Shown piece by piece: positions 1-64,000 of a stretch of DNA of 64,000 nucleotides. The notes under the pieces are model-generated. The model was not told where the DNA came from. It did no database searches and was given only the letters and a program-made list of their open reading frames with translations. Source of the stretch: Fimbriiglobus ruber. GTDB lineage: Bacteria > Planctomycetota > Planctomycetia > Gemmatales > Gemmataceae. A program made the position numbers and the translations under genes. Location: contig NZ_NIDE01000009.1 in the NCBI RefSeq assembly GCF_002197845.1, positions 62,001 through 126,000 of the forward strand, in the 5' to 3' direction. Within the stretch, counting starts at the first letter, position 1; each line of letters begins with the position of its first letter.

Positions 1-3000
1 GTTCCGCGTCGAACAGCCGGTACTGCGGTAGGTCGGCGGGGTGTACGCTGCGGGGGTCGAGACCCCGGTCCTTCGCCTTGCGGAAGGCCTCCCGTGCTTC
101 GCTCTTCCGGGACGGCGTCTGGCCCTCCTTGGCGAGCGCGAGGTGGAACATGCGCAGGGGTGTCTTCTCCTGTGCGAGCGCCTCAACGAGGTCTTTTTCG
201 GCCATCTCGTACTGCTTGGCCGCGATCCGTACTCGTGCCCGCGTGTCGAGCAATTCGCCTGTCACGCCGACTTCGCCGACCGCGCGGTCGACCAGGGCGA
301 GAGCCTGGGCCGCCGCCTCGGGCCGCGGGGCCAGGAGCCAGGCCAGGTTGTTGAGTGCGACCACGTTCTTCGGGTCGCGGTCCAACACCGCCCGGTAGGC
401 TTCTTCCGCGTGCGGGAAGTCTTGCTTGATGGCGAAGAACTCGCCCTCGTTGAGCCGCAGGGCGATCGAGTCCGGGTCTTCGGCTCGGGCTGTCGCGAAC
501 CACTCCTGCGCGCGGGCGATCTGTCGCTCCGACGCGCCGCCCGCCCGCAGGGCCGCCAACCCGGCGGCCGCTTTCAGTCGCGAGGGAAGTATCGCGGAGT
601 GCTTCTCGATCAACGTGAACGCATCCCCATACCGCTCGTCGGACGCGAGCAAACCGGCGGCGGCGACTACCGCCTCGGGACGTTCGGCGATCAACCCCTC
701 ATACTTCTCCACCGCCGACCGGACCATCTTGTGCCCGATCTCCGTCCGGCGGACGTTCGGCAACCGGGAGAGTTCGTCGAGCAGTTCGGCGGTCCGCGCG
801 GACTTGGTCGGCAGGTCGCCGGCGTTGGCGTCAGCCGTCCGCGGGTACTCCTCGGCCATCACCAGGGCTCGTTCGGGGTGCCCGGATTTGCACTCGAACC
901 GCGCGACGGCCGTGATCGCCCGAACGTCCGTCGGGTACAGGACCATCAGGCGGCGGGCGAACGGCTCGGCCGCCCGGAGGTTCTCTTCTTCGGTGAGCAG
1001 GTCGAGGGCCATCAGGTGGAAGTCGAGGTTCTTCGGGTCGCTGGTGTTGAGTTCGTTCAGCACCTTGATGCTGGCCGCCCGGTTCCCCGCCGCGCGGTAG
1101 ACCTGGGCGAGCAGGAACGCGTCCCGCGGCGACCGCGTCTCGGCGACGAGTTCGTCGAGGGCTTTGACCGCCCGGGCGAGGGCAGCCTTGCGGTCCGGGC
1201 CTTCCAGGTGGCGCGACAGCGCGGTCAGGACGGCCGCCGCGGACCGCTTCTCGTCGGGCGTCTCGCCGGCCTGGTCTCCCCCCTTCGCGAGCAAGTCCAT
1301 CGCCCGCTTGTGGTCGAGGGCACCGCCGCGGACGGCCAAAAGCATCGCCAAGTTCCGCGTGCCCCACGAGGCCGTCGGGGAACCGGCTGGCACGGTCTTC
1401 ACGAACGCTTCCAGCATGTCGACGGCCTCGGCCCGCTTCAGACAGGACAATTTGAGCGCCAGCCGGGCTTGGGCGTAGAGTTTCTGATCGGCCGGCGACT
1501 CGGTTTCAGGAAACCAGTTCACGGGCGCGGCCTTCGTTTCCGCGAACTCGGCCGCCACGGCGAAGAACTGCGGCGCCGGCAGCTTCTTCCGGGCGGCGGC
1601 CATACCTTCGACCGCGCCCTCGACGTTCCCGGCTTCCGCGGTTCGCACGGCGAGCCGTAAGTAATCGTCCGCGTTCGCCACGGCGGTGCCGACGGCCCGC
1701 TCGTAGCATGCCACGGCTTCCGGCTTGAAGCCGGCTGCTCGGTAAACGTCGCCGAGCCAGCCGAGACCGCCCGGTTCCGTCTCCAGGTACTGCCTGGCCG
1801 CGGCCAGAAGCGTCTTCGCGCCAGCGGAGGGAAGTTGCCGCGCCGCGCCGCGGACCGCGCGGCGGAACGGCTCACCGGCCCAACGGTAGTCGACTGCGAG
1901 CCGGGCTAACACGGCGGCGGTCGCCGCGTCCGCGCCGGTCGAAACGAGGTAAGCCAGTTCCGCCTGCACCGGCGGGAACCGGACCGGATCGAGCCGGGTC
2001 GCCCGCTCGAACATCTTCCCAGCTTCGGCCGCGTCGCCGCCCAGGGCTTTGAGTTTGCCGAGTGCCACACACGCCTCGGCCCGTTCCGGATTGGCCCCGT
2101 AAGCTTTGACGAGCGCGTCGGCCGCGGCGCCGGCGGCGGCCGGGTTCTTCGCGGTCGCCACCGTCCAGGCGTCCATGAGGGCGGCTGCTTTACCAGTCGG
2201 ATCTAGCTTCGCGACCGCGGTCCGGGCGGCGGCCGCGGTGGTTGCGTCGCCGCTTGCCGTCGCCCGCTCGCCCAGCGCCTCCCACACGTTCAAATCAGCC
2301 GGCCGACGGGCGACTAAACGCTTGTACGTTTGGATCACGCGGGCGTCGTCGCCGAGTCGGTCGTAGATTTCGATCATGCCGAACAGGAACCGCGTCTGGT
2401 CGGCGTCGGGCCACATCTCGATCTGACCGCCGAGGGGATCGAAGGGGTAGAGGGCGGCAGGGTCGCGGGCATAGAGGGCAGCTCGGGCGAGCCGCACCTC
2501 CGGCCCGTCGCCGGCTGCCGCCTGAGCCTCGTCCACGACGCCCAACCCCGCACCCGTCCCGGCCACGTTCGCGGTCGCCTCGGCGAGCGCGGCCCAGAGG
2601 CGGGTGTCGCCCGGACGCCGGGCGGCCTCCGCGCGGAGAACGGTGGCGGCCTTCAGGTACTCTCCACGGGCGGCGAACAGGTCCGCCCGGATCAGTACCG
2701 GGTCGGCAGCGGACGGGTGGTAGACTTTGGTCAGGTCTCCTGCCGCCCGATCGAGTTGCTGCCAGTCCCGCGGGCGGCCGCCGTTGATTTTCAAATCCCG
2801 CGCCTTCAACCGCAGCAGGGCTGCGTGCGTCGTCGGACTCGCGTACGGCGACTGGACGGCTACCTCGTACTCCCTAATGGCCTCAGCCGCCCGTCCGGAA
2901 TTCAGGTACGACAGTGCGAGTGCGACGCGGGCGGCGACGTGATTCGGGTCTTTATTGAGCAGCAGCTTGAGCGTGTCTTGCTCGCGCGCCGGATCACCCT

Positions 3001-4189
3001 GCTTCTGGTAACAGATGGACAGTAGCAAGTTGGTCTGGTTCTCCAGTCCCGGCAGGTTTGCTGCCTCGGCGCGGAGCGCGACCAGAATTTCCGCCGCCCC
3101 GTTCCAGTCCGCCCGCCGCATGGCGAGCCGCGATTTCAAATACTTCGTCTGCATCCGGGCTTCCGCGGTCGATCGCCCTTCGAGCTTGCGGACGATTTCC
3201 TCGGTCCGCGCCGTTTCCCCGAGTTGGACGAGCAAATCGGCGAGCGGGACGAGTAGGTCGAAGCTGTCGCGGACGTGATTCATCCCGTCTTCGAGGACGC
3301 CCACGGCCGCCCCGATGTTGCCCCGGTTGAGTTCGAGCCACGCGAGGCTGCGGACCATGCGCGCGTCGGACGGGTAGAGTCGGAGTCCGTCGGCGAGGCA
3401 GTCGCGGGCGCCCGCGAGATCGCGGCCCTTTTGCAGTTGTTCCGCCAGCAGGAGCAGGGCGTCGGCGTTTTCGGGGTCGAGTTCGAGCGCGCGGCGGAGG
3501 TCCGGAAGGGCGTTGGACCCGTCCGCGGCGAACAGGTCGAAGCGCGCGCGGGTCAGGTACGATTCGGCGTCGAGCGGGAGGGCGGCTACCAGGCGATCGA
3601 TGACGGCCTTGGAATCCGGTGCCAGCTTGAGATCACCCCAGAGGTACTGGGCGAGCCGTTGGTACGGGACCGGGTCGCTCGGGTCGAGGCCGATCGCCGC
3701 CTCGTAGCTCTTCCGCGCCTCCTCGGTGTTCTGGAGACCGGCCTGAGCCACCGCGAGTTTCTGCCAGAGGTCCGGGTCGGTCGGGAACTCTTTCAAGAGG
3801 ACGTTGGCGTGGTCCTCGGCGTCCGTATAGCGGCCCATGCGCAGGCACGCCGTGAGCGCGTCGCGGCGGACCGCGCTGCGGGTCGGGTCGTTGCGGAGGA
3901 TCTTGTCGTAGAGGAGTAAGAGTTCGCTCGGGTTGCGGCCGGGCTTCTCTTTCATCAGCGTGGCGAGCCGTTCCTGGGCGTCGGTATCGGTCGGTCGAAA
4001 TTCGAGGTATTGCCGGAGGTAGTGGACAGCGAGGTCGGTCTTACTGTTGTCGGCCGCGCGATCGGCCTGGTGTCGTAGGGCGTCTGGGATACGGCGGGCC
4101 TGGACCGTGTGGACCCCGACCAGCACGCCGGTCAGGGCCAGAGTCACGAGCGCCAACTTCAGGAGGAACAGCTTGTTGATGGTCGGCAT
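1..4189 (-). CDS. Very large TPR-repeat protein, C-terminus outside window
   Basis: Reading leftward from the ATG at 4187-4189 the frame stays open to the window edge, giving at least 1395 residues. The protein begins MPTINKLFLLKLALVTLALT, with a hydrophobic segment at about residues 7-28 that is a signal peptide or single membrane anchor. The rest is built of tetratricopeptide-like units such as RRALELDPENADALLLLAEQL near residue 240. TPR arrays bind protein partners; here the array would lie outside the cytoplasmic membrane. The gene diverges from the sigma factor/WD40 gene, so the two share a 440-bp upstream region. No catalytic motif is visible. The large open frames on the opposite strand are compositional shadows. 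The TPR call is firm; the role is unknown. Confidence 0.85.
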   Translation of the reverse strand, partial: MPTINKLFLLKLALVTLALTGVLVGVHTVQARRIPDALRHQADRAADNSKTDLAVHYLRQYLEFRPTDTDAQERLATLMKEKPGRNPSELLLLYDKILRNDPTRSAVRRDALTACLRMGRYTDAEDHANVLLKEFPTDPDLWQKLAVAQAGLQNTEEARKSYEAAIGLDPSDPVPYQRLAQYLWGDLKLAPDSKAVIDRLVAALPLDAESYLTRARFDLFAADGSNALPDLRRALELDPENADALLLLAEQLQKGRDLAGARDCLADGLRLYPSDARMVRSLAWLELNRGNIGAAVGVLEDGMNHVRDSFDLLVPLADLLVQLGETARTEEIVRKLEGRSTAEARMQTKYLKSRLAMRRADWNGAAEILVALRAEAANLPGLENQTNLLLSICYQKQGDPAREQDTLKLLLNKDPNHVAARVALALSYLNSGRAAEAIREYEVAVQSPYASPTTHAALLRLKARDLKINGGRPRDWQQLDRAAGDLTKVYHPSAADPVLIRADLFAARGEYLKAATVLRAEAARRPGDTRLWAALAEATANVAGTGAGLGVVDEAQAAAGDGPEVRLARAALYARDPAALYPFDPLGGQIEMWPDADQTRFLFGMIEIYDRLGDDARVIQTYKRLVARRPADLNVWEALGERATASGDATTAAAARTAVAKLDPTGKAAALMDAWTVATAKNPAAAGAAADALVKAYGANPERAEACVALGKLKALGGDAAEAGKMFERATRLDPVRFPPVQAELAYLVSTGADAATAAVLARLAVDYRWAGEPFRRAVRGAARQLPSAGAKTLLAAARQYLETEPGGLGWLGDVYRAAGFKPEAVACYERAVGTAVANADDYLRLAVRTAEAGNVEGAVEGMAAARKKLPAPQFFAVAAEFAETKAAPVNWFPETESPADQKLYAQARLALKLSCLKRAEAVDMLEAFVKTVPAGSPTASWGTRNLAMLLAVRGGALDHKRAMDLLAKGGDQAGETPDEKRSAAAVLTALSRHLEGPDRKAALARAVKALDELVAETRSPRDAFLLAQVYRAAGNRAASIKVLNELNTSDPKNLDFHLMALDLLTEEENLRAAEPFARRLMVLYPTDVRAITAVARFECKSGHPERALVMAEEYPRTADANAGDLPTKSARTAELLDELSRLPNVRRTEIGHKMVRSAVEKYEGLIAERPEAVVAAAGLLASDERYGDAFTLIEKHSAILPSRLKAAAGLAALRAGGASERQIARAQEWFATARAEDPDSIALRLNEGEFFAIKQDFPHAEEAYRAVLDRDPKNVVALNNLAWLLAPRPEAAAQALALVDRAVGEVGVTGELLDTRARVRIAAKQYEMAEKDLVEALAQEKTPLRMFHLALAKEGQTPSRKSEAREAFRKAKDRGLDPRSVHPADLPQYRLFDAE

Positions 4190-4628
4190 CGTCCCGCGTC
4201 CGTGCGTCGCCAGAGCCGGGAAAGAATTCCCGTGGTCGTTTCATCCGTGACCGCCCCCGGCATGGCGAGCATGGTAATTAGGCAGAACTAGCCGGGTCAA
4301 CCGCAACTCCGGAAGCCGGTTGGTTAATTCAGCCACAGAGGTCACGGAGAACACGGAGACGAGAACGACTTAAGAGCATGTAGGCAAACCACTCGCGCCG
4401 TTCTCCGAGAGCGGCATTTCGAGACGCCTCCGTTGATGCGACGAGCGTATCAAAAGTACGCGACCCCCGGCTTCCGGGCGCCGCGAGCCGTCGGTGCGAG
4501 CGTATCCGTCGAGCGCACATGACGGTCCACGTTGTTGTTGCCTGCGGTGTGAATTTTCAAACGTCGATGTGGCGAAAAATTTTTTCCGTTTTTTTCGTCG
4601 CTGCTGGAATTCTACTTGGTGAGGAACC
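4190..4628. other. Divergent intergenic region with a lone repeat arm
   Basis: This gap lies between two divergent genes and must hold both promoters. It contains a single arm of the dispersed CACGGA-type repeat at 4331-4360 and a T-rich patch at about 4575-4596. No convincing -35/-10 pair was identified. Confidence 0.5.
4331..4360. repeat. Lone arm of a CACGGAG-type dispersed repeat
   Basis: The segment reads GCCACAGAGGTCACGGAG followed by another CACGGAG unit, so it is three roughly 10-bp units in a row. It resembles the arms of the inverted repeats at 31.5, 34.7 and 41.4 kb. I found no matching reverse arm nearby. Confidence 0.5.
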
Positions 4629-7600
4629 GTGCTGCCAAATGAGGTTCGCATGTCAGCCGCCAGTCGAACTCGAACTCTGCCCGTTTTCGTCCGCCGACTC
4701 AATAGCGCGTTTCACGCGAGTATGCGGGACGCCGAACTCTTGACGGCCTTCGCCACCGAACAAGACGCCGAGGCGTTTGCGGCCCTGATCACGCGGCACG
4801 GCCCGCTCGTTTGGGGCGTCTGTCGAAGAACCCTGCGCGACACACACGACGCGGAAGACGCCTTCCAGGCGACGTTCCTGATCCTCGCCCGCGAGGCCGG
4901 TCGGTTGGACTGCCGCGAGACCTTGTCCGGGTGGCTGTACTCCGTCGCCCGCCGCGTCGCCCATAACTTGCGGAGGTCGCTCGCGCGGCGGCAGGAACAC
5001 GAGAAGCGGGCCGCGGCTTCCCGCCCCGGCGCGGCGGAACAGCCCGACACCGATCTGGGGAAGGTACTCGATGAAGAATTGGCCCACCTGCCCGACAAAT
5101 TAAGAAACCCGCTCCTACTCTGTCACCTGCAGGGCATGACGCACGCCGAGGCGGCCGAGGTGTTGAAGTGCCCGGTCAGCACGCTGTCGGAGCGGTTGGC
5201 CCGCGGCTGCGAGATCCTCCGCGGGCGACTCGCCCGCCGGGGGCTCGTCATGACGGGCGGGCACATTTCTCTCGCCTTGGCCACGGCGTTGTCGGCCGCC
5301 GCTTCGCCTCAAGTTGAGGAGTCCCTGGTCGAGACCGCCGTGTCGTTCGCCGCCGGGGTTTCGCCCGCCACGAGTGCCGCGCGGTTGGCGGTTCAAGTGG
5401 CCCAGGCGACGGTCTGGGCGCGTTTGCGGCTCGGGGGCGTCTTACTGGCCGCCGTTTTGGGTGTGGCGGGCGCCGGGACGGCCGCCCACAGACATTCCGC
5501 GCCCGCCCGTGGTGATGCTCCTTCCGAGTCCCGGCCGCTCAATGCCGCGACCAGCACCGCACGGCTGGATCGGTTCGGCGACCCGCTCCCGGAAGGGGCG
5601 GTGGTCCGGGCGGGGACGCTCCGGCTCCGCCCGGGCCGGTTCTCCGGCGGCCCCGGGCGATTCAGCGGCTATGCCGCGGTGGCGCTCAGCAAGGACGCGC
5701 GGACGATTTACACGATCGACGGGACCAACGAAGTCGCGGTCTGGGATCTCGTCAGTGGAAAGCAAGTGCGGACCTGGCCCGGGCCGGAAACGTGTGTGAC
5801 CCTCGCGCTGTCGCCCGACGGAACTCGTTTGGCCGCGGCCGGGATCCAGGAAGTCTGGACCTGGGATGTCACGTCCGATGGCTTGCAGCCGCTGTGGAAA
5901 CAGAAACCGGAAAAGCTCAGACCCGCGTGCGTCGCGTTCTCGCCCGACGGGAAAACAATCGCGTGTGGTGGCGAGTCCGAGCAGAGCATCCAGATGTTCG
6001 ATGCCGCCACGGGCGAACTTCGCAGCGTACTCCCCGGCCGGGGGCACAAACTGGCATTCTCACCCGACGGCCGAACGCTCGCGTCCTGGGACCACCTCCA
6101 CGATCAGGAAGCCCGGAATCAGGTCTGTCTCTGGGACGTCGCGACGGGCGAAAAGCGTCACACCCTGGCCTGCGCGTCTGACAAGCAAACCCAGGTTTCC
6201 TGTTTCGCGTTCTCGCAAGACGGCAAGACGATGGCGACGACCGCGACGGACCGCTCGATCCGCCTCTGGGACGTGGCCACCGGCCAAGAACGCCGCCTGG
6301 CCGAGGACGCCGCCCACGAAACCTTCGTCGTGTTCGAGCCCGGCGGTCGTAATCTGATCGAGGCCGGGGGCGAGCGAATCCGCGTCTGGGACGTCGCGAC
6401 GGGACGCGAAGCGCGACCGGCCGTCGTGGCTCCCTACCTCGCCGTTGCCACGGACGGGGGGAACACCTGCCGGCTGTCGGCCGACGGGTCACTCTTCGTT
6501 TCGGCCACCCCGACCGCCATCGGCGTCTGGGAGGTGCGGACCGGCCGGCCCGTCGGCCCGACCGATGTGCCGGGGGATTTGGTCGATGCGGTCGCATTCT
6601 CGCCCGACGGGAGCCGTCTGGTTCTCAAAACCCACGCCGGACGGCAATGCGTGTCCCAGCAGTACGACGCCCGGAGCGGGCGGTATCAGGGCGAATTCCG
6701 CCCGGCGACTGGACCCGATTCCGTCTTTGTCGCGACCCAGGTCGGGTTCGCGCGAACGCAACAGATCGTCGTCACGGGAGCCGTTTTCTCGCTGCCGACG
6801 AAGGAGACGAAAGGGTTCTCGCTCGCCGCGTGGTGCGTCGCCGGGCGGGCGGGCGAGAAGGCGGCCGAGGGGCTCAGGGTGCCCGCACCTCACGTAAACT
6901 GCAACCTGGTCACGTCGCCCGACGGCCGACTCCTCCTGATGGGCGACGAACAGGGAAACGTCGTCGTGCGGGACCGGGACGGCGGCCGGATACTTCAGAC
7001 TCTCAAGGCCGACGCCGAGGGGTCCCAACTCTGCTTCTCTTCGGACGGGCGGTGGGTGGCCGGATTCAAAAGCGGCGAGGCCAAGACCAGGCTGACGCTC
7101 TGGGACGTTTCGACCTGGCGGCAGACCGGCACCTGCGAGGTCGAACACCGATACCCCACAACGTTCGCCGTGGCGCCCGGCGGGAGGTGGGTCGCCCTGG
7201 GTTCTCAACTCGCCGGGCCGCTTCGGGTCTGGGACACGACCACGGGTAAACTCGCGTGGCAGTTCGGCGCGTCCGACAGCCCCGGCCCGAGTCCGGCCAA
7301 CGCGCTCGCGTTCTCGCCGGACGGGCGGATGCTGGCGGCCGGCGGGGAAGACGGGATCGTGCGGCTGTGGGAGGTCTGCACGGGGCAGGAACGCCTCGCC
7401 CGGACCGGACATCGCGCCCGCGCCACCTCGGTGGCGTTCTCCCCGGACGGCCTGCGCCTGGCCTCGGGAAGCACCGACAGCACGGCTTTGATTTGGGATC
7501 TGAAAGTGACCGGCCCGTCGTCGAATCGCGTCTCGCTGGACGCGGCCTGGTCCGTCCTCACCGGCGGGGACGCGGTCGCCGCGTACAAGGCCCTCAACGA

Positions 7601-8018
7601 ACTTGTCGACACGCCCGGGCGGACCGTCCCGATGCTCCGGGAACGGCTCTGCCGCCCCGAACCGGACGCGGAGAAGGTCCAGCAATGGATTCGCGACCTG
7701 GACGACCCCCGGTTCGGAGTCCGTGAAACGGCCGACAGGGAATTGAAGAAATTAGGGTCCGCGATCGAACCCGCCCTGACGAAGGCGCTGAAAGATGAGC
7801 AATCGCCGGAGGTCCGGGCTCGTCTCACGAATCTTTTGGGACGACTTGCGCCGGGGTCGGCGGCCACGCTCGGGGTGGTTCGCGGGATCGAACTATTGGA
7901 GCGGATGGCGGCCGACCCCGGGGCCCGGAAACTTCTCGACGAACTGGCCGACGCGCCGACCGAAAACGCGCTCGCCCGGGAAGCACGCGCCGCCCGCCGC
8001 CGGCTCGCCGGGGGGTGA
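4629..8018 (+). CDS. ECF sigma factor fused to a WD40 propeller
   Basis: An ECF-type sigma-70 factor with a long C-terminal extension. Region 2 lies at about residues 38-115 (DAEDAFQATFLILARE) and region 4 at about 150-205 (LQGMTHAEAAEVLKCPVSTL). A hydrophobic segment at about 268-286 follows, then a WD40 beta-propeller with repeated (L/V)WDVATG blades over about 335-960. A HEAT-like tail near 1015-1090 begins IRDLDDPRFGVRETADREL. This architecture is known from planctomycetes, where the extension is thought to sense a signal and control the sigma domain in place of a separate anti-sigma factor. None is encoded nearby. The first start is GTG at 4629; ATG at 4650, preceded by GAGG at 4641, is an equally good start and would remove 7 residues. 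Confidence 0.9.
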   Translation: MLPNEVRMSAASRTRTLPVFVRRLNSAFHASMRDAELLTAFATEQDAEAFAALITRHGPLVWGVCRRTLRDTHDAEDAFQATFLILAREAGRLDCRETLSGWLYSVARRVAHNLRRSLARRQEHEKRAAASRPGAAEQPDTDLGKVLDEELAHLPDKLRNPLLLCHLQGMTHAEAAEVLKCPVSTLSERLARGCEILRGRLARRGLVMTGGHISLALATALSAAASPQVEESLVETAVSFAAGVSPATSAARLAVQVAQATVWARLRLGGVLLAAVLGVAGAGTAAHRHSAPARGDAPSESRPLNAATSTARLDRFGDPLPEGAVVRAGTLRLRPGRFSGGPGRFSGYAAVALSKDARTIYTIDGTNEVAVWDLVSGKQVRTWPGPETCVTLALSPDGTRLAAAGIQEVWTWDVTSDGLQPLWKQKPEKLRPACVAFSPDGKTIACGGESEQSIQMFDAATGELRSVLPGRGHKLAFSPDGRTLASWDHLHDQEARNQVCLWDVATGEKRHTLACASDKQTQVSCFAFSQDGKTMATTATDRSIRLWDVATGQERRLAEDAAHETFVVFEPGGRNLIEAGGERIRVWDVATGREARPAVVAPYLAVATDGGNTCRLSADGSLFVSATPTAIGVWEVRTGRPVGPTDVPGDLVDAVAFSPDGSRLVLKTHAGRQCVSQQYDARSGRYQGEFRPATGPDSVFVATQVGFARTQQIVVTGAVFSLPTKETKGFSLAAWCVAGRAGEKAAEGLRVPAPHVNCNLVTSPDGRLLLMGDEQGNVVVRDRDGGRILQTLKADAEGSQLCFSSDGRWVAGFKSGEAKTRLTLWDVSTWRQTGTCEVEHRYPTTFAVAPGGRWVALGSQLAGPLRVWDTTTGKLAWQFGASDSPGPSPANALAFSPDGRMLAAGGEDGIVRLWEVCTGQERLARTGHRARATSVAFSPDGLRLASGSTDSTALIWDLKVTGPSSNRVSLDAAWSVLTGGDAVAAYKALNELVDTPGRTVPMLRERLCRPEPDAEKVQQWIRDLDDPRFGVRETADRELKKLGSAIEPALTKALKDEQSPEVRARLTNLLGRLAPGSAATLGVVRGIELLERMAADPGARKLLDELADAPTENALAREARAARRRLAGG

Positions 8019-8060
8019 GGCGACGACGCTCAAGCCCTAACGCCGATAGGCCTGATTGAG

Positions 8061-8080
8061 GGCCGGCTCCCCCGCCGGCC
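8061..8080 (+). terminator. Short GC hairpin after the sigma/WD40 gene
   Basis: GGCCGGC and GCCGGCC form a 7-bp stem around a 6-nt loop, 42 bp after the stop codon. There is no U tract, so its role as a terminator is uncertain. A second small hairpin (GGCCCGC/GCGGGCC) lies at 8132-8153. Confidence 0.4.
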
Positions 8081-8597
8081 GGATCTGATCGAGCCGGTTC
8101 CTCGCCCGGCTATTTTCCCGAATCTGTTATCGGCCCGCCTCTCTCCAGCGGGCCGGACAAGTCCGCACATGTTAAGGTGCGGGCGACTCGGTCATCTTTA
8201 TGGGAGGTGTCATCATGCGTCGTCTCCGGCTCACGTCGTCTGCATTACAGACGAATACATGGTCCCGACATAACCCGCTTTTTCCGGTCCTCGTTCCGCC
8301 CGTTGTCCGTCGGGCGTTCACCCTGATCGAGTTGCTGGTGGTGATCGCGATCATCGCGATCCTGATCGGCCTGCTACTCCCCGCGGTCCAAAAGGTCCGC
8401 GAGGCCGCCGCGCGGGTGAAGTGTCAGAACAACCTGAAGCAAATCGGGCTCGCGGCCCACGGCTATCACGACGGCAACCAGTCGTTCCCGATGGTCACGT
8501 ACTTCGGCAACCCCGGCACGACCGGCACCGGGTATCAGACCTTTTACCTGGCCCTCCTCCCCTACATCGAACAACAGGCGCTCTATCAGCAGTTCTA

Positions 8598-8623
8598 TTC
8601 TCGGACTCGCCTGAAGTGACACA
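8598..8623 (+). repeat. Left terminal inverted repeat of the IS630-type element
   Basis: Starts TTCTCGGACTCG and ends GTGACACA. It pairs with 9744-9769, with the match concentrated in the inner half. Confidence 0.75.
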
Positions 8624-8696
8624 AGTCGGCCTTGAGCAACCAGGCCTGGATAGCGGAGGATAGATCCTTCACCGATCCGTCTGCGGGAGGGCAAGG

Positions 8697-9765
8697 ATGC
8701 GTCCCCAATATTCGTTTCCCGAACCCGTGGTCCAAGCGATCGCGGACGCGCGCTATCGGCACCCGGACCCGCGTGTCCAAGAGCGGATGGAGATTCTCTG
8801 GCTCAAGACCCGGAACGTGACGCACAGTCGGATCGCGGAGTTGGCCAACGTGTCGCGCTCCACGGTGCAGCGGACCCTGCGGATCTATGCGGCGAAGGGT
8901 CTGGATGGGGTCCGATCGTTCGGCTGGAAGGGCCAACCCAGTGCGCTGACACCGCATCACGGGACGATCGAAGACGCGTTTCGCCGGCACCCGCCGCACA
9001 CGGCCCACGAGGCGGCGCGGCGGATCGAGGACCTGACGGGCGTCCGACGCAAGGCGTCGCGGGTGCGCCAGTTCTTGAAAGAGGATCTGGGGATGAAATG
9101 CCTGAAGGTGGCACCCATCCCGGTGCCGCCCAAGAAAACGGTCGACGAACACGCCCGCACGCAGGCGGATTTTTTAAAAGACGGAACTGGAACCGAAGTT
9201 GGCGGAAGCCCGCGACGGTAAGCGGACGGTGTACTTCGTGGACGCGTCGCACTTCGTCTTGGCGTCGTTCCTGGGGTGGGTGTGGTGCTTCGTCCGGTTA
9301 CATGTCCGGGCCGCGTCGGGACGGCAGAGGTACAACGTGCTGGGTGCGCTGAACGCGGTCACGCACGAGCTGGTGACAGAAATCAACACGACGTACATCA
9401 CGGCCACCTCGGTGTGTGCGTTGCTCCGCAAGATCGCGGCCCTCGGTGGGTCATTGCCGATCACGCTGGTACTCGACAACGCCCGCTACCAGCGGTGCGC
9501 GCTGGTGGAGCACACGGCCAAGGCACTCGGGATCGAGTTGTTGTTCCTGCCGTCGTATTCGCCGAACCTGAACTTGATCGAGCGACTCTGGAAGTTCGTG
9601 AAGAAGGAGGCGTTGAACAGCCGCCACCATCAGGACTTCAAGAAGTTCCAGGAGGCCATCGACCATTGCTTGGCGGATCTGCCGACGAAACACCGAGAGA
9701 AACTGGCGACCCTGATGACCCACAAATTCCAGACGTGGGACAATGTGTCACTCCTGGACGCGTAA
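8697..9765 (+). CDS. IS630-family transposase, two overlapping frames
   Basis: The first frame (8697-9221) encodes the helix-turn-helix N-terminal part: IAELANVSRSTVQRTLRIYA is the DNA-binding helix pair. The second frame (9199-9765) encodes the DDE catalytic domain with VDASHF (first Asp), LDNARYQ (second Asp) and NLNLIERLWKF (Glu). The frames join at 9170-9181, where a run of six T and four A is followed by G: the first frame reads TTT TTA AAA G, and a +1 slip at AAA-G continues as TELEPKLAEARDGKRTVYF into the second. The join looks like programmed frameshifting rather than decay because the rest of both frames is intact. The enzyme would cut and paste the surrounding element at TA sites. 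Confidence 0.85.
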
Positions 9766-9769
9766 AGTA
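9744..9769 (-). repeat. Right terminal inverted repeat of the IS630-type element
   Basis: Read on the minus strand it starts TACTTTACGCG and ends GTGACACA, matching the left end at the same spacing from the TA target. Confidence 0.75.
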
Positions 9770-10499
9770 TACAACAAAATGATCGCGGCCGGGCCGTACA
9801 CGGTTCAGGGCGTCATGTTGGGCGGGGTGGGGGACGGCGGCCCGGGCTCGTTGGACGCCTCAGTAGTGTCCGTGTTCGTCTGCCCGTCCGACGGCCTCCC
9901 GTCTCCCGCGGTCGGCCAGATTCCGGGGACGAACAGTTACCTTGGTCTGTCCAGCTACCGGGGCAGCATGTCCGGGAAGGACCCGTCGGACCCACAGTAC
10001 GGGACCGACGGGGTGATCGTCAACGGGGTGACGGGGAGTGTCCGGATCACCGACATTACGGACGGGACGTCGAACACGCTGATGTTCGGTGAACACAACA
10101 ACGTCGACCCGAACTGGCCGGCCTGGGCGGCGGTTTTTGCCCCCGTCATCGCGAGCGATCCGAGCGTACCGTACTGGGTGCTGGGTTCGACCTGGACGAC
10201 GCAAATCCTCTTCGACCAGGCGGGCACGGCGGGGTCGCTCAACGCACTACTTCCCAGCAGCGCGGGGGATTTCTCGACGACCAGTTTCTATGTGTTGAGC
10301 GCGAGGGCCAGCAGTTTCGGGAGCCGGCACACGGGCGGCGCGAACTTCACCCTGGCCGACGGGTCGGTCCGCTTCATCTCGAACGCGGTGAACAGCAACC
10401 CGACCGTCCTCCCGGCCCTGGCCACCCGGGCGGGCGGCGAAGTGATCGACCCCTCGGCTTATTGAACCCGACCCGAATCCTTGAACCGGGATAGACGCG

Positions 10500-10985
10500 A
10501 TGACCGCTCTGCGTTGGGTTCTACTGGTGGCCGCGGCCGCCTGTGGCGGTTGCGGCCGCGCGCCGGAGTTTGCCCCGGTCGAGGGGACCGTCACCCAGGG
10601 CGGTCGCCCGCTGACGAAGGTGGAGGTCACGTTCTACGCGGACGGCGACACCCGCGGGCCGATGACCACGGGATGGACGGACGACCAGGGGCGATACCGG
10701 GTCCGCACGGAGTCCGGAATCGAGGGTGCGGTCGTCGGCCGGTATCGGGTCTGTGTCCATGATCGGTCGCAGTTCCCTTCGAGGCCCGCGGCTGCGATAC
10801 CGGCAGCGACCCCGGAGGCCCTCAAGAAAGCTTCACCCGGACTCGTCAAGCAACTCGCTCCGGCGGACGGCAAGAAGCCGGCGGTGTCGCCCCGCATTCC
10901 GGTGGCTTACGGCCGGATCACGGAGACACCGCTCCGGGCGGAAGTCGTGGCCGGCGGGTCACGCGTCGACATCCAGATCCCCTGA
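10500..10985 (+). CDS. Small secreted lipoprotein, carboxypeptidase-regulatory-like fold
   Basis: A 161-aa protein that begins MTALRWVLLVAAAACGGCG, a short hydrophobic leader with cysteines suitable for a lipobox. The body starts FAPVEGTVTQGGRPLTKVEVTF and continues DDQGRYRVRT, the pattern of small beta-sandwich (transthyretin/CarboxypepD_reg-like) lipoproteins found next to DUF1559 genes in planctomycetes. It lies 34 bp after the DUF1559 gene and was probably co-transcribed with it. The function of the family is unknown; a structural partner of the pseudopilin is an inference. Two more DUF1559/lipoprotein pairs occur in this window. Confidence 0.8.
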   Translation: MTALRWVLLVAAAACGGCGRAPEFAPVEGTVTQGGRPLTKVEVTFYADGDTRGPMTTGWTDDQGRYRVRTESGIEGAVVGRYRVCVHDRSQFPSRPAAAIPAATPEALKKASPGLVKQLAPADGKKPAVSPRIPVAYGRITETPLRAEVVAGGSRVDIQIP

Positions 10986-11005
10986 CCCCCATCGGAGAAG
11001 CTTCC

Positions 11006-11884
11006 GTGCCCCGGCCGACCCGGCGAATGATGGCTTCCGCCGTCGCGGTCTGCGCGACTGCCGCACTGGCGGCGTGGCTCTATCCGTCCGCCGGGTCGGG
11101 CGGGATGGTGTACGCCGCCCCCGGCGGCGAACCCTTGACTTTGCATCTGGATTACCCACCCAATCGCGGCCCACGGTGTCCGGTCATTCTCTTCGCGCCC
11201 CATCGCGGGGATTGGGGGCCGTCGGCCCGGAACGACTCGCGGTGTCGGACACTGATCGAAGGACTGAACCGCCGAGGCTACGCGGTCGCCACGGCCCAGT
11301 ACAGACAGGCCGGGGTCCACCATTTCCCCGCCCAGATCGCCGACGGCAAACGCGCCGTCCGTTGGCTCCGGGCCAACGCCGACCGACTCGGACTCGCGGG
11401 CGAGCGGATTGGGGCGGTCGGCGTGTCGGCCGGCGGATACGGCGTCTGTATGTTGGGGACGGCCGAAGCGCGGGGCGGCTGCGACGAGCCCGGTGAGAAC
11501 GCGGTCAGTGCCCGGGTTCATGCCGTCGCGGCTCTTGGCGCGCCGACGGACCTGGCTTCCCGCACGTGGCCCCGGACGACCGAGCAGATTTACATCCGCC
11601 CGTATTTGGGCATGGCGTACTACGACGACCCGGAACTGTATGCCCGGGCATCCCCGCTCACCCGTGTGACTTCGGACGCGCCGCCCTTCCTGCTTTTCCA
11701 CTCGACCGACGATCGGCTCGTCCCAGTCGATCAAGCCCGGACCTTCGCCGACAAGCTTCGCCGGGCCGGGGTATCGGTCGAACTGATCGAAGAGGGTGGC
11801 GCCGAACACGTTTGGGGCGGCGAGCGGTTGGTCCGGACGGTTGACCGCCTCGGGGTGTTCTTCGACCAACATCTCCGGCCGTGA
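11006..11884 (+). CDS. Secreted alpha/beta hydrolase (esterase/lipase-like)
   Basis: A 292-aa protein with a hydrophobic N-terminal segment (about residues 8-26), so probably exported or anchored. The nucleophile elbow is GVSAGG with Ser141; the acid is Asp235 or Asp236 in HSTDDRLVP and the base is His268 in GGAEHVWGG, in the normal order of the fold. The overall pattern resembles the BD-FAE/acetyl esterase group of planctomycetes, but the substrate cannot be read from the sequence. The GTG start has GGAGAAG five bases upstream; an ATG at 11027 would shorten the signal segment. Only 20 bp separate it from the lipoprotein gene, suggesting one transcript. Confidence 0.85.
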   Translation: MPRPTRRMMASAVAVCATAALAAWLYPSAGSGGMVYAAPGGEPLTLHLDYPPNRGPRCPVILFAPHRGDWGPSARNDSRCRTLIEGLNRRGYAVATAQYRQAGVHHFPAQIADGKRAVRWLRANADRLGLAGERIGAVGVSAGGYGVCMLGTAEARGGCDEPGENAVSARVHAVAALGAPTDLASRTWPRTTEQIYIRPYLGMAYYDDPELYARASPLTRVTSDAPPFLLFHSTDDRLVPVDQARTFADKLRRAGVSVELIEEGGAEHVWGGERLVRTVDRLGVFFDQHLRP

Positions 11885-11885
11885 C

Positions 11886-12460
11886 GCCGGTCAGACTCAA
11901 TCCGGTATCAACTTGATCACGGTGCCGACGCTCGCCCTCATGGGCCCGACCCGGCCGACCGTGTTCGCCCACATCCCCGACGTCGAATGCCTGGAGTCCG
12001 ACCGGCTCGAGTGTACGGGGTGCCACTTCCGGACCCCATTCCGTCCGGCCTGCGACCAGGGGTGCATGTCGCTGTACTCGCTCTACCCGGACGGCGTTCT
12101 GGACGCGGCGCTCGCGAGAATCCGCGGGCGTCGGAACCGCGTGGCCCTATCGCGAGCCGGTGACGGCCCGCGAACAGCGGGCGTGCGAACCGACCCCGGG
12201 CGTTCGTCCCCCGCCCCGGCGGGGGAACGCGATCTGACGGGGTTCGCCGTTCTGGCGCCCGGCTCGGCCGACCGGACCCGCGCGTGGCCGCACGCCACGT
12301 GGCTCGAACTGGAGGGAGTATTGACCGCCGTCGGCTACCGGACGGCCGTGTTGTATGAGACGACACGGACTGGGTGGATTGCCCGGGCGTCCGCGCGGCT
12401 CTCGCGGAGGTGCTGCCCGGGGAGCCGGTGCAGAAGCCGACAGCCTACCAGGGAGTCGGG
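11886..12460 (+). pseudogene. Fragments of a glycosyltransferase family 9-like protein
   Basis: Directly after the hydrolase stop an open frame reads VPTLALMGPTRPTVFAH, then CTGCHFRTPFRPACDQGCMS. This is the usual C-terminal part of heptosyltransferase-like (GT9) proteins. Further on comes FAVLAPGSADRTRAWPHATW with LELEGVLTAVGYRTAVLYE, which looks like the start of another GT9 domain. There is no start codon context and the preceding domain is missing, so this is a truncated remnant. The boundaries are approximate. The frame continues to 12518 with no recognisable content. Confidence 0.55.
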
Positions 12461-12479
12461 CGGAAATCGGGCTGACGGT

Positions 12480-12897
12480 CGCGGTCCCGCCGACCGCCAC
12501 GGGAGGCGGAAGGTGTAGTCGCCGTACCGGTCCTTGGCGCCGCCGGCGTCCTCCCACCCGTACTGATATCCTGATATCCGCCGACGCGCCACAGGCGGAC
12601 GGTCGTGTTCGCCCGGATGGGCTCCCCGGCCGCCTGGGCCCGGTGGCAGAACGCGTCATCCTCGGCCAGGTACCACGGCTCCCCGGAACTGTCCTCGACG
12701 ACCAGCGGCTGAAAGTACGGGACCAGCGGCGGCCCGAACCACTGGCGACACGGTCTCAGCCCCAGGTGGCCGCGGACACGGTCGAATACCTCCCGACGGG
12801 TGAGGACGAACCTGAGCCCGGCGGACAAGATGTCGATCACTTCGCCGGACCGGCCGAACCGGACCCGGTCGGATTCCGTCGATACACTATCCCCGCT
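12480..12897 (-). pseudogene. GT-A glycosyltransferase C-terminal fragment with 8-bp duplication
   Basis: On the minus strand the frame reads IDILSAGLRFVLTRREVFD, then VPYFQPLVV and WYLAEDDAFCHRAQAAGE, then NTTVRLWRVGGYQ. This matches the C-terminal part of planctomycete GT-A glycosyltransferases, which continues YGWEDAGG. The reading frame breaks at a tandem 8-bp repeat (CTGATATC twice, 12563-12578 on the plus strand). Removing one copy restores GGYQYGWEDAGGAKDRYGDY. The 5' part of the gene is missing, so the remnant is truncated and frameshifted. It points toward the GT9 remnant, suggesting a lost glycosylation locus. Confidence 0.65.
12563..12578. repeat. 8-bp tandem duplication that breaks the GT-A remnant
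   Basis: CTGATATC occurs twice in direct succession. Deleting one unit joins the two halves of a conserved motif in one frame, so the duplication is the likely inactivating event. Confidence 0.75.
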
Positions 12898-12920
12898 CCT
12901 CGATTCACGGAGGCTCTGCG

Positions 12921-13646
12921 ATGCGTCCCGCATTCCTGTCGGCTGCGCTGTTTCTGTCCGTCGCTCCTTTGCTCGCCGACAACGCGGTGCCGGCTCTCCC
13001 GAAGCCCGGGGCTGTGGTGATCGACGAACTCCGCGGGGAAGTGATCCTGTCGGCCAAGATCCAGATTCCGGACGGGAAGCCTTGTATCAACGAATACGGC
13101 GAGCGCATCCAGGCGTTCGCCGGCTGCGCGACGGCAGCCGGCGGGGACGCGAAGATGGCCGGGTACTTCGTCTTCCTCGTAGACGTACCGACCGAAGACG
13201 TCCACGCCGCCCTGATCAAACTCGGGTGCAAACCGCGGGTTCACTACAGCATTCAACAGGGCAAACAGCACCAGGGGCTGAAGCCGACCACGACTCCCAC
13301 GGATTACCTGCAAGGCGACCCGGTCGCACTATCGGTGTTCTGGCAGAAAGACGGCCGGTGGGTCGAGAAGCCGTACCAAGATTTCGTGACCGAGCGCGTG
13401 GTGGTAGACGGGAAGCCGGTGGAAAAACCGTGGACGCCACACTTCGTTTTCCACGGCAGCGGTGCGTTGCACAAGTCCGGGACCGGCTGCCTCGCGTGCC
13501 CGTGCGATTGCGCCGGCGGGATCATCGCGGACAACCGCAACCCGCTCTACGAGCCGAAGCCGATGGTGAAGTTCGACACGAGCAAGGTGCCGCCTGCCGG
13601 AACGCAAGTTTACGTCCGCATCCGGCCGACCATAACCAAGGAATGA
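12921..13646 (+). CDS. YdjY-domain secreted protein
   Basis: A 241-aa protein starting MRPAFLSAALFLSVAPLLAD, a clear signal peptide. The segment VVIDELRGEVILSAKIQIPDGKP opens the YdjY domain seen in planctomycetes, and DVPTEDVHAALIKLGCKPRVHY is the characteristic core. A CLACPCDCAGG cysteine cluster lies at about residues 193-203. The protein is predicted to be periplasmic or surface-exposed; no biochemical activity is known for the family. The last roughly 45 codons are duplicated in diverged form at 14430-14565, on the far side of a toxin-antitoxin pair. Confidence 0.8.
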   Translation: MRPAFLSAALFLSVAPLLADNAVPALPKPGAVVIDELRGEVILSAKIQIPDGKPCINEYGERIQAFAGCATAAGGDAKMAGYFVFLVDVPTEDVHAALIKLGCKPRVHYSIQQGKQHQGLKPTTTPTDYLQGDPVALSVFWQKDGRWVEKPYQDFVTERVVVDGKPVEKPWTPHFVFHGSGALHKSGTGCLACPCDCAGGIIADNRNPLYEPKPMVKFDTSKVPPAGTQVYVRIRPTITKE

Positions 13647-13647
13647 T
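13511..13647 (+). repeat. Direct repeat copy A: tail of the YdjY-domain gene
   Basis: This 137-bp stretch ends at the YdjY stop codon and is repeated with about 10 percent difference at 14430-14565. Most differences are at third codon positions. Confidence 0.85.
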
Positions 13648-13746
13648 CCTCAGCGGGGAGCCGTCCCGACTCTCCAAAAAAAACCTGATTTCACATCGCG
13701 TTTGGTAAGATTTCTAGGGGTCATCAATCGCTGACAGGGTACACCC

Positions 13747-14004
13747 ATGAGTACGATCACGTTGCAGGATGCCCAAAACAGTCTGGCTGATCTGGTTCAT
13801 AACTTATCAATGGGCCAGGTCGTCACAATTACCGAAAACGATCGGCCGGTCGCTCGATTGGTGCCCGTGCCCGCTATCGAACAGCGTCCACCGCGACCAC
13901 GTCCGCCAGTGACGGGTGTCCCTCAAGCCGGAACTGTACCCAATCTGGTTGTTCCTGATGACTTCAAGGCCCCGCTGGCGGAGCTGAGTGAGTACTCGGA
14001 ATGA
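13747..14004 (+). CDS. Phd/YefM-type antitoxin
   Basis: An 85-aa protein: ITLQDAQNSLADLVHNLSMG followed by VTITENDRPVARLVPV is the Phd/YefM N-terminal DNA-binding and dimerisation domain. The C-terminal part is proline-rich and should wrap the toxin. It neutralises the adjacent VapC toxin and, as in the family, probably represses its own operon. The stop overlaps the toxin start by 4 bp (ATGA), indicating translational coupling. The pair sits between two copies of the YdjY gene tail. Confidence 0.9.
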   Translation: MSTITLQDAQNSLADLVHNLSMGQVVTITENDRPVARLVPVPAIEQRPPRPRPPVTGVPQAGTVPNLVVPDDFKAPLAELSEYSE

Positions 14005-14387
14005 GACTTCTTTTGGACACGTGCGCTCTGCTGTGGCTCCTGGGAAACGATCGCAAGCTATCCGTTACGGCCAGATCGGCTTTGTTGGATCCGGCCAACG
14101 AACGTTGGCTTTCACCGATTTCCTTGCTGGAGATTGCTCTTAAGGTTCGCCTCGGAAAACTGCCTCTACCCAAGGCTTACGCGGATTTGTTTCCCGCAGA
14201 ACTCATCGGGAATGACATCCATTTGGTGCCACTGGAACCGGATCACATGGAGCCGCTAACGACGTTGCCGCTTCATCACAAAGATCCTTTCGATCGACTC
14301 ATTGCCTCCACAGCACTGGTCGAGGGCTTGACCCTTGTCTCGGCCGATTTGGCCTTCGATGCTTATGGCATCAACCGCATCTGGTGA
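14001..14387 (+). CDS. vapC: VapC-type PIN-domain toxin
   Basis: A 128-aa PIN ribonuclease. The acidic residues expected for metal binding are all present: Asp6 (LLLDTCALLW), Glu44 (SPISLLEIALK), Asp98 (HHKDPFDRLI) and Asp116 (TLVSADLAF). The family cleaves RNA, often tRNA, when its antitoxin is degraded. It is coupled to the upstream Phd-type antitoxin by a 4-bp overlap. No sign of damage is seen. The gene symbol is by family, not by demonstrated orthology. Confidence 0.9.
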   Translation: MRLLLDTCALLWLLGNDRKLSVTARSALLDPANERWLSPISLLEIALKVRLGKLPLPKAYADLFPAELIGNDIHLVPLEPDHMEPLTTLPLHHKDPFDRLIASTALVEGLTLVSADLAFDAYGINRIW

Positions 14388-14429
14388 TACTCCATGCCGA
14401 ACCAGCACACGTTCGAAACTGTTTGATAA

Positions 14430-14565
14430 CGCCAGCGGTATCATTCCGGACAATCGCAACCCGCTTTACGAACCGAAGCCGATGGTGAAGTTCGAAACGA
14501 GCAAGGTGCCGCCTGTCGGGACGCAGGTTTACGACGCATCCGGCCGACCGTAACCAAGGAATGAT
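14430..14565 (+). pseudogene. Direct repeat copy B: stranded tail of a YdjY-domain gene
   Basis: This segment encodes SGIIPDNRNPLYEPKPMV and KFETSKVPPVGTQVY, nearly identical to the end of the intact YdjY gene, but lacks everything before it. Changes relative to copy A are mostly silent, so this copy diverged as a working gene before truncation. A one-base deletion near 14533 then shifted the final codons. Confidence 0.85.
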
Positions 14566-14693
14566 TACCGTCGCGTTATAAGGCACAACGCCGACGCTAC
14601 CTTCGTGGCGAAGGCATTTTTACAATACGAAGCCAATTTGTCGCAAGTCGTATCCTGAATTCAGATTAGATCCATTGTGTTGTGGGCGCATGC

Positions 14694-14739
14694 TTTCGCC
14701 GTTGGAGCCCCGGCTAAAGCCGGGGCTCCAACGGCGAAA
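14694..14739. repeat. Perfect 46-nt palindrome
   Basis: Two 22-nt arms (left arm TTTCGCCGTTGGAGCCCCGG plus CT) are exact reverse complements with a 2-nt AA loop. It lies 17 bp past the end of the pirin gene and could end its transcript. The GGAGCCCCGGCT core is of the type dispersed through large planctomycete genomes. Confidence 0.85.
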
Positions 14740-14756
14740 CCCTTCCGCATCGTGAT

Positions 14757-15455
14757 TTACGCCAGGTCGAACAGAAGCACTTCGCCTTCTGCGTTTCCCG
14801 TCACATCCAGTACCGGCTCGCCTTCCACGGCCATTGCGTCGCCGGCGTCGAGCCGCTGACCATTCACGGTCACCGCGCCGGTGGCCACATGCAGCCAACC
14901 CCCACGACCGCGGGCGAATGGATACTGCAACTGGTCGCCCGGTCGGACCTTGGCCACCGACAGGGTTACGTCCTGATGGATGACGATCGAGTCATGCCGG
15001 CCGTCACGCGAGGCGGCTACTCGCCACTTACCGAGTCGCTCGCTTTCCGGATACGTTTTTTCCGCGTACCCGGGTGTCAGGCCCTTCTTCTCGGGCACGA
15101 TCCAGATTTGGAGCAGGTGGACCGGCTCCGTCTTGGATGCGTTGAATTCACTGTGAACGATGCCGGTCCCGGCCGACATCTTCTGCCATTCCCCGGGTCG
15201 AATCGTCGACCCGTTTCCCATGCTGTCCCGGTGCGCGAGGGCACCGGATAGCACGTAAGTCAGGATTTCCATGTCCCGGTGCGGGTGGGACGGAAACCCG
15301 CCACCGCCCGCGACCTTGTCATCGTTGATGACGCGGAGCGTGCGGAAATGGTGGTGTGCCGAATCGAAGTAGTCGCCGAACGAAAACGAGTGCCGGCTGT
15401 CGAGCCACCCGATGTTCGTCGTACCGCGGTCGTTTGCTTTCCGAAGCGTGAACAT
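14757..15455 (-). CDS. Pirin family protein (cupin, quercetinase-like)
   Basis: A 232-aa two-domain cupin beginning MFTLRKANDRGTTNIGWLDS. The metal-binding pattern of pirins is present: FPSHPHRDMEILTYVL (two His), then GTGIVHSEF (His and Glu). Family members bind iron or nickel and some oxidise quercetin, while others act as redox sensors or transcription cofactors; which applies here is unknown. The chosen ATG has GAGGGA 6 bp upstream on the minus strand. An upstream in-frame ATG at 15509 lacks the family sequence. A 46-nt palindrome follows the stop. Confidence 0.9.
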   Translation of the reverse strand: MFTLRKANDRGTTNIGWLDSRHSFSFGDYFDSAHHHFRTLRVINDDKVAGGGGFPSHPHRDMEILTYVLSGALAHRDSMGNGSTIRPGEWQKMSAGTGIVHSEFNASKTEPVHLLQIWIVPEKKGLTPGYAEKTYPESERLGKWRVAASRDGRHDSIVIHQDVTLSVAKVRPGDQLQYPFARGRGGWLHVATGAVTVNGQRLDAGDAMAVEGEPVLDVTGNAEGEVLLFDLA

Positions 15456-15552
15456 ACCAACATCCCTCGGAGCCCGTCGGGTTATACCCGTCCGACACGC
15501 TCCATTCAAATATACCCGCCGCGGTATACCTTCTTACACCCCACGCGCCCGG

Positions 15553-16614
15553 CTACCGCCCCGCGGCCGACAGGAATTCGTGCATCCCGAACCCGACCGC
15601 CACAGCGGTAGTTGCGCTCACGACCAACACCGCAAACCCTAGCCACCGCGTGGCTTTGATCTGCCACCACATGAGTACGCCGGACAGCCACCAAAACACC
15701 ATCACGCCCGCCATGATGTCGACGACGACCGCCCACACCCAGCGGACGGAGACCTCGCCAGGGTAGCCGTGCTGGAGGTGCATCCGGGTCAGGAACCGGC
15801 GGGGCGACAGCGTCGGTTCGACGGCCGTGTCGTCCGCAGGTCGGCCGCCCACGGCGCCGGTCTGGGCGTTGTACGTGACCCGGCACCGCTTGCCGTCCGC
15901 GTCCATCAGGAAGACGAGGTCCGGAACCGAGGTCACGGTCACGTCGCCATTTGGGAAGCCGGTCCGCTCCAACATCGCCGGGATCGACTGCAGCACCCGT
16001 TCGTGCAACGTGTAGTCGAGTTTAAGGCCGTCGGTCGCGCGGGCGGTGGCTTGCCCCTTGCCCGAGTCTCCCCCCCGTTCCCGGTTGGGCGAACGTGTTT
16101 TGCCGCCCGCGGGCCGTCCCCCGATAGCGAACGGGGCGACACCGCCCGTCTCGGCCGTCGCAGCTGGGCGACTACGAACCGTGCCGCCTTTCCCGGTCGC
16201 GTCGATCAGCAGACTCACTTCCCGGCCATCGGCTTTCACGGTCGCGAATGCGGCATCGTGGTTGTACTTCGCCGCTTCGGGTTCGATCAGCGCATACGAC
16301 ATACCGGCCGGGGCGCGGGCTTGGAGTGCCACGACCACTTGCCCGGCCAACTCCACGGGCGTCGGCGGGCATTCCATCGGCGTGCCGACCAACGCCGTCG
16401 CCCCGAACTCGACGGTTGGTGCATCGCTGAACACACTGGGATGGTTGAATAGAAACGCCGTCACCCCGTAAAGAAGCACCCACGGCAGCATCAAAAGGCC
16501 GGCGTACAAATGTCCTCGACGAACGAGCCAGAGAACTCCCCGAATCAGCGGCCTTCGGCGCGGCCGGAATGACGGCGACGAAGTGACAAGAGGAGGAGTG
16601 GCGGTCGAATTCAT
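15553..16614 (-). CDS. PepSY-associated membrane protein
   Basis: A 353-aa inner-membrane protein. One membrane segment near residues 38-57 (GLLMLPWVLLYGVTAFLF), a long extracytoplasmic part containing two PepSY-like stretches, then two membrane segments at about 288-310 and 320-345. RRGHLYAGLLMLPWVLLYG and HLQHGYPGE are typical of the PepSY_TM group, often linked to iron uptake or to control of extracellular enzymes. A low-complexity Gly/Arg stretch at about 170-195 is unusual. Upstream and downstream genes do not indicate the partner. Confidence 0.8.
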   Translation of the reverse strand: MNSTATPPLVTSSPSFRPRRRPLIRGVLWLVRRGHLYAGLLMLPWVLLYGVTAFLFNHPSVFSDAPTVEFGATALVGTPMECPPTPVELAGQVVVALQARAPAGMSYALIEPEAAKYNHDAAFATVKADGREVSLLIDATGKGGTVRSRPAATAETGGVAPFAIGGRPAGGKTRSPNRERGGDSGKGQATARATDGLKLDYTLHERVLQSIPAMLERTGFPNGDVTVTSVPDLVFLMDADGKRCRVTYNAQTGAVGGRPADDTAVEPTLSPRRFLTRMHLQHGYPGEVSVRWVWAVVVDIMAGVMVFWWLSGVLMWWQIKATRWLGFAVLVVSATTAVAVGFGMHEFLSAAGR

Positions 16615-17337
16615 GGGTTCAAAGCCGGGGCATCAGGTGTGCAAAGCGAGTGGCTCTCGCTCAAATCTGTTTGCCAAGTCACTGCCAGTAAGACATTTGC
16701 GATTCAGATGTATTCTGGCCCGACTCGCCTGAGCCAGCCACCGGGCCAGATCAAACCCTGTTTAATTGAGAACAAGTCTCAATATCATTCGTCCTGAATA
16801 GCTTAAATTGATTTCACGGGTGGTCAAGGAGGACGCGGCAAATTTGACCTGAAATAGTGCTGATTGCCCGGTAGTGGGCGGTGTTGTAAGGCACGCAATA
16901 GCGTGCCGTCGCTTCCCGCGGCAAGAGCGGCACGCTATTGCGTGCCTACAACACCGCCCGCTACCCAAAAATGGACCGCCGGAGAATTTGGCGGAGGGAA
17001 GGCTTTCGCACAAAACCCTTCGTCATTTGCGGACTTGTTTTCCCCGGTAAGTGGTTGTCGCGAGCCGGATTCCACGGGCAAGTTTCACCAACTCTCCGAG
17101 AAGCATTCACCGGACCGTCCGTTCGGTGGTAGAATTCCTCTGTCTAGAGTCTAACGCGGCTGCTCGGTCGTCTCGTTTTTTCCTGGGCCGTATCGTACTC
17201 TTGGTCGCAAGTTCCGATTCAGCGTGTGTGTGGCGTTCGGGCGGACTTACCGTGTGAACCGCCAGCTCCTAGTCCGACTGCCCGGATTGCCTCGAAAAAT
17301 CGTTGGCGACCCAGTCCGTGTGTGCTGAGATAAGTGC
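16615..17337. other. Long intergenic region with one near-palindromic element
   Basis: No gene is supported in this 720-bp gap. Besides the inverted repeat at 16870-16966, it must carry the promoters of the divergent PepSY gene and the orphan membrane protein. No promoter motif was clear. Confidence 0.5.
16870..16966. repeat. 97-bp near-perfect inverted repeat element
   Basis: The arms (16870-16908 and 16928-16966, about 39 nt each) contain GGCGGTGTTGTA and GGCACGCAATAGCGTGCC and differ by one inserted A and one G/T change. Each arm holds its own smaller palindrome (GGCACGC AATA GCGTGCC). This nested layout is more like a small mobile repeat than a terminator. Confidence 0.8.
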
Positions 17338-19149
17338 ATGAGATTGCTCGCTTCGGCCCTTCCGCGAGTTCGCCGCCTGATCCCGACCGGACACGGCATC
17401 CTCACGTTCACGTTCGTCCTGCTGCTCGTCGGCCTGGAACTGGTCGGGCGGGTCGCCGCGTCCGATTTGCACGACGGGCTGGCCGCGCTCGTGCTGGCGT
17501 CCGGGGTCGCGTTGGTCGCGAGCCGCCACCGCCGGCACCCGATCCCGTGGGTGTCGTGGCTCCGGTCCCGACTCGGTTGGCTGTCGACCAAGCTCGAAAG
17601 CGTGCGGTACGACCACGGCATCGACCTCCGCGGCTCGCCGCCCTTTCCCCGCAAGCTCCCTCCCGTGGTCTGGCTGGCGCTCGCCGCGCTATCCGCCTGG
17701 GCGAGTGCCGCCGCCCTCTTGTGGGTCGCTTATCCCGCGGGGTGGCGCGAACTCGGAACCCGCGGCTCGTACATTCTGTACCTCGTCACCCTGCTCGCCC
17801 TCTGGACGGGCTTGCTGTCCTGCTTTCTCGCGGGCGTGTACGTCCCCATTCTGTTGCTCGATCACTGGATCAAAGGGACGGTTCGTGCCGGCGATCGCCG
17901 CGGGGTCGAGCTGGTGCTGATCGTCGCCTACATGATGATGATCTTCGCGGTCGCCTGGCTGATCCCCACCGCGGTCGTACTGGTTCTTTGCCTGGTCGTG
18001 GCGGTCGGCGCGGCCGTCGCCATGATTCGACGGGGCACGGACGAGCCGGCGATCCTGTGGCGGACCGGGCAACGGCGGACGATTTACGCGGTCCCGCTCC
18101 GGCGGATCGTGGCCGGCGGACTCGTGTTCCTCGCACTCCTTGTGTTCGACCTGTTACTCACGGCCTGCGGCGGCCGGTTGCTCACGCCGCCCGAGCGCAC
18201 CGACACCATGCCGGGGACGGCACTGCTCGGAACGATCGCCGCGTGGATGGTGCCGGGCCTGGTCCTGGTCGCGGTTCTGCGGTTGTGGGCTGGACGGAGG
18301 ATCGACCCGGCGGCCCGGTCGCACCCGACCGTTCATGCGTCCAGCCTCCTCGGTACGGCTACCCTCAAACGCACCGCGGCCGCGGTCGCGCTGTGGGGTT
18401 GGAAGACGCGAACCACGCCGGACGAACCGGATTCTGGCGACGTGCGGATCGAACTCGTACCACCCGAGAAGTCCGAGGCGACGGAGTTCGGCCCGCGCTG
18501 GCCGCTGAAAGTGAGCATGGCGGACGTAGCGGATGGCACGGTCAAGGACCGGCTCGCGCGGCGGGACGAGATCCAGCTCCGCCGGCACGCGATCCGGGGG
18601 CTCACCACGTTGTTCAAGCGGGCGGTCGCGGACCGCGGGCCGAAGGGCGGCGGGTATTGGTTCGCCCCGCACTGGTGGTTCATCACCGGGCTCGACCGCG
18701 AAGACCCGCACCGCGGCCGCTCCGACCGCCCGACCCCGCCGCGGCCGGTCGGCCCCCCGTTCCACCGCGTCTTCCCGCCCCGCGTCCGCCAGCATTTCCA
18801 CGAAATGCTCCGGGCCGTCCAGGTGGACATGATTTTCGTGGAAGACGGCGTGGGGCACCGGACGGTCGAGAAGATCGTCCGCGCGATGTTCGAACTGTAC
18901 GACAAGCACGCCGGCCAGCGGCGGGCCGAAGACCACTACTTCCGCGACGTACCGAAGGTGCGAGTGATGGTCCACGACTACGCCCCGGGCAACCCGTTCC
19001 GCACGACCAAGTACCTGGAGCCGCAGTTCGACGACCTGAGCCGGGCCCGGGTGATGCACGTCTTCCGCGACTCCGGCGGCGACGAGGCCGATGTCGAAGT
19101 CCCGTTCGATTTTTCGTGGGAGCCGTCCCCGGCGTTAGGCATCGAGTAA
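17338..19149 (+). CDS. Orphan multi-spanning membrane protein with large cytoplasmic domain
   Basis: A 603-aa protein that I do not recognise. The first half has about eight hydrophobic segments (near residues 20-36, 45-62, 109-132, 145-175, 190-230 twice, 257-277, 295-315). The second half, from about 340, is soluble and rich in Arg, His and Asp. It contains HWWFITGLDRED, a Pro/Arg-rich linker, MIFVEDGVGHRTVEKIVRAM and VRVMVHDYAPGNPF. Two frames are open over the same interval; this one is chosen because only it gives membrane helices and normal composition. It lies 10 bp upstream of a GNAT gene, so co-transcription is likely. Function unknown. Confidence 0.8.
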   Translation: MRLLASALPRVRRLIPTGHGILTFTFVLLLVGLELVGRVAASDLHDGLAALVLASGVALVASRHRRHPIPWVSWLRSRLGWLSTKLESVRYDHGIDLRGSPPFPRKLPPVVWLALAALSAWASAAALLWVAYPAGWRELGTRGSYILYLVTLLALWTGLLSCFLAGVYVPILLLDHWIKGTVRAGDRRGVELVLIVAYMMMIFAVAWLIPTAVVLVLCLVVAVGAAVAMIRRGTDEPAILWRTGQRRTIYAVPLRRIVAGGLVFLALLVFDLLLTACGGRLLTPPERTDTMPGTALLGTIAAWMVPGLVLVAVLRLWAGRRIDPAARSHPTVHASSLLGTATLKRTAAAVALWGWKTRTTPDEPDSGDVRIELVPPEKSEATEFGPRWPLKVSMADVADGTVKDRLARRDEIQLRRHAIRGLTTLFKRAVADRGPKGGGYWFAPHWWFITGLDREDPHRGRSDRPTPPRPVGPPFHRVFPPRVRQHFHEMLRAVQVDMIFVEDGVGHRTVEKIVRAMFELYDKHAGQRRAEDHYFRDVPKVRVMVHDYAPGNPFRTTKYLEPQFDDLSRARVMHVFRDSGGDEADVEVPFDFSWEPSPALGIE

Positions 19150-19159
19150 GGAAACCGAC

Positions 19160-19642
19160 GTGATTCGTCCGGCGACCCCTGAGGACGTGCCCGCCATCTC
19201 GCGGCTGATTCGCGCGCTGGCCGAGTACGAAAAGCTCACGCACGAAGTCGTACTCGACGAATCACTCCTTCGAGACCACCTCTTCGGTTCGCGGCCGTAT
19301 GCCGAGGCGCTAATCGCGGAAGAAGAAGACGGCACACCCGTCGGCTTTGCTCTATTCTTTCACAACTATTCGACGTTCCTGACCCGCCCCGGCCTGTACC
19401 TCGAAGACGTTTTCGTGCTGCCGGACTACCGCGGGCGGGGGCACGGGAAGGCGTTGCTCGCGGCCGTCGCGCGGATCGCCGTCGAGCGGAAGTGTGGCCG
19501 GCTGGAGTGGGCGGTACTCGACTGGAATGAGCCGGCGATTCGCTTCTACAAATCGTTCGGCGGCAAGCCGATGGACGAGTGGACGGTCTACCGGCTGACC
19601 GGTCACGCGTTGGAACTTCTCGCCCGCGATGGTGTTCAATAA
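19160..19642 (+). CDS. GNAT family N-acetyltransferase
   Basis: A 160-aa acetyltransferase. The acetyl-CoA binding motif is VLPDYRGRGHGKALL, followed by LEWAVLDWNEPAIRFYKSFG, the usual motif B. The FFHNYSTFLTRPGLYLEDVFV segment resembles the diamine (spermidine/thialysine) acetyltransferase branch, so a small polyamine-like or amino substrate is plausible but not shown. Starts at GTG with AAGGAA upstream, 10 bp after the orphan membrane protein gene. Confidence 0.9.
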   Translation: MIRPATPEDVPAISRLIRALAEYEKLTHEVVLDESLLRDHLFGSRPYAEALIAEEEDGTPVGFALFFHNYSTFLTRPGLYLEDVFVLPDYRGRGHGKALLAAVARIAVERKCGRLEWAVLDWNEPAIRFYKSFGGKPMDEWTVYRLTGHALELLARDGVQ

Positions 19643-19681
19643 CTTCGTCCCATCTCGCATCGCCGACCGTCGGAGGTTGCC

Positions 19682-20467
19682 GTGGGCAGTTCCCTTTCTG
19701 TCCTGATCGTGGTATCCCTGACCACGCCCGCGTTAGCGCTGGCCGCGCCGGATAAAGACGCCGAGGTCGCGGCCGTTCTCGGCGAGTTGTGGATCGCGGT
19801 GCCGAAGGGGTTTCGGGCCGACGTGCCGCCCGCGTACATGCCCGACAGCGTGACCCCCGAAAAAATCGAGAAGAACCCGAAGGCGTATCCCTTTCGGGCG
19901 GCCGTGGTGAACGCCGTCGAGACCCTATCTTTCGCCCGCCGGCCGCCGGTACTCACGACGCTTCGCGACCCCGACTCGGCCGCGCGGGGGCTCAAGCAAG
20001 CGGTCCAGCAAGCCCAGGAACAACCGGCCCGTACCATTCTGAAACTCGACGAAACGATCAGGGATCTCACCACCGTGCTGAAATCGCGGGACAAAGAACC
20101 GTCTGCACGATGGCGGGCTCACGCCGAATACGCCCTGGCCGAGGCCCGCTTCCGCATGGTTCTCGCCCACGAATACGACCACGCCCTGGGCAACATTCGG
20201 ATCGGGGCGATTCCCGAACTGAAAAAAGACAAAGGCGAAAACGGGGTCCGGCTCGCCCGCGTCGAGAAACTGTCGAGCAAGAAAGAAGTGAAGGACATGG
20301 CCGAGGAAGCCAAGCGGTTGCTCGCCGAAGTCATAAAGACTCATCCGGGTACGCCGTGGGCTATGATCGCCGACATGCGTCTCAAGGAAAATATGGGCAT
20401 GGTGTGGGAACCGGCCGTCCTGCCCGATCCTCCGAAACCGAAAACGAAAGACGCCAAGAAGCCGTAA
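19682..20467 (+). CDS. Secreted protein of unknown function
   Basis: A 261-aa protein starting (GTG, with GGAGG six bases upstream) MGSSLSVLIVVSLTTPALAL, a signal peptide. The mature part is mostly helical and charged, with HAEYALAEARFRMVLAHEYDHALGN in the middle and EEAKRLLAEVIKTHPGTPWAM near the end, which recalls half-TPR units. HEYDH resembles a metal site but no zinc-protease context (HExxH) is present. It follows the GNAT gene by 39 bp. I do not recognise the family. Confidence 0.7.
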   Translation: MGSSLSVLIVVSLTTPALALAAPDKDAEVAAVLGELWIAVPKGFRADVPPAYMPDSVTPEKIEKNPKAYPFRAAVVNAVETLSFARRPPVLTTLRDPDSAARGLKQAVQQAQEQPARTILKLDETIRDLTTVLKSRDKEPSARWRAHAEYALAEARFRMVLAHEYDHALGNIRIGAIPELKKDKGENGVRLARVEKLSSKKEVKDMAEEAKRLLAEVIKTHPGTPWAMIADMRLKENMGMVWEPAVLPDPPKPKTKDAKKP

Positions 20468-20469
20468 CC

Positions 20470-21213
20470 CTATTTCACGCCCAGCGCCCCGTCGTGAAGT
20501 GCGGACGCGACCAGCACGCCGTCCGCGCCGGCGTCTTCCAGGCGGCGCACGTCCTCTTCGTTTCGTACCCCCCCGCCCGCAATCACCGCGACGCCGGCCG
20601 GCAGCAACCGGCGGACCTGACGGCACCAGTCCGCGACCACCGGCCCGTTTCCCGTTCCCACGGCCGCCAGGTCGAGCAAGATAACGGCTCGCGCGCCAGT
20701 GATCTCAACCCCTGCTCGGGCGATCTCGACGATTGAGCGGGGAGAGGTGACGCCTATACTTTCCCATTCCCGCCAGTGATCGCCGAACAATTCGCCGTTA
20801 AACAGATCGATGGAAAAAACCGAGCCCGTCGGGAAGCCCCTCACCCCGGCCGCCGCCACCGGCCCACGCACCGTTTCCGAGCCCACTACAGGCACGATGT
20901 TGGCGTGAGCCGGAACACGTTTGACGTCGGCCAGCTCGCCGTAGCCGCAGTCCAGGTAAACTGTGGTCCCACACGCCTCGGCCACCCGCGCGACTGCGGC
21001 GGCGTTCGTCCCGTGCCCCAGAATCGCGTCGAGGTCGGCCACGTAGAGCGTGTCGGAGCCGGTCGCCCGAACCAGCGCCGCGGCGACATTCTCGGGGACG
21101 ACAGAGGTCGTGAGTAATGAAGTAATGGGGCGGTACGCCGAGCGCTGGCCCCCGACCGCGCGGACCACGACGCCGCCCAACACGTCCAGCACCGGGATGA
21201 TTTTCACCGACAT
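20470..21213 (-). CDS. HisA/HisF-like TIM-barrel protein
   Basis: A 247-aa (beta-alpha)8 barrel related to phosphoribosyl isomerase HisA. The N-terminal strand KIIPVLDVLGG keeps the first catalytic Asp and FSIDLFNG the second. AVIAGGGVRNEEDVRRL and GADGVLVASALHDG form the phosphate-binding sites. There are no other histidine genes nearby, and the sequence departs from true HisA in several loops, so it may act on another phosphorylated sugar-like substrate. The ATG at 21213 is chosen over 21261 because the barrel begins at once. It converges with the secreted hypothetical gene, with only 2 bp between the stops. Confidence 0.85.
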   Translation of the reverse strand: MSVKIIPVLDVLGGVVVRAVGGQRSAYRPITSLLTTSVVPENVAAALVRATGSDTLYVADLDAILGHGTNAAAVARVAEACGTTVYLDCGYGELADVKRVPAHANIVPVVGSETVRGPVAAAGVRGFPTGSVFSIDLFNGELFGDHWREWESIGVTSPRSIVEIARAGVEITGARAVILLDLAAVGTGNGPVVADWCRQVRRLLPAGVAVIAGGGVRNEEDVRRLEDAGADGVLVASALHDGALGVK

Positions 21214-21389
21214 CTTCGACCCGCATCCGCTTGGCAAGAAAAACGCGCGGAAGCGCCTCACGTTTTTGGCCTTGGGATACGGTATGAATATGTCCGATGG
21301 TCGCCCGTTATCGGCGAGTCCGATTTATCGAACTTATTTGTTTGAACTGATTTAATAATGACAGTCGCTGATGATTATCAACGATCTCC

Positions 21390-22361
21390 CTATCTGACCA
21401 GCTGCCTCGCGAGAACGACCGCCCCGGCGGCGGGTTCGGGCACGAGTTGCACCGGGCCGTATTCGATTCCGGCATTCCGGAGCGCTGTCAGGAAATACGT
21501 CCGGTACGTTTCGCTCCCGAGCAACACCCCGCCGGCCAGGGCGACCGGGATGCCGGTTCTCGGGAGCCCGTGGTTGACGACCGCCGCCCGGGCGGTTTCC
21601 GCCAGCTCGGCCGCCTCGGAACGGACGATGTCGGTCGCCACGGCGTCCTCTTCGGCTGCCGCTTCGAGCACGAGCGGCGCGGTGCCCGCGATCGCCGCCC
21701 GGTCCCAGGGGCCGCGGTAAACGGCCGGGATCAGGTCCGGCGCTTCGTGTAGCCCCATCCGCTTCAAAAAACGCTCCAGCAAGACCGTCGGCGGCGCGCA
21801 GAGGTCGGCCGCACGGCACGACGCGCGAAGTCCCCGGACAGCGATCTGGTACGCGCTGCCCTCGTCGCCGAGTGTGTGCCCCCACCCGCCGCACCGGCCG
21901 AGTTCCCCGTCGGGCTTGCGCACGAACGCAATCGACCCGGTGCCCGCGATCACCGCCAGTCCCCACCCGTCCGGCGTCCCGGCGGCGAGCAGCAGAGTCG
22001 CGTCGTTGGCGACGCTCATGTGGTCCGCGAGCCCGATGCGGTCGCCCCACCCGAAAATAATGTCCAACCCTTCGTTGCGATCCACGCCGGCCAGCCCGAG
22101 CGTCGCGCCCGCGACACGCGCCCGCGACACGCCCGCAGCGGCGAACGCGGAATCGATCGCCTCGTCCAGGGCTTTTAACGCGCCGTCCACTCCGACCGAC
22201 TGGATGTTCGAGGGGCCGCCGGACCCGCGGCCGAGGACTTCGCCCGTATCGGCGCGGGCGAGCAGGGCGAGCGTCCGCGTCCCGCCGCCGTCGATGCCGA
22301 CGACGAGGTCCGGGCGGTAAGGGAAATCTTGGAAAGAGGATGTCATCGGGGCGGCGGGCAC
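21390..22361 (-). CDS. BadF/BadG-type ATPase, N-acetylglucosamine kinase-like
   Basis: A 323-aa protein of the ASKHA fold. LVVGIDGGGTRTLALLA is the first phosphate-binding loop, AVIAGTGSIAFVRKPDGELGRCGGWG the second, and GDEGSAYQIA the adjoining conserved motif. PVALAGGVLLGS is the adenosine site. These match eukaryotic-type N-acetylglucosamine kinase and BadF/BadG activases; the lack of a partner dehydratase favours a sugar kinase, probably for recycled amino sugars. The GTG at 22361 or the ATG at 22346 may be the start; neither has a clear ribosome site. Confidence 0.85.
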   Translation of the reverse strand: MPAAPMTSSFQDFPYRPDLVVGIDGGGTRTLALLARADTGEVLGRGSGGPSNIQSVGVDGALKALDEAIDSAFAAAGVSRARVAGATLGLAGVDRNEGLDIIFGWGDRIGLADHMSVANDATLLLAAGTPDGWGLAVIAGTGSIAFVRKPDGELGRCGGWGHTLGDEGSAYQIAVRGLRASCRAADLCAPPTVLLERFLKRMGLHEAPDLIPAVYRGPWDRAAIAGTAPLVLEAAAEEDAVATDIVRSEAAELAETARAAVVNHGLPRTGIPVALAGGVLLGSETYRTYFLTALRNAGIEYGPVQLVPEPAAGAVVLARQLVR

Positions 22362-22531
22362 GGGACGGTGAATCGGGACTCGTGGCAGTATAGGGCGCGA
22401 GGTGTTGGCGGAAACTCACCGGCCGACTGAGACGCGAAAGGCACGGCGGGCGGCTGCGGAACGACAGTTGTTCGCCGCGACTCTGGAGTATCCGGTCGAG
22501 GCGCATTTCGGATGAGAAACGCGGCCCCGAT

Positions 22532-25312
22532 TTACCGGTCCCCGAGCCGGTATCCGATCAGCGCGAACACCGTTCCGAGCAGGAAGGAGACGTGGTAGTC
22601 GCGAATCGGCTCGACCGTGCGGATGCCGAATCGGTGCCCCAGGACCGTGACTGCCGCCCCGAGTAGCACCATCAGGGCCATCCGATTCCCGCGGAAGAAC
22701 AGGGAAACGAGCAGGAGTATCCCGCCCCACCCGACATTCGCCGTGTCGCACCAGTTCGTCCATTCGGGCGCGACGCCTTCGATCGTGAGCGGGCGAGCCC
22801 ACGTTCGGCCCGGTAATTGTGGCGTGTCGTCTGCGGGGACGTCTTCGGTCGTGGGAACCGCGACGGCTGTTTGATGGGTCGTGTTCGTGGCGGCAGCGAA
22901 CGAGGCGTCCGTGAAGAGCCGGTTCTGGACCACCCACAGGGTACACGCGGCCACGAGAACGGCGGCTACCCCCCCGCGGACGTGTGGTCCGACGACAGCC
23001 GTCACTAGCAACCGGCCCACGGACCAGCGAGGCGGCGGACCGTCCTGTGCAGCGACCGCCGTATACGACCCCGATTGGGCGGTGATCTGGCTCAGACTCG
23101 GGAACCCCGGGCTGGCGCCGTTGACCGGGGAAGGGGCGGAGCGGATCGCCCGCGCGTGCCCGACCATGGCGGCCGCGGCGGCCGCCGCACGAGTCCGCGC
23201 GGACGGCTCACTCACCCCGGCCGCCTGCAAACGGGCCTGCTCGGACCGCTGGAGCATCTTCCGCTCGCGGGCCTCCGCCCGGGCCCGCTCGACTCGGTCG
23301 ATCAGGTTGACGATCGGCTCCCGCCACGGGGCGAACTTCTCGCGGACACCGGCGCTACCGCCGCGGAGCAGAACGCCGCGGGCCGCCAGTTTGGCCTCGA
23401 ACCCGAACAACGCCTCGAAGAATTCCTCCCAGTTCCGGCCCGCGTACTTGGCCACGAACTGGCGGATTTCTTCCTCGTCCAGCCCGTTCAAACGGAGCCG
23501 ACGGAGGAGCTGCTCGCACCCGGCCAGTATGGTCGCCCGGTCGCCGTCGATGGTGCGATCCAGGGCCACTCTCAGGGCGAACGCCAGCCCGGTCCCGATT
23601 AGCCCGAACCCGACCCACATCCAGAACAGGTTGAGAACCCAGAGAAGAACCGCGAACAGCCCGACCCCGGCGGCGCCGACGGCCAAGTCGCCGGCCGTCA
23701 ACCCGGACGCGAACTGGCGGACGCGGCGGAAGAAATACGTCTTCCGGGCGACCCCGTTAAGCACGAAGTACGCCAGAGCGGCCTGGACGACCATCCCGGC
23801 GGTCCCGAACGCCCACCCGAGTTTCCCGAAAAACGTGAGCAACACCGCGGCGAGTACACACGTCGAAATCACGCCGGTGACGGTCCGCGCGCGGAAGACG
23901 GCGACCGGAGCTTCCTCGAAGGCCCGGACGAACCCTTCGAACTGGTCGATCTGCTCATCCCGCGGCGAAAATGTTCCCGTGTGATGATGAACGCCGAGCC
24001 ACTGTTCGAGGACGCGGATCACCTCGCCCATGGTGGCGTACCGGTCGCCGGCCGATTTCGCCATCATTTTCTGAATGACGGCCGACAGTTCCTTCGGCAC
24101 CCGGGTGACGAGCGTCTCCGGCGGGACGAGCGGTTCGTAAGCGTGCTTGGTCATCAGCTCGACGGCCGTGTTCCCGTCGAACGGCTGCCGGCCCGTCACC
24201 AGGGCGTAAAGCGTACACCCGAGCGAATAGACGTCCGCCCGGTGGTCGACGGTGGCCGCGTCCCGGCACTGCTCGGGGGCCATGTACGCCGGGGTGCCGA
24301 GGGCCGTGCGAGCCCCGGTCATGTTCGGCGGGAGGGTGTGCAGCCCGCTGGCGGACGCGCTTGTCTGTCGGCCGGGCACATCGGCTTCGCGGGTCATCTC
24401 GGGCGTCTTGACGAGCCCGAGGTCGGCGACCTTGACCACCCCTTGATCGCTCAGGATCAGGTTGTCCGGCTTCACGTCGCGGTGGATCATCCCCCGCTCG
24501 TGGGCGTGCTTGAGCCCGCGGGCGGCCTGGAGGACGAACCCGACGGCCGTCTCGGGGTCGATCTTGCCGCCCGTCCGGACGAGTTCCGCCAGGGACCGCC
24601 CGGGGACGTATTCCATGCTGAAAAACCGCGCCCCGGCCGCCTCGCCGATGTCGTAAATCTGGACAACGTTCGGGTGGTTCAACAGGGCGGCCGCGTAGGC
24701 CTCCCGGGTGAACCGGGCCAGGAATACGGGGTCGACCGCCCAGCGCTTGCTCATCACCTTGAGCGCGACCGGGCGGTCGAGCGAGAGCTGGCGGGCGAGG
24801 TAAACGGTCCCCATGCCGCCGTGCCCGAGGGCGCGGTCGATGCGGTAGCCCGGGATGGCGCCGGGGGCGAGTGGGGCGTCGGGGCCGGCCCGACTGTCGT
24901 CCGGGCACGACCCGGCCGGCGACCGGTGGGAGTTAAAGTCGATGGCTCCCGCGACGTGCGGGGGGGGCGTGCGGTCGGCTGGCCCGCCGGGAATGTTTGG
25001 TGGGAGATCGATCTGATGCGGGTGCGGTGTGTCCGCCACCTGAGGGCCGGCTGACGCGCCGGCTTCTCTCGGCAGTCGCGACTGATGGTCTGAATAGGCG
25101 ACGCGCGAAACCGAGCGGGCGCCGCTCGCGAATACCCCGTCGACCCGACCCGATGCGGCAGGGTCCGGGATCGTGGCCCCGAACATCTGGGCGCAGCCCG
25201 GGCACCGTAGCCAAAGCGAACCGGGCTCGGCTCGGTCCGGACTGACGCGGTACTGGCAATACGGGCAAGGGACAAACACACTCGCTCCCTCGGGACGGTC
25301 CGCTCGGCCCAC
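22532..25312 (-). CDS. Membrane Ser/Thr protein kinase with N-terminal zinc ribbon
   Basis: A 926-aa kinase. Cys16, Cys19, Cys37 and Cys40 form a zinc ribbon (CPYC...CPGC). The kinase domain covers about 153-440: GHGGMGTVYLAR (P-loop), VALKVM (Lys), HRDVKPDNLI (catalytic loop), VADLGLVK (metal loop, DLG rather than DFG) and MAPEQC. Afterwards come at least four hydrophobic segments, a basic helical region (about 690-720) and three more membrane segments near the end. In planctomycetes such kinases are numerous; substrates are mostly unknown. GTG at 25279 (after GAGGGAG) is a possible shorter start that would place the ribbon at residue 5. No phosphatase or substrate gene is adjacent. Confidence 0.9.
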   Translation of the reverse strand: MGRADRPEGASVFVPCPYCQYRVSPDRAEPGSLWLRCPGCAQMFGATIPDPAASGRVDGVFASGARSVSRVAYSDHQSRLPREAGASAGPQVADTPHPHQIDLPPNIPGGPADRTPPPHVAGAIDFNSHRSPAGSCPDDSRAGPDAPLAPGAIPGYRIDRALGHGGMGTVYLARQLSLDRPVALKVMSKRWAVDPVFLARFTREAYAAALLNHPNVVQIYDIGEAAGARFFSMEYVPGRSLAELVRTGGKIDPETAVGFVLQAARGLKHAHERGMIHRDVKPDNLILSDQGVVKVADLGLVKTPEMTREADVPGRQTSASASGLHTLPPNMTGARTALGTPAYMAPEQCRDAATVDHRADVYSLGCTLYALVTGRQPFDGNTAVELMTKHAYEPLVPPETLVTRVPKELSAVIQKMMAKSAGDRYATMGEVIRVLEQWLGVHHHTGTFSPRDEQIDQFEGFVRAFEEAPVAVFRARTVTGVISTCVLAAVLLTFFGKLGWAFGTAGMVVQAALAYFVLNGVARKTYFFRRVRQFASGLTAGDLAVGAAGVGLFAVLLWVLNLFWMWVGFGLIGTGLAFALRVALDRTIDGDRATILAGCEQLLRRLRLNGLDEEEIRQFVAKYAGRNWEEFFEALFGFEAKLAARGVLLRGGSAGVREKFAPWREPIVNLIDRVERARAEARERKMLQRSEQARLQAAGVSEPSARTRAAAAAAAMVGHARAIRSAPSPVNGASPGFPSLSQITAQSGSYTAVAAQDGPPPRWSVGRLLVTAVVGPHVRGGVAAVLVAACTLWVVQNRLFTDASFAAATNTTHQTAVAVPTTEDVPADDTPQLPGRTWARPLTIEGVAPEWTNWCDTANVGWGGILLLVSLFFRGNRMALMVLLGAAVTVLGHRFGIRTVEPIRDYHVSFLLGTVFALIGYRLGDR

Positions 25313-26087
25313 GGCGGAACCCGTTCACACCCGAAGGGTAGGTCACGTTTTCGTCGTGAGGTTACGATTTAAACGGGTCAGGAAAACTCTGCCGATGTGG
25401 CGAAAAAGTGGCCGAAAATGAGTCGCGATTTACTACCCCGAGCAAAAAATCAGGTGACGCGAAATACCGACCCAGGTTGAAAGCACGCATTCGGACGAGC
25501 GTGCGACGAGGGACCGCCAATGCTGCCGCTGGCACCTATCGGGAGGCACTGGCTCTTCCCTTTCCGAGTCGAAGTGAAAGGTCGGCGAAAATGGGTCGCG
25601 AACTCCGAGTTTCCAAACGAGACACGGTTATCCTGTTCATGTGCTTGCGAGACTTGTTGGAGTACAGACCGGATTCGCACCCGCATTTGCGACTTTCCTC
25701 GTGCCGACCCGGCTGAGGTATTCGGCGGTGGCCCCTCGCGAAATTGGGTTCGTTTGGTAATAACGGGTGCCGGGACTCCTCGGACGACCACGCTATACGG
25801 TTTCGTTCGGTGTAAACGGGTGCCGTTGTCGCGCGGGAACCCTATCGGGCGATCAGGCCGGATGGGAATGGGTTCGTTTGCAAAAACGGGTGCCGGGGGC
25901 CGCGACTGAAAAAGGTTGAGTTCTCCCTCCCACCCACACCGGTCTTTGGAATCGATGGGGGGTAAACGGAAAAAGGAAACTCGGTTGAATCGGATGGCGA
26001 ATCGGTTATTCTCGTTCTTGACAGCCTCTCTCTGCGGGTAATCTCTCCCACCCGCGCACTTTCCGTTCGCCACACCCGGGGTGTCCC
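25313..26087. other. Long intergenic region with three copies of a degenerate repeat
   Basis: No gene is supported here; open frames are weak and of odd composition. Three copies of a roughly 28-bp repeat lie at 25746-25897. The region lies between divergent genes and must hold both promoters. Confidence 0.5.
25746..25897. repeat. Three degenerate copies of a GGTTCGTTTG...ACGGGTGCC repeat
   Basis: Copies at 25746-25774, 25799-25828 and 25870-25897 share GGTTCGTTTG, a variable A-rich centre and ACGGGTGCC. Translated on the minus strand they give variants of NEPI/KTQF-like peptides, a pattern common in planctomycete intergenic repeats and often mis-called as genes. Confidence 0.65.
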
Positions 26088-26504
26088 ATGTCGCCCATGC
26101 GCGCCTATTGCTGTTCTGTTTTCGTCGTTTGTGTTGCTCTACTTGTCGGGTGTGGTTCATCGGAACCAAAGCGGTACCGGGTCACGGGGTCCGTCAAGTA
26201 CAAGGGCGAGCCGATCAAGCTCGGGGCTATCAGCTTTCGCGCGGACAACGGGGCCACGGGCGGGGGGCAGATCACGAACGGCCAATACGACATTCCGGGG
26301 GCCGCCGGCCTGACCCCGGGCAAATACCGTGTGGCCATCACGTACCCCGACCCCAAGACGCCCGCACCCAGAGGGGACGAACCGCCCGGGGTCGCGATCC
26401 TCGCGAAGGAAATACTCCCGGACAAGTACAACAACCAGACGACTCTTACCGCCGAAATCAAGCCCGAAAGCACGAACGTCATCAATTTCGACGACCTCAA
26501 GTGA
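26088..26504 (+). CDS. Small lipoprotein paired with a DUF1559 gene
   Basis: A 138-aa lipoprotein: leader MSPMRAYCCSVFVVCVALLVGCG has a lipobox (LVGC) at about residues 19-22. The body RYRVTGSVKYKGEPIKLGAISF and PGKYRVAITYPDP follows the small beta-sandwich pattern of the proteins that accompany DUF1559 genes. It lies 75 bp upstream of the DUF1559 gene with a hairpin in between. Function unknown. Confidence 0.85.
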   Translation: MSPMRAYCCSVFVVCVALLVGCGSSEPKRYRVTGSVKYKGEPIKLGAISFRADNGATGGGQITNGQYDIPGAAGLTPGKYRVAITYPDPKTPAPRGDEPPGVAILAKEILPDKYNNQTTLTAEIKPESTNVINFDDLK

Positions 26505-26531
26505 GCCGCTTTTGACCTCTCCAATTCGTTG

Positions 26532-26552
26532 ACCGGCCGGTTGCCGGCCGGT
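26532..26552 (+). terminator. Hairpin between lipoprotein and DUF1559 genes
   Basis: ACCGGCCGG and CCGGCCGGT make a 9-bp stem with a 3-nt loop, followed by GATTTT. It could attenuate read-through from the lipoprotein gene into the DUF1559 gene. Confidence 0.6.
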
Positions 26553-26579
26553 GATTTTCATCATCCGGAGGAAACTGTC

Positions 26580-27545
26580 ATGAGACGGCGTGGGTTTACG
26601 TTGATCGAATTACTCGTGGTGATCGCGATCATTGCCATCCTGATCGGCCTGCTGTTGCCGGCGGTCCAAAAAGTCCGCGAGGCGGCCGCCCGGGCCAAGT
26701 GCAGCAACAATCTCAAGCAACTCGGCATCGCCATGCACAGCTACCACGACGCCAACGGCGGGCTCCCCGCGATGATGGGGAGCGGGTGCTGCTGGGGGAC
26801 GTGGGTCATCTTGACGTTCCCGTACATCGAGCAAAACGCGATGTACAGCCTGTACCAGAATTGGGGCGGCAGCGACACGGTCAGCTCCAATTTCCCGTCG
26901 GTCGGGGGCGTCGCCCGGTACGCCGCGGCCCCGAACTCGACCAACGTCACTAACCAGCGGCTGTCGACACTGACGTGTCCGAGCGACCAGCCGAACGCGC
27001 CGATCAGCCCGATCACCAACAACAACTACGCAGTGTGCGGGGGTAACGGGGGGACGTACAAGACGGCCGGCCCGGCCCCCACGCCGGCCGGGTATTCGCT
27101 CATGGCCGGGATGTTCGACGGCTCCTCGCCCGCGAATACGGTCGGTGCGACCGTCGTTCAGACCGGCAGAAAGATCAGGCTGACCGACGTGACCGATGGG
27201 CTCACCAACACGGTCATGGTGGCCGAAGTTCTGGAGGGACAGGGCAGCGACCTGCGGGGGTTCATTTGGTGGGGGGACGCGAGCGCGTTCAGCACCTACT
27301 ACCCGCCGAACACCACGTCGCCCGACTTGATCTACACCACCGGGTACTGCAACAGCCAGCCGACGCAGGGCTTGCCGTGCTCGGGCGCCGGCGGGGCGCA
27401 TTTTTCCGCCCGGAGTCGGCACACCGGCGGCGTGAACGTGACCCTCGGGGACGCCAGCGTTCGGTTCGTCACCAACTCGGTCGACCCGAACACGTGGATG
27501 TGGATGGGCCCGATCAGTGACGGTGTTGTGATCAACCTCAACTAA
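26580..27545 (+). CDS. DUF1559 prepilin-like protein
   Basis: A 321-aa protein with the full family layout: leader [20 protein letters not shown] with a prepilin peptidase-type site before Phe, VREAAARAKCSNNLKQLGIAMHSYHDANG, a CPSD block, TDGLTNTVMVAEV, and the C-terminal HTGGVNVTLGDASVRFV signature. The leader should form the pilin-like helix used for export and assembly. The ATG at 26580 has GGAGG upstream; an open frame from 26529 has no such site. It is preceded by a lipoprotein gene and followed by a strong terminator. Confidence 0.92.
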   Translation: MRRRGFTLIELLVVIAIIAILIGLLLPAVQKVREAAARAKCSNNLKQLGIAMHSYHDANGGLPAMMGSGCCWGTWVILTFPYIEQNAMYSLYQNWGGSDTVSSNFPSVGGVARYAAAPNSTNVTNQRLSTLTCPSDQPNAPISPITNNNYAVCGGNGGTYKTAGPAPTPAGYSLMAGMFDGSSPANTVGATVVQTGRKIRLTDVTDGLTNTVMVAEVLEGQGSDLRGFIWWGDASAFSTYYPPNTTSPDLIYTTGYCNSQPTQGLPCSGAGGAHFSARSRHTGGVNVTLGDASVRFVTNSVDPNTWMWMGPISDGVVINLN

Positions 27546-27880
27546 CCGGGCACGCGCGCCGGTGGCGAAACGCGGTCGCGGCGGGTTTGCTCATCGGACC
27601 CGCCGCGACCGCGTGATTCTTTTCACCCCACGATTCCCACCCGATTCCGGTTCGGCCGGGGCACCCTTTCCCCGGCAGGCGGCGTTTCCGTGCCCGCCGG
27701 CCCCGGTCCCGACCGCGGTTTTCGCGCATTTGCCCTCCCCTATCCGCTCACGTTTTGCGTATCTTTCTCTAAACTGGTACTTCCCGCCTCGCCTGGCTTT
27801 TCCGAGCGCCGCACCCGCGAACGATCTCTATCGTTCCGCTCTTCCGCCCGCGGCCCGGCACGACCGACCCGGAGACGACG
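27546..27880. other. Intergenic region: terminator then leader of the cytochrome block
   Basis: The first 70 bp hold a rho-independent-type terminator. The rest is C-rich and upstream of the seven-gene block; GGAGACGACG lies just before its first ATG. No clear promoter was seen. Confidence 0.5.
27571..27613 (+). terminator. Strong intrinsic terminator after the DUF1559 gene
   Basis: A perfect 16-bp stem (CGCGGTCGCGGCGGGT with its complement) and 11-nt loop is followed by TGATTCTTTT, 25 bp after the stop codon. Confidence 0.8.
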
Positions 27881-30800
27881 ATGCGTTTCGGCCGATGGGC
27901 CTTCTGGATCGCTGTGGCGTTGACGATCACCGCCGGCATTTGGACCGCCGACATCAATGCCCGCCCCGACGTGGCGAAACCGGCCCCCGCGATTGGCGGA
28001 CTGGTACCCGAGAACCTCGCGCGGGGGAAAGCGGCCACCGCCTCGTCTTCTCAAAGTGAGGAGCACGCCCCGAGCATGGGCGTGGACGGCAACGCCGATT
28101 CGCGCTGGTGCGCCGACGGCGGTTCGGTGCCGCAGTGGTTCCAGGTCGACCTCGGCAAGCCGGAAGACCTGACCGGCTGCCGGGTGACGTGGGAGATGGA
28201 CCAGAAGGCGTATCTGTACACGATCGAGGGATCGGCCGACGCGAAGGTGTGGAAGCCGCTCGCCGGGTCGACCGACGGTAAGCTCACGACCCAGATTCAA
28301 ACGCACAAGTTCACCGCGACCGGGATTCGCTACGTCAAGCTGAACATCACCGAGTTACCCGAAGGGGCGTGGGCCAGCTTTTACGAGCTGGAAGTGTTCG
28401 GTCCCAAGATGGTCCCGGCCGCGAAGTTCGTACCGCCGTCTCCGAAAACGGGCGACCTGCTGAAGACGGTGAAGGCCGCAGCCGGGTTCGACGCGACGAT
28501 CTTCGCGGCCCCGCCCGACATCTCGTACCCGACCTGTCTCGCTGCCGCACCGGACGGCACGCTGTTCGTCGGCGTCGACTTGAACGGGTCGCTCGGGGCC
28601 AAGGCGGGGAAGGGCAAGGTCGTCCGCTGCATCGACACGGACGGCGACGGCAAGGCCGACCAGTTCAACAAATTCTGCGACGTGGAAAGCCCGCGGGGGC
28701 TCTGGTGGGACGACAACACCCTTTACGTCCTCCACCCGCCGTTCGTGACCGCCTACCGCGACACCGATGGCGACGGAGTCGCCGATAAGGTCGAAGACCT
28801 CGTCACCGGCCTCGGGTTCGACCTCAAAACCCGCGGGGCGGACCACACGACGAACGGCTTCCGTTTCGCCATCGACGGCTTTTTCTACATCGCCGTCGGC
28901 GACTACGGGGCGGTGAAGGCAGTCGGCAAAGACGGCCGCACGATCCAACTTCACGGTGGCGGCATCGTCCGCGTCCGCCCGGACGGCTCCGGGCTAGAGA
29001 TTGTCACCCGCGGCCAGCGAAACATCTACGACGTGGCCGTCAGCCCGACGCTCGACCTGTTCACCCGCGACAACACGAACGACGGCGGCGGCTGGGACGT
29101 CCGCCTCTCGCACGGCGTCCCGACCGTCAACTTTGGCTACCCGACCCTGTTCGTGAACTTCCCGGACGAAATCATCCAACCGCTCGCGGACTACGGCGGC
29201 GGCTCGCCGTGCGGCGCTCTGTTCCTGGACGAGCCCGGCTTCCCCAAGGGCTACGGCCACGCGCTCTACTTCTGCGAGTGGGGCCGTAGCCAGGTTTACC
29301 GGCACCCGCTCACGCCGAACGGCGCGACGTGGAAAGTCGGCCAGGAGCCGTTCGTGAACCTCCCGCGGCCGACCGACCTGGACGCGGACGGAACCGGCCA
29401 CTTGTACATCAGCAGTTGGAAAGACGGCGGCTTCGACTTCAGTAACCCGAACGTCGGCTTCGTCGCCCGAGTCACACCCAAGGGGTGGAAGCCTGCCGCG
29501 TTTCCGGACTTGAAGAAGGCGACGGACGACGAACTCGTCACGCACCTCGCGTCCGACAGCCAGGTCCGCCGGACATACGCTCAGCGTGAGATCCTGCGCC
29601 GCGGGGCGAAGGCCGCGTTCTTTGCCGAGAAGCTGACACCGCTCGCGACCGGCGATCAATCACTGTCCGTAAAAGTGGCCGCAATTTTCACGCTTAATCA
29701 ACTTGCTGGCGTCGATACCAAGCCGACCCTCGTAAAACTGACAGCCGACGCCACCGTTCGGGAATATGCCCTTCGGGCACTCGCTGACGCGCCCGAACAC
29801 CGGTCGACCGCGCCAACACAGCCGTTCCTCGACGCCCTCGCCGACCCGAGTCCGCGCGCCCGCACGCAGGCCGTCATCGGTCTCGGCCGCATCGGCAACG
29901 TGGACAACGCCGGCGCTATCCTGCCACTGACGGCCGATTCGGACCCGGTCATTTCACATGTAGCTGTTCAAGCTCTGGTCACGCTGAGGGCGTCTGCCGC
30001 CTGCCTCGCCGCCCTCGACTCGGCCGACACGAAATTGGCGCCGGGCGCTCTCAGAGTGTTGCAAACTCTACACGAGCCGGCAGTGGTAGACGGCCTCATC
30101 ACGCGGCTGAAAGCCACGACGGATACGACTCGGCGGCGCGGCCTCCTCGTCGCGCTCGCCCGGTTGGCGAACAAGGAAGCCACCTGGGACGGCAAGTGGT
30201 GGACGACCCGGCCGGACACGACGGGGCCGTACTACAAGCCGGTCACGTGGGCCGAGAGCCCGAAGATCGCGACCGCGCTGCGGGACGAGGTCGCGAAGGC
30301 CGACGCGGACGGGCTGCGGTGGTTGTTACCGCAACTTATCCGCCACCGGATCGAGATGCCGGAAGTGACGAAGGCGGTGGTCGAACTGGCCCAGAAAGAT
30401 GCCGGCCTCCGCCGCGCGGTCGTCGAGGTGATGGCCGCACGGGCCGCGCCGCCGGCCGAGATGGTGCCGCTGTTCGCCGAAGTCGCGAAGGCGGCCGACG
30501 AATCGCCAGCCGCCCGCGCCACCGCCATCCGCGGGCTGGGCAAGCTGGCCAGCCAGCCGGCCCGGGACGCGCTCGTGGAGGCGCTCACCACAACGGACAA
30601 GTTGCCGAAGGAACTCGAAGCCGCGTGGGCCGAGTTCGCCCGCGACGGGAAGCGGGTGGGGGAGCTGCCGCAGTACACCAAGCTGACGACCGCCGCGGCA
30701 CCCGGGGCCCGCGAACTCGCGTGGGGGGTTATCGCCAGCATCGCCGACCGCAACCTCGGCGACCCGAAGGCCCGCCAAGCCGCGAACGCCGCAGTGAAGG

Positions 30801-31450
30801 ACGCCCTGGCCAAGCCGGACGCCGCCCCCGCGGTCATTAATGCGATCACCCGCCTCGGCCTCACCAGCTTCGCCCCCGATCTCCGCCGGCTTGCTGCCGG
30901 CACGGACGCGCGGGCGGCCGCGGCGAAAGACGCGATGGCCGCGCTCAAGCTGGACGCGGCCGGCGGCGCGAGTGGCCCGTTGGTCGGCACCCTGAAGTAC
31001 GAGGACACGGTCGCCCAGGCGATCAAGATCAAGGGAAGCGCAGACCTCGGTGCGAAGCTCTTCGGGCGCATCGGCTGCGCGAACTGCCACACCGTTTCCA
31101 CGAAAGAGCCGCTTAAGGGGCCGCTGTTGGCCGGGATCACGACCCGGTACAACCGGACCGAACTGCTCGAATCGATCCTCAAGCCGAGCGCGAAAATCGC
31201 CCAGGGCTTCGAGAGCTTCCAGTTCAACCTGTTGAACGGGAAGACGGTCACGGGCTTCATCGTCCGCGAGTCCGGGGCCGAGGTCGAAGTCCGCGACGCG
31301 ACCGGGGCGACGGTCGTGGTGAAAAAAGACGAGATCGACGAGCGGAAACCGGGTAAATTGTCAGTCATGCCCGAAAAGCTCGTGGACGAACTCACCACCA
31401 CGGAACTGGCCTCGATCCTCGCCTACCTGGAATCGTTGAAAACGAAATAG
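27881..31450 (+). CDS. PVC-type cytochrome: discoidin, propeller, HEAT, CxxCH
   Basis: An exported 1189-aa protein. After a signal segment (about residues 5-24) comes an F5/8 type C (discoidin) domain (about 47-172: NLARGKAATASSSQSEEHAP). It is followed by a sorbosone-dehydrogenase-like propeller (about 190-540: IDTDGDGKADQFNKF, RGLWWDDNTLYV), HEAT-like repeats, and a C-terminal cytochrome c domain with GCANCH near residue 1066. This is the 'membrane-bound dehydrogenase/PVC heme-binding' family. A single c-type heme is expected. The discoidin domain suggests binding to a carbohydrate, so oxidation of polysaccharide-derived material outside the cytoplasm is an inference. First gene of a seven-gene co-oriented block. 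Confidence 0.88.
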   Translation: MRFGRWAFWIAVALTITAGIWTADINARPDVAKPAPAIGGLVPENLARGKAATASSSQSEEHAPSMGVDGNADSRWCADGGSVPQWFQVDLGKPEDLTGCRVTWEMDQKAYLYTIEGSADAKVWKPLAGSTDGKLTTQIQTHKFTATGIRYVKLNITELPEGAWASFYELEVFGPKMVPAAKFVPPSPKTGDLLKTVKAAAGFDATIFAAPPDISYPTCLAAAPDGTLFVGVDLNGSLGAKAGKGKVVRCIDTDGDGKADQFNKFCDVESPRGLWWDDNTLYVLHPPFVTAYRDTDGDGVADKVEDLVTGLGFDLKTRGADHTTNGFRFAIDGFFYIAVGDYGAVKAVGKDGRTIQLHGGGIVRVRPDGSGLEIVTRGQRNIYDVAVSPTLDLFTRDNTNDGGGWDVRLSHGVPTVNFGYPTLFVNFPDEIIQPLADYGGGSPCGALFLDEPGFPKGYGHALYFCEWGRSQVYRHPLTPNGATWKVGQEPFVNLPRPTDLDADGTGHLYISSWKDGGFDFSNPNVGFVARVTPKGWKPAAFPDLKKATDDELVTHLASDSQVRRTYAQREILRRGAKAAFFAEKLTPLATGDQSLSVKVAAIFTLNQLAGVDTKPTLVKLTADATVREYALRALADAPEHRSTAPTQPFLDALADPSPRARTQAVIGLGRIGNVDNAGAILPLTADSDPVISHVAVQALVTLRASAACLAALDSADTKLAPGALRVLQTLHEPAVVDGLITRLKATTDTTRRRGLLVALARLANKEATWDGKWWTTRPDTTGPYYKPVTWAESPKIATALRDEVAKADADGLRWLLPQLIRHRIEMPEVTKAVVELAQKDAGLRRAVVEVMAARAAPPAEMVPLFAEVAKAADESPAARATAIRGLGKLASQPARDALVEALTTTDKLPKELEAAWAEFARDGKRVGELPQYTKLTTAAAPGARELAWGVIASIADRNLGDPKARQAANAAVKDALAKPDAAPAVINAITRLGLTSFAPDLRRLAAGTDARAAAAKDAMAALKLDAAGGASGPLVGTLKYEDTVAQAIKIKGSADLGAKLFGRIGCANCHTVSTKEPLKGPLLAGITTRYNRTELLESILKPSAKIAQGFESFQFNLLNGKTVTGFIVRESGAEVEVRDATGATVVVKKDEIDERKPGKLSVMPEKLVDELTTTELASILAYLESLKTK

Positions 31451-31459
31451 TCATAATTA

Positions 31460-31547
31460 GCCACGGATTAACACGGATAAACACGGATCAGAAAAATCAG
31501 TAGTTAAATTCTTTTCTGATCCGTGTTTATCCGTGTTAATCCGTGGC
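31460..31547. repeat. Perfect 36-bp inverted repeat with 16-nt loop
   Basis: The left arm 31460-31495 (GCCACGGATTAACACGGA...) is the exact reverse complement of 31512-31547. Each arm contains three CACGGAT units about 10 bp apart. It separates the PVC cytochrome gene from the PSCyt1 gene and would fold into a very stable hairpin in RNA. Confidence 0.92.
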
Positions 31548-31592
31548 GGATTTGGTTTCGCGACTGCCTCCTACCGAATGCGGTCTCCTGCC

Positions 31593-34655
<3,063 letters not shown>

Positions 34656-34663
34656 AAGAATTA

Positions 34664-34749
34664 GCCACGGATGAACACGGATAAACACGGATCAGAAAAG
34701 AGAAAAGAGTTCGATTTGTTTTTTACTCGGATCCGTGTTCATCCGTGGC
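34664..34749. repeat. 19-bp inverted repeat with CACGGAT units
   Basis: Left arm GCCACGGATGAACACGGAT (34664-34682) is the exact complement of 34731-34749. An extra CACGGAT unit follows the left arm. It lies between the first PSCyt1 gene and the first DUF1501 gene, its right arm ending 26 bp before the ATG. Confidence 0.9.
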
Positions 34750-34774
34750 AAGATTTGGAATGGGAGAGCGGGAC

Positions 34775-36211
34775 ATGATGTTTGACCTACGTGGCCTCGA
34801 TCGGCTGAACCGCCGGACGTTTTTGACTCGCTCGGCCGCGGGCATCGGCCTGGCCGCGCTCGGGTCGCTGGTCGCCGACGAGGCGCGGGGGGCGGTGGCG
34901 GGGTTGCCGCACTTCAAGCCGAAGGCCAAGCGCGTCATCTACCTGTTCCAGTCCGGCGCGCCGTCGCAGATGGACCTGTTCGACTACAAGCCGAATCTGA
35001 AGGCCCGGCACGGGGAAAACCTGCCGGACAGCATCCGCATGGGTCAGCGGCTCACCGGGATGACGGCTGGGCAGAGCAAGTTTCCGGTCGCGCCGTCGAT
35101 CTTCAAGTTCGCCCAACATGGCAATAGCGGGCACTGGATGTGTGAACTGCTGCCGCACACGGCGAAGTGGGCCGACTCGATCGCCGTCGTCAAGTCGATG
35201 CAGACCAGTGCGATCAACCACGATCCGGCGGTCACATTCTTCCAGACCGGCCAGGAACTCGCCGGCCGGCCCAGCATCGGGTCGTGGCTGTCGTATGGAC
35301 TCGGCAGCGAAAACAAGGATTTGCCGGCTTACGTCGTCCTGACTTCTCGCGGGTCCGGTCGGCCGGACGACCAACCGCTCTACGACCGTCTCTGGGGGAG
35401 TGGGTTCCTGCCGACGCAACACCAGGGCGTCAAGTTGCGGAACCAGGGCGATCCGGTCCTCTACCTGTCCGACCCGCCCGGCGTCGACCGCGCCCTCCGC
35501 CGCGACATGCTCGATGACCTGGGTGAACTGAACAAGATGAAGTTCGCCACCGCGGGCGACCCCGAGATCGCCACCCGCGTCGCGCAGTACGAGATGGCGT
35601 TCCGGATGCAAACCAGTGTCCCGGACCTGATCAACGTGGGCAAGGAAGATCAGAAGACGCTCGACCAGTACGGCCCCGAGGTCAAGCGCCCCGGGAGCTA
35701 CGCCTATAACTGCCTCCTCGCCCGGCGACTGGCCGAGAGGGGCGTGCGGTTCGTGCAGCTCTTCCACATGGGCTGGGACCACCACGGGGGTCTGCCGACC
35801 GCCCTCCGCGGCCAATGCCGGGACACCGACCAGCCCACCGCTGCCCTCCTTGCAGACCTCAAGAACCGCGGGTTGCTCGACGACACGCTGATCGTCTGGG
35901 GCGGTGAGTTCGGCCGGACGGTCTACAGCCAGGGCAGCCTCACCGCGACCGATTACGGCCGCGACCACCACCCGCGTTGCTTCACCGTCTGGCTGGCCGG
36001 CGGTGGCGTGAAGGGCGGCGTCAGCCACGGGGAAACGGACGATTACTGCTACAATGTCACCAAGGATCCGGTCAGCGTCCACGACCTCCACGCCACGATC
36101 CTGCACCTGCTCGGCATCGACCACGAAAAACTGACGTTCAAGTTCCAGGGGCTCGACGCCCGGCTCACCGGCGTCGAACCGTCCAAGGTTGTGAAGGCGC
36201 TCCTGGCGTGA
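34775..36211 (+). CDS. DUF1501 protein with Tat signal (first copy)
   Basis: A 478-aa protein. The N-terminus holds a twin-arginine signal, [20 protein letters not shown] (Arg13-Arg14), so it is exported folded, perhaps with a bound cofactor or metal. The body [58 protein letters not shown] and [23 protein letters not shown] are the signatures of DUF1501, a family distantly related to the alkaline phosphatase/sulfatase fold. It is paired with the upstream PSCyt1 gene. GGGAGAGCGGG precedes the chosen ATG. Confidence 0.92.
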
Positions 36212-36279
36212 TGTCCGTAGGCCGTGTGCGATTAGACATGATGATCGTTTATCCTGCCGGCGTTCCATTCGAGGGCCGT

Positions 36280-38832
36280 ATGATCCGACCTTCCGCGCTC
36301 CTCATCCTTGCCGTGTTCCTCGTCGCCCCCGTCGCTCGTGCGGCCGAGCCCGTTCCGCCGGACCACGCGGCGAAGATGGCGGCGAGCCAGCAATTGTTTA
36401 AAGAGAAGGTGCGCCCGTTCCTCGAAAAGAACTGCCTCGAATGCCACGGCGCGACGGGCGGGAAGATCAAGGGCGGGTTCAACATCGCGACCCGCGACCT
36501 ACTCCTCAAGGGCGGCGAACGCGGCGTATCAGTCATCCCGGGCAAGGGGCGGCAGAGCCCGCTCGTGAAGTTCGTCGCCCGCGAAGACGAACCGCACATG
36601 CCGCCCAAGAAGCCGATGCCGCCGGAAGCGATCGAACTCCTCGCGCAGTGGATCGACTCGGGGGCCGCTTACGACAAAGCACTGGTCGAGGGCGCGGCCG
36701 TCGGCGCCAAGAAGCCGCTCGTCGTCACGGAAAAGGACAAACAATATTGGGCGTACCGGCCCCTCCAGACGATCGCACCGCCGACGGTGAAAGCTGCGGA
36801 ATGGGCGCGCACTCCGATCGACACGTTCCTGCTCGCGAAGATGGAAGCCACGGGCGTGGTGCCGGCCGCGGATGCCGATAAGCGCACACTCATCCGCCGC
36901 GTCACCTTCGACCTGACCGGCTTGCCGCCCACACCGCAGGATGTCGAGGCGTTCGTCAGCGACCCGTCGCCGACCGCTTACGAGAAGGTGGTCGATCGGT
37001 TGTTGGCGTCGCCCCGATTCGGCGAGCGGTGGGCCCGCCACTGGCTCGACCCGGCCCGGTACGCCGAGAGCCACGGCTTTGAACATGACTACTTCCGACC
37101 CCACGCCTATCACTACCGCGACTTCGTCATCAAGGCGCTGAACGCGGACATGCCCTACGACCAGTTCGTCCGCTGGCAGATCGCCGGGGACGAACTCGCC
37201 CCGGGCGACGCACTCGCGCTGGCCGCGACCGGCTTCCTCGGCGCCGGCGTCTACCCGACCCAGATCACCAACAGCGAAGCCGAGCGCATCCGCTACGACG
37301 CGATGGACGACATGCTCGCGACGACTGGCTATGCCGTCCTCGCGCTCACCGTCGCATGCGCCCGCTGCCACGACCACAAATACGACCCCATCCCGACCCG
37401 CGACTACTATCGAATGTTGGCGGCGTTCACTACGACCGTGCGGAGCGAAGTGGATGTCGACCTGGGCACGCCCGCCGAGAAACAGGCAGCCAAGGAGTTT
37501 GAAGCGAAGCTCAAGCCGGTGACCGACGAGTTGAAGACGTTTGAGGAGAAAGAACTGGTCGGCCGCTTCGCCGCATGGGTAGCGGAGCAGGTCAAGAAAG
37601 GCGAGAAATTGCCGAAGGTCACCGACGCCAAGGTGGCAAAGCCGCTCCAGACGGTGTGGGAGGGGAAACAGCCGGTCGACAAACTCCCCAAGCCGGAGCG
37701 CGACGCCCTACTGAAGTGGTACGCCCCGCAGGACGCCGAATGGAAAGCACGGGACGCCAAGGTGAAGGCCGTTGAAAAGACGCGGCCGAAATCGACGGTG
37801 GTGAAAATCCAGGCGTGTACCGAAGGGCTCAAGCCCATGCGGCACCACACGGCCGACGGCTCGATCCCGGACTTTTACCCCGAGACTTACGTCCTCAAGC
37901 GAGGGGACGCCGGGCAGAAAGACGGCGTCGCCACGCAGGGGTTCTTGCAACTTCTGTCCCGGGCTCCGGACGGCGAGGTCCACTGGATCACGGCAAAGCC
38001 GAGCGGCGCGCACTCGTCGTTCCGCCGGACCGGGATGGCGAAGTGGCTGACCGACACGGACACCGGCGCCGGCGCCCTGGCCGCCCGTGTGATCGTGAAC
38101 CGACTCTGGCACCACCACTTCGGCCGCGGGATCGTGTCCACCGTGAACGACTTCGGCCTCCAGGGCGACCCGCCCACGCACCCAGAACTACTGGAGTGGT
38201 TGGCGAACGACCTCGTGCGGAACGGCTGGTCCCTCAAGCACATGCACAAGTTGATCGTGACCAGCCGCGCGTACCAACTCGGCGGCGCGGCCACGCCGAC
38301 CGCGCTGAAGGCCGACCCGGACAACAAGCTCTGGTCGCACCGCCCGAAGCGGCGACTGGAAGCCGAGGCGATCCGCGACAACCTCCTCGCCGTCGGTGGA
38401 GTCCTTGATGAGACCATGTACGGTCCTGGTACGCTCGACCAGGGGATGCGGCGGCGGAGCATTTACTTCACCGTGCAACGCAGTCAGCTCATCCCGATGC
38501 TTCAAGTCTTCGATTGGCCGGACACGCTGACTAGTGCCAGTGCCCGGTCGACGACCGTGGTGGCCCCGCAGGCGCTGCTGTTTCTGAATAACGGCGCCGT
38601 TCGCGGGTGGGCGGCCGGGTTCGCTACGAGACTCAAGCCGGCCGCCGAGAAGGGACTGCCCGCCGCGGTGGATGCGGCTTACCGCATCGCGTTCGGGCGC
38701 CTGCCGACTTTGACCGAGACCGAGGCGGGCGTCGCATTCCTGACGGCCAAGAAGAGCAAAGGCATGGATGCGGCGCTCGGGGAGTACGCGCTCGTGCTGA
38801 TGAGCCTCAACGAGTTCATTTACGTGGATTAA
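36280..38832 (+). CDS. PSCyt1-DUF1549-DUF1553 protein (second copy)
   Basis: An 850-aa paralog of the 31.6-kb protein, shorter because most of the central insert is missing. Signal peptide MIRPSALLILAVFLVAPVAR, cytochrome motif CLECHG (Cys52, Cys55, His56), DUF1549 with PIDTFLLAKMEATGVVPAAD and CARCHDHKYDPIPTRDYYRM, and DUF1553 with RVIVNRLWHHHFGRGIV. The ATG at 36280 has GAGGG upstream and begins the signal peptide; the open frame running back to 35977 overlaps DUF1501 in another frame and is not coding. The likely partner is a DUF1501 protein, but here an Rpn-like gene intervenes before the next one. Confidence 0.92.
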   Translation: MIRPSALLILAVFLVAPVARAAEPVPPDHAAKMAASQQLFKEKVRPFLEKNCLECHGATGGKIKGGFNIATRDLLLKGGERGVSVIPGKGRQSPLVKFVAREDEPHMPPKKPMPPEAIELLAQWIDSGAAYDKALVEGAAVGAKKPLVVTEKDKQYWAYRPLQTIAPPTVKAAEWARTPIDTFLLAKMEATGVVPAADADKRTLIRRVTFDLTGLPPTPQDVEAFVSDPSPTAYEKVVDRLLASPRFGERWARHWLDPARYAESHGFEHDYFRPHAYHYRDFVIKALNADMPYDQFVRWQIAGDELAPGDALALAATGFLGAGVYPTQITNSEAERIRYDAMDDMLATTGYAVLALTVACARCHDHKYDPIPTRDYYRMLAAFTTTVRSEVDVDLGTPAEKQAAKEFEAKLKPVTDELKTFEEKELVGRFAAWVAEQVKKGEKLPKVTDAKVAKPLQTVWEGKQPVDKLPKPERDALLKWYAPQDAEWKARDAKVKAVEKTRPKSTVVKIQACTEGLKPMRHHTADGSIPDFYPETYVLKRGDAGQKDGVATQGFLQLLSRAPDGEVHWITAKPSGAHSSFRRTGMAKWLTDTDTGAGALAARVIVNRLWHHHFGRGIVSTVNDFGLQGDPPTHPELLEWLANDLVRNGWSLKHMHKLIVTSRAYQLGGAATPTALKADPDNKLWSHRPKRRLEAEAIRDNLLAVGGVLDETMYGPGTLDQGMRRRSIYFTVQRSQLIPMLQVFDWPDTLTSASARSTTVVAPQALLFLNNGAVRGWAAGFATRLKPAAEKGLPAAVDAAYRIAFGRLPTLTETEAGVAFLTAKKSKGMDAALGEYALVLMSLNEFIYVD

Positions 38833-38953
38833 CTCTCAACAGGCATAACGCGACGGAAACGGGCGCCCGCTAATCGGAGCCTGTCAATTATCGCGGCATA
38901 GAGTACGGTACACCCGCTAGTGGGCTTGGACGACGTAGCAGGAGACTCTGTTC

Positions 38954-39820
38954 GTGTCCAAACCGTTCGACGCGACTAGCAAGGATTTGCTGGAGACGGA
39001 CCCGGCCGGGTGGGTCCGGTATTTGACACGTGCTGATCCTCAGGGGGCCGTTCGGGTGGTGGACGCCGACGTGTCCACCGTGACGGCCGATGCCGACAAG
39101 GTCATTCGGGTCGACGGCCCGACACCAGGGCTATTGCACCTCGAATTCCAGGCCAACGCCGACGCATGGCTCGTACCCCGGTTGCTCGGGTACAATACGC
39201 TTTTGTACAACCGGCATCAGGTGTTCGTGTCGACTTACGTGGTGTTGTTGCGGTCGTTCTCGGGAGCGTCCGCATTAACTGGGCGGTGGCCGATCTCGCC
39301 ACCGTTCGGGCCGCGGTGGGAGTTCAAGTACACCGTCATCCGGATTTGGGAGTGTTCGCCGACCGACTTTCTGACCGGATCGCTGGCACTGATCCCGTTG
39401 GCCCCACTGACCGCCCGTGATCCGGCCGCACTGCCCGAGATCGTGAACCGCATGGGCGACCGGATTCGAGTCGACGCCGATCGTCCTTTGGCGGCCAAAT
39501 TGTGGGCCAGTACGTACGTCCTCCTAGGCTTGCGGTACGACACCGACATCATCGATCGTCTGCTCGAAGGGGTTCTGCAAATGGAAGAATCGACGACTTA
39601 TCAAGCCCTTCTTGCCCGCGGCGAAGCCCGGGGAATGACTCTGGGGCGTCTTGTTGAAGTGCGAGCCATCCTCGCACGGCAAGGCAGCAAGCGATTCGGT
39701 CCCCTCCCTCCGACCGTCGCTGCCGCTTTGGAGGGCATCACCGACCTCGGCCACCTAGAAGGGCTGGCCGATCGCATTCTGGATGTTCACAGCTGGGACG
39801 AACTACTTAGCACCCCATGA
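38954..39820 (+). CDS. Rpn-like PD-(D/E)xK nuclease family protein
   Basis: A 288-aa protein beginning MSKPFDATSKDLLETDPAGW. The N-terminal half carries a PD-(D/E)xK-type core: Asp54 in KVIRVDGP, then Glu64-Phe-Gln66 in LLHLEFQAN. A helical C-terminal part with GEARGMTLGRLVEVRAILARQG follows. Relatives (Rpn/DUF4351-like) are numerous in planctomycete and cyanobacterial genomes and some are recombination-promoting nucleases. It is the only gene of the block with no redox or export features. Its GTG start has AGGAG upstream. Probably a late insertion between PSCyt1 and DUF1501 genes. Confidence 0.8.
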   Translation: MSKPFDATSKDLLETDPAGWVRYLTRADPQGAVRVVDADVSTVTADADKVIRVDGPTPGLLHLEFQANADAWLVPRLLGYNTLLYNRHQVFVSTYVVLLRSFSGASALTGRWPISPPFGPRWEFKYTVIRIWECSPTDFLTGSLALIPLAPLTARDPAALPEIVNRMGDRIRVDADRPLAAKLWASTYVLLGLRYDTDIIDRLLEGVLQMEESTTYQALLARGEARGMTLGRLVEVRAILARQGSKRFGPLPPTVAAALEGITDLGHLEGLADRILDVHSWDELLSTP

Positions 39821-39860
39821 CCACGCCCGCGAATTTTCTCCGACCAGACGAGAATCAGCC

Positions 39861-41306
39861 ATGCTTTCTTCCACCTTCCCCACACGCCGGCAACTCCTCG
39901 CCCGTTGCGGGGCCGGGTTCGGCACGCTCGCGCTCGCCGACCTACTCGCCCGGCAAGGGTTGCTCGCGTCGGACGACACGACCAAGTCACTGAACCCGCT
40001 CGCGCCAAAGAAGCCGCACTTCCCGGGCAAGGCAAAGGCCGTCGTCTGGATCTTCGTCAACGGCGGGCCGAGCCAGGTGGATACGTGGGACTACAAGCCG
40101 GAACTCGCCAAACAGGACGGCAAGGCGCTGCCCGGGATGGACAAAAACACCGGCTTCTTCATCAACGACGTCGGCCCGCTGATGAAGTCGCCGTTCGAGT
40201 TCAAGCAGTACGGCCAGAGCGGGAAGTGGGTGTCGAGCATCTTCCCGAACCTGTCGAAGCACGTCGACAAGATGGCGTTCATCCACTCACTCTGGACCGA
40301 ATCGAACAACCACAGCCCGGCCCTGTTCATGATGAACACCGGCCTGCCGCGGATGGGCAACCCGTCGGTCGGCTCCTGGGTGACTTACGGGCTCGGGAGC
40401 GAGAACGAAAACCTGCCCGGGTTCGTCGTCATGTCCGACCCCAAGGGGCGCGGACTGCCCAAGGGCCACACCCTGAACTGGACGAGCGGCTTCCTCCCCG
40501 GCGCGTTCCAGGGTACCTGGCTCAAACCGTCCGGTGACCCGATCGACAACCTCAAGCGGCCCGCCGGCGTCACCTCCCAGGACCAGGAGGCGGACCTGGC
40601 CCTCATGACCACGCTCAACCGGGCGAGGATCGACCAGTCCGCCCCGGACCGCGAGTTGGAAGCCCGCATCAAGAGCTTCGAGCTGGCTTACCGCATGCAG
40701 GCCGCTGCCCCCGAGGCGATGGACGTGGCCCGCGAAACCAAGGAGACGCAGGACCTTTACGGCATCGGCCGGCCCGAATGTGACCACTTCGCCAAACAGT
40801 GTCTGACCGCCCGCCGGTTGGTCGAGCGGGGCGTCCGGTTCGTGCAGATTTACTCCGGCGGGATGGACAACCAACTCAGCTGGGACGGCCACATCGACAT
40901 CAAGGGGAACCACTCCCAGTTCGCCGGCGAAGTCGACCGTCCGGTCGCCGCGCTGCTCACCGACCTGCAAAACAAGGGCTTACTCGACTCGACGCTGGTG
41001 ATCTGGGCCGGCGAGTTCGGCCGCCTTCCGGTTTCCCAGAAAGGCAACAAGCCGGGCCGCGACCACAACCCGCACGCGAACACCGCCTGGATCGCCGGTG
41101 GCGGGGCCAAAGGCGGCGTCTCTTACGGCGCGACCGACGACGTGGGGTACAAGGCCGCCGTCGATCGCGCCGACACCCACGACTTCCACGCCACCCTGTT
41201 ACATCTGCTCGGCTTCGACCACGAAAAGCTGACGTACATGCACAACGGCCGGCGGTACCGGCTGACCGATGTCCACGGGAAGGTGATCAAAGCCGTGGTG
41301 GCGTGA
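39861..41306 (+). CDS. DUF1501 protein with Tat signal (second copy)
   Basis: A 481-aa paralog of the 34.8-kb gene. The N-terminus FPTRRQLLARCGAGFGTLAL is a twin-arginine signal (Arg9-Arg10). The body has VVWIFVNGGPSQVDTWDYKP, LGSENENLPGFVVM, RFVQIYSGGMDNQLSWDGH, IWAGEFGRLPVSQ and GRDHNPHANTAWIAGGGAKGG. The differing residues at the putative active region (SGGMDN in place of HMGWDHHG) suggest the two copies act on different substrates. An ATG 78 bp upstream lacks the Tat signal context and overlaps the Rpn gene. Confidence 0.92.
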   Translation: MLSSTFPTRRQLLARCGAGFGTLALADLLARQGLLASDDTTKSLNPLAPKKPHFPGKAKAVVWIFVNGGPSQVDTWDYKPELAKQDGKALPGMDKNTGFFINDVGPLMKSPFEFKQYGQSGKWVSSIFPNLSKHVDKMAFIHSLWTESNNHSPALFMMNTGLPRMGNPSVGSWVTYGLGSENENLPGFVVMSDPKGRGLPKGHTLNWTSGFLPGAFQGTWLKPSGDPIDNLKRPAGVTSQDQEADLALMTTLNRARIDQSAPDRELEARIKSFELAYRMQAAAPEAMDVARETKETQDLYGIGRPECDHFAKQCLTARRLVERGVRFVQIYSGGMDNQLSWDGHIDIKGNHSQFAGEVDRPVAALLTDLQNKGLLDSTLVIWAGEFGRLPVSQKGNKPGRDHNPHANTAWIAGGGAKGGVSYGATDDVGYKAAVDRADTHDFHATLLHLLGFDHEKLTYMHNGRRYRLTDVHGKVIKAVVA

Positions 41307-41323
41307 AAGAAATGAAAGAAATT

Positions 41324-41479
41324 GCCACGAAGAGGCACAAAAAAGCACAAAAACAAAGCATGGACGGCAGGAAGCGGTTCACGGATCGCGCGACGATAGC
41401 GCCACCGCTTCCGCCGTCTCGTAAGTTCTTGGTTGCTGCCTGGCTTTCTTTTTTGTGGCTTTTTGTGCCTTTTCGTGGC
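41324..41479. repeat. Imperfect inverted repeat with CACAAAAA units
   Basis: Left arm 41324-41353 (GCCACGAAGAGGCACAAAAA...) pairs with 41450-41479 across a roughly 96-nt spacer, with a few mismatches. The arm plan, three short units about 10 bp apart opening with GCCAC, is the same as in the repeats at 31.5 and 34.7 kb though the bases differ. Confidence 0.75.
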
Positions 41480-41510
41480 TAAAGAATTGAAGTTCGTAAC
41501 CCCGAAGGAG

Positions 41511-44117
41511 ATGCTCTCCGTGTTCCGACTCGCTCTGCTCATGATCATCCCGGCGACGGCCCTCATGCTGGGCGGTGGGACTGTCGCCCAGGAAAAGGCG
41601 AAGGCGCAGGCCAAGAAGCCGCAGCCCAAGCGCGAAGCCACCCCGGCCGAAGACCTCGCCGTGCCGGCCGGGTTCCACATCGAACTCTTGCACACGTCCG
41701 ACGCCGCGACCGAGGGGTCGTGGATCAACATGTGTAAGGACGGCAAGGGCCGGCTCATCGTCGGCGGACAGCGTAGCCAGCCGGTCCTGCGGTTCACCAT
41801 CACCGACGGGAAGGTAAGCAAGGAAGAAAAGCTCGACCTCCCGATCAGCGAGACGATGGGCCTGCTCTACGCCTACGACAGCCTGTACGTCGTCGGCGCC
41901 GGCCCCGGGGCTCCTTACGGGTTGTTCCGCTGCAAGGACACCAAGGGGACTGACCAGTACGACGAAGTGAAACTGCTGAAGAATCTGAACTCCGGCGGCG
42001 AACACGGCGCCCACGCCGTCCTTCTCGGGCCGGATAAGAAGATTTGGGTCATCTGTGGCAACCACACGGGCTTGCCGGCCGGCCTGTCCGCCGAGTCCCC
42101 GCACCAGCACTTCGCCGAAGACCACGTCCTCCCGCGCCAGTGGGACGGCAACGGCCACGCCGCCGGGATTCTCGCCCCGGGCGGGTACGTCGTCCGCACC
42201 GACCCGGACGGGAAAGAGTGGGAACTACTCCTCGCCGGCTTCCGCAACGCTTACGACATGGCGTTCAACGCGGACGGCGAACTGTTCACCTTCGACAGCG
42301 ATATGGAATGGGACTGGGGGATGCCGTGGTACCGCCCGACCCGGATCAACCACTGCACCAGCGCGTCCGAGTCCGGCTGGCGGTCGGGGACCGGCAAGTG
42401 GCCGGAGTATTACGCGGACAGCCTGCCCGCGACGGACAACATCGGCGTCGGCTCGCCGACCGGAGTCACGAACGGGATCGGCGCGAAATTCCCGGCCAAG
42501 TATCAGAAAGCCATCTTCGCCCTCGACTGGACCTACGGCCGCATCTTCGCCGTCCACCTCACCCCGCACGGATCGAGCTACATCGGCACGCATGAAGTGT
42601 TCGTCGCGCCCAAAGGTCTCGTCGGCAACGGGCCGAAGAAGCCGCTGAACGTGACCGACGCCGTGATCGGCGACGACGGCTCGCTGTACTTCACCACCGG
42701 TGGCCGGAACACGCAGTCAGGCCTCTACCGCGTGACCTACACGGGCAGCGAGTCCACCGCGCCTGCCGACCTGCACGACGCGGCCGGTGCGACGGACCGC
42801 AAGCTGCGGCACGAGATCGAGGCGTTCCACGGCAAGAAAGATCCGAAGGCGGTCGCGACGGCGTGGCCGCACCTGGGGAGCGAAGACCGGTTCCTCCGGT
42901 ACGCCGCCCGGGTCGCGATCGAGTTCCAAGCGGTCGCCGAATGGAAATCCAAACTGCTGACCGAGACGAACCCGACGGCCGCCATCAACGCCGCCCTGGC
43001 GATCGCCCGGGTTGGCGACTTCGCGGCCCAGGTGGAAATGTTCACGGCCCTCGAAAAGTTCCCGCTCTCTTCGCTGACCGATGAGCAAAAGCTCGAAAAG
43101 CTCCGCGTGTTGGAGGTGAGCTTCAGCCGTCACGGTCAGCCGACGGGAACTTTTGTCAACAAGGTGGCGGCGGAAGTGGACGGCCAGTTCCCGTCCGCGA
43201 ACGAGTTCGTCAACCGCGAGGCCGTCCAGATCCTGATCTACCTGCAATCGCCGAAGGTGCTGGCCAAGGCCCTTACGCTGATGGCCAACGCCAAGACGCA
43301 GGAAGACCGGTTCCACTACCTCTTCCACCTCCGTACTCTCCCGGTCGGCTTCTGGACGCTCGACCAGCGGAAGGAATACCTCGGCTACTGGACCAAGGAC
43401 GCGGGTAAGATGGCCCACCCGCCGCAGGTGCTGAAGTGGTTCGAGGAGGCCGGCCGCGGGTATTCGGACGGCGCGAGTTTCGCCAACTTCAAGCGGAACT
43501 TCCTTAAAGAATATGTTCTGGGCCTCTCGCCGGCCGAGAAGAAGGAACTCGACCCGATCATCAACGCCATCGATAAGGCGGCGAACGTGGTCATCGAGGC
43601 CAAGGTCCGCCCGTTCGTGAAGAAGTGGGCGATGGACGACCTCGTCTCCCTGCTGCCCAAAGCGTCCTCGGGGCGGAACTTCGAAAAGGGCAAGCAAGCG
43701 TTCGTGGACGCCCAGTGCGCGAAGTGTCACCGCTTCGGCGACTTCGGCGGGTCGGTCGGCCCGGACCTGACGGCCATCGCCAGCCGGTTCGACAAGCAGG
43801 CGATTCTGGAGTCGATCCTGGAGCCGTCGAAGGTCCTTTCGGAACAGTACCAGAACGAGCAGTTCAACACGTTTAGCGGGCAATCGGTGATCGGCCGGGT
43901 GGTCGACGAGTCGGCCGACAAGGTGGCCGTTCAACCCGACCCACTCGATCAGAAGCGGGTCGAGATCAAGAAGGCTGACATCGAGACGCGGAAGGCGTCC
44001 AAGCTCTCTCCGATGCCGGCCAACCTCGCCGACGTGCTGACGACCGACGACATCCTTGACCTGATCGCGTTCCTGGAGTCCGGAGGCCGCAAGCAGCACC
44101 CGGCATTCAAGAAGTAA
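41511..44117 (+). CDS. PVC-type cytochrome with propeller and HEAT repeats (second)
   Basis: An exported 868-aa protein without a discoidin domain. A signal peptide (VFRLALLMIIPATALMLGGG) is followed by a sorbosone-dehydrogenase-like propeller (AVPAGFHIELLHTS, GFRNAYDMAFNADGELFTFDSD) and HEAT-like helical repeats over about 435-640. A C-terminal cytochrome c motif AQCAKCHRF lies near residue 735, and VGPDLTAIASRFDKQAILESILEPS supplies the distal ligand region. It closes the seven-gene block and ends before a strong terminator. The ATG directly abuts AAGGAG, so GTG 41520, nine bases after it, may be the true start. An electron-transfer partner of the DUF1501/PSCyt1 proteins is an inference. 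Confidence 0.9.
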   Translation: MLSVFRLALLMIIPATALMLGGGTVAQEKAKAQAKKPQPKREATPAEDLAVPAGFHIELLHTSDAATEGSWINMCKDGKGRLIVGGQRSQPVLRFTITDGKVSKEEKLDLPISETMGLLYAYDSLYVVGAGPGAPYGLFRCKDTKGTDQYDEVKLLKNLNSGGEHGAHAVLLGPDKKIWVICGNHTGLPAGLSAESPHQHFAEDHVLPRQWDGNGHAAGILAPGGYVVRTDPDGKEWELLLAGFRNAYDMAFNADGELFTFDSDMEWDWGMPWYRPTRINHCTSASESGWRSGTGKWPEYYADSLPATDNIGVGSPTGVTNGIGAKFPAKYQKAIFALDWTYGRIFAVHLTPHGSSYIGTHEVFVAPKGLVGNGPKKPLNVTDAVIGDDGSLYFTTGGRNTQSGLYRVTYTGSESTAPADLHDAAGATDRKLRHEIEAFHGKKDPKAVATAWPHLGSEDRFLRYAARVAIEFQAVAEWKSKLLTETNPTAAINAALAIARVGDFAAQVEMFTALEKFPLSSLTDEQKLEKLRVLEVSFSRHGQPTGTFVNKVAAEVDGQFPSANEFVNREAVQILIYLQSPKVLAKALTLMANAKTQEDRFHYLFHLRTLPVGFWTLDQRKEYLGYWTKDAGKMAHPPQVLKWFEEAGRGYSDGASFANFKRNFLKEYVLGLSPAEKKELDPIINAIDKAANVVIEAKVRPFVKKWAMDDLVSLLPKASSGRNFEKGKQAFVDAQCAKCHRFGDFGGSVGPDLTAIASRFDKQAILESILEPSKVLSEQYQNEQFNTFSGQSVIGRVVDESADKVAVQPDPLDQKRVEIKKADIETRKASKLSPMPANLADVLTTDDILDLIAFLESGGRKQHPAFKK

Positions 44118-44466
44118 GTAAGCTCGTTTCCCCGACATGGGAAGAGGAGTTCAAGGCGGTCCGCCTGGGAATCGGGCGGACCGCCGCTTTTGGGACCGAA
44201 GTTTGAAGATCCTCATGCCATAAGCTGGTCTAAAGTACAAAAACCTGTCAATTCGGTCTCGCACTTTTTGAGCGATCGGTTTTGTCGGAAATCGGTCGCT
44301 TGCATCCGTGTCCCTTGCTGCCCGAATCGCAAGTCCGCTCTCGTTTCCTGCTATTCCTCGACTTCTTTGAATCCCTTGGCACTGTCATTGCGTAACTCTC
44401 TTTCGCCAACAGAGTCGCCGCGTCAGTGGCGGCTCCGCATCGAGGCTTCGCCCCAGGAGGTGCATC
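44118..44466. other. Intergenic region after the cytochrome block
   Basis: It holds the terminator at 44155-44185. The remaining 280 bp are less GC-rich and upstream of the glycine-zipper stress-type gene; no promoter could be assigned with confidence. Confidence 0.5.
44155..44191 (+). terminator. Intrinsic terminator of the cytochrome/DUF1501 block
   Basis: GGCGGTCCGCC and GGCGGACCGCC form an 11-bp stem with a 9-nt loop, followed by GCTTTT, 38 bp after the last stop of the block. Confidence 0.75.
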
Positions 44467-44988
44467 ATGATGACTCACGAAACCGTTGTCGGTGCCTTTG
44501 ACAACCGTGAGCGTGCCCGGGAAGCGATTCAGGGCCTAAAGAGCGCCGGTTTCTCGGACGACCAACTCGGGATACTCACCCAGGATCAGTCGACTCGAGT
44601 AGTCGGCGAGCGGGCAGCCGCCGCGGACGAAACGCCGAGTTCTCACTGGGAAGAAGGGACCGGGATTGGTGCCGCCGCGGGGGCGGCGACGGGACTGGGC
44701 ATCGGGCTGGCCGTGGCCGCCGGCTTGGTCCCGCCGCTCGGGCCGATCATCGCCGGGGGGACGTTGATCGCACTGCTCGCCAGCGCGGGAGCCGGGGCAA
44801 CGGTCGGCTCCGTGGTCGGTGGCTTGATCGGCCTGGGCGTTCCGGAAGACGAAGCCAGTTACTACGAGGAAGAGTTCCGGTCGGGCCGGACGCTCGTGAC
44901 CGTCCGCACGGAAAATCGGGCGGAAGAAGCCCGGTCGATCCTGAACCAGCACGGCGCCGTGCAGCGGGAAACCGTTGACACTTACTAA
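44467..44988 (+). CDS. General stress protein-like, glycine-zipper membrane segment
   Basis: A 173-aa protein. The N-terminal part TVVGAFDNRERAREAIQGLKSAGFSDDQLGIL is the YflT/general stress protein 17M-type fold. The centre (about 66-126) is a Gly/Ala-rich membrane stretch with GIGAAAGAATGLGIGLAVAA and GAGATVGSVVGGLIGLG. The C-terminal part ends with LVTVRTENRAEEARSILNQHGA, a second copy of the same fold. GGAGG sits eight bases before the ATG. The family is induced by general stress in other bacteria; the role here is inferred only. Confidence 0.82.
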   Translation: MMTHETVVGAFDNRERAREAIQGLKSAGFSDDQLGILTQDQSTRVVGERAAAADETPSSHWEEGTGIGAAAGAATGLGIGLAVAAGLVPPLGPIIAGGTLIALLASAGAGATVGSVVGGLIGLGVPEDEASYYEEEFRSGRTLVTVRTENRAEEARSILNQHGAVQRETVDTY

Positions 44989-45237
44989 CGCGTGTTGTTG
45001 ACGAGTACAAACCTCTCCCCGCGGGCGGCAAGCCAACGAGTTTGTCGCCCGCGTGTCATTTACGGGACGGAGGGGCGGTGACGAAGTTCGGGGAGGAGTC
45101 CTTTCCCCGCCGTCGCAAGGTTGGTAACATCAGTTGATTCATGGGCTTACGTTTGCGACCGAATATTCGTACTCCGTAAGCGAATAAAATGTCGTCCGCG
45201 GGCGGCAATCCGCCGCTCGCTTCTGTGGACAACATTT

Positions 45238-47328
45238 ATGTCGCCTGCCTCGCCCTCGATGGATCTTCCGGCCGCCGAGCCGGAGCCCCCAAGTACCCTC
45301 GCCCACGACTGTCGCGCCCCGTTCCGGGCTGCGTGGCCGTGGGTAATGTGTGTCGTCGGGTTGGACTACTTGAGCAGTCTGGCTTACCAACCCTCGGTGG
45401 CGTTCGCCGTCGCCGGCCCCCTCGCTCCGATCGTGACTGTTGGTGTCGTCGCCGCAACACTTCTCCTGGCCGTCCCCCTTTACTGCTATCTCGCTGGGCG
45501 TTCACCCCACGGCTCCGGGTCGACCGGGTTGCTAGAACGGCTCGTGCCCGGGTGGGTCGGGAAAGTTCTCGTCCTGGTCCTGCTCGGCTTCGTCGCGACC
45601 GACCTCGTGTTCACCCGGACGTTCTCAGCCGCCGACGCGGCCGAACACCTGACGCGGAGCCCGTTCGGGCCGTGGCAGGGGGCACTCGAGTCCGCCTGCG
45701 TAAGCGGGCACGATCTCGCGAGCGAACTTCCGGAGGAGGTGAGCAGCCGGGCCCACGGTTTGAGCAACCGGCAGGTCGTGGTCGCACTGATCCTGCTCGT
45801 GGTCGGGTCGGTCGTCGCCTGGGTCTTCGGTCGGGGAATTACACGCGGGCTCGTCCGCGTGGCCGTCGTGGCGACCGGAATGTATCTGTTGGTCACGACG
45901 ATAATCATCGGTAGCGGGATTGTGCATCTCGTCGCGCACCCGGAGTTGGTACAGAACTGGCACGCCGCCGTCTTCGCCGGCGGAAGTTCCGGAGCCACCC
46001 CTCAGTCCACCCTCGGGTGGTGGCCGCTGGCGCTGGCGTGCGTGGTCCTCTTCCCGAAACTCGCGCTCGGGTTGAGCGGGTACGAACTCGCGCTCACGTC
46101 CATGCCGCTCGTCCGCGGGCGACCGGACGACGACTGGGTCTACCCGCGCGGGCGAATCCGCGCGACCCGCTACCTGCTCATCTCGATCGCGCTGCTCATG
46201 GCCGTCCTGCTACTCACGTCCACCCTGGTCACGACCATCCTGATCCCGGCCGAAGCGCTCGCGAGCGACGGCCCCGCAGCCAACCGCGCCCTGGCGTACC
46301 TGGCCCACGGCGGGCCGCTCGCCGGGGGCATCGAACCGGCGGCGGTGAACCCGCTGTTCGGCCCGTGGTTCGGGGTGGTGTACGACGCGGCCGCCGTGAC
46401 CATGCTGACACTCGCCGGCGTCACCGTCATGATCGGCATGCGGGACCTGATCCCGCCGTACCTTTACCGGCTCGGGATGGACTGGAAGTGGTCCCAGCGG
46501 TTCGGGCTCCTGACGTACCTGTTTACCTTTCTGAAACTCGGGGTGATTTACGTCTACAGCGCGGACGTGGACTCCCAGCGTGGGGCGTACCTGACCGGCG
46601 TACTGAGCATCTTCACTGCGGCCGCGTTCACCGCCGTCCTCGACGTGTGGAAGCGGCGGGCGGGGCAGTGGGTCGTGTTCCGGGTCTCGCCCCTGTTCCT
46701 GACCGCGCTGGTTCTGTTCGCCGGCAGCACGGTTGTCGTGGTTTGGGCGCACCCGGCCGGCCTGCACATGACCCTCTGGTTCGTCGGCGCGACCATGCTC
46801 GTGTCGATGGTCACGCGGTTTTTTCGGAACACCGAGCTGCGGTTCACCGGGTTCGAGTTTGCGGACGAGGCGTCCCGCCATCTCTGGCAGGACCTGATCG
46901 CCAAGGACTACTCGATCATCGTCCCCCTGCGCCCGAACGGCACGCCGATCGCGCAGAAGGAGGTCTTGATCCGCAAGATCCACCGCATCCCGGCGGACAT
47001 GCCGGTGGTGTTCGTCCAGACCGAACTCGGCGACGCCAGTGATTTCGCGCAGCTTCCCCGGGTCCGCGTCTGCCGGGAAAACGGGCGGGTGGTCGCGCAC
47101 ATCACCCGGTGTACGTCGGTGCCGCACGTTCTGGCGGCCGCCGCCCTCGAAATCGCGCGGGAGGGAATGGTGCCCGAGGTCCACTTCGGCTGGTCGAGCG
47201 AACACCCGCTGACGGCCAACCTGAACTTCGTGCTGTTCGGCCAGGGGAACGTGCCGTGGATGGTCTACGAACTAATCCAGGCCGCCGACGTGCCGGCCGA
47301 ACGGAAACCGCGTGTGGTCGTGGGGTGA
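45238..47328 (+). CDS. APC superfamily permease-like transporter
   Basis: A 696-aa integral membrane protein with about 12 hydrophobic segments between residues 30 and 530. The first contains GLDYLSSLAYQPSVAFAVAG, the unwound helix expected in amino acid/polyamine/organocation transporters. The C-terminal 170 residues are soluble (RFTGFEFADEASRHLWQDLIAKDYSIIVPLRPNG) and look like a cytoplasmic regulatory domain. Substrate unknown. The ATG at 45238 starts the protein; an open frame from 45121 lacks a ribosome site and normal composition. No operon partner is obvious. Confidence 0.82.
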   Translation: MSPASPSMDLPAAEPEPPSTLAHDCRAPFRAAWPWVMCVVGLDYLSSLAYQPSVAFAVAGPLAPIVTVGVVAATLLLAVPLYCYLAGRSPHGSGSTGLLERLVPGWVGKVLVLVLLGFVATDLVFTRTFSAADAAEHLTRSPFGPWQGALESACVSGHDLASELPEEVSSRAHGLSNRQVVVALILLVVGSVVAWVFGRGITRGLVRVAVVATGMYLLVTTIIIGSGIVHLVAHPELVQNWHAAVFAGGSSGATPQSTLGWWPLALACVVLFPKLALGLSGYELALTSMPLVRGRPDDDWVYPRGRIRATRYLLISIALLMAVLLLTSTLVTTILIPAEALASDGPAANRALAYLAHGGPLAGGIEPAAVNPLFGPWFGVVYDAAAVTMLTLAGVTVMIGMRDLIPPYLYRLGMDWKWSQRFGLLTYLFTFLKLGVIYVYSADVDSQRGAYLTGVLSIFTAAAFTAVLDVWKRRAGQWVVFRVSPLFLTALVLFAGSTVVVVWAHPAGLHMTLWFVGATMLVSMVTRFFRNTELRFTGFEFADEASRHLWQDLIAKDYSIIVPLRPNGTPIAQKEVLIRKIHRIPADMPVVFVQTELGDASDFAQLPRVRVCRENGRVVAHITRCTSVPHVLAAAALEIAREGMVPEVHFGWSSEHPLTANLNFVLFGQGNVPWMVYELIQAADVPAERKPRVVVG

Positions 47329-47662
47329 TGCTTTGAATATTACTCGATGTGAAGGCGACACACGTAAAATGAACGACCCGAGAAAAAGCTAGATTTATGT
47401 CGGATTGATTGAAAAGTATGGCTTACTGATCGCGTTTGTTGCTCGCAAAAATCGGAACGGGCGTGCCCGCCATTCGGCACGCTCGTTCGTGTCTCTCGGC
47501 CGGCCGCTGCCTTTTCGCCTCTCGGCCGATTCTCCGGCAACTTCACCTCGAATGAATCAGCCAAGACAGATACGTCTTCCGGCACAGCGATTGCCTAACC
47601 GTATGGCGTCACGATCGCACCTGTCGCGGTCAACTCACGGTATCTCAAAACGAGGCTCGACT
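47329..47662. other. Intergenic region, nothing recognised
   Basis: This 334-bp gap after the permease gene has no supported gene, hairpin or clear promoter. A GGCCGGCCG palindrome near 47500 is too short to interpret. Confidence 0.5.
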
Positions 47663-48097
47663 ATGAAGAATATGTTGTGTGTGGCTGCCGTCGCCGTGGC
47701 CGCAATGATCCCGGTGGCTTGCAACAACAGCCCGCCGGGGGGGAACACGGCCGCGGGAACCGGCGTGGGGAGTGGGAACAAAGGTACGTTTACGATCAAA
47801 GCCCCGGAGATGAGTACCACAATCAAGCAGGGCGACCGCCAAACGGTGAAACTGTCTCTGAGCCGCGGCTCCGAGTTCAAACAATCCGTGAAACTCGAAG
47901 CCAGCGCCCCGACGGGGTTGAAGGTCGACCTGGGCACGAAGCACGTTGCCGCGTCCGATCCGACCGAATTCACGTTGACGATCGAGGCAGACAAGACGGC
48001 CGCGATCGGCGAAAGCGTCGTCAAGGTGACCGGCACCCCGGACACCGGCACGGCCACGAGTGTGGATGTGAAGGTCAAAGTGGAAGAGAAGAAATAA
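47663..48097 (+). CDS. Small lipoprotein with an Ig-like beta domain
   Basis: A 144-aa protein: MKNMLCVAAVAVAAMIPVAC has a lipobox-like end (PVAC) and the mature part begins with a Gly/Asn-rich linker. The rest (FTIKAPEMSTTIKQGDRQTVKLSLSR, then PTEFTLTIEADKTAAIGESVV) is a short beta-sandwich resembling bacterial NPCBM/Ig-like repeats. Upstream GAGG supports the ATG at 47663. It is followed after 69 bp by a DUF1328 gene. Function unknown. Confidence 0.75.
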   Translation: MKNMLCVAAVAVAAMIPVACNNSPPGGNTAAGTGVGSGNKGTFTIKAPEMSTTIKQGDRQTVKLSLSRGSEFKQSVKLEASAPTGLKVDLGTKHVAASDPTEFTLTIEADKTAAIGESVVKVTGTPDTGTATSVDVKVKVEEKK

Positions 48098-48166
48098 CTC
48101 CATCCGGGGAGTGCCGGAAGACCTCCCATCCGGCATACCTCCGGCTTCTAACGGAGAGGCTCAGCT

Positions 48167-48343
48167 ATGTTACGCCTGGCACTCGTCTTCCTGGTCGTAG
48201 CCTTGTTCGCGGCTCTATTCGGTTTCGGTCTTGTGGCCGATTACTCTTTTGACGCCGCCAGGATTCTCTTCTTCGTGTTCCTGGTTCTCGCCGTGTTGTC
48301 TTTGATCGGTGGGGGATTGCGCGGCACACGCCCGATCACCTGA
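48167..48343 (+). CDS. Small DUF1328-like membrane protein, 58 aa
   Basis: The ATG at 48167 is preceded by GGAGAGG and opens a 58-codon frame that ends at the TGA at 48341. The peptide begins MLRLALVFLVVALFAALFG and has two hydrophobic segments, the second LFFVFLVLAVLSLIGGGLRG. This matches the YtjA/DUF1328 family of very small inner-membrane proteins found with stress genes. The neighbouring lipoprotein and glycine-zipper stress-type gene fit an envelope-stress context. Confidence 0.8.
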   Translation: MLRLALVFLVVALFAALFGFGLVADYSFDAARILFFVFLVLAVLSLIGGGLRGTRPIT

Positions 48344-48357
48344 CGACCAGCACATCA

Positions 48358-48408
48358 AACGCAGAACGCCCCGGGCCGGAAACTTTCCGGCCCGGGGCGT
48401 TCTGCGTT
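48358..48408. repeat. Near-loopless 51-nt palindrome
   Basis: Two 25-nt arms (left: AACGCAGAACGCCCCGGGCC...) are exact reverse complements around a single C. It lies 15 bp past the DUF1328 gene and just before a transposase remnant. It may end transcription or be a small mobile repeat. Confidence 0.88.
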
Positions 48409-48449
48409 CGGTGTCAGCAATTCCCCGGCAGCCGGATTTGCCGAGTATT

Positions 48450-48890
48450 GTGGAGATTGCAGCAAGAAAGGTGTGTGGCCAGAACGGTTGCCGGATGTGT
48501 TCGGCCGTCCGAACGCTGTAGCTGGTCTTCCGCATCTTGCGAAACCGCCGGGTGCCACGTTCCGCGGCGTTGCTCGCTCCCAGGAAGCGTTTGTCATCCA
48601 AGTACGTCAACGCCTTCACGAGGTTCGAGCCGTGAAGCGCCTCCAACGCCCGGCCTAGCTTCTTAAATCGCTTCAACCGTCGCCGCAGACGCATCAAGTT
48701 GTCGGCGGCCGTCTGCGTCCGGCAGCGGCGGTCGAACAACTGATACACCTGCTTCATCAATGTGCGTAACAAGGGTTCCGCATCGGCCCCAAATCTATCA
48801 CGGCATTTGCCACAATCTCCAAGAAACCCCAGGCACTCGGGGCTCTTAACACGAAAAAACTTTGCCGGACCTGCTTGGATCGCGGGCAGG
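48450..48890 (-). pseudogene. C-terminal fragment of a DDE-type transposase
   Basis: The minus-strand frame reads SPECLGFLGDCGKCRDRFG, EPLLRTLMKQVYQLFDRRC and KALTYLDDKRFLGASNAAER, then RRFRKMRKTSYSVRTAEHIRQ. This is the end of a transposase in which SNA(x)ER and the RKM...Y(x)VRT block are typical. The N-terminal and most of the catalytic part are missing and no inverted ends were found, so it is a dead remnant. The left boundary is approximate. Confidence 0.7.
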
Positions 48891-48979
48891 TTGTAGGGTA
48901 ACAGACATCTCGCAGCCCGTCGTCACCCGGTTATTTCTGGCCGGTCGCCGTTGTCCTCCCGCACGGGTGAGGGTCATTT

Positions 48980-50770
48980 ATGCGAATCCGATGGTCCGCG
49001 GTGGCGTGCCTTCTAGGCGCCTCCTTGTCGCTGTCTCAGGGCTGTGGCCCGGCGGCCTCCCCGCCGCCCCCATCCGGCGCGGGCGGCCCCGCGGCGGCGG
49101 ACACCGAACCGGCCGCCTTCGAGGAAATGACCGCCGCGTCCGGAATCCTTGCCACATACCGGAACGGCGAAGACACGGCCGACCACATGTCAATCCTGGA
49201 GTCGTTGGGTGGCGGCGTGGGGATCATCGATTACGACGGCGACGGCCAACCCGACGTGTTCTTTCCCGGCGGCGGCGTGTTCGCCGGGAAAGACAAAAAG
49301 GAGATCACCGGCAACTCGTGCAAACTGTACCGGAACGCGGGCGGCGGCCGGTTCCGGGACGTGACCGCGGCCGCCGGGCTGGCGACTCTGGCCGGAGGCA
49401 AACCCTGGTTCTACAGCCACGCCGTCGCGGTCGGGGATTACGACCGCGACGGCTGGCCCGACCTGCTGGTCACCGGGTGGCGGGCGGTCGCCCTGTTCCG
49501 GAACGTCCCGGTGGACCCGGTCGATCCGGGCAAGGGGCGGCGGTTCGAGGACGTGACCGCGGCCGCCGGGTTGGGTACCGGGATCACGTGGGCGACCAGC
49601 GCGGCGTTCGCGGACTTCGACGGCGACGGCTACCCGGACCTGTACGTCTGCCAGTACGTGGACTGGTCGTGGGCGAAGAACCCGAGCTGCACGTACGACG
49701 GAAAGACGCCGGACACCTGCCCCCCGAAGAACTTCGACGGGTTGCCGCACAAGGTCTACCGAAACACCGGCCGCGGGACGTTCGTGGACGCCAGCGCGGA
49801 AGCCGGCCTGAAGCCCGGCGGGCCGAACGAGAGCAAAGGGTTGGGGGTGGTCGTCGTGGACGTGGACGGCGACGGCCGGCCGGACGTGTACGTCACCAAC
49901 GACACCGTCGACAACTACCTTTACATCAACCAGTCGGTGCCCGGCCGGATCCGGTTTCGGGAAGAGGGGTTGACCGCCGGCGTCGCCCGGGACGACCAGG
50001 GCCGGCCGAACGGCAGCATGGGGACGGACGCCGGCGACCCCGACCGGACCGGCCGGCCGGCGCTCTGGGTGACCAATTACGAGAACGAGTTGCACGCGCT
50101 GTACGGGAACGAGTCGACCCCCGGCCGCGCGTTCTTCACCTTCCGCACGTCGGCCGCCGGGATCGCGGCCCTCGGACAGAAGCACGTCGGCTGGGGGACC
50201 GGGTTCCTCGACTACGATCTCGACGGCTGGGAGGATTTGTTCGTCGCGAACGGGCACGCGATCCTGCGCCCGGTGCCCGGGGCGGCACCCCGGAAGCAGT
50301 TCCCGGTGTTGTTGCACAACCAGAAGGGCCGGTTCCGCATCGCGAGCCGGCAGGTCGGTGACTACGGCCGGCAACCGCACCTGGCCCGCGGGTTGGCGAT
50401 CGCGGACCTGGACAACGACGGCCGGCCGGACGTTGTCATCAGTCACGTGAACGAGCCGGCCGCCATCCTGCGAGGGATCGGGGGCGTTGGTCGGCACTGG
50501 CTCGGGGTCGACCTCCGCGGTCGAGACCACGCCTGCGTGGTCGGGACGCGGGTGGTGTTCGAGGCCGACGGACAGCGACAAACCCGGTTCGCCAAAGGCG
50601 GAGGATCTTACGGTTCCTCCGGCGACCGGCGGCTGTTATTCGGTCTGGGCCAAACGACGAGCGGCCGGTTGACCGTCACCTGGCCGGACAGAAGCGAGCA
50701 GACCTTCGACGCCGTTGCGGCCGATCAGTATTACCGTATCGTGCAAGGCAAAAGTCGGCCGGAGACGTAA
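48980..50770 (+). CDS. CRTAC1-like lipoprotein: FG-GAP repeats and ASPIC/UnbV domain
   Basis: A 596-aa exported lipoprotein (SLSLSQGCG lipobox near residue 22). It carries a run of FG-GAP/VCBS calcium-binding repeats: IIDYDGDGQPDVFFPGG, VGDYDRDGWPDLLVTGW, FADFDGDGYPDLYVCQYVDW, VDVDGDGRPDVYVTND and LDYDLDGWEDLFVANGH. The C-terminal part RHWLGVDLRGRDHACVVGTR and TVTWPDRSEQTFDAVAADQYY is the ASPIC/UnbV domain. The architecture matches cartilage acidic protein-like proteins. These are surface beta-propellers presumed to mediate adhesion. It opens a row of envelope genes. Confidence 0.92.
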   Translation: MRIRWSAVACLLGASLSLSQGCGPAASPPPPSGAGGPAAADTEPAAFEEMTAASGILATYRNGEDTADHMSILESLGGGVGIIDYDGDGQPDVFFPGGGVFAGKDKKEITGNSCKLYRNAGGGRFRDVTAAAGLATLAGGKPWFYSHAVAVGDYDRDGWPDLLVTGWRAVALFRNVPVDPVDPGKGRRFEDVTAAAGLGTGITWATSAAFADFDGDGYPDLYVCQYVDWSWAKNPSCTYDGKTPDTCPPKNFDGLPHKVYRNTGRGTFVDASAEAGLKPGGPNESKGLGVVVVDVDGDGRPDVYVTNDTVDNYLYINQSVPGRIRFREEGLTAGVARDDQGRPNGSMGTDAGDPDRTGRPALWVTNYENELHALYGNESTPGRAFFTFRTSAAGIAALGQKHVGWGTGFLDYDLDGWEDLFVANGHAILRPVPGAAPRKQFPVLLHNQKGRFRIASRQVGDYGRQPHLARGLAIADLDNDGRPDVVISHVNEPAAILRGIGGVGRHWLGVDLRGRDHACVVGTRVVFEADGQRQTRFAKGGGSYGSSGDRRLLFGLGQTTSGRLTVTWPDRSEQTFDAVAADQYYRIVQGKSRPET

Positions 50771-51408
50771 CAAGTTTCGGTGCAGAGTGCGGGCATCAGC
50801 TGACGAAGCGAGAGACTCGCCCGGAATACCGTCACTTTAAAATCGAGAAACGGAGAAACGGACGTCTGCGGGAATATCGCTTGACCGAACATCTTGCAAC
50901 TGATACTTATGTAAAGGGAGTGTAAAATTTCGCAAGTCTACGGATCTGCTTGCGACGATTTTATACACGGGTTGCAGACTCGCACCGCCGGGAAGAGCGC
51001 ATACCAATCGCCGGACGATTGATTACCCGAAACGCCTCGGTCTGTCGGCTCAATCGACAGTAATTCGCAGGATTGCACGGGTATTCCAATTTTGCAACAG
51101 CGATTGGTGTCCTTGATTTTGTGAAATCGAGGTATTTGTCGGTCCGTAAGATCAAGGTTGCTTCTCTCGGGCACCACTTATTTTATTCACTCGCTGGCCG
51201 GTTGGACGTTTTGAAGAACGGGAACTCGGCAACAGTCCGACCCCCACACGTGCTTTTTTTGGACCATTCGGGGGGCGATTGTCGCCCCGGAGCCGCCCCG
51301 GAGAAATTGGTCGCGCCCGCGACATCGAAACGACTCCAAGGTAAATGACCGACTCGCGTTTTTTCAAGACGCCCGGCGGTCCTCTCCTCACACCCTGGTG
51401 GTGCCGTC
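50771..51408. other. Long AT-richer intergenic region
   Basis: This 638-bp gap is clearly less GC-rich than its surroundings. No gene, repeat or tRNA was recognised. TTGACC at about 50881 followed by TACTTA after 17 bp is a weak promoter candidate. The base composition shift may mark foreign DNA. Confidence 0.45.
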
Positions 51409-52314
51409 ATGTTACCCGTTGATACGTACCGTCGCTTGAAAGGGTTCACGCTGATCGAGCTGTTGGTGGTGATCGCCATCATCGCGATCCTCATCGGGTT
51501 GTTGCTGCCCGCCGTTCAGAAGGTCCGCGAAGCCGCGGCCCGCGCCAAGTGTACGAACAACCTCAAGCAAATGAGCCTGGGCACGATCAACTGTGCCGAC
51601 ACGAACAGCGGCAAGTTGCCGCCGTCGATCGGGCTCTTCCCCGGCATACAGACGGGGCCCGGCAACAGCGACGGCGGGCTCTTTCTGCACATCTTGCCTT
51701 TCATCGAACAAGGGACGCTGTACCAGGCCTCGTCTGTCACGCCAGAACCGAACGACCGCAACGGCGGACAGCAAACCTATTCTCAGTGGACCGCACCGGT
51801 ACAGGGATCAAGAGTGCAGGCGTATGTATGTCCATCAGATGTATGGAACACTTCGGCCCTTGCGCACTCGAGTTATGGGATCAACGGTCAAATTTTCCGG
51901 ATGAATTACCCGCCATCCACGGGCGGCTGGGCCAACAACAGTTTCGCCATGTTTCCCGCCTCGATTCCGGACGGGACTTCAAATACCATCTTTTTCGCCG
52001 AAAAGGTGGCGTCGTGTAACACCGGCAATTACCCGGACAATTACTGGCCGGACTGGGGACCGATTATCGCGTCGTCGGACGAAGGGGATCCGACGGGACC
52101 GGCGGCGATCTGGCAGCCGTCTCCAAAGCCGGGTCTGAACGCCGCTGGGGCGCCGGCGGGCATCTGCGACGGTGGTCGTGGCAGTTCTTATCACACTGCC
52201 GTCATCAACGTGGCGATGGCGGACGGTAGCGTCCGTAACGTGTCGGCAAGTGTCGACCCGAACATGTGGTGGTACGCGTTCACCCCGAACGGCGGCGAGG
52301 TTCTCAACTGGTAA
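51409..52314 (+). CDS. DUF1559 prepilin-like protein
   Basis: A 301-aa protein with the leader [20 protein letters not shown], then VREAAARAKCTNNLKQMSLG, a CPSD block, PDGTSNTIFFAEKV and the C-terminal MADGSVRNVS signature. It is the third DUF1559 gene of the window and again has a lipoprotein gene beside it. Exported pseudopilin-like role by family; no specific function. Confidence 0.92.
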   Translation: MLPVDTYRRLKGFTLIELLVVIAIIAILIGLLLPAVQKVREAAARAKCTNNLKQMSLGTINCADTNSGKLPPSIGLFPGIQTGPGNSDGGLFLHILPFIEQGTLYQASSVTPEPNDRNGGQQTYSQWTAPVQGSRVQAYVCPSDVWNTSALAHSSYGINGQIFRMNYPPSTGGWANNSFAMFPASIPDGTSNTIFFAEKVASCNTGNYPDNYWPDWGPIIASSDEGDPTGPAAIWQPSPKPGLNAAGAPAGICDGGRGSSYHTAVINVAMADGSVRNVSASVDPNMWWYAFTPNGGEVLNW

Positions 52315-52324
52315 GCTCATAACT

Positions 52325-52356
52325 TTCCCCGGGCGGCTTGGCGGCCGCCCGGGGAA
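52325..52356 (+). terminator. Strong hairpin between DUF1559 and lipoprotein genes
   Basis: TTCCCCGGGCGGC pairs with GCCGCCCGGGGAA (13 bp, 6-nt loop) 11 bp after the DUF1559 stop. There is only a weak T run afterward, so it may attenuate rather than stop transcription into the lipoprotein gene. Confidence 0.7.
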
Positions 52357-52376
52357 TCTCTTCCATCCTCACTTTC

Positions 52377-52919
52377 ATGAGATCCTGCTCTATGTGTCAC
52401 GCTGCCAGACGCCTGCCCGCGAGGGGGGCGGCCCTGCTCGTGCTGGTCGTTGGTTTCGGCTTCCTCTCTGGGTGTGGTCGGGGAACTGGGTCCGTGTCGG
52501 GCAAAGTGACCTACAAAGGCGTGTCACTCAAGGGCGGTAATGTTGTTTTCGTGAGTACGGACGGCGGCCGGAGTGTCAGTTCATCCATCGCCGAAGACGG
52601 GTCGTACAGCGGCAAAGACATTGATACCGGGACGTACAAAGTCTGTGTCGAGACCAAGTCCTTAAAGCCGCCGGACGGGTGGGGCCGGGGGGCTATGATG
52701 GGAGGGTCTTCGGGCCGCCCGGGGGGTGCGGACAAACCCTTGGACGCGGGAACCGCCGTTCCGCCGGGGTACACCCCGAGCAGTCCCGGCGCCGCGGTCG
52801 CCGCCAGAAACGCCAAGCGCTACGTCATGATCCCGGACGAATACGGCGACTCGACCAAAACGACTCTGTCTATTGCGATCCAGCAGGGCGCGCAGACGTA
52901 CGATATCGACATTAAATAA
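52377..52919 (+). CDS. Small lipoprotein paired with a DUF1559 gene
   Basis: A 180-aa lipoprotein. The hydrophobic leader ALLVLVVGFGFLSGCG ends in a lipobox (LSGC). GSVSGKVTYKGVSLKGGNVVF and the DGSYSGKDIDTGTYKVCVETK blade show the same small beta-sandwich as the proteins at 10.5 and 26.1 kb. The central Gly/Pro-rich linker (about 105-135) is unusual for the set. An ATG at 52392 is an alternative start, 5 residues shorter. Function unknown. Confidence 0.8.
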   Translation: MRSCSMCHAARRLPARGAALLVLVVGFGFLSGCGRGTGSVSGKVTYKGVSLKGGNVVFVSTDGGRSVSSSIAEDGSYSGKDIDTGTYKVCVETKSLKPPDGWGRGAMMGGSSGRPGGADKPLDAGTAVPPGYTPSSPGAAVAARNAKRYVMIPDEYGDSTKTTLSIAIQQGAQTYDIDIK

Positions 52920-53074
52920 AACGACAACGTGGGGTCGGTGTGCCGCCCGCGGTTGTTGTCACGACCGGCCCGACGGGGGATCATTCCCGCCGGGTCTCTC
53001 CTGTTCGCCACCTCATCTTTGCACGGTCAGCCCAGACCCAGAATTGACTCGGACGCGATCGCGAGACGGGCAAG

Positions 53075-54454
53075 ATGACCCAAGACGTGCAAGAACCGCT
53101 TCCGGCCGCCCAACCTTCGGAGGCAGTACTTTCTGTTCCGGTCACCCGCTGGCGGCGGGTAGCCCGGGCGGTCTCGATTTTGCCCCGATTCGTGGGCCGG
53201 CGGCCACTCAGATCGTTGGCGGTCGTCGCGGCGCTCGCGGCCGCCGCGGCGGCGGGTTTTTGGGGCTACTTCCAGTATCATTTGCGGGCGGCCCGGGAGG
53301 CGGTGTCGTTGGGCCATAACGCGGTCGCCACGCGCCACCTCAGAGCCTGCCAGTGGGTCCGACCGGAAGATCCGGAAGTCTTACTATTGGCCTCGCGGGT
53401 GGCCCGGCGGAGCGGCACGTGGGTCGAGGCCGAATCCCTACTCGATGCTTATTGGGCCCGCTACGGGGACGACGACGCACTGGTGCTGGAACGCCTCCTT
53501 CTCCGCGCGACGCGGGGCGAGACCGAGGGAACCACCCAGTTACTCGTCGCGCGCGTCGCCCGGGATGACCCCGCCAGTCCGCTGGCCCGGGAAGCGCTCG
53601 TCACCGGGTTGCTTTACCGGTTCCGTTGGGGCGACGCCGACCGGTTCCTCGACGATTGGTTGAAGCAGGCACCGGACGACCCGGTGGCTTTGCTGCTCCG
53701 GGGAAAGCTACAAGAACAACGGGAGCAGACGACCGAAGCTCTCGGTTCCTTCCGCCGGGTACTCGAGGTCGATCCCGAGCAAGATGAGGCCCGGATGCGG
53801 CTGGCGGCGATTCTGCTCCAACTCCGTCAGGGGGAGGAGGCGGTCGCCCACCTCGGTTACCTCAACCGACGGCTCCCCGATCACCCGGGAGTTCAGGCCC
53901 ATTGGGCCCGCGCGCTGGCACTCCAGGGTCGGACGGACGAAGCCCGGGCCGCGCTGGATGACTGTCTTCGGGCACACCCGCACAACGCGGCCGCGCTCGC
54001 CGAGCGCGGCCGGATCGCGGGACTGGACGCGGACAACGCGGCGGCGGTCGATTACCTCCGACTGGCCGTCCGACTCGACCCCGGCAACCTGGCCACCCGG
54101 TATCAGTACACCCTCGCCCTGACCCGGGACGGCAAACCCGACGAGTCGGCGAGAGAACAAAACACGATCCGCCAGATGGAGGCCGACGCCACGCGGATTA
54201 ACGAACTCATCCGGGTGCGACTTCTGGCAACGCCGAACGACCCGGCCGTTCATCACGAAATTGCCACGATCGCCCTCCGGGCCGGCCGCCCCGAAGAGGC
54301 CGTGCGGTGGTTCATGATCGCGCTCCAGGCTGACCCCGACTACGCACCGACGCACCGGGCTCTGGCCGGGTATTACCAGCAAATCGACAACCCGGTTCTG
54401 GCCGCCAAGCACCGCGCCCTGAGTCAACGCTCGGGTTCGAAGCCGGCCCCGTGA
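53075..54454 (+). CDS. TPR membrane protein, paralog A
   Basis: A 459-aa protein with one membrane segment (about residues 47-66) and a large extracytoplasmic TPR domain. Units include LGSFRRVLEVDPEQDEARMRLAAILLQL, LRLAVRLDPGNLATRYQYTL and VRWFMIALQADPDYAPTHRALAGYY. It is a paralog of the next gene: both have an aromatic-rich YQY motif after the helix, followed by LRAC and LLASRVARRSG. The two genes overlap by 4 bp and are surely co-translated. They probably form a scaffold with the surface propellers of the cluster; the function is inferred. Confidence 0.85.
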   Translation: MTQDVQEPLPAAQPSEAVLSVPVTRWRRVARAVSILPRFVGRRPLRSLAVVAALAAAAAAGFWGYFQYHLRAAREAVSLGHNAVATRHLRACQWVRPEDPEVLLLASRVARRSGTWVEAESLLDAYWARYGDDDALVLERLLLRATRGETEGTTQLLVARVARDDPASPLAREALVTGLLYRFRWGDADRFLDDWLKQAPDDPVALLLRGKLQEQREQTTEALGSFRRVLEVDPEQDEARMRLAAILLQLRQGEEAVAHLGYLNRRLPDHPGVQAHWARALALQGRTDEARAALDDCLRAHPHNAAALAERGRIAGLDADNAAAVDYLRLAVRLDPGNLATRYQYTLALTRDGKPDESAREQNTIRQMEADATRINELIRVRLLATPNDPAVHHEIATIALRAGRPEEAVRWFMIALQADPDYAPTHRALAGYYQQIDNPVLAAKHRALSQRSGSKPAP

Positions 54455-55770
54455 CCACCCCCGTGACCACCCCCTCGTCCGCCGGCCCCGGAGCCCGACC
54501 CGTGACGTTCCGCGCGTTCCTCGGACGCTTCCGATCCCGCCGCGCCCTGGCCGCCCTGGCCGCCGCCGCCGTACTCGCCGGTGCGGGCGGCCCCCAGGTC
54601 TGGGCCTGGTATCAGTACCGGACCGCGGAGACCGCGCTCCGCCGGTTCCGGCCCGACGCGGCCCAGCAGTCCCTGGCCGCCTGTCTGACGGTCTGGTCGG
54701 ACCGCCCGTCGGTCCACCTGCTCGCCAGCCGGGCGGCGCGCCAGGACGGGGACTTTGAGGAGGCCGACCGCCAGTTACGGGCCTGTCAGCAATTGAACGG
54801 GGGTTCCTCGGACGAGATCGCGTTCGAGTGGGCACTGCTCCAGGCGGCGGCGGGCAACGTCCGCGAGGTCGAAGAGTACCTGCAGCGGAGGGCCGACCAG
54901 GACCCGGCCGATGCCCCGCTGGTCTGGGAGGCGTTGGTCGAAGGGTACGTCCGCGTCTACCGGATTCGCGACGCGATGGCCTGCCTGGACCACTGGCTGA
55001 CCCGCGACCCGGACAACCTGCGGGCCCTGGAACTTCGCGGCCTGGCGTACCAAAACGGGAAGGCGGCCCAGCGGGGGTCCGAGGACTTCCGCCGGGTGCT
55101 GGAACGGGACCCGACCCGGGACGCGGTCCGGTGGCGGCTGATCGCCGCGCTGTTGGACATGGGGAGTTACGAAGAGGCTCTGCCGCACCTGGAACACGTC
55201 GCGCGCCAGCGGCCGGACGACCCGGACGTACAGGTGCGGCTGGCCCGGTGCCTCAACATGATCGGGCGGGGCGAGGACGCCCGGCGGATGCTCGACGCCG
55301 CCCTCGAACGACACCCCGGCCACGGGCTCGGTTGGCGGACCCGCGGCCAGTTCGCGTTGGCGGACCGTCAACCGGCCGACGCGGAAACGTGGCTCCGTCG
55401 GGCAACAACTGTACTGCCGAACGACTATCAGTCACACTGGCTGCTCTTCCAAGCCCTCCAACAGCAGGGTCATGCCGATCAAGCCCGGAACCAGCTGCTG
55501 AAGACGGAAGAGGTGAAAGAGCGGAGCGAGAGGCTCGGCGAACTGACCAGCCGGAAACTGTCCGAACAACCACTCGATCCCGCGCTGCACTACGAAATGG
55601 GCACGCTCCTGATGCGGACCGGCCAGGCGGCCGTCGGCGAGCGGTGGTTACTCAGCGCCCTGAGCCTCGACTCGGAGTACCGGCCCGCACACGCTGCCCT
55701 GGCGGAGTATTACGAGCGCCAGGGCGACGCGGCGCGGGCCGCGGACCACCGTCAACGGGCCGGCCGCTGA
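54451..55770 (+). CDS. TPR membrane protein, paralog B
   Basis: A 439-aa protein starting at a GTG that overlaps the stop of paralog A. Membrane segment at about residues 30-50, then TPR units such as FRRVLERDPTRDAVRWRLIAALLDM and YYERQGDAARAADHRQRAG at the end. It shares WYQYR and SLAACL...LLASRAARQDGDF with paralog A, so the pair arose by tandem duplication. Its last 19 bp overlap the end of the converging FG-GAP gene. Confidence 0.85.
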   Translation: MTTPVTTPSSAGPGARPVTFRAFLGRFRSRRALAALAAAAVLAGAGGPQVWAWYQYRTAETALRRFRPDAAQQSLAACLTVWSDRPSVHLLASRAARQDGDFEEADRQLRACQQLNGGSSDEIAFEWALLQAAAGNVREVEEYLQRRADQDPADAPLVWEALVEGYVRVYRIRDAMACLDHWLTRDPDNLRALELRGLAYQNGKAAQRGSEDFRRVLERDPTRDAVRWRLIAALLDMGSYEEALPHLEHVARQRPDDPDVQVRLARCLNMIGRGEDARRMLDAALERHPGHGLGWRTRGQFALADRQPADAETWLRRATTVLPNDYQSHWLLFQALQQQGHADQARNQLLKTEEVKERSERLGELTSRKLSEQPLDPALHYEMGTLLMRTGQAAVGERWLLSALSLDSEYRPAHAALAEYYERQGDAARAADHRQRAGR

Positions 55771-57362
55771 CGGGGTGAACCGGCCGCCGGCCCACCGAGG
55801 TTTTTCCAGATCGTGACCGGGTGATCCGTCGTCATCGAACTGAAATTGCCGACCACAATGTCCGCCCGCCCGGTCCCGTAAAGGTCGCCGGCGGCACACA
55901 CCACCGCGTCGCACTCGGCCGTCAGCAACGGGTGTCGTTCAAACCTCCCTGGGGCGACCTGTTCCAAGACGACGACCGCGTCGGCCTTCCGGGCCGGCCG
56001 GTCTGGGAACTTGTCACCCGGCAGGAAACTCACCGCGACGATGTCGAGGCGGCCCGTGCCGGTCAGGTCCGCTGCGACCGCGTTGTGGGCTCCATACATC
56101 GGGGCGATCGGGTGATGCTCAAACAGCAAGCCGCCTTTGTTTTCCAGCCACTGTACCCCGTGGTACGGTTTGTACAGGTACGGTTCGTCGAGGATGTCGC
56201 CGTTAGTGTAAAGTACGTCGAGGGAGCCGTCCCCGTTGAGGTCCACCAGCTGGATGCCGCTGCTGCCATATCCGGGGTGAGGAGCTCGATAAAGGGTCTG
56301 TTTTCGGAACGAGCCGCCGCCCTCGTTAATGAAGGCGACCACGGTCTCGTGTTCCTGGGCGATGAGGGCCACGAAATCCGGCTTGCCGTCGCCGTTCAGG
56401 TCGGCAACGGGGACGTGAATCGCGCCGGGGCGGGCGTCGAGCGTCCGCGGCACGAACCGCGGCTTGTCCCAGTTTTCCGTGAGGTTTTCCAGCAGCAAGA
56501 TTTCCCCGGCCGCGTGCAAACCGAACACCCCCACGACCAGGTCGAGCTTGCCGGTCCCGAAGAAATCGGCCGCCCGGACGTCGGCGACCCGGCCGACGTT
56601 GTCGAGCAGGGTGATCGGGGTGAACGACCCGTCGGCCCGGCCGCGGAGCCAGACCACGCTCCCGCACCGGCGGTCGGTCGGCGGGAAACTGCCGAGGTTC
56701 GCCACCAGAATGTCGCGGATGCCGTCGCCGTCGAGATCGACCACCTCGGCGTGGGCCGGGTTCGCCACCCGGGCTAACACCTTCCAGGCCGGGGCCGGGT
56801 CGGCCGGCCGCAGCAGCATGACCCGGCCGCCTTGCATGTCGCACGCCAGAACCTCGAGTGGCCCGGCGCCGGTAGTCGGTGCCGACAGGCGGACCAGATT
56901 CACGTTCGAGACGGCCGGGCGGACGGGGGCCGCCGGACCGGGGTAGCTCACCCGTTCGAACCGGACGCCGAGCGGCCGGCCCGCGGCCGGGCACTCCGCG
57001 GCCGGCAACTCCTCGGGCGCCCGGTCCTCGAAATAGCGGACGACGGACTCGACCGGCGGAGCCGGGAGGGACAACCCGGACTGCTCGAAAAAGCGGAAGC
57101 CGCGCTCGACCTCGGCCCGCCAGTACCGGCGCGGGAAAGTATCCGGGGGCGGGTACGCGTGGCACGAGCCGCCACAAAAGTTGTGGACGCGGACTTCGAT
57201 GTCGGCCGCGGGCAGTGGGGCGGGCCGGGCCGGGGGCGGGGTGCCCGCCCCCGGCGCCCACCGCAGGTATCCCACGGCACCGGCCGCGGCCGCCAGCGCG
57301 ACCAAACCGACCAACCCGGCCGTCCACAACCGGTAACGGGTCCGCGGTGGGGCGATCGACAT
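55752..57362 (-). CDS. Membrane-anchored FG-GAP protein with CxxxCH motif
   Basis: A 536-aa protein with one N-terminal membrane segment (about residues 13-31). Near residue 63 lies NFCGGSCHAYPPPDTFPRR, a cytochrome-like motif, but with three residues between the cysteines instead of two. After it comes a row of FG-GAP/VCBS repeats: EVVDLDGDGIRDILVANLGS, VADLNGDGKPDFVAL, LVDLNGDGSLDVLYTNGD, AADLTGTGRLDIVAVS and AGDLYGTGRADIVVGNF. The gene faces the TPR pair tail to tail. GAGGTG supports the ATG at 57362; GTG 57365 is also possible. Probably a calcium-binding propeller at the cell surface. Confidence 0.88.
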   Translation of the reverse strand: MSIAPPRTRYRLWTAGLVGLVALAAAAGAVGYLRWAPGAGTPPPARPAPLPAADIEVRVHNFCGGSCHAYPPPDTFPRRYWRAEVERGFRFFEQSGLSLPAPPVESVVRYFEDRAPEELPAAECPAAGRPLGVRFERVSYPGPAAPVRPAVSNVNLVRLSAPTTGAGPLEVLACDMQGGRVMLLRPADPAPAWKVLARVANPAHAEVVDLDGDGIRDILVANLGSFPPTDRRCGSVVWLRGRADGSFTPITLLDNVGRVADVRAADFFGTGKLDLVVGVFGLHAAGEILLLENLTENWDKPRFVPRTLDARPGAIHVPVADLNGDGKPDFVALIAQEHETVVAFINEGGGSFRKQTLYRAPHPGYGSSGIQLVDLNGDGSLDVLYTNGDILDEPYLYKPYHGVQWLENKGGLLFEHHPIAPMYGAHNAVAADLTGTGRLDIVAVSFLPGDKFPDRPARKADAVVVLEQVAPGRFERHPLLTAECDAVVCAAGDLYGTGRADIVVGNFSSMTTDHPVTIWKNLGGPAAGSPRQRPAR

Positions 57363-57434
57363 CACGCACCTCGATGAATACGAATGAGTACGTCCGAATG
57401 ATCCCGCCGCGCGGGCGGGGAGCTGGCGCGCCGG

Positions 57435-60429
57435 TCAGCGGGTGGCCGCCAGGAGTCGCACCGCGAGCGGCCACCCGGGCCGGGCCGGGGCGGCGGCCGC
57501 CCGCGGGTACAAGTCTGCCGCGCGGCCGAGCGGGGCCGCCGCCGCTTCGGCGCGGCCTTGTTCCAATAGGAGTGTACTCCCCACCACGCAGAGGTCCGCG
57601 CGCTCGACGTCCAGGACCGCCCGCTGGACCGCCAGGCCGACGAACTGTTCCCGACCGATCCGGACGTACGTCGCCGCCGGCACGGCGGCGGGGGCGGCCC
57701 CCAACCCGGCCTCGGCGGCCAACCGCCAGGTCAACCCAGGGATGACGGCCGCGCGAACGCCGGCTTCCTCGCGGCGGAACCGGTCGTCCAGGCGGGCCAG
57801 CGCGTCGGCGGCGCGGTCGTACGCCCCCACACCCGCGGACTGGCACAGGTCGAACCAGTCGTACGCCTGGAACCGGTAGGCCCACCGCCGGGTGCCGTCG
57901 GTCGCGGGGAGGTCGTAGAGCCCGAGTCCGTCCGGGTTCCGGCGGAGTTCGGCCCGATCGAGAAGGGTTCGGGCGTCCTCGGCCCGGCCGGCCAGGAGCA
58001 ACAAGTCCAAGAGCAGCTTCAACCCGTCTACCCGTAGAGGTCCGGGTGAGACGAGAGCAGCACGCCATCCAGGGCCTTCCCCGCGAGCCCAAGTTGGACG
58101 GCCTGCCGGGCGCGGGCCAGCGGGTCGCCGGCCAGCACCTGGGTCCGGATGATGAACCGGTTCTCGGCATCCTGTACCTGGGCCTCCAACCGGTCGGCGA
58201 CTTTGGCCATTCGGTCGATCCGCCCGGCGGCAACGACCGGGTCTTCTCCCGGCCACGGCCCGGCCCGCCTCACCGCCCGCAGCGCGGCCTGCTGATGGCG
58301 GAGGGCCAGGTCCAGGAACTGCTGCCCGGCGTAAAGTTCGGCCAGGGCTTCGTGTGCGGCGGGTTGGTCGGGTTGGAGAGCCGCGACCTGCACCAGGGCG
58401 GTGGCGGCCTGGACGTGTCGGATTCGGGCGAGTGGCGGGAAGCCGGCCGGCCCACCGGCCGCTTCCCACGTCGTCCCGGCCAGGAGCAAGTACGCCCGCG
58501 CCAGCGCGGACCACGCGGCGGCATCGCCGGCCCACTCCGCCACGGCCAGGCGGGCGGCCCGGACCGCGAGCATGGGTAGGGCCGGAGACGGTCCCGCCCA
58601 CGTCCCGGACGCAGCCGACAGCCCGGCCGCGGGGCCGACCACCGCCCCGACCGGCAAACTCCCGTCCCGCCGGCCCGCGTCCCGTGCCACGAGGTCTTCA
58701 AACCACCGGACGTAGACCGTCGCCGCGTCGGCCTCCCACGCCCCCCGGTCGGACCGGCCGGGGGTGGCCCAGGCCCACGGGTCGGGCGGCGCGACACGGT
58801 TCCCGGTGCCGGCGGGAGTTCGCGCCCGGCCGGCGGGGCGAAAACCGCACCCTCGGGAGAAAACGCCCGCCCGCCCGCGGCGACCGCCGGGGTCCCCCTC
58901 CAGCCGACCACGACGGCATTCCCGTCGACCCGGAGTATCACCCACCGGTCCGGGTGTCGGACCACCTCCCGTAACCCCTCCGCGAACCGCCGGGGGTTGG
59001 GGTCGTAGAGTACCAGACAGGCGACGTTCCGGTCGCGGGCGGCTTGCTCCCACGCGGCGGGCGGTTCGCCCGCCACCGGGCCGCCCTCTGAAGGCACGAG
59101 CGCGCGTGTGAGTCGGGCGTAGTCGGTCGCGACCGGGGCGAACAACTGGAGTCGGGAGTCGAGGAACCCCTTCTCCCCGCCGCCGAACCACGCCAGGTAA
59201 TGATCGACGTCGGGGTGCGTCGCGAACACCCGAGCGTCCGCCGACAGTTCCCCGGTCCGCCGCCAGCGGGCGAGGGATTCGGCGACCCGTTCGAGCGACG
59301 GGTCGGCAACGACGGCCCAGGCCACCCCCCGGTCTCGGACGTGGAACCCCTGCAACCCGCCCAGTAGGGCGACTGCCGTGAGGGCAGCGGCCGCCCCCAG
59401 TGTCGCCACTAGTCCAGCGCGGGCCGCCCGCTCGCGGGGCACCACCTCGCCGAAATTCAGAGCGGCGACCGGGCCGGCGACGACGGCGAAGTACGGGACC
59501 AGGCGCGCTTGCCACGCCCCGAGCAGGGCGAACGCGACCCAGACCAGCCCGCGCCAGCCGCGGGCGGCCCGCGGATTCGCGGCGAACGAACCCAATCCGA
59601 CCGCGAGGAGTACGAAGTAGGCGGCCGCGGCGAGATTGATCCCGCCCGGCCGACCGAGTGGGGCGAACTGCCACGGGGACGCAAACAGCCCGGTGAACCG
59701 CGGGTCGTCGCGGAATTCGCCGGTCCACACCGCGGGCGACAGATCGGGCGGGAGCGTCAGCCCGCGGACGTGGTACGGCGTGACCAGGCACGCCGCGGCA
59801 CAGGCCGCCGGCAGCCACCAGGGCGGTCGGGGGCCGGTGGACAGCCGCGAGCCGACCCAGAACAGAACCGCCACGAGCGGACCGAGAACGAACCAGCCGT
59901 CGAGGTTAGCCCAGAGGGCCACCACCGCAGGGACGGCGGCCCACGCCCGCCCCCCGGTCCGGAGTAGTGCCAGACAGACCGCCAGAAGGAGCGGCGACAG
60001 GCATGCGGGCTGAAGGAATAGTCGCGGGCTCATGGCCAGCACGGCCAGCAAGACGCAGCCGGCGGTCACCCAAAACGGCCCGCGGCCGCGGGCCGACCAC
60101 AGCATGACCACCGCCATGAGGGCCACGGCGGCGGCCTTCAAGGCGACCAGCGCGGGCCCGCCGAGCCACTGGTAGGCGGAATACCCTCCCAGGTCGGTCA
60201 ACCAGGCGTGGTTAACCCAATATGCGCCGCCCGTCGTATACGCGAACGGGTCCTCCCCGAGCGGAAACAGGCCCGCGGCAATCAGCCGCCCGGTCGCCAG
60301 GTGTAGCCAAAGGTCGGAGTTCCGGGCGGGGAACGACGCCGCCAGGAACGCGAAGGTGATTACGAGGATGGTCAAAGCGGCACCACCAAGTGGCACCCGC
60401 CCGGATTTGGGCGCCGAGAATCCAGTCAT
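57435..60429 (-). pseudogene. GT-C-like membrane protein with TPR tail, two frameshifts
   Basis: Three frames must be joined to read one protein of about 998 aa. The first (from 60429) has about 11 membrane segments. NSDLWLHLATGRLIAAGLFP and DPFAYTTGGAYWVNHAWL match the GT-C-like family whose acidic first loop binds lipid-linked sugar. At about 58810 the frame breaks after ELPPAP; adding one G to a GGG run restores GNRVAPPDPWAWATP. At about 58030 the second break after SSHPDLYG is likewise cured by one G (VDGLKLLLDLLLLAG). The C-terminal half is TPR-like. Both breaks are single-base losses in G runs, so sequencing error is as likely as decay. Confidence 0.75.
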
Positions 60430-60679
60430 GCGGGAGAGCCTGACGAAAAAGTATCACGACTGCGCGAGTTGCGTGCTTATTATAGAATTTTTAGGCCGGA
60501 CTCAAACCGAAATGGCGCCCGGGTCACGTTGCTCGCGGACTGAATTGCCACGGAAATAATGTCGTAGACGGAGCAAAACGCTGTGTCCGCCCCCGACCAA
60601 CATTCGGTCCGGTGCCACCCAATGTTTGACCGCCGCGGATCTTGTTCGCTCGTACTGGGACGGCTTTTACACTTACAAC
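60430..60679. other. Intergenic region at the start of the mobile island
   Basis: Nothing was recognised in this 250-bp stretch. It separates the GT-C-like gene, whose promoter must lie here, from the recombinase debris. Confidence 0.4.
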
Positions 60680-61063
60680 TCACGGTTCGCTCGCATTTGG
60701 GGGTGGTTCGGGAAATCCCGCGGCCGTTTTTTCGTACAAGTTCGCCGGCAGACCCCACAACTCCGGCAACGGCTTCCGCACGGCCGTCGACGGCGTCAAT
60801 ATCGCGTACCTCTGACCATTCACTTCCGCCACACTCACACTAATCGAACCCATCACGCTCAACAGCAACTCCGCACTCGGACGCGGTGTCCCACGCCCAT
60901 CCTGACCCGCGTAGACCTCACGCAATTGTTCCCGGGTCTCCTTCAACCGCTCTCGCACCGTCCACTCCGCCGACCGTCGGCACACGGGGCAGACGCACAC
61001 GCACGCACCAGCCAACACCTTTCCGTCCGACTCACCTCCTTTTCGCCAACCGTAGCCACCCAC
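60680..61063 (-). CDS. Hypothetical protein, mobile-element associated
   Basis: A frame of up to 127 aa with RERLKETREQLREVYAGQDG, SISVSVAEVNGQRYAILTP and LPELWGLPANLYEKTAAGFP before the stop. The sequence looks like a genuine coding stretch, unlike its antisense shadows, and lies among integrase remnants. I recognise the style of a planctomycete mobile-element accessory protein but not its function. The start is uncertain and it may be truncated. Confidence 0.45.
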   Translation of the reverse strand: MGGYGWRKGGESDGKVLAGACVCVCPVCRRSAEWTVRERLKETREQLREVYAGQDGRGTPRPSAELLLSVMGSISVSVAEVNGQRYAILTPSTAVRKPLPELWGLPANLYEKTAAGFPEPPPNASEP

Positions 61064-61199
61064 ACCACGTCCACCGAGAAACCCGCCGCCACCAGTTCCG
61101 GCTGCTGCTCCTTCCCCGCGGGTCCGGGGCTGTGAACCGACGGCAACGACTACGTGTCGTCCCCCACCGGCAGCAACAACTGGTGTCGCGGCTCCCGGC

Positions 61200-61523
61200 T
61201 CGACGGCTTTCCCGACCGCGGGTGGAGGTAAAAGTCCGGACCGGATGCGACATCAGCTCGCGCGGCCGACGCCGCCAATTTGCCGACGCCGATGACATCG
61301 CGCCGGTCGCCAAATCCGCGATCAGGAAGTCAGACCGTGCGTTGTGCCACCGTGGAAGATGTCGAAACCGATTTAACTTGGCACCCCGACCGGGCGGATG
61401 ATTTCGACGGGCGACGTTGATCCGGTTGGACCGACCGTCGGCCCGCCAGACGCCGTCCCGTCGGCTGACCAGCCAGATGAAGTAGCGGCATACAATTCGT
61501 TCGTTCTTCCTCGGTCTCGGCAT
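61200..61523 (-). pseudogene. N-terminal fragment of a tyrosine recombinase
   Basis: The frame starts MPRPRKNERIVCRYFIWLVS with RRDGVWRADGRSNRINVARR, the typical beginning of planctomycete phage-type integrases. After about 45 residues the match is lost through frame changes; another minus-strand frame gives GDRRDVIGVGKLAASAARAD. The core-binding and catalytic domains are missing. The left boundary is approximate. It is evidence of an older integration at this locus. Confidence 0.55.
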
Positions 61524-61627
61524 AAGCTCTTCTCGAATAGTTAGCGGCGTGTGGCGCTCCGCTGTGGACGAAGGAAGCCTTCGCCACCCGCAGATATGCG
61601 AGCGTGGACGCCAGAAGGATCAGTGGG

Positions 61628-61903
61628 TCAACACGAATGGTCCCAAAGCCACCGTGGCACGGGACCGGACAGGGGAGCAGACTTTGACGGCTTACTCGAC
61701 GGATCGGCTTCCGCCGACGGCTGAGCGGTCGATGGAAGTTGAAACCGTTCGATGGCATCGCACGGAATCAGAATGCAATGTCGCCGGCCGCCGAGTTGAA
61801 CGAACGGCAGCAGGCCGCTCCGCAGGTAGCGGCGGACGGTGACGACCGACAGGCCGCTCCGCCGGCTGAACTCTGTCGGCGAGCAGTAGTTCTTCGGCTC
61901 CAT
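61628..61903 (-). CDS. Excisionase-like helix-turn-helix protein
   Basis: A 91-aa protein from the ATG at 61903: MEPKNYCSPTEFSRRSGLSV then VTVRRYLRSGLLPFVQLGGRRH. This is a MerR/HTH_17-type winged helix as in excisionase (Xis) proteins, followed by a disordered tail. The upstream frame from 61984 is not conserved in style. It precedes the recombinase fragment in the same direction, the normal order of xis before int. It could direct excision of the island. Confidence 0.75.
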   Translation of the reverse strand: MEPKNYCSPTEFSRRSGLSVVTVRRYLRSGLLPFVQLGGRRHCILIPCDAIERFQLPSTAQPSAEADPSSKPSKSAPLSGPVPRWLWDHSC

Positions 61904-62060
61904 GACACACGGGAAACGGTGACGGCCGACACCAGGCCGGTCGGCGTGTAGCACGGGTCGGAGAATCCTGGTGCCAACCCGCACCCTCTCCTGTTTGCGA
62001 AAAATCGTGGGCGCAATTTTCTGTGGCCGAGCGTTCCGATCTGGATCACCTCCTCAGGTG

Positions 62061-62216
62061 TCAGCGGGACACCATTTGTAGTTCTTCACTGTGGCGGCGA
62101 AAGTCGGCTACCAACTCAGGATCGCCAAGTTCGAGGCGTCGGGCGATCTCTTCGTCAGGCATCCCCTTGGCGATCAGCTCTTGTAGGTCGATCATCATGT
62201 CGATGAACGCCGTCAT
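62061..62216 (-). CDS. Small hypothetical protein, 51 aa
   Basis: The minus-strand frame from the ATG at 62216 to the TGA at 62061 encodes a 51-aa peptide: MTAFIDMMIDLQELIAKGMP then DEEIARRLELGDPELVADFR. It has regular helix-forming composition and a DEEIARRL segment like those in small regulatory helical proteins. Upstream of the ATG no strong ribosome site is visible. It may be real but unproven. Confidence 0.5.
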   Translation of the reverse strand: MTAFIDMMIDLQELIAKGMPDEEIARRLELGDPELVADFRRHSEELQMVSR

Positions 62217-62261
62217 GTACGTCGTGGGATACGAAATGGGTTCGTGTTATATTTCCACCCT

Positions 62262-62314
62262 CGGGCAACCGTCTGTTAACCGGCGGGTCGTAGGTTCGAA
62301 TCCTACCGGGGGAG
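62262..62314 (+). other. 3' fragment of tRNA-Asn, candidate attachment site
   Basis: This segment reads like the 3' two-thirds of tRNA-Asn: anticodon GTT at 62275-62277 in the loop CTGTTAA, a perfect T arm (GTAGG TTCGAAT CCTAC, 62290-62306) and acceptor end CGGGGGAG. The 5' acceptor strand (expected TCCCCCG) and the D arm are absent. Next to a tyrosine recombinase gene this is the signature of an integration (att) site. Confidence 0.7.
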
Positions 62315-62426
62315 CTTTCCTCAAGTCCTGTCAGCCAAAGCAATTAAGCTTACCTCTCGGCGCTCGAGAGTGCGGCCGGAAACATCGGGTTGTGGCGTAG
62401 TTCTACGCCATTTCACGGGTGTCTTC

Positions 62427-63777
62427 ATGCCGCGACCGAACAACCCCGTCCCCAGTTACTGCCACCACAAGCCCACCGGACGGGCCTACGTCCGGATTCC
62501 GAATGAGACCGGCGGACGTACCACGGTCTACCTCGGGGCGTATGGATCGCCTGCAAGTCGAGCCGAGTACGCCCGCCTCGTCGCGGAATACCAAGTCTCG
62601 CAACCGACCCAGGCCGCTTCGAACACGCCGAAACATGATCTGCGGGTCAACGAACTGCTTCTTCAATTCTGGCGACACGCTGAGAACCACTACCGCCATC
62701 CGGACGGCTCACCCACGACCGAGCAAAACGAAATCCGGTTGTCCATCCGTCCGTACCCTCTTCGGTGACACCTACGCGGCAGAATTCGGGCCACGGAAAC
62801 TGGCCGCGGTCCGCGACCAGATGATTCGCAACGGGTGGTGCCGCACCCTGATCAATCGTCGCATCGACCGCGTCAAGCGGGCGTTCAAATGGGCCACGGC
62901 GGAAGAACTCGTCCCCGTTTCCGTTTATCAAGCCTTGCGGACGCTCGGCGGGCTCCAAGCCGGGCGCACGTCGGCCCCCGAATCGGCCAAGATCGAACCT
63001 GTCCCGCTCGATCAGTACACGGCCACCCTTCCACACCTCCCGCGACTCGTCCGGGCGATGGCCGAGCTTCAACGGTGGACGGGCATGCGGCCGGGAGAAG
63101 TGTGCCGATTAAAACTGTCCGAACTCGACCGCTCGAATCCCGTCTGGGTGTACCGCCCGGCTCACCACAAGACCGCGCACCGCGGGAAGCGCCGGTCCGT
63201 TGCGATCGGCCCGAAAGGGCAAGCGGTATTACTCGCGTTCCTGGCGGGCCGCATGCCGGCGCCGGACGGCATCCGCCCAGTTGATTTGGCCGACCCGGCG
63301 GCCCGGGCAGTGGCCGCGGACCGGTTTGGACGGGCATGGCGACCGGTCGATGAGGCCTTGCTCCGAGACATGACCCGGCCCGTCGTCCTGATCGGTGGGT
63401 GTGTCGTCGACCCCGAGGGTTATGTGTTCAATCCCCTTCGAGACCGCGAGGAACGGTTCGCCGAAATGCGGTCGAAGCGGAAGTCGAAGGTCACGCCGTG
63501 CCAGATTAGCCGACGAACCAAATGTCCCGAACGTCTGCCCGCCGAACGGTACAACCCTCATTCGTATGCGACAGCGGTGACACGAGCCTGTCGGAAGGCT
63601 GGTGTCCCCCACTGGCACCCGAACCAGCTTCGACACACATTCGCCACCGAAGCCCGGCAACGGTACGGATTGGAGGCGGCCCGAGTTCTACTCGGACACA
63701 CGCGAGCCGACGTGACCCAAGTGTACGCCGAACGGGACGATGCACTAGCGGTCCGTGTTGCGGGCGAGATGGGATGA
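62427..63777 (+). pseudogene. Tyrosine recombinase (integrase) with one frameshift
   Basis: The N-terminal part (from ATG 62427) reads MPRPNNPVPSYCHHKPTGRA and AYVRIPNETGGRTTVYLGAY, then HDLRVNELLLQFWRHAENHY, the core-binding domain. At about 62745 the frame changes and RTLFGDTYAAEFGPRKLAAV continues in the next one. The catalytic domain keeps Arg (TGMRPGEV), His-x-x-Arg (LRHTFATEA with the preceding NQ), the second His (LLGHTRADV) and the Tyr nucleophile (VTQVYAERD). Only the frameshift argues against activity, and it may be a sequencing error. The gene lies 112 bp after the tRNA-Asn fragment. Confidence 0.8.
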
Positions 63778-63846
63778 AAAGCACAGGATGCTGAAGTTGG
63801 TCCAAGAGGGTCGTCCGGTTCGATCGAACACCAGAGGGGCTCAGCT

Positions 63847-64000
63847 ATGACAGTCATCACTGACGTGCAACGAGTACTGAAAACGTCCCAGTTCGCCTTC
63901 GACCTTCCGGCCATCGGGCGAGAGGCCATCGAACTCGGAAACGTATTGGGCGGCGCAGACCCGAACCTTGCGTCTGAAAGCAATCGAGCACTCGCTCTCA
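63847..64000 (+). CDS. Start of a hypothetical protein, cut by the window edge
   Basis: The ATG at 63847 has GAGGGG upstream. The frame MTVITDVQRVLKTSQFAFDL then PAIGREAIELGNVLGGADP is open to the end. It is 69 bp after the integrase gene and probably belongs to the integrated element. Not recognised. Confidence 0.6.
   Translation, partial: MTVITDVQRVLKTSQFAFDLPAIGREAIELGNVLGGADPNLASESNRALAL

Follow-up and report, generated by a model that had tools for sequence, protein, structure and literature searches.

Long direct repeats of neighbouring gene sequence around a Phd/VapC pair of Fimbriiglobus ruber and other toxin-antitoxin pairs: a probable footprint of target-duplicating insertion

The closest described precedent for the locus reported here comes from restriction-modification (RM) genes, which in Helicobacter pylori insert with long target duplication (Nobusato et al., 2000; Furuta et al., 2010; both as cited in PMC3874152, PMC3031569 and PMC1643837). 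Such duplications are described for some RM systems as long and variable, in the order of 100 bp (PMC3874152; likewise PMC3031569 and PMC1643837), and the original report is cited for RM genes in PMC2654758. In the available parts of PMC3874152, PMC2654758 and PMC3031569, long target duplication concerns RM genes, and toxin-antitoxin (TA) systems are mentioned as well; the mobility of both RM and TA genes is often put down to their being carried on a known mobile element (review PMC3874152). Transposed genes of Arabidopsis, a eukaryote, also lie between direct repeats that are mostly genic and share homology with the target site; for these, the proposed mechanism is that a circular product inserts (PMC2869330). 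For the question of how chromosomal TA pairs move without a transposase, the locus of F. ruber described here hints at a route. Like the RM insertions of H. pylori, it presents a unit predicted to be selfish and host-killing between long and variable direct repeats of the target in the order of 100 bp: the repeats sit tightly around the insert, and their length ranges from 51 to 278 bp over ten loci. In contrast to these insertions, what lies between the repeats is a type II TA pair, the inserts measure 641-953 bp at VapC loci of the same family, the occurrence is in a planctomycete family and a few other groups, and no strain-level empty site was found. Among open-licence papers, as represented by titles and the opening of abstracts, no report of such duplications for TA pairs was recognised; as far as these searches go, this kind of footprint is known, and finding it again around Phd-VapC and ParE pairs is new within that literature. 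The footprint, a 50-280 bp direct repeat of a neighbour around a TA insert of 0.5-1 kb, can be counted in any genome, and it links TA pairs to the published behaviour of RM genes.

The window, i.e., the whole stretch of 64,000 nucleotides that was analyzed, covers positions 62,001 to 126,000 of contig NZ_NIDE01000009.1 (C9) in a genome of 12.36 Mb in 20 contigs. The features of the locus are listed in Table 1. In agreement with the first-pass annotation of this DNA, the Phd/VapC pair was found between the end of the YdjY gene and a second copy of that end: R1 and R2 share 89.8% identity over 137 columns (E 2e-48 to 5e-48). Among the 20 largest of 54 repeat families, in whose listing they are broken into pieces of 109 and 31 nt, no other direct repeat at 10-18 kb exceeds 32 nt in length. 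The deletion that shifts the frame of R2 lies near its 3' end, and a copy that has no evident function and is decaying is the best explanation for R2. The insert extends 99 bp ahead of the antitoxin start and 42 bp past the toxin stop; its reading frames of at least 50 aa are those of the TA pair and short overlapping ones, and no transposase-sized frame was detected in these 782 bp. The genes for Phd and VapC are adjacent and overlap by 4 bp, and both domains score above curated cut-offs. By domain content, gene order and overlap, the pair is a predicted Phd/VapC type II TA module like others of its kind; the flanking duplication is no defining feature of that family. Residues D6, E44, D95 and D116 of VapC, which we take to be the conserved acidic PIN residues with a catalytic role, are invariant across 12 aligned sequences.

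Table 1. Features of the repeat-flanked toxin-antitoxin locus (positions in the window)
Feature	Position	Strand	Domain match
YdjY-domain protein gene, 241 aa, intact	12921..13646	+	NCBIfam NF040466, 111.6 bits (cut-off 50)
R1, repeat copy inside the intact YdjY gene: its final 136 bp and 1 further base	13511..13647	+	
Inserted segment, 782 bp, with the TA pair inside	13648..14429	+	
Phd/YefM-type antitoxin gene, 85 aa	13747..14004	+	PF02604, 30.7 bits (cut-off 29.8); TIGR01552
VapC-type PIN toxin gene, 128 aa	14001..14387	+	PF01850, 56.2 bits (cut-off 23.6)
R2, YdjY tail in second copy, frameshifted by a 1-nt deletion	14430..14565	+	

The state of the locus in relatives that lack the pair was assessed from YdjY protein matches, which were obtained in six of the 94 other family genomes and comprise five full orthologues and a 27-residue match at a contig edge (G073); two genomes of the same genus were searched and gave no match to the YdjY gene of the window. 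Apart from two short weak matches, each of the five full orthologue loci has a single tail, and the 9.9-20 kb available per locus gave no hit to a TA gene (tblastn, E 0.01). A WD40-like gene, recognised by eye, follows YdjY in four of these five loci, the place that the TA pair takes in the window. The DNA to the right of R2 has no match in the five loci, and no close strain was found with an exact empty site, in which the left flank, a single repeat and the right flank would follow each other. A second locus, L177, carries a ParE-type pair behind the stop codon of an altronate-dehydratase-like gene; in all seven relatives searched this gene has one full tail and no pair behind it, with 170 nt visible beyond the stop codon in G061, a split over two contigs in G060 and about 1.5 kb in the others. 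At these two loci, YdjY and L177, the repeat is target sequence that is present as a single copy in relatives without the unit. The VapC locus L116 presents further states: G082 shows the upstream genes with a single tail but lacks the pair and has another gene downstream, G083 (contig C63) shows a tail remnant and the downstream gene, the upstream gene and the pair being absent, and in G084 (contig C160) the left flank and repeat are followed by 97 nt of right flank and then the contig end. The last case reflects either a longer duplication or a mixed bin and was not counted as an empty site.

Flanking repeats were surveyed around the VapC pairs of the family Gemmataceae, which occupy 95 distinct places, 88 of them with enough flank. 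Direct repeats around the pair were present at 13 of the 88 loci and went undetected by the repeat test at the remaining 75. The first-pass annotation had named TA pairs without such flanks, and second tails without a TA pair, as outcomes against its reading: the former thus occur, the latter occurs at another locus (the G083 contig described above, where the upstream gene is missing as well), and the duplication model still stands. Leaving out L079, which was rejected as a clean case since its repeats lie well away from the pair, and counting the orthologous L111, L113 and L116 once, ten loci result (the window, L026, L033, L075, L078, L081, L082, L090, L098 and L116). Their repeats are 80-99% identical, and besides the TA pair the upstream side of each insert holds about 0.3 kb at most. 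The downstream copy starts -2 to 67 bp from the toxin stop at all ten. The repeats differ from locus to locus, the orthologous set and one 23-bp match excepted; in a comparison of 19 loci that included ParE loci, repeats were alike only at L213 and L224, which are one locus in two genomes.

The origin of the repeat could mostly be traced to the end or the start region of a neighbouring gene. R1 coincides with the end of the upstream frame at the window, L075, L090 and L116, the frames at the latter three matching ResIII, Methylase_S and, weakly, DUF7245, respectively, and it ends one base after the stop codon at the window, L177 and L267. At L033, L078 and L082, R2 lies at or just ahead of the start of the downstream gene and the repeat is that start region. 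The repeat of L026 is mostly intergenic and that of L081 has competing frames. At L098 (2882-4985), the end of an MmeI-type restriction gene is present in three full or partial copies that separate and flank the TA unit and a second PIN unit. RM-type genes adjoin four flanked TA pairs (L075, L090, L098 and L213). At L026 (366-2163), one copy of the 278-bp repeat lies behind the Phd-VapC pair and another behind a small two-gene unit that appears TA-like by eye (DUF433/DUF5615-type).

Repeats of this kind were also observed around ParE pairs and outside the family. In 30 family ParE loci (94,475 bases), exactly three repeat pairs were obtained at the thresholds used, and all three straddle the TA pair (L177, L187 and L202). 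A wider VapC set of 80 loci from many phyla, reduced to 74 by dropping six duplicates, contained nine flanked loci, of which six are clean: L208, L213, L224, L236, L267 and L280. L208 was kept as a weak case, with three copies and the upstream one 357 bp before the antitoxin. As L213 and L224 share 80.6% identity over 1,647 bp and count as one, five clean events remain, which does not change the overall picture; the clean cases include the isolates Brasilonema bromeliae and Larkinella rosea. L270 was downgraded due to a downstream copy 245 bp behind the toxin, and L112, L241, L248 and L304 were rejected as target-type flanks because the repeat overlaps the TA pair, as in partial tandem copies. 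Target-type flanks were found at none of 16 plasmid VapC loci (16 of 54 records). In an Oscillospiraceae metagenome-assembled genome (L230, 5391-6962), chained repeats enclosing PIN-like frames were seen behind a VapC pair, one frame scoring just below the Pfam cut-off and the other having no match.

The association of repeats with TA pairs was compared to the DNA around them. In 686,755 bases at 100 VapC places, a count that takes some loci twice, 24 repeat pairs of the chosen spacing were detected, 16 flanking VapC and eight not; TA genes, counted as VapC plus 300 bp, make up 9.9% of these bases. With eight orthologous or duplicate loci dropped, 11 of 91 family VapC loci were flanked, one of the 11 (L112) by a TA-internal repeat, as compared to a mean of 1.75 and a maximum of 6 upon random placement, and none of 2000 trials reached 11. 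For the wider VapC set, 9 of 74 loci compared to a mean of 1.45, none of 2000 trials reaching 9; dropping L224 brings the count to 8 of 73, and the random-placement figures stand for 9 of 74. For ParE, 3 of 24 full-length loci were flanked, which 12 of 2000 trials reached. The random placement is conservative, because the repeats used are largely those around TA pairs. The repeat pairs that do not flank VapC, eight in the family set and 20 in the wider set, proved heterogeneous: those at L098, L218, L278 and one of two at L253 enclose other TA domains over the cut-off, those at L230, L248 and L217 enclose weak or partial TA domains, and those at L205, L222, L245, L252 and L249 appear by eye to be repetitive or tandem coding sequence. 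Furthermore, the pair at L216 lies over an ABC transporter gene and that at L097 encloses one frame; for the remaining pairs (L025, L029, L047, L050, L056 and the second of L253), nothing TA-like was recognised in those examined.

Taken together, we regard it as probable that the Phd-VapC pair inserted behind the YdjY gene with duplication of about 136 bp of the target in the same event. Following this, we propose that a minimal Phd-VapC operon would have inserted immediately behind the YdjY stop codon, and that the same event would have duplicated about 136 bp of target, leaving one copy of the tail on each side. The upstream copy would have remained part of a working gene, while the downstream copy would be free to decay. 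That duplication and insertion were one event is what we infer; such a structure may have arisen, for instance, by repair of two nicks far from each other, or by a template switch into TA DNA followed by a return to a point further upstream. Once in place, the repeats would permit later exchange in the form of conversion, amplification or loss, and addiction to the toxin would penalise loss and thereby keep the repeats from collapsing. The first-pass annotation was right in treating the flanks as informative on how the module arrived and in placing it at a gene end. It is possible, and suggested here tentatively, that target-duplicating insertion serves type II TA pairs of the Phd-VapC and ParE types across phyla as a general, transposase-free way of settling, in which both neighbours would stay intact since their shared end is copied, and in which later exchange between the repeats would amplify the pair or addiction would stop its deletion.

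What competes with such a TA-specific route of movement, and not with the duplication itself, is survivorship: insertions with long duplications may occur with any DNA, the repeats collapsing unless an addiction module lies between them. We hold this to be possible though somewhat doubtful, and it may lie behind much of the enrichment. In its favour, repeats occur more often around TA pairs than around the other DNA of these loci. Signs of exchange between repeats are in line with it. In a FastTree phylogeny of the repeat copies, the two repeats of G080 are grouped with each other, as are those of G081 and those of G084 (support 0.84, 0.83 and 0.96, respectively), as if they had been homogenised by gene conversion. 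The pattern is not uniform, and against survivorship the upstream repeat of G085 clusters with that of G086, across genomes (support 0.87). Moreover, the ends of two contigs of G085 (C285 and C179; L141 and L135) share an identical 55 nt, and its two TA units are 96.2% identical over 1,103 columns, which suggests a gene-R-TA-R-TA-R-gene array formed by repeat-driven amplification; a mixture of strains could also explain it. The footprint provides insertions of different ages, on which one can ask whether it is preserved by addiction or by a special route of insertion.

An improbable alternative to duplication of the target at the window is that foreign DNA brought in the pair together with a homologous YdjY tail. 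Recombination at this tail would have joined one side and an illegitimate event the other, leaving two tails of different origin. The 10% difference between the copies is in line with it, gene-end homology would be a natural anchor, and the insert is AT-richer than its surroundings (GC 52-60% as compared to 61-78% at 11000 to 13599, in 200-bp windows). However, R2 is 90% identical to R1 over 136 bp, and the five orthologues are all more distant from it (75-82% over 59-125 bp). Relatives of the TA pair at 71-72% identity (G060, G028, G032 and G042) reside in genomes without a match to this YdjY protein. Flanks are also present at 12 other family loci, some of them derived from the start of the downstream gene, each of which would require a donor with the same neighbour.

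Integrative elements commonly use the 3' ends of genes, and the pair could be seen as the remnant of a larger integrase-borne element with the gene end as its attachment site. This is very unlikely, as the inserts at the ten family VapC loci hold little besides the TA pair, the length and position of the repeat vary, and the repeat is a downstream gene start region at L033, L078 and L082.

Hardly tenable is the history given in the first-pass annotation, that a full second YdjY gene once existed and lost its front half, which the TA pair may have replaced. The gene end alone is present twice, a search of the own genome (E 0.001 or better) gave no third YdjY-like place, no full second YdjY gene was found in the 95 family genomes (own included), and the relatives in which such a gene was to be sought display the single tails described above. 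The argument for a once working second copy had been that the copies differ mostly silently, which is weakly true: ahead of the deletion, 12 codons differ by 13 bases, seven of these codons silently and five with a residue change. If all changes had fallen on an unconstrained copy, 23-34% of them would be expected to be silent, and about 62-67% if half had fallen on the branch of the intact gene. The observed 7 of 13 fits the latter expectation, so that constraint on the intact copy alone accounts for the silent share, without the second copy ever having had to be functional. Of the five codons with a residue change, four encode in all five orthologues the same amino acid as in the intact copy.

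Integron arrays often contain TA pairs, and a gene followed by a repeat resembles the order in such arrays; nevertheless, a gene cassette with attC sites as repeats is extremely improbable, since properly paired cores were present at the repeat ends in none of 15 loci searched with the two 7-bp core motifs and R1 is coding sequence in the window. A classical DNA transposon was rejected, as the insert holds no transposase-sized frame and the duplication, about 136 bp and variable between loci, is not short and fixed.

The DNA to the right of R2 contains several small repeats of its own. A small AT-rich dispersed repeat lies 41 bp from R2 (14606-14681) and has eight other partial matches in the own genome, of which two were aligned, one of them located between convergent frames. 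It is followed by a perfect 22-bp inverted repeat with a 2-bp loop (14694-14739), pieces of which match a few other family genomes, and further downstream (16870-16965) nested inverted repeats of 20 bp (perfect) and 19 bp (95%) were observed.
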